Source of the DNA: Burkholderiales bacterium
GTDB lineage: Bacteria; Pseudomonadota; Gammaproteobacteria; Burkholderiales; Usitatibacteraceae
Length of the DNA stretch: 11,444 bases
Assembly (NCBI GenBank): GCA_017880705.1
Contig: JADGRS010000058.1
Location: 1-11,444, forward strand
Direction of reading: 5' to 3'
In this document: piece by piece, positions 1 to 11,444 of the stretch
Layout of the letters: the number at the start of each line of letters is the position of its first letter
How positions within the stretch are numbered: the first letter of the stretch is position 1
Made by a program: the position numbers and the translations under genes
Notes under the pieces: generated by a model
Database searches by the model: none
Seen by the model: only the letters and a program-made list of their open reading frames with translations
Told to the model about the DNA's origin: nothing

Positions 1-2
1 CG

Positions 3-3000
3 CTCGCGGCGCTCGTGGCGCTCTTCCTGGGGCTTTTCGCGATCCTCGTGACGCCGCGCGAGGAGGAGCCGCAGATCGACGTCACGATGGCCAACGTCTT
101 CGTGCCTTTCCCCGGCGCGTCGGTGAAGGACGTCGAGTCCCTCGTGACGATTCCCGCGGAGCAGGTGCTCGCGCAGATGCCGGGCGTCGAGCACATCCAT
201 TCGGTGTCGCGCCCGGGAATGGCGCTCGTCACGGTGCAGTTCAAGGTCGGCGTGCCGCGCACGGAAGCGATCGTGCGCGTGCGCGACACGCTCGCCGCCA
301 ACCGCGACTGGGTGTCGCCGGAGCTGGGAGTCCTCGAGCCCGTGGTGAGGCCGCGCGGCATCGACGACGTGCCGGTGGTCGCGCTCACGGTCTGGAGCGA
401 CGATCCCGCCAAGGGGGCGTTCGAGCTCGAGCGCGTCGCGCACGCGATCGAGTCGGAATTGAAGCGGGTGCCCGGCACGCGCGAGGTGCAGACCCTCGGA
501 GGACCGGGGCGCACGGTGCGCGTTCTTCTCGACGCCGATCGAATGAACGCGAGCGGCGTTTCGGCGATCGACGTTCGCAACGCGCTGCAGCTTTCGAACG
601 TGGCGCTGCCTTCGGGCTCGATCGTGCGCGGGAACCGCGAGGTCGTCGTGGAGACCGGCAACTATCTCGAGAGCGCCGCCGACGTGCGCGCGCTCGTGGT
701 GGGCGCGGTCGAGCGCCGCCCGGTGCTGCTGGGCGACGTGGCGGAAGTCGTGGATGGCGCCGAACCGGCCTCGAAGTACGTGTGGATCGGGGCCGGCGCC
801 GCGGCCGGCAAGGCGGGGGTCGCGCGCGGCGAGCGTCCCGCCGTCACGATCCAGGTCACCAAGAAGCCCGGCGAGAACGCGGTGGAGGTGGCTTCTCGCG
901 TGATGCGGCGCATGGAGGAGCTCCAGGGCACGCTCATCCCCGCCGATGTGAAATTCGCGGTGACGCGCGACTACGGGCTCACCGCCGACGACAAGGCGAA
1001 GAGCCTCATGAAGAAGCTCGTCTTCGCGACGCTGTCCGTGGTGGCGCTGGTGTTCATCGCGCTCGGCCGGCGCGAGGCGGCGATCGTCGGCACGGCGGTC
1101 GTGCTCACTCTGTCGGCCACGCTCTTCGCGTCGTGGGCGTGGGGCTTCACCTTGAACCGCGTGTCGCTCTTCGCCCTCATCTTTTCGATCGGCATCCTCG
1201 TGGACGACGCGATCGTGGTGGTCGAGAACATCCACCGCCGCCGCGCGAGGACCGACGAGCCGCTCGCCGCCGTCGTTCCGGTGGCCGTCGACGAGGTGGG
1301 CGGCCCGACCATCCTCGCGACGCTCACGGTGATCGCCGCGCTCCTGCCGATGGCGTTCGTGAGCGGGCTCATGGGCCCGTACATGGGCCCCATTCCGATC
1401 AACGCGAGCCTGGGCATGCTGATTTCGCTCGCCATCGCGTTCACCGTGACGCCGTGGCTCGCCCTGAAGCTCCTCGCCGATCGCGTCCACGGGAGCGCGT
1501 CGGCCTTCGACGCGAGGCTCGAGCGCGGCTTTGCCCGCCTGCTGGCTCCATTTCTCGCCGACGCGCGCGCGCCACGCAACCGGCGGCGCCTCGCGATCGG
1601 CATCGCGGCGGCGATCGCGGCCTCCATCGGGCTCGCGGCGGTGAAGCTCGTCGTCCTCAAGATGCTGCCCTTCGACAACAAGAGCGAGTTCCAGGTGGTG
1701 GTCGACATGCCCGCCGGGACTCCCGTGGAGATCACGGCGGCGGCGCTGCACGAGCTGGGTGCGCAGGTCGCCACGCTGCCCGAAGTGACCGACTACGAGG
1801 CCTATGCGGGGCTTGCATCGCCGATCAACTTCAACGGCCTCGTGCGCCAATACGCGCTGAGGAGCGCGCCGGAGCAGGGCGACCTGCAGGTGAACCTCGT
1901 CGACAAGTCCGCGCGCCATCGCAAGAGTCACGAGATCGCGCGCGCCGCGCGCCCGAAGCTCGAGGAGATCGGGAGGCGCTGGGGCGCGCGCGTGAAGGTG
2001 GTCGAGGTGCCCCCGGGCCCGCCGGTTCTCTCGCCGATCGTCGCGGAGGTCTACGGGCCCGACGAAGCCGGGCGCATCCGCGTGGCGAAGGAAGTGCGCG
2101 CGGCGCTCGCGGCGACGCCCGACGTGGTGGGAATCGACGACACGGTCGAGGACCTCGCACCGAGGCTCGTGCTCAAGGTGGACCAGGCCAAGGCGGCGCT
2201 CGCCGGCATCTCGCGCCGCGACGTGGTGGAGACGTTGCGCATGGGCCTCACGGGCGCGGACGTGACGCCGCTGCACGACGGCCATTCGAAATACGAGGTG
2301 CCGGTGCGCGTCGCGCTGGCGGCGGAACGCCATGGCGACCTGTCGGACCTCCTGAAGCTCAACCTGCGCGCGCTCGACGGCTCGCTCGTGCCGCTCTCCG
2401 AGACCGTGCGCGTGGTGACGAACGACCGCGACCGTCCCGCGTACCGCAAGGACCTGCTGCCGGTGGTGTACGTGGTGGCCGACGAGGCCGGGCGGCTCGA
2501 CAGCCCGCTCTACGGACTATTCGCCGCGCGCTCGCGGATCTTTGCCGATGGCGGTATCGCTCCCGCCGAATACTTCATCCGCCAACCCTCGGATCCGTAT
2601 CGCGCCTATGCCGTGAAGTGGGACGGCGAGTGGCAGGTGACCTACGAGACGTTTCGCGACATGGGGCTCGCGTACGCGGTGGGCCTGGTTCTCATATACC
2701 TGCTGGTGGTGGCGCAGTTTCGCTCGTACCTGGTGCCGCTCGTGATCATGGCCCCGATCCCGCTGACGGTGATCGGCGTCATGCCCGGGCACGCGCTCCT
2801 GGGCGCGCCGTTCACCGCGACCTCGATGATCGGCATGATCGCGCTCGCCGGCATCATCGTGAGGAACTCGATCCTGCTGGTGGACTTCGTGAACCAGCGC
2901 CTCGCCGAGGGCCTGCCTCTCGAGGAAGCCGTGATGCAGTCGGCGGCCGCGCGCGCCAAGCCCATCGCGCTCACGGCGCTCGCGGCGATGATCGGGGCGG

Positions 3001-3140
3001 CGTTCATCCTCGACGACCCGATCTTCAACGGGCTCGCGATCTCGCTTCTCTTCGGCATCCTGGTCTCGACGCTCCTCACGCTCCTCGTCATTCCGCTGCT
3101 CTACTACCTCGTGGCGCGGCGGAGCGTCGCCGGCCCTTGA
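3..3140 (+). CDS. RND efflux permease subunit (AcrB/HAE1-like), 5' partial
   Basis: This is an inner-membrane proton-driven pump subunit of a tripartite efflux system. The left edge cuts it inside the first membrane helix. The frame is open from the first bases and the visible sequence begins with the end of TM1, followed by PREEEPQIDV, a motif typical of one RND branch. With 1045 codons visible and a usual length of 1030-1070, only about 15-30 residues are missing. Counting from the codon at base 3, a periplasmic porter domain is followed by a hydrophobic block from about residue 340. The TM4 pair Asp401-Asp402, in GILVDDAIVVVEN, matches the proton-relay aspartates of AcrB. A second porter domain follows, then a last helix block from about residue 885. 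Arg954, in IIVRNSILLVDF, sits where AcrB has its relay Lys. The adaptor gene would be expected upstream, outside the window. The substrate cannot be read from the sequence. Confidence 0.93.
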   Translation, partial: LAALVALFLGLFAILVTPREEEPQIDVTMANVFVPFPGASVKDVESLVTIPAEQVLAQMPGVEHIHSVSRPGMALVTVQFKVGVPRTEAIVRVRDTLAANRDWVSPELGVLEPVVRPRGIDDVPVVALTVWSDDPAKGAFELERVAHAIESELKRVPGTREVQTLGGPGRTVRVLLDADRMNASGVSAIDVRNALQLSNVALPSGSIVRGNREVVVETGNYLESAADVRALVVGAVERRPVLLGDVAEVVDGAEPASKYVWIGAGAAAGKAGVARGERPAVTIQVTKKPGENAVEVASRVMRRMEELQGTLIPADVKFAVTRDYGLTADDKAKSLMKKLVFATLSVVALVFIALGRREAAIVGTAVVLTLSATLFASWAWGFTLNRVSLFALIFSIGILVDDAIVVVENIHRRRARTDEPLAAVVPVAVDEVGGPTILATLTVIAALLPMAFVSGLMGPYMGPIPINASLGMLISLAIAFTVTPWLALKLLADRVHGSASAFDARLERGFARLLAPFLADARAPRNRRRLAIGIAAAIAASIGLAAVKLVVLKMLPFDNKSEFQVVVDMPAGTPVEITAAALHELGAQVATLPEVTDYEAYAGLASPINFNGLVRQYALRSAPEQGDLQVNLVDKSARHRKSHEIARAARPKLEEIGRRWGARVKVVEVPPGPPVLSPIVAEVYGPDEAGRIRVAKEVRAALAATPDVVGIDDTVEDLAPRLVLKVDQAKAALAGISRRDVVETLRMGLTGADVTPLHDGHSKYEVPVRVALAAERHGDLSDLLKLNLRALDGSLVPLSETVRVVTNDRDRPAYRKDLLPVVYVVADEAGRLDSPLYGLFAARSRIFADGGIAPAEYFIRQPSDPYRAYAVKWDGEWQVTYETFRDMGLAYAVGLVLIYLLVVAQFRSYLVPLVIMAPIPLTVIGVMPGHALLGAPFTATSMIGMIALAGIIVRNSILLVDFVNQRLAEGLPLEEAVMQSAAARAKPIALTALAAMIGAAFILDDPIFNGLAISLLFGILVSTLLTLLVIPLLYYLVARRSVAGP

Positions 3141-3166
3141 CGGGCCATGACGCGGACGCCTATTGT
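3137..3166 (+). promoter_or_regulatory. Candidate sigma70 promoter for sorAB
   Basis: TTGACG at 3137-3142 overlaps the stop codon of the RND gene. After an 18-base spacer comes TATTGT at 3161-3166, which matches TATAAT at four of six positions. This would start transcription near 3173, about 37 bases before the sorA start codon. No terminator hairpin is evident between the RND gene and sorA, so read-through from the pump gene is equally possible. This is a pattern match only. Confidence 0.35.
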
Positions 3167-3197
3167 TCCCTTGAGCGCGGGCTCCACGCGCTGCCGC

Positions 3198-3203
3198 AGG
3201 AGG
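3198..3203 (+). promoter_or_regulatory. Ribosome binding site fixing the sorA start
   Basis: A perfect AGGAGG lies six bases before the ATG at 3210. It favours that start over an in-frame ATG at 3147, which has no such site. The shorter protein begins directly with the Tat signal. Confidence 0.85.
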
Positions 3204-3209
3204 AAAACC

Positions 3210-4430
3210 ATGCTTGGCCGCCGCCGCTTCCTCGCCGGACTCGCCGTCCCGGCGATCTCGTCGCTTTCACCCGCATCGTCTTTCGCCGCGAAGGTGTGGC
3301 AACCGCCCGAGCTGCCCGAGGGCGCGATCGAGGAGGGCGGTCTCGAGCGCATCGCGGGAAAGGTTCCGCTCATCAAGCGCAGCTTTCGCCCGCCGAACTT
3401 CGAGACGCCGCTCGATTATTTCCGCGATCCGATCACGCGCAACGACGCTTTCTTCGTGCGCTATCACCTCTCGGGCATTCCCGAGGTCGACGCGAAGACG
3501 TGGCGCCTGAAGATCGGCGGCGACGCCGCGCGCACGCCTCTGGAATACGACCTCCCGCGGCTGCGCAAGGAATTCGAGAGCGTGGATCTCGTGGCGGTCT
3601 GCCAATGCTCCGGCAACCGCCGCGGAATGTTCCAGCCCCATGTCCCCGGCGTCGAGTGGGGCGTGGGCGCCATGGGAAACGCGCGCTGGACGGGCGTGCG
3701 GCTGCGCGATGTGCTGCAGAAGGCGGGCGTCGGCGACAACGCCGTCGAGATCGCCTTCAACGGGGCGGACATGCCCGCGATCCAGGGCACGCCCGATTTC
3801 AAGAAGAGCCTGCCGGTGCCGCGAGCGCTCGACGACACGACCCTCATCGCCTTCGAGATGAACGGCAAGCCGCTGCCGCATTGGAACGGCTTCCCCGCGC
3901 GGCTGATCGTCGGAGGCTGGACCGGGACATACTGGATGAAGCACCTCACCGAGATCGAGATCCGCTCCAAGCCCCTTTCCGAGTTCTGGATGACTCCCGC
4001 GTATCGCATTCCCGCCGGGCTCTTTCCAACGGTCGATCACTTTCCGACGCAGGAAACGGCGGCCAACCAGCCGATCACCGACATCGTCGTCAACTCGCTC
4101 GTCACCTCGATCCACGATGGCCAGCGCGTGACGCGCGGCCAGATGGTGGACGTCGCGGGCGTCGCGTGGGATGGCGGGCGCGGCATTCGCGACGTCGAGG
4201 TGTCCACCGATGGCGGCAGCTCATGGGTGCTCGCGCAGCTCGGCAAGGACCTCGGGCGCCTCTCCTTCCGCACGTTCATGCACAAGTTCCGCGTCGCCGC
4301 GGGGGATGCGCCCGTGGTCATGGTGAGAGCGATCAACCAACGCGGCGACGTGCAGTCCCCGAAGCTCATCCTCAATCCCGCGGGCTATCACCACAATGTG
4401 ATCCCGCGCATCCGGCTGGAGGTGGCGTGA
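3210..4430 (+). CDS. sorA: Sulfite:cytochrome c oxidoreductase, molybdenum subunit (SorA-like)
   Basis: This is a periplasmic molybdopterin enzyme of the sulfite oxidase family that oxidises sulfite to sulfate. From the ATG at 3210 it is 406 residues. The N-terminus RRRFLAG plus a hydrophobic stretch ending near SSFAA is a twin-arginine export signal, as expected for a protein folded around its cofactor. Cys133, in CQCSGNRRG, is the Mo-binding cysteine of the family. Arg84 and His86 (VRYH) and Tyr265 (TPAYR) fall at a constant offset of 29 from the active-site residues I recall for Starkeya novella SorA (Arg55, His57, Cys104, Tyr236). The C-terminal part, from about residue 285, is the Ig-like Mo-co dimerisation domain (VSTDGGSSW). 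The stop overlaps the sorB start by one base, so the two are translationally coupled. A SoxC-type sulfur dehydrogenase is the alternative, but the dedicated small cytochrome next door argues for SorA. Confidence 0.9.
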   Translation: MLGRRRFLAGLAVPAISSLSPASSFAAKVWQPPELPEGAIEEGGLERIAGKVPLIKRSFRPPNFETPLDYFRDPITRNDAFFVRYHLSGIPEVDAKTWRLKIGGDAARTPLEYDLPRLRKEFESVDLVAVCQCSGNRRGMFQPHVPGVEWGVGAMGNARWTGVRLRDVLQKAGVGDNAVEIAFNGADMPAIQGTPDFKKSLPVPRALDDTTLIAFEMNGKPLPHWNGFPARLIVGGWTGTYWMKHLTEIEIRSKPLSEFWMTPAYRIPAGLFPTVDHFPTQETAANQPITDIVVNSLVTSIHDGQRVTRGQMVDVAGVAWDGGRGIRDVEVSTDGGSSWVLAQLGKDLGRLSFRTFMHKFRVAAGDAPVVMVRAINQRGDVQSPKLILNPAGYHHNVIPRIRLEVA

Positions 4431-4720
4431 TGAGGATCGTTCACGGCATTGCACTATCGATCTGCGCGCTCGCGGCCGGCGTCGTCCTGGCGGGCGAGGA
4501 GAAGATCCAGCTCAAGGAAGGCCCGGGCGTGGACAAGGTGCGCGCCAACTGCGTCTCCTGCCACAGCCTCGACTATGTTCTGGGCAATTCCCCGTTCCTC
4601 GACGACAAGGGATGGGACGCGGAAGTGAAGAAGATGATCAACGCGTTCAAGGCGCCCATCAAGCCCGAGGACGCCGCCCCGATCGCGGAATATCTCGCCC
4701 GGTACTACGGCAAGCGCTGA
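4430..4720 (+). CDS. sorB: Sulfite:cytochrome c oxidoreductase, cytochrome c subunit (SorB-like)
   Basis: This is a 96-residue exported monohaem cytochrome c that takes electrons from the molybdenum subunit and passes them to soluble cytochrome c or the terminal oxidase. The first 21 residues form a Sec signal (hydrophobic core, likely cleavage after VLA). The haem motif is Cys41-Val-Ser-Cys44-His45. It is followed by SLDYVLGNSPFL and a WDAEVKKMI segment, whose Met69 is a candidate sixth haem ligand. The arrangement CHSLDY, then W-x-AEV-x-KMI, then API, then a YL-x-x-YY tail fits the SorB pattern. The ATG shares its first base with the upstream stop (TGATG), and GGAGG at 4418-4422 sits seven bases before it, inside sorA. 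The assignment rests on the motif pattern plus the sorA neighbour. Confidence 0.88.
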   Translation: MRIVHGIALSICALAAGVVLAGEEKIQLKEGPGVDKVRANCVSCHSLDYVLGNSPFLDDKGWDAEVKKMINAFKAPIKPEDAAPIAEYLARYYGKR

Positions 4721-4727
4721 CGCACGA

Positions 4728-5195
4728 CTACTCCAACCTATAGGCCGAGTGGCACGCGACGCATTGCGCGGTCACGGCCGATAGCGCTTCGATCGCGCCC
4801 CTGACATCGCCGCTGGCGCCGGCGTTGGTCGCCGCGATGCTGAAGCGGCTCGCGGCCTTGTGCATGCCGGTGCCGATGTCCTGCATCGCGGGCGGCATGT
4901 ATTGCGCGACGTCGTGCGCGCCGTGCAGCTCGAGGGAGCTCAGGCCCAGGCGGTGCTCGGAGATCTCGGCGGCGCGATCGAACTCGCCGCGGCCGAGCGC
5001 CTGCTCGATCTGCTGCAGCGTGGCGAGGTGATCGCGCATGTTGGCGAGGGTGTGCCGCCGCAGCTCGTCGGGAAAGCGCACCGCCACGCGCGTATCCGTC
5101 GCGGCGGCGTGCTCATGGACGGACGGGGTCGCGCACGATGTCGCCGCGAGCGCTGCCAGGGTGCTCGCAACGGCGAAACGCTTCGCGGGTCGCAT
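4728..5195 (-). CDS. c-type cytochrome of the c'/c556 four-helix type
   Basis: This 155-residue exported haem protein has its single haem motif at the extreme C-terminus, Cys145-Val-Ala-Cys148-His149 followed by SAYR, the hallmark of class II cytochromes (c' and c556). The N-terminus is a signal sequence. LAATSC with Cys21 resembles a lipobox, but Ala rather than Leu at -3 makes lipid anchoring uncertain. The middle is predicted helical, and Met53 (LANMRDHL) lies in the first helix, where c556 proteins carry their axial Met. A c556-like His/Met haem is therefore more likely than a five-coordinate c' haem. GAGG sits eight bases before the chosen ATG. The gene converges on sorB with a 7-base gap and diverges from the UbiB-family gene. 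An electron carrier role is likely, but a link to sulfite oxidation is only suggested by position. Confidence 0.82.
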   Translation of the reverse strand: MRPAKRFAVASTLAALAATSCATPSVHEHAAATDTRVAVRFPDELRRHTLANMRDHLATLQQIEQALGRGEFDRAAEISEHRLGLSSLELHGAHDVAQYMPPAMQDIGTGMHKAASRFSIAATNAGASGDVRGAIEALSAVTAQCVACHSAYRLE

Positions 5196-5324
5196 CGGAC
5201 GGGCCTCGCTTCATGGGGATTCGCCAGTGTATCCCCGCGCGCGGCGGGAGGCGTTTGATCTGCCGCAATCGCCTCGCCGGGACGCGAGCTACAGTCGATC
5301 CATAGCCACGAGTGGAACGCGCAA

Positions 5325-7004
5325 ATGCTGCTTGCATCGATCGAACGCCTGCGGGCGCTGCCGCGCTTCGTCGAGATCGCGCGCACCATGGTGCGATTCG
5401 GCATGCACGACCTGGTGCATTCGGTCGGCATCCATCGCGTCCTCGACGAAACGGGCCATGCGCTCGGCTGGGATCCGGAACCCGAGCTCGCCGCGAAGCC
5501 GTTGCCCGAGCGGCTGCGCCTCGCGCTGGAGGCGCTCGGCCCTGCGTTCGTGAAGCTCGGTCAAGTGCTTGCATCGCGCGTGGACCTGCTCGGCCCCGAA
5601 TGGATCGCGAGCCTCGACCGCCTTCACGACCACGCGAGCCCGGTCGCCTTCGACGCGCTCGAGGCGCAGCTGCTCGCGGACCTCGGCGCGCCGGTCGCGC
5701 GCGCCTTCGCCACTTTCGACATCGCGCCGAGCGCGGCGGGCTCGGTCGCGCAGGTGCATCGCGCCTCGCTTCCCGGCGGCGCGCAGGTCGCGGTGAAGAT
5801 CCGGCGCCCGGGAGTCGAGGCCTCGATCGAGGCCGATGTGCTCCTGCTCGAAGCGCTCGCCACCTGGTGGGAGGAAGAGCAGCCCGAGTCGCGGCGCTAC
5901 CAGCCGGTGGAGGTCGTACGCCAGCTGCGCAAGTCGCTCGCGCGCGAGGTCGATTTCAGCGCCGAGGCCCGCGCCCAGGAGCGTTTCGCGGAAAGCTTCC
6001 GCGACAGCGAGACGATCGTGGTGCCGCGGGTGCACGCGCAGTTCACGCGCCCGTCGCTCCTCGTGATGGATTGGATCGACGGCGTCCCGGCGACGGATCT
6101 CGAGGCCGTGGACGCCGCGGGCCTCGATCGCGAGCTGCTCGCCGGCCGCGGCGCCGACGCCGTGCTGAAGATGGTGCTGGTCGACGGCTTCTTCCACGCG
6201 GATCCGCATCCGGGCAACGTCTTCTTCCTCGCCGACAACCGCGTTGCGCTGATCGACTTCGGCATGGTGGGATGGCTCTCCGACAAGCGGCGCGACGAGC
6301 TCGTGGACCTGATGGCCGCGCTCGCCGCGCGCGATCCCGACGCGATGCGCGACGTGCTGATCGGTTGGGCCGATGGAGAGCGCGTGCACGCGGAGCGGTT
6401 CTCCGAGGACATCGGGCGCATGCTGCACCTCTACGAGCACGCGGCGTTGCGCGAGATCCATCTCGGCACGCTGCTCTCGGAAATCGCGGCGGTCATGCGC
6501 GAGCACCACCTGACGATGCCCGCCGACCTGGCGCTCCTCTTCAAGGCGCTCATCACGCTCGAGGGCCTGGGCACGCGCCTGGTGCCGCACTTCCGGTTGA
6601 TCGAGCACGTGACGCCCTACGTGGAGCGCCTGGTGCGCGAGCGCTGGGAGCCGCGGCGCGCGGCGGAGAGGCTATCGGGCCTCACGCGCGAGACGGGGCG
6701 CGCCTTGCGCGCATTTCCGCGGCTGCTCGAGGCGCTCGCGCGCCGCCTGGGCAACGAGGACCTCGCGATCCGCCTCGAGATGCGCGAGCTGGGAAACTTC
6801 GGCCGTCAGCTCGAGAGCAGCGTGAACCGCCTCACCATCGGCATGGTCACCGCCGCGCTCATCGTGGGCTCCTCGATCCTCATGGCGCTGTCGAGCTCGC
6901 AGCAATCCTTCGCCGCGTGGTTTTTCGGCGCGGTGGGCGTCGCGATCTCCTTCGCCAACAGCATCTGGCTCATCGTCTCCATACGCCGCTCGCGCCGCCG
7001 CTGA
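5325..7004 (+). CDS. ABC1/UbiB (AarF) family atypical kinase
   Basis: This is a 559-residue membrane-anchored protein of the UbiB/ABC1/ADCK family, which supports ubiquinone biosynthesis or lipid handling, probably as an ATPase. The family features appear in order: the inhibitory KxGQ motif at Lys77-Gln80, the Ala-rich nucleotide loop SAAGSVAQVH at 136-145, the conserved Lys158 (VAVKIRRPG), EVDFSAEA at 208-215, the catalytic-loop equivalent HADPHPGN at 291-298, and the metal-binding Asp311 in IDFG. Two C-terminal membrane helices lie at about 503-522 and 531-552, as in UbiB. The N-terminal stretch IARTMVRFGMHDL recalls the start of E. coli UbiB. The gene stands alone, without ubiE or ubiJ beside it, so it may be a paralogue and I give no symbol. 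Only a weak GGAA-like site precedes the ATG. Its stop is 3 bases from that of the converging gene. Confidence 0.9.
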   Translation: MLLASIERLRALPRFVEIARTMVRFGMHDLVHSVGIHRVLDETGHALGWDPEPELAAKPLPERLRLALEALGPAFVKLGQVLASRVDLLGPEWIASLDRLHDHASPVAFDALEAQLLADLGAPVARAFATFDIAPSAAGSVAQVHRASLPGGAQVAVKIRRPGVEASIEADVLLLEALATWWEEEQPESRRYQPVEVVRQLRKSLAREVDFSAEARAQERFAESFRDSETIVVPRVHAQFTRPSLLVMDWIDGVPATDLEAVDAAGLDRELLAGRGADAVLKMVLVDGFFHADPHPGNVFFLADNRVALIDFGMVGWLSDKRRDELVDLMAALAARDPDAMRDVLIGWADGERVHAERFSEDIGRMLHLYEHAALREIHLGTLLSEIAAVMREHHLTMPADLALLFKALITLEGLGTRLVPHFRLIEHVTPYVERLVRERWEPRRAAERLSGLTRETGRALRAFPRLLEALARRLGNEDLAIRLEMRELGNFGRQLESSVNRLTIGMVTAALIVGSSILMALSSSQQSFAAWFFGAVGVAISFANSIWLIVSIRRSRRR

Positions 7005-7007
7005 TTG

Positions 7008-7499
7008 CTAACGCGACCAGGTGGCGCGCAGGAAGTTCTCGTCCTTGCTGTAGTCGAGCTTGAGCTCGCCCTTGTAGGCGTCGTGCACGGCGCGGGCAAT
7101 GACGCTCGCGAGGTGCGCGTCCGTGGTCGTGACGAGCAGGCCTTGCGCAACATCCTTCACGGCGATGATGCGTTGCAGGGGGTGGTCGCGCTTGCCGCTC
7201 TCCCCGCGCGCCATGACGAGACCGATGATGTCGCCGCGATGCTGCGGCAGGAATTCTCCCCGAAGCGTCACGTAGCCGGCGGGAAAGTCGTCCTCGATGC
7301 GGCGGCACGCGGGGCACTTGTGGGACGCGGCGCCGGCGGGCGCGTCGAGCCACGTCCAGCGCCCCTTCAGATAGGTCGCGTGACAGACGGGACAGGCCGC
7401 CGGATCGGGCATCTTCGCGACATCGCGGTAGCTGTCGTCACGGCGCTCCCGCAGGCCCTGTTCCCTGCCGGCATGCTGAAACCCGCGTTCACTTTTCAT
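7008..7499 (-). CDS. BCAM0308-type zinc-ribbon protein
   Basis: This is a 163-residue soluble protein with two CxxC pairs, Cys36-Pro-Val-Cys39 and Cys62-Pro-Ala-Cys65, framing a GRWTW segment: a zinc-ribbon layout. They are followed by RRIEDDFPAGYVTLRG and a conserved-looking EFLPQHRGDI stretch. This matches my memory of the small family named after Burkholderia cenocepacia BCAM0308. No biochemical function is known to me. I chose the ATG at 7499 over the ATGs at 7514 and 7517 because AAGGAG lies six bases before it. It is the last gene of the minus-strand operon and its start overlaps the end of the helix-hairpin-helix gene by 11 bases. BCAM0308 belongs, as I recall, to the low-oxygen-activated locus of B. 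cenocepacia, which fits the FNR-type box driving this operon. Confidence 0.75.
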   Translation of the reverse strand: MKSERGFQHAGREQGLRERRDDSYRDVAKMPDPAACPVCHATYLKGRWTWLDAPAGAASHKCPACRRIEDDFPAGYVTLRGEFLPQHRGDIIGLVMARGESGKRDHPLQRIIAVKDVAQGLLVTTTDAHLASVIARAVHDAYKGELKLDYSKDENFLRATWSR

Positions 7500-8445
7500 G
7501 AATGGCTCCTTCATCATGGTGCGACGGAATCGGTGCGTTGCCGGCAGGCTCCAGCTCGTGCCTGGCCGGCCTCGAATAGTAGGCGAGGCAATCCTTCTCC
7601 CGGCCGCGCACGACGCGCATGCCGGCGAGAGGTCCGCGCGTTTCGGTCACGACGGTGCTCTGGTGCTCCACGTGGTCGCCGTCGTAGAAGTAGATGACCA
7701 CCCAGTCGCGCACGCGATCGAGCTTGTGGGCGAGGGCGGTGTTGGAGAAGAGCGCCGTGAAGTGCCAGGGACCGCGCTCGGCGTGGAGAAGAGGAAGCCA
7801 CGGGTGGCCCTCGGGATTGAATCGTCGCGGAGCGATGGTGCGCAGTTTCCCCGCGCGCGCCTTCTCGCGGTACTCGTGGTCGACGTCGAGGATCGTGCCG
7901 ACCGCGGGCTCGGTCGCGGTGTCCGCGGCCGCGAAGGGCCGCCCGCCGCGAAGTCGCCCCAGCATGGAATCGAGCGCGGCGCGCCACGCGGCGGCGCGCC
8001 GCTCGCCCACGCCGGGCACGGTGCGCAGCCGGCCATCGTGAGCCGCGGCCTCGAGAGCCTCGAGCGAATCGATGTGCAGGCGGTCGTGGATGCGCGCGGC
8101 GAGGGCGGGCCCCATGCCGGGGACCGTTCGAAACAGGGTGGCGGGTTCCGTGGTGCCGCGCAGCCTTTCGAGCAGCGACCAGCGGCCGGTGGTGAGCATC
8201 TCGGCGATCGCCGACGCGATTCCCAATCCGACGCGCGGGATCGCGTCGAGCCCGCGCACGCCCTCGGACTCGAAGGTCTCGCGAACGCTGCGGCCCTGGG
8301 CCGCCACCGCTTCGCCGGCGCCGCGATACGCGAGCACGCGATAGGCGCTCGCGCCCTGGGCTTCGAGAAGGTGCGCCGCCTCGCGCAGCCTGTCGGCGAC
8401 GTATTCGTTCTCGGCGGGCGCCGCGATGGCGGGGCGCGCGCTCAT
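7489..8445 (-). CDS. Helix-hairpin-helix DNA-binding protein with PolX-like N-terminus
   Basis: This 318-residue protein has a first domain (about residues 12-165) that resembles the N-terminal 8-kDa and helix-hairpin-helix region of family X DNA polymerases: NEYVADRLREAAHLLE, then ASAYRVLAYRGAGEA. Three hairpin motifs follow: IPRVGLGIASAI (69-80), VPGMGPALAARI (108-119) and VPGVGERRAAAW (143-154). No nucleotidyltransferase palm or PHP domain follows. Instead, residues about 180-295 form a different domain (GPWHFTALFSNTALAHKL, DWVVIYFYDGD, TVVTETRG, VVRGREKDC) that I do not recognise. DNA binding is therefore likely and polymerase activity is not. The start overlaps the upstream stop as ATGA, with no Shine-Dalgarno site, so translation is probably coupled. 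It lies between the phosphoribosyltransferase and the BCAM0308-type gene in a low-oxygen-type operon. Confidence 0.8.
   Translation of the reverse strand: MSARPAIAAPAENEYVADRLREAAHLLEAQGASAYRVLAYRGAGEAVAAQGRSVRETFESEGVRGLDAIPRVGLGIASAIAEMLTTGRWSLLERLRGTTEPATLFRTVPGMGPALAARIHDRLHIDSLEALEAAAHDGRLRTVPGVGERRAAAWRAALDSMLGRLRGGRPFAAADTATEPAVGTILDVDHEYREKARAGKLRTIAPRRFNPEGHPWLPLLHAERGPWHFTALFSNTALAHKLDRVRDWVVIYFYDGDHVEHQSTVVTETRGPLAGMRVVRGREKDCLAYYSRPARHELEPAGNAPIPSHHDEGAIHEK
7506..7511 (-). promoter_or_regulatory. Ribosome binding site fixing the start at 7499
   Basis: On the minus strand AAGGAG ends six bases before the ATG at 7499. It lies downstream of the two other candidate ATGs (7517 and 7514), so it decides the start of the BCAM0308-type gene. 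It is embedded in the end of the preceding gene. Confidence 0.75.
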
Positions 8446-9092
8446 GGGGAAGAGATCGCGGCCGGCTCGCGCTCGCGGAGAATGCGCGTCACGGTGTCGT
8501 CGGAAACCTGGTCGAAGACATGGTAGAACTGCCCCACCGACTGGAAGCCGACGGGAGTCTCGAGACAGACGATCTCGTCGGCGAGGGAAGCGATCCTCAC
8601 GAGGCTTTCGCGGGAAGCGACCGGAATGGCGCAAACGAGCGTCGCGGGATTGCGCGAGCGCACCGCGTGGAGAGCGGCGATCATGGTGGCGCCGGTCGCG
8701 AGCCCGTCGTCGATCACGATGGCGATGCGCCCCGCCGGATCGAGCGGGCGCCGCCAGGGCGTGTAGAGCGCGCGGCGGCGCTTGAGCACGTCGAGCTGGA
8801 CGCGCTTCTCTTCCTCCAGGTACTCGTCGTCGACACCCAGGTCGCGCGCGAAGTCGGCGACGTAGGTCCAGCCGCTTTCGTCGACGGAACCCACGGCGAG
8901 CTCCCCGCTCGAGGGCGCCTGCAGCTTCCTCACCAGCACGACGTCGAAATCGCCTTCGAGGGCGTCGGCGATGATGCATCCCATCGGCACGGCGCCGCGC
9001 GGTATGGCCAGGACCAAGGGGTCGCGCCCGCGGTACTTGCGCAGGGCATCGGCCAGCTGCCTGGCAGCGTCGGTGCGGTCGTCGAAGTACAT
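8442..9092 (-). CDS. Phosphoribosyltransferase family protein
   Basis: This 216-residue protein has the type I phosphoribosyltransferase fold. The PRPP-binding loop is IDDGLATGATM at 127-137, with Asp128-Asp129. The N-terminal FDDRTDAARQLADAL and PRGAVPMG (31-38) are typical of the stand-alone family often found with stress and low-oxygen genes. The FDVVLVRKL and GELAVGSVDESG stretches also fit. The natural substrate base is unknown for this subfamily, so no specific purine or pyrimidine enzyme is claimed. The frame extends upstream to 9224, but homologues begin at the MYFDDR position, so the ATG at 9092 is preferred. It has no Shine-Dalgarno site (CTCCCT precedes it). The putative promoter would start transcription at or next to this ATG, so the message may be leaderless. 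It is the first gene of a three-gene operon, and its stop overlaps the next start as ATGA. Confidence 0.88.
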   Translation of the reverse strand: MYFDDRTDAARQLADALRKYRGRDPLVLAIPRGAVPMGCIIADALEGDFDVVLVRKLQAPSSGELAVGSVDESGWTYVADFARDLGVDDEYLEEEKRVQLDVLKRRRALYTPWRRPLDPAGRIAIVIDDGLATGATMIAALHAVRSRNPATLVCAIPVASRESLVRIASLADEIVCLETPVGFQSVGQFYHVFDQVSDDTVTRILREREPAAISSP

Positions 9093-9098
9093 AGGGAG

Positions 9099-9104
9099 AT
9101 TGTC
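9099..9104 (-). promoter_or_regulatory. Candidate -10 element, minus-strand operon
   Basis: On the minus strand this reads GACAAT, matching TATAAT at four of six positions. Its upstream end is 28.5 bases from the centre of the FNR-type box, the spacing expected of a class II FNR-activated promoter. Transcription would begin around 9092, at the start codon itself. Confidence 0.45.
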
Positions 9105-9125
9105 GGCCGGGCCGTGGCGCGGCCT

Positions 9126-9139
9126 TTGACGGGAATCAA
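9126..9139. promoter_or_regulatory. FNR/ANR-type box in a divergent promoter region
   Basis: TTGAC-GGGA-ATCAA matches the FNR consensus TTGAT-N4-ATCAA at nine of ten defined positions. It lies in the 103-base spacer between two diverging transcription units. FNR-family regulators bind such sites when oxygen is low. Because -10-like hexamers lie at equal distance on both sides, one dimer could activate both units. CRP-type or DNR-type family members can use similar sites, so the exact regulator is not determined. Confidence 0.7.
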
Positions 9140-9160
9140 GCCCGCGGCGGGCCATGCACC

Positions 9161-9166
9161 GAGAAT
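9161..9166 (+). promoter_or_regulatory. Candidate -10 element, plus-strand pair
   Basis: GAGAAT matches TATAAT at four of six positions. It begins 28.5 bases from the centre of the FNR-type box, placing that box close to -41.5. Transcription would begin near 9173, giving a leader of about 23 bases that contains the strong ribosome binding site. Confidence 0.5.
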
Positions 9167-9184
9167 GGGGGTGTAAATCGACCG

Positions 9185-9190
9185 AGGAGG
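9185..9190 (+). promoter_or_regulatory. Ribosome binding site for the coiled-coil gene
   Basis: AGGAGG lies five bases before the ATG at 9196 and rules out the in-frame ATG at 9154, which would also lie upstream of the predicted transcription start. Confidence 0.85.
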
Positions 9191-9195
9191 AAGCC

Positions 9196-9501
9196 ATGAA
9201 AAGCCGCGACGAGTACGTGAGCAAGCTGAAGACCGACCTGGACCGCTGGAACGTCGAGGCCGCGAAATGGGAAGCGCAAGCCGCGAGCGCGCGCGCGGAC
9301 CTGAAGAAGGGCTACGCGAAGCAGCTGGAAACCCTGCGCGCCCGGCGCGAGGAGACGCTCTACAAGCTGAACCTGCTGGAGGCCGCCTCCGCGACCGCGT
9401 GGACCGAGCTGGAGCGCGGCGCCGACGAGGCGTGGGTGCGCATGAAGGAAGCGATGGCGGCGGCGAAGTCGCACTTCGAAAAGGCGCACACGGGCAAGTA
9501 G
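9196..9501 (+). CDS. Short coiled-coil protein (sll1863-type stress protein)
   Basis: This 101-residue, highly charged, almost entirely helical protein has no signal peptide and no membrane segment. The heptad-like pattern runs from YVSKLKTDLDRWNVEAAKW through LKKGYAKQLETLRARREETLYKL to WTELERGADEAWVRMKEAM. The opening (DEYVxKLKxxLDxWN) and the closing AWxELERGxDEAWxxMKEA pattern resemble small proteins annotated as the sll1863 stress-response family. That likeness is from memory and the function is unknown. The start at 9196 is set by an AGGAGG five bases upstream. The gene is first behind the plus-strand side of the FNR-type promoter, so it is probably induced at low oxygen. The kinase gene begins two bases after its stop. 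Confidence 0.8.
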   Translation: MKSRDEYVSKLKTDLDRWNVEAAKWEAQAASARADLKKGYAKQLETLRARREETLYKLNLLEAASATAWTELERGADEAWVRMKEAMAAAKSHFEKAHTGK

Positions 9502-9503
9502 CC

Positions 9504-11444
9504 GTGGAACGGACACTCGCTTCGCCGGCGGCCCTGGTCGAGTCGCTGCTGCGGCCCGCCTGCTATCCGCATCCCGTCGATCGGGTCGAGGTGCTCGAGA
9601 CGCACATTTCGTACGTGCTGCTCGCCGGCGAGTTCGCCTACAAGATCAAGAAGCCGGTGCGCCTCGCCTTCCTCGATTTCTCGTCCCTGCAGGCGCGGCG
9701 CTTCTATTGCGAGGAGGAGGTGCGCCTGAATCGGCGCACGGCGCCGGAGATCTACCTCGGCGTGGTCGCCATCGGCGGCGAGCCCCTTGCTTTCGGCCCC
9801 TGCGAGGCGCCGGTCGAGTACGCGGTGAAGATGAAGCGCTTCTCCCAGGAGACGCTCCTCGACCGCCTGGCGCGCGAATGCCGCCTGGGTCCGGGTGTGA
9901 TCGACGCGCTGGCGCGCTGCATCGCGCGCTTCCATGCGGTGGCGCCGCGCGCCGAGGCCATCGACGAGCAGGACAGCATCGCGCGCGCCGCGCGGCCGGC
10001 GCTCGACAATTTTCGCGAGATCGCGGCGCTCGAGACTTCCGCCGCGATCGGCGCGGCGCTCGAGCGGTTGCGCGCCTGGACGCTCCTCCAGCGCAAGGTC
10101 CTCGCGCGGCGCTTCGCGCTGCGCCGCCTCGACGGCTTCGTGCGCGAATGCCACGGCGACCTGCATCTCGGCAACGTCGCGTTGGTCGACGGCGTGCCGG
10201 TGCCCTTCGATTGCATCGAGTTCGATGCGCGGCTGCGCTGGATCGACGTGATGAGCGAAATCGCCTTCCCGGTGATGGACCTCGAGCACCACGGCCTGCC
10301 GCGCCTCGCCGCGCGGTTACTCAGCGCGTACCTCGAGGAAAGCGGCGACTACGCGGGGCTGCGGGTGCTGCGCTTCTATCTGGTCTATCGCGCGATGGTT
10401 CGGGCGAAGGTCGCGTGCATTCGCGCGCACCAGCGCGAGCCGGGAACGCGAGAGCGTGGCGCCGCGCACGCCGAGTTCCTCGAGCGGTTGCAGCTCGCCG
10501 AGCGCCTCGCGTCCACGGAGGCGCCGGTGCTGATCCTCATGCACGGATTTTCGGGATCTGGAAAGACCACCCGCATACCACCAGCTCTCACAGCGATTGG
10601 TAAGACGATTCTCCTTCAGCCACGTCGCGTCGCGGCGCGCTCGCTCACGAAACGCATCGCCGCCGAGCGCGGATGGACCATCGGGCGGGAGGTGGGGTGG
10701 CAGATCCGGATGGAGCGGAAGTTCTCCGCCGAGACAGCGCTCCTCGTGGCCACTGAGGGAATCCTGACCGCCAGGTTGCAATCGGATCCGCTCTTGAGCG
10801 ATTTCAAGGTCATCGTGCTCGACGAGTTCCACGAGAGGAGCGTTCATGCCGACCTGGCCCTGGCGCTGTCCCGTCAGGCCGTCGAGGCGCGCAATGATCT
10901 CTCGCTCGTCGTCATGTCGGCCACTCTCGATGCCACAGCCGTCGCAGCATTCCTCGGCAATGCCGGCGTCGTCGAGATCACCGGGCGGCAATATCCGGTG
11001 GAGATCGAGTACCGGCCCGGCGGACAACCAGCGGACGTCATCTTCGAGGTCACAAAGCGCGCAAACGGAGGCCACATCCTGGCCTTCTTTCCCGGACAGC
11101 GTGAGATCGAAGCGGCGCGCGACGCACTGCGCGCTCAGTTGCCGGCCGTTACCTTCGCCGTTCTGCCGCTGCATGGATCGCTGAGCTCCGAGGAGCAGGA
11201 CCGCGCGCTCGCGCCGTCGTCGATGCGCAAGGTCATTCTTTCCACGAACATCGCGGAGACCTCTCTCACTGTGGAGGGAGTGACCGACGTGATCGACATG
11301 GGACTCCACAAAGTGCTCCGGTATGACACCTCGACGGCACTCGATCGCCTGGAGACCGAACGCGTGCCGCGGGACTCGGCCGAGCAGCGTGCCGGCAGAG
11401 CCGGTCGGACGGCTCCCGGACGCGCCATCCGTTTGTGGGATGCT
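9504..11444 (+). CDS. Aminoglycoside-phosphotransferase-like kinase fused in frame to HrpB-type DEAH helicase, 3' partial
   Basis: One frame, opened by GTG at 9504 two bases after the preceding stop, runs without a stop to the right edge (647 codons). Residues 1 to about 346 are the N-terminal half of the 'bifunctional aminoglycoside phosphotransferase/ATP-binding' family: YPHPVDRVE, YKIKKPV (46-52), the Brenner-type catalytic loop HGDLHLGN (217-224) and FDCIEFD (235-241). In that family a small P-loop kinase domain follows. Here, from the P-loop GSGKTT (351-356) onward, the sequence is instead a DEAH helicase: QPRRVAARS, TEGILTARLQSDP, DEFHERS (440-446), MSATL (471-475), STNIAETSLTV and QRAGRAGR (628-635). 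Both RecA-like domains are visible, but the HrpB C-terminus is outside. Codon use changes sharply at codon 348. A true fusion, a recombinant gene or an assembly chimera are all possible. The kinase half, by itself, fits the low-oxygen unit. Confidence 0.75.
   Translation, partial: MERTLASPAALVESLLRPACYPHPVDRVEVLETHISYVLLAGEFAYKIKKPVRLAFLDFSSLQARRFYCEEEVRLNRRTAPEIYLGVVAIGGEPLAFGPCEAPVEYAVKMKRFSQETLLDRLARECRLGPGVIDALARCIARFHAVAPRAEAIDEQDSIARAARPALDNFREIAALETSAAIGAALERLRAWTLLQRKVLARRFALRRLDGFVRECHGDLHLGNVALVDGVPVPFDCIEFDARLRWIDVMSEIAFPVMDLEHHGLPRLAARLLSAYLEESGDYAGLRVLRFYLVYRAMVRAKVACIRAHQREPGTRERGAAHAEFLERLQLAERLASTEAPVLILMHGFSGSGKTTRIPPALTAIGKTILLQPRRVAARSLTKRIAAERGWTIGREVGWQIRMERKFSAETALLVATEGILTARLQSDPLLSDFKVIVLDEFHERSVHADLALALSRQAVEARNDLSLVVMSATLDATAVAAFLGNAGVVEITGRQYPVEIEYRPGGQPADVIFEVTKRANGGHILAFFPGQREIEAARDALRAQLPAVTFAVLPLHGSLSSEEQDRALAPSSMRKVILSTNIAETSLTVEGVTDVIDMGLHKVLRYDTSTALDRLETERVPRDSAEQRAGRAGRTAPGRAIRLWDA
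10545..10571 (+). other. Composition and homology junction at the P-loop
   Basis: This stretch encodes GFSGSGKTT, the Walker A region shared by the kinase family on the left and the helicase family on the right. Of the 41 codons ending at 10544, three end in A or T. Of the 30 codons from 10545, sixteen do, including ATA, CCA, ACA, GGA and TCT. The break falls exactly where the protein homology changes, so the exchange point is probably at or just before 10545. No inverted repeat, target duplication or mobile element boundary is visible here. Confidence 0.7.

Follow-up and report, generated by a model that had tools for sequence, protein, structure and literature searches.

A kinase-helicase reading frame at the end of a contig is very probably an assembly chimera joined at shared Walker A codons

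In one account of metagenome assembly, a nucleotide stretch common to two species is described as collapsing into one node that has two entrances and two exits, and such nodes, when unresolved or wrongly paired, are described as leading to chimeric contigs (PMC8171044). The part of that account used here concerns evolutionarily similar species. Unlike that situation, the case that we describe involves distant organisms, with a short conserved motif as the shared word. Two described protein types bear on it. The first combines an APH domain with an AAA_33 domain. In the nearest relative of the kinase described below (L005), a protein of 545 amino acids, APH is followed by AAA_33 at residues 360 to 509, and a plasmid-borne relative (H23) is annotated as "bifunctional aminoglycoside phosphotransferase/ATP-binding protein." The second is HrpB, a DEAH-box ATP-dependent helicase. 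The HrpB locus most relevant here (L034) encodes an intact protein of 804 amino acids that has its own N-terminus and HrpB_C and that passes the cutoff of the NCBIfam HrpB model, TIGR01970, with 593.7 bits.

The window, by which we mean the whole stretch of 11,444 nucleotides that was analyzed, is an entire contig (C500, 11.4 kb) of a draft genome bin with 509 contigs and 87% completeness. The original prediction described a single uninterrupted frame at positions 9504 to 11444, and this was borne out: the forward strand carries one open frame of 647 codons that contains no stop and runs through to the contig's final base. The same prediction raised two possibilities for this frame, a new kinase-helicase architecture and a clean chimera that arose through the similarity of two P-loops. 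We find strong support for the second. The frame is almost certainly an assembly chimera of two unrelated genes from two bacteria rather than a new protein, a judgment that draws on the sequence relationships set out below. Elsewhere in the window, a SorA-like sulfite dehydrogenase gene lies within positions 3147 to 4720 (417 bits, below the 600-bit NCBIfam cutoff). Directly after it, at about 4430 to 4720, is a small gene in which a CVSCH heme-binding motif was read by eye; its product is likely a cytochrome c partner of the SorA-like protein.

The domain content of the frame changes abruptly along its length. Pfam placed APH at residues 120 to 287 (PF01636, 34.3 bits against a cutoff of 23.2), DEAD at 346 to 478, and Helicase_C at 514 to 636, with the switch at the Walker A motif, in agreement with the predicted order of a phosphotransferase-like part followed by a helicase. 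AAA_33 was not found in the frame by Pfam at an E value of ≤0.01. TIGR01970 matched residues 344 to 646 (8.4e−97), corresponding to model positions 20 to 336 of 825, and it outscored the HrpA model on the same frame (325 versus 262 bits). The match did not reach the whole-protein cutoff for HrpB (325.4 versus 546.15 bits), and it stops at model position 336 of 825, at the contig end. Unlike the protein of L034, the window has no HrpB N-terminus before the P-loop and nothing past that model position; neither HrpB_C (PF08482) nor HA2_N was found by Pfam in its 647 residues.

We then compared the two halves separately. The 5′ part, at positions 9504 to 10551 of the forward strand, is identified by protein identity, its APH match, and its GC content at third codon positions (GC3) as the probable beginning of a host-type APH plus AAA_33 gene whose AAA_33 half is missing. 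Its best matches were in one genome of the same genus (G003, 61% protein identity) and six genomes of the same family (54 to 57%). In these seven genomes the alignments ran from window residues 6 to 11 through residues 365 to 368, within frames of 547 to 638 codons, and they included the P-loop HG(F/L)SGSGKTT of L005, L008, L015, and L016. Thus far the window resembles an ordinary APH plus AAA_33 protein; unlike one, it has helicase sequence in place of AAA_33 after the P-loop. In L005, which comes from G003, AAA_33 begins exactly at the P-loop where the window switches, and this confirms the expectation that the kinase family has a P-loop domain of its own at this point. The gene is patchy in the host's group, being found in 1 of 5 other genomes of the genus and 6 of 22 other genomes of the family; the single-contig genomes of the genus (G002, G004, and G005) gave one match each, of the helicase type. 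Among plasmid sequences, the nearest relatives by coverage and identity were from Cupriavidus (47 to 49%). With its nearest matches in the host's own genus and family, the kinase half reads as host-like. The bin also holds a second, distant homologue of this half (G000:C120:1286-2248, 34% identity) in a frame of 364 codons, which is too short for an AAA_33 domain of the usual size.

The helicase half has a very different set of relatives. When it was scanned against one genome per species in the GTDB release 220 set, 40 loci were returned. The top locus, L034 (JADGNX010000009.1), belongs to Thermoanaerobaculia bacterium isolate Chersky.13_21, a metagenome-assembled genome (MAG), and showed 98% protein identity. 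The next eight loci showed 58 to 67%, and all nine best loci were titled Acidobacteria or Thermoanaerobaculia. A check of the taxonomy placed Thermoanaerobaculia within Acidobacteriota. At the DNA level the relationship is closer still: window positions 10552 to 11444 and L034 positions 3999 to 4891 form an ungapped alignment with 886 of 893 bases identical, so that 893 bases from the P-loop onward are 99% identical to a Thermoanaerobaculia hrpB. When the window was compared with L034 in the same register in blocks of 100 bases, the nine blocks upstream of 10552 were 19 to 32% identical, and the nine downstream were 96 to 100% identical. We therefore have two sources with a sharp switch at 10552, a host-type kinase on one side and an Acidobacteriota hrpB on the other. 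The genes flanking hrpB in L034 look, from their translations, like those for 2-oxoglutarate dehydrogenase E1 and the carbamoyl-phosphate synthase small subunit. A search of the donor genome with window positions 8001 to 11444 returned, among 40 candidates scored, only the hrpB piece and one match of 33 bases.

The wider distribution of DNA matches also points to Acidobacteriota. Among 30 genomes of the donor and its relatives (donor included), 16 matched the helicase-half DNA at an E value of <1e−49 and 18 at ≤0.001. Among 299 genomes of the host's phylum (its own included), 48 matched at ≤0.001, and the best match other than the window's own had an E value of 2.2e−14, with 73% identity over about 170 bases. 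The seven base differences from L034 over the 893 bases indicate that the window's piece comes from a different, closely related strain of that group. Five of the seven cluster within 26 bases, at 11027 to 11052; recombination between strains, or a consensus built from several strains, may account for this cluster.

We considered whether the helicase half could have come from the bin itself. The bin's own HrpA-like gene, on contig C237, was rejected as its source, as the two share only 45% protein identity. A native HrpB was likewise rejected, since HrpB_C was not found in the bin or in 149 of the 150 genomes searched from the host's order (the bin's own included). The profile search covered the whole bin, and the same profile was detected in 5 of 14 control genomes. 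The single occurrence in the order (L075, G131:C9:27019-27420) lies in a frame of 941 codons. In the wider class, helicase matches in HrpB-sized frames were common among the matches listed for 185 genomes. It seems that hrpB has been lost, or only rarely gained, in the host's order. On these relationships, the helicase half is foreign to the host.

The remainders of both genes were also sought in the bin. With the AAA_33 part of L005 as a query, nothing was found in the bin (G000) at an E value of ≤10; as a control, the same query found matches in all 10 genomes picked for holding a kinase match (9 besides its source) and in none of 3 Thermoanaerobaculia genomes. The rest of HrpB was not found in the bin either, and the sole match covered 94 residues of the HrpA-like gene in a 987-codon frame on C237. 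Because the bin is incomplete, the failure to find these remainders carries little weight by itself, and we use it as one line of evidence beside others.

To place the two halves, we examined the host lineage and GC3. A 16S model gave no match in the window's bin or in the donor MAG. The 16S sequence of a complete genome of the same genus had its closest plasmid-borne copies in Caballeronia and Burkholderia (90% over the full length), and on this basis we treat the host as betaproteobacterial. With a betaproteobacterial host and an Acidobacteriota helicase donor, the two halves are taken as coming from different phyla. The original prediction had named a comparison of the best-hit taxa of the halves as a check on an artifact, and the outcome, Acidobacteriota for one half and the host's own genus and family for the other, with no second fusion among the matches listed for other genomes, is the one expected of an artifact. 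GC3 was 0.90 in the kinase half, and seven other genes of the window that were measured gave 0.85 to 0.92. In the helicase half it was 0.765, against 0.766 for hrpB of L034, and three genes neighboring the latter gave 0.81 to 0.83. The step in GC3 agrees, modestly, with a reading in which the frame has two sources.

The position of the join suggests how two such genes came to share a frame. Identity to hrpB of L034 starts at base 10552, within the codon just before GSGKTT, and base 10551 differs. The join zone on the forward strand, CGGGATCTGGAAAGACCACC (10552 to 10571), encodes the Walker A motif as (S/P)GSGKTT, is identical to L034 positions 3999 to 4018, and has a codon register that the two gene families share. 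The 20-base word is thus present in the hrpB parent, and the nearest kinase relative, L005, shares 17 of its 20 bases. A script found the motif in 6 of 19 kinase loci, where only 13 to 17 of the 20 bases were alike, and a second HrpB locus (L036) had 14 of 20. It is plausible that the host's own kinase carries all 20 bases, or nearly so. Since the motif and its register are common to both genes, a mis-join at this place leaves the frame open even if a fused protein was never selected for. Both the uninterrupted frame and the clean P-loop swap follow from where the join lies, and so neither is evidence for a functional fusion.

The same signature, two organisms joined abruptly at a short common word, is also expected of a library or amplification chimera. 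In that case the polymerase would have switched templates at the P-loop sequence while PCR or whole-genome amplification was under way, and real chimeric molecules would have existed before assembly. However, rare chimeric molecules seldom determine a contig, and we regard this origin as very improbable. Another way to reach the same sequence is a recent horizontal transfer, in which a piece of Thermoanaerobaculia hrpB recombined in frame at the P-loop to give a real APH-DEAH helicase protein in one strain. In favor of transfer, no stop interrupts the frame at the join, the P-loop is intact, and illegitimate recombination could be guided by a common word of as many as about 20 bases. However, the open frame is expected anyway from the common codon register, and 99% DNA identity demands a very recent event across phyla. 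The host kinase would also lose its AAA_33 domain in the process, and the hrpB piece reaches the contig end, so that the window contains no return junction.

If the fusion were a real protein, relatives with the same domain order might be expected, and a search for such homologues had been proposed with the original prediction. None was found: apart from the window, no second case was present among the matches listed for 61 genomes (the bin and its relatives) or among those listed for 185 genomes of the class. In the rows listed for both sets, kinase-side matches end by residue 391 and helicase-side matches begin at residue 300 or later. The exception is one row (G043:C6) that spans residues 258 to 645 in a 1,348-codon, HrpA-sized frame; we take this row, together with the helicase-type rows that start at residues 300 to 307, to be loose alignment edges. 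From the other side, the kinase was not found in any frame of the 40 HrpB loci at an E value of ≤1e−3. In 8 of these loci, stretches preceding hrpB gave weak kinase matches (E values of 0.05 or worse, over 7 to 45 residues) that look like chance. One HrpB locus, L054, has a 415-codon open frame in register before the P-loop (positions 2756 to 4000), without a kinase match; by eye it looks like a chance open frame in high-GC DNA. A genuine fusion family was accordingly rejected, and the proposed new architecture found no support either in the listed matches of the 61 and 185 genomes or in the 40 HrpB loci. The absence of the fusion elsewhere among the matches listed also counts against transfer, which, with the points given above, we judge to be the least probable of the explanations considered.

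This leaves assembly as the preferred origin of the chimera. A short-read metagenome assembler would have passed from the host bin's kinase gene to a Thermoanaerobaculia hrpB, crossing at a short exact sequence common to both genes at the Walker A codons. Pairing of the wrong ways in and out at this shared word would have produced the chimeric contig, which would then have stopped 893 bases past the join. We infer that the join was most likely made in assembly, rather than during PCR or inside a cell, and that the host and the Thermoanaerobaculia strain most likely co-occurred in one sample. Some observations weigh against this explanation: the patchy occurrence of the kinase in the host's group, the partial agreement of the six measured kinase relatives with the 20-base word, the seven differences from L034, and the modest size of the GC3 step. 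On the forward strand, positions 10552 to 11444 are accordingly read as a foreign piece of Acidobacteriota (Thermoanaerobaculia) hrpB from the P-loop onward, and the contig boundary at 11444 lies within this piece.

These results bear on how such frames are read. Where distant genes encode a conserved motif, the Walker A P-loop being one example, they can come to carry similar DNA words in a common codon register, and a mis-join at such a motif yields an open and plausible multidomain protein. When frames of this kind are met near the contig ends of draft MAGs, the nearest relatives of both halves should be compared before a new architecture is claimed. For the present bin, the last 893 bases of the contig should be treated as foreign.
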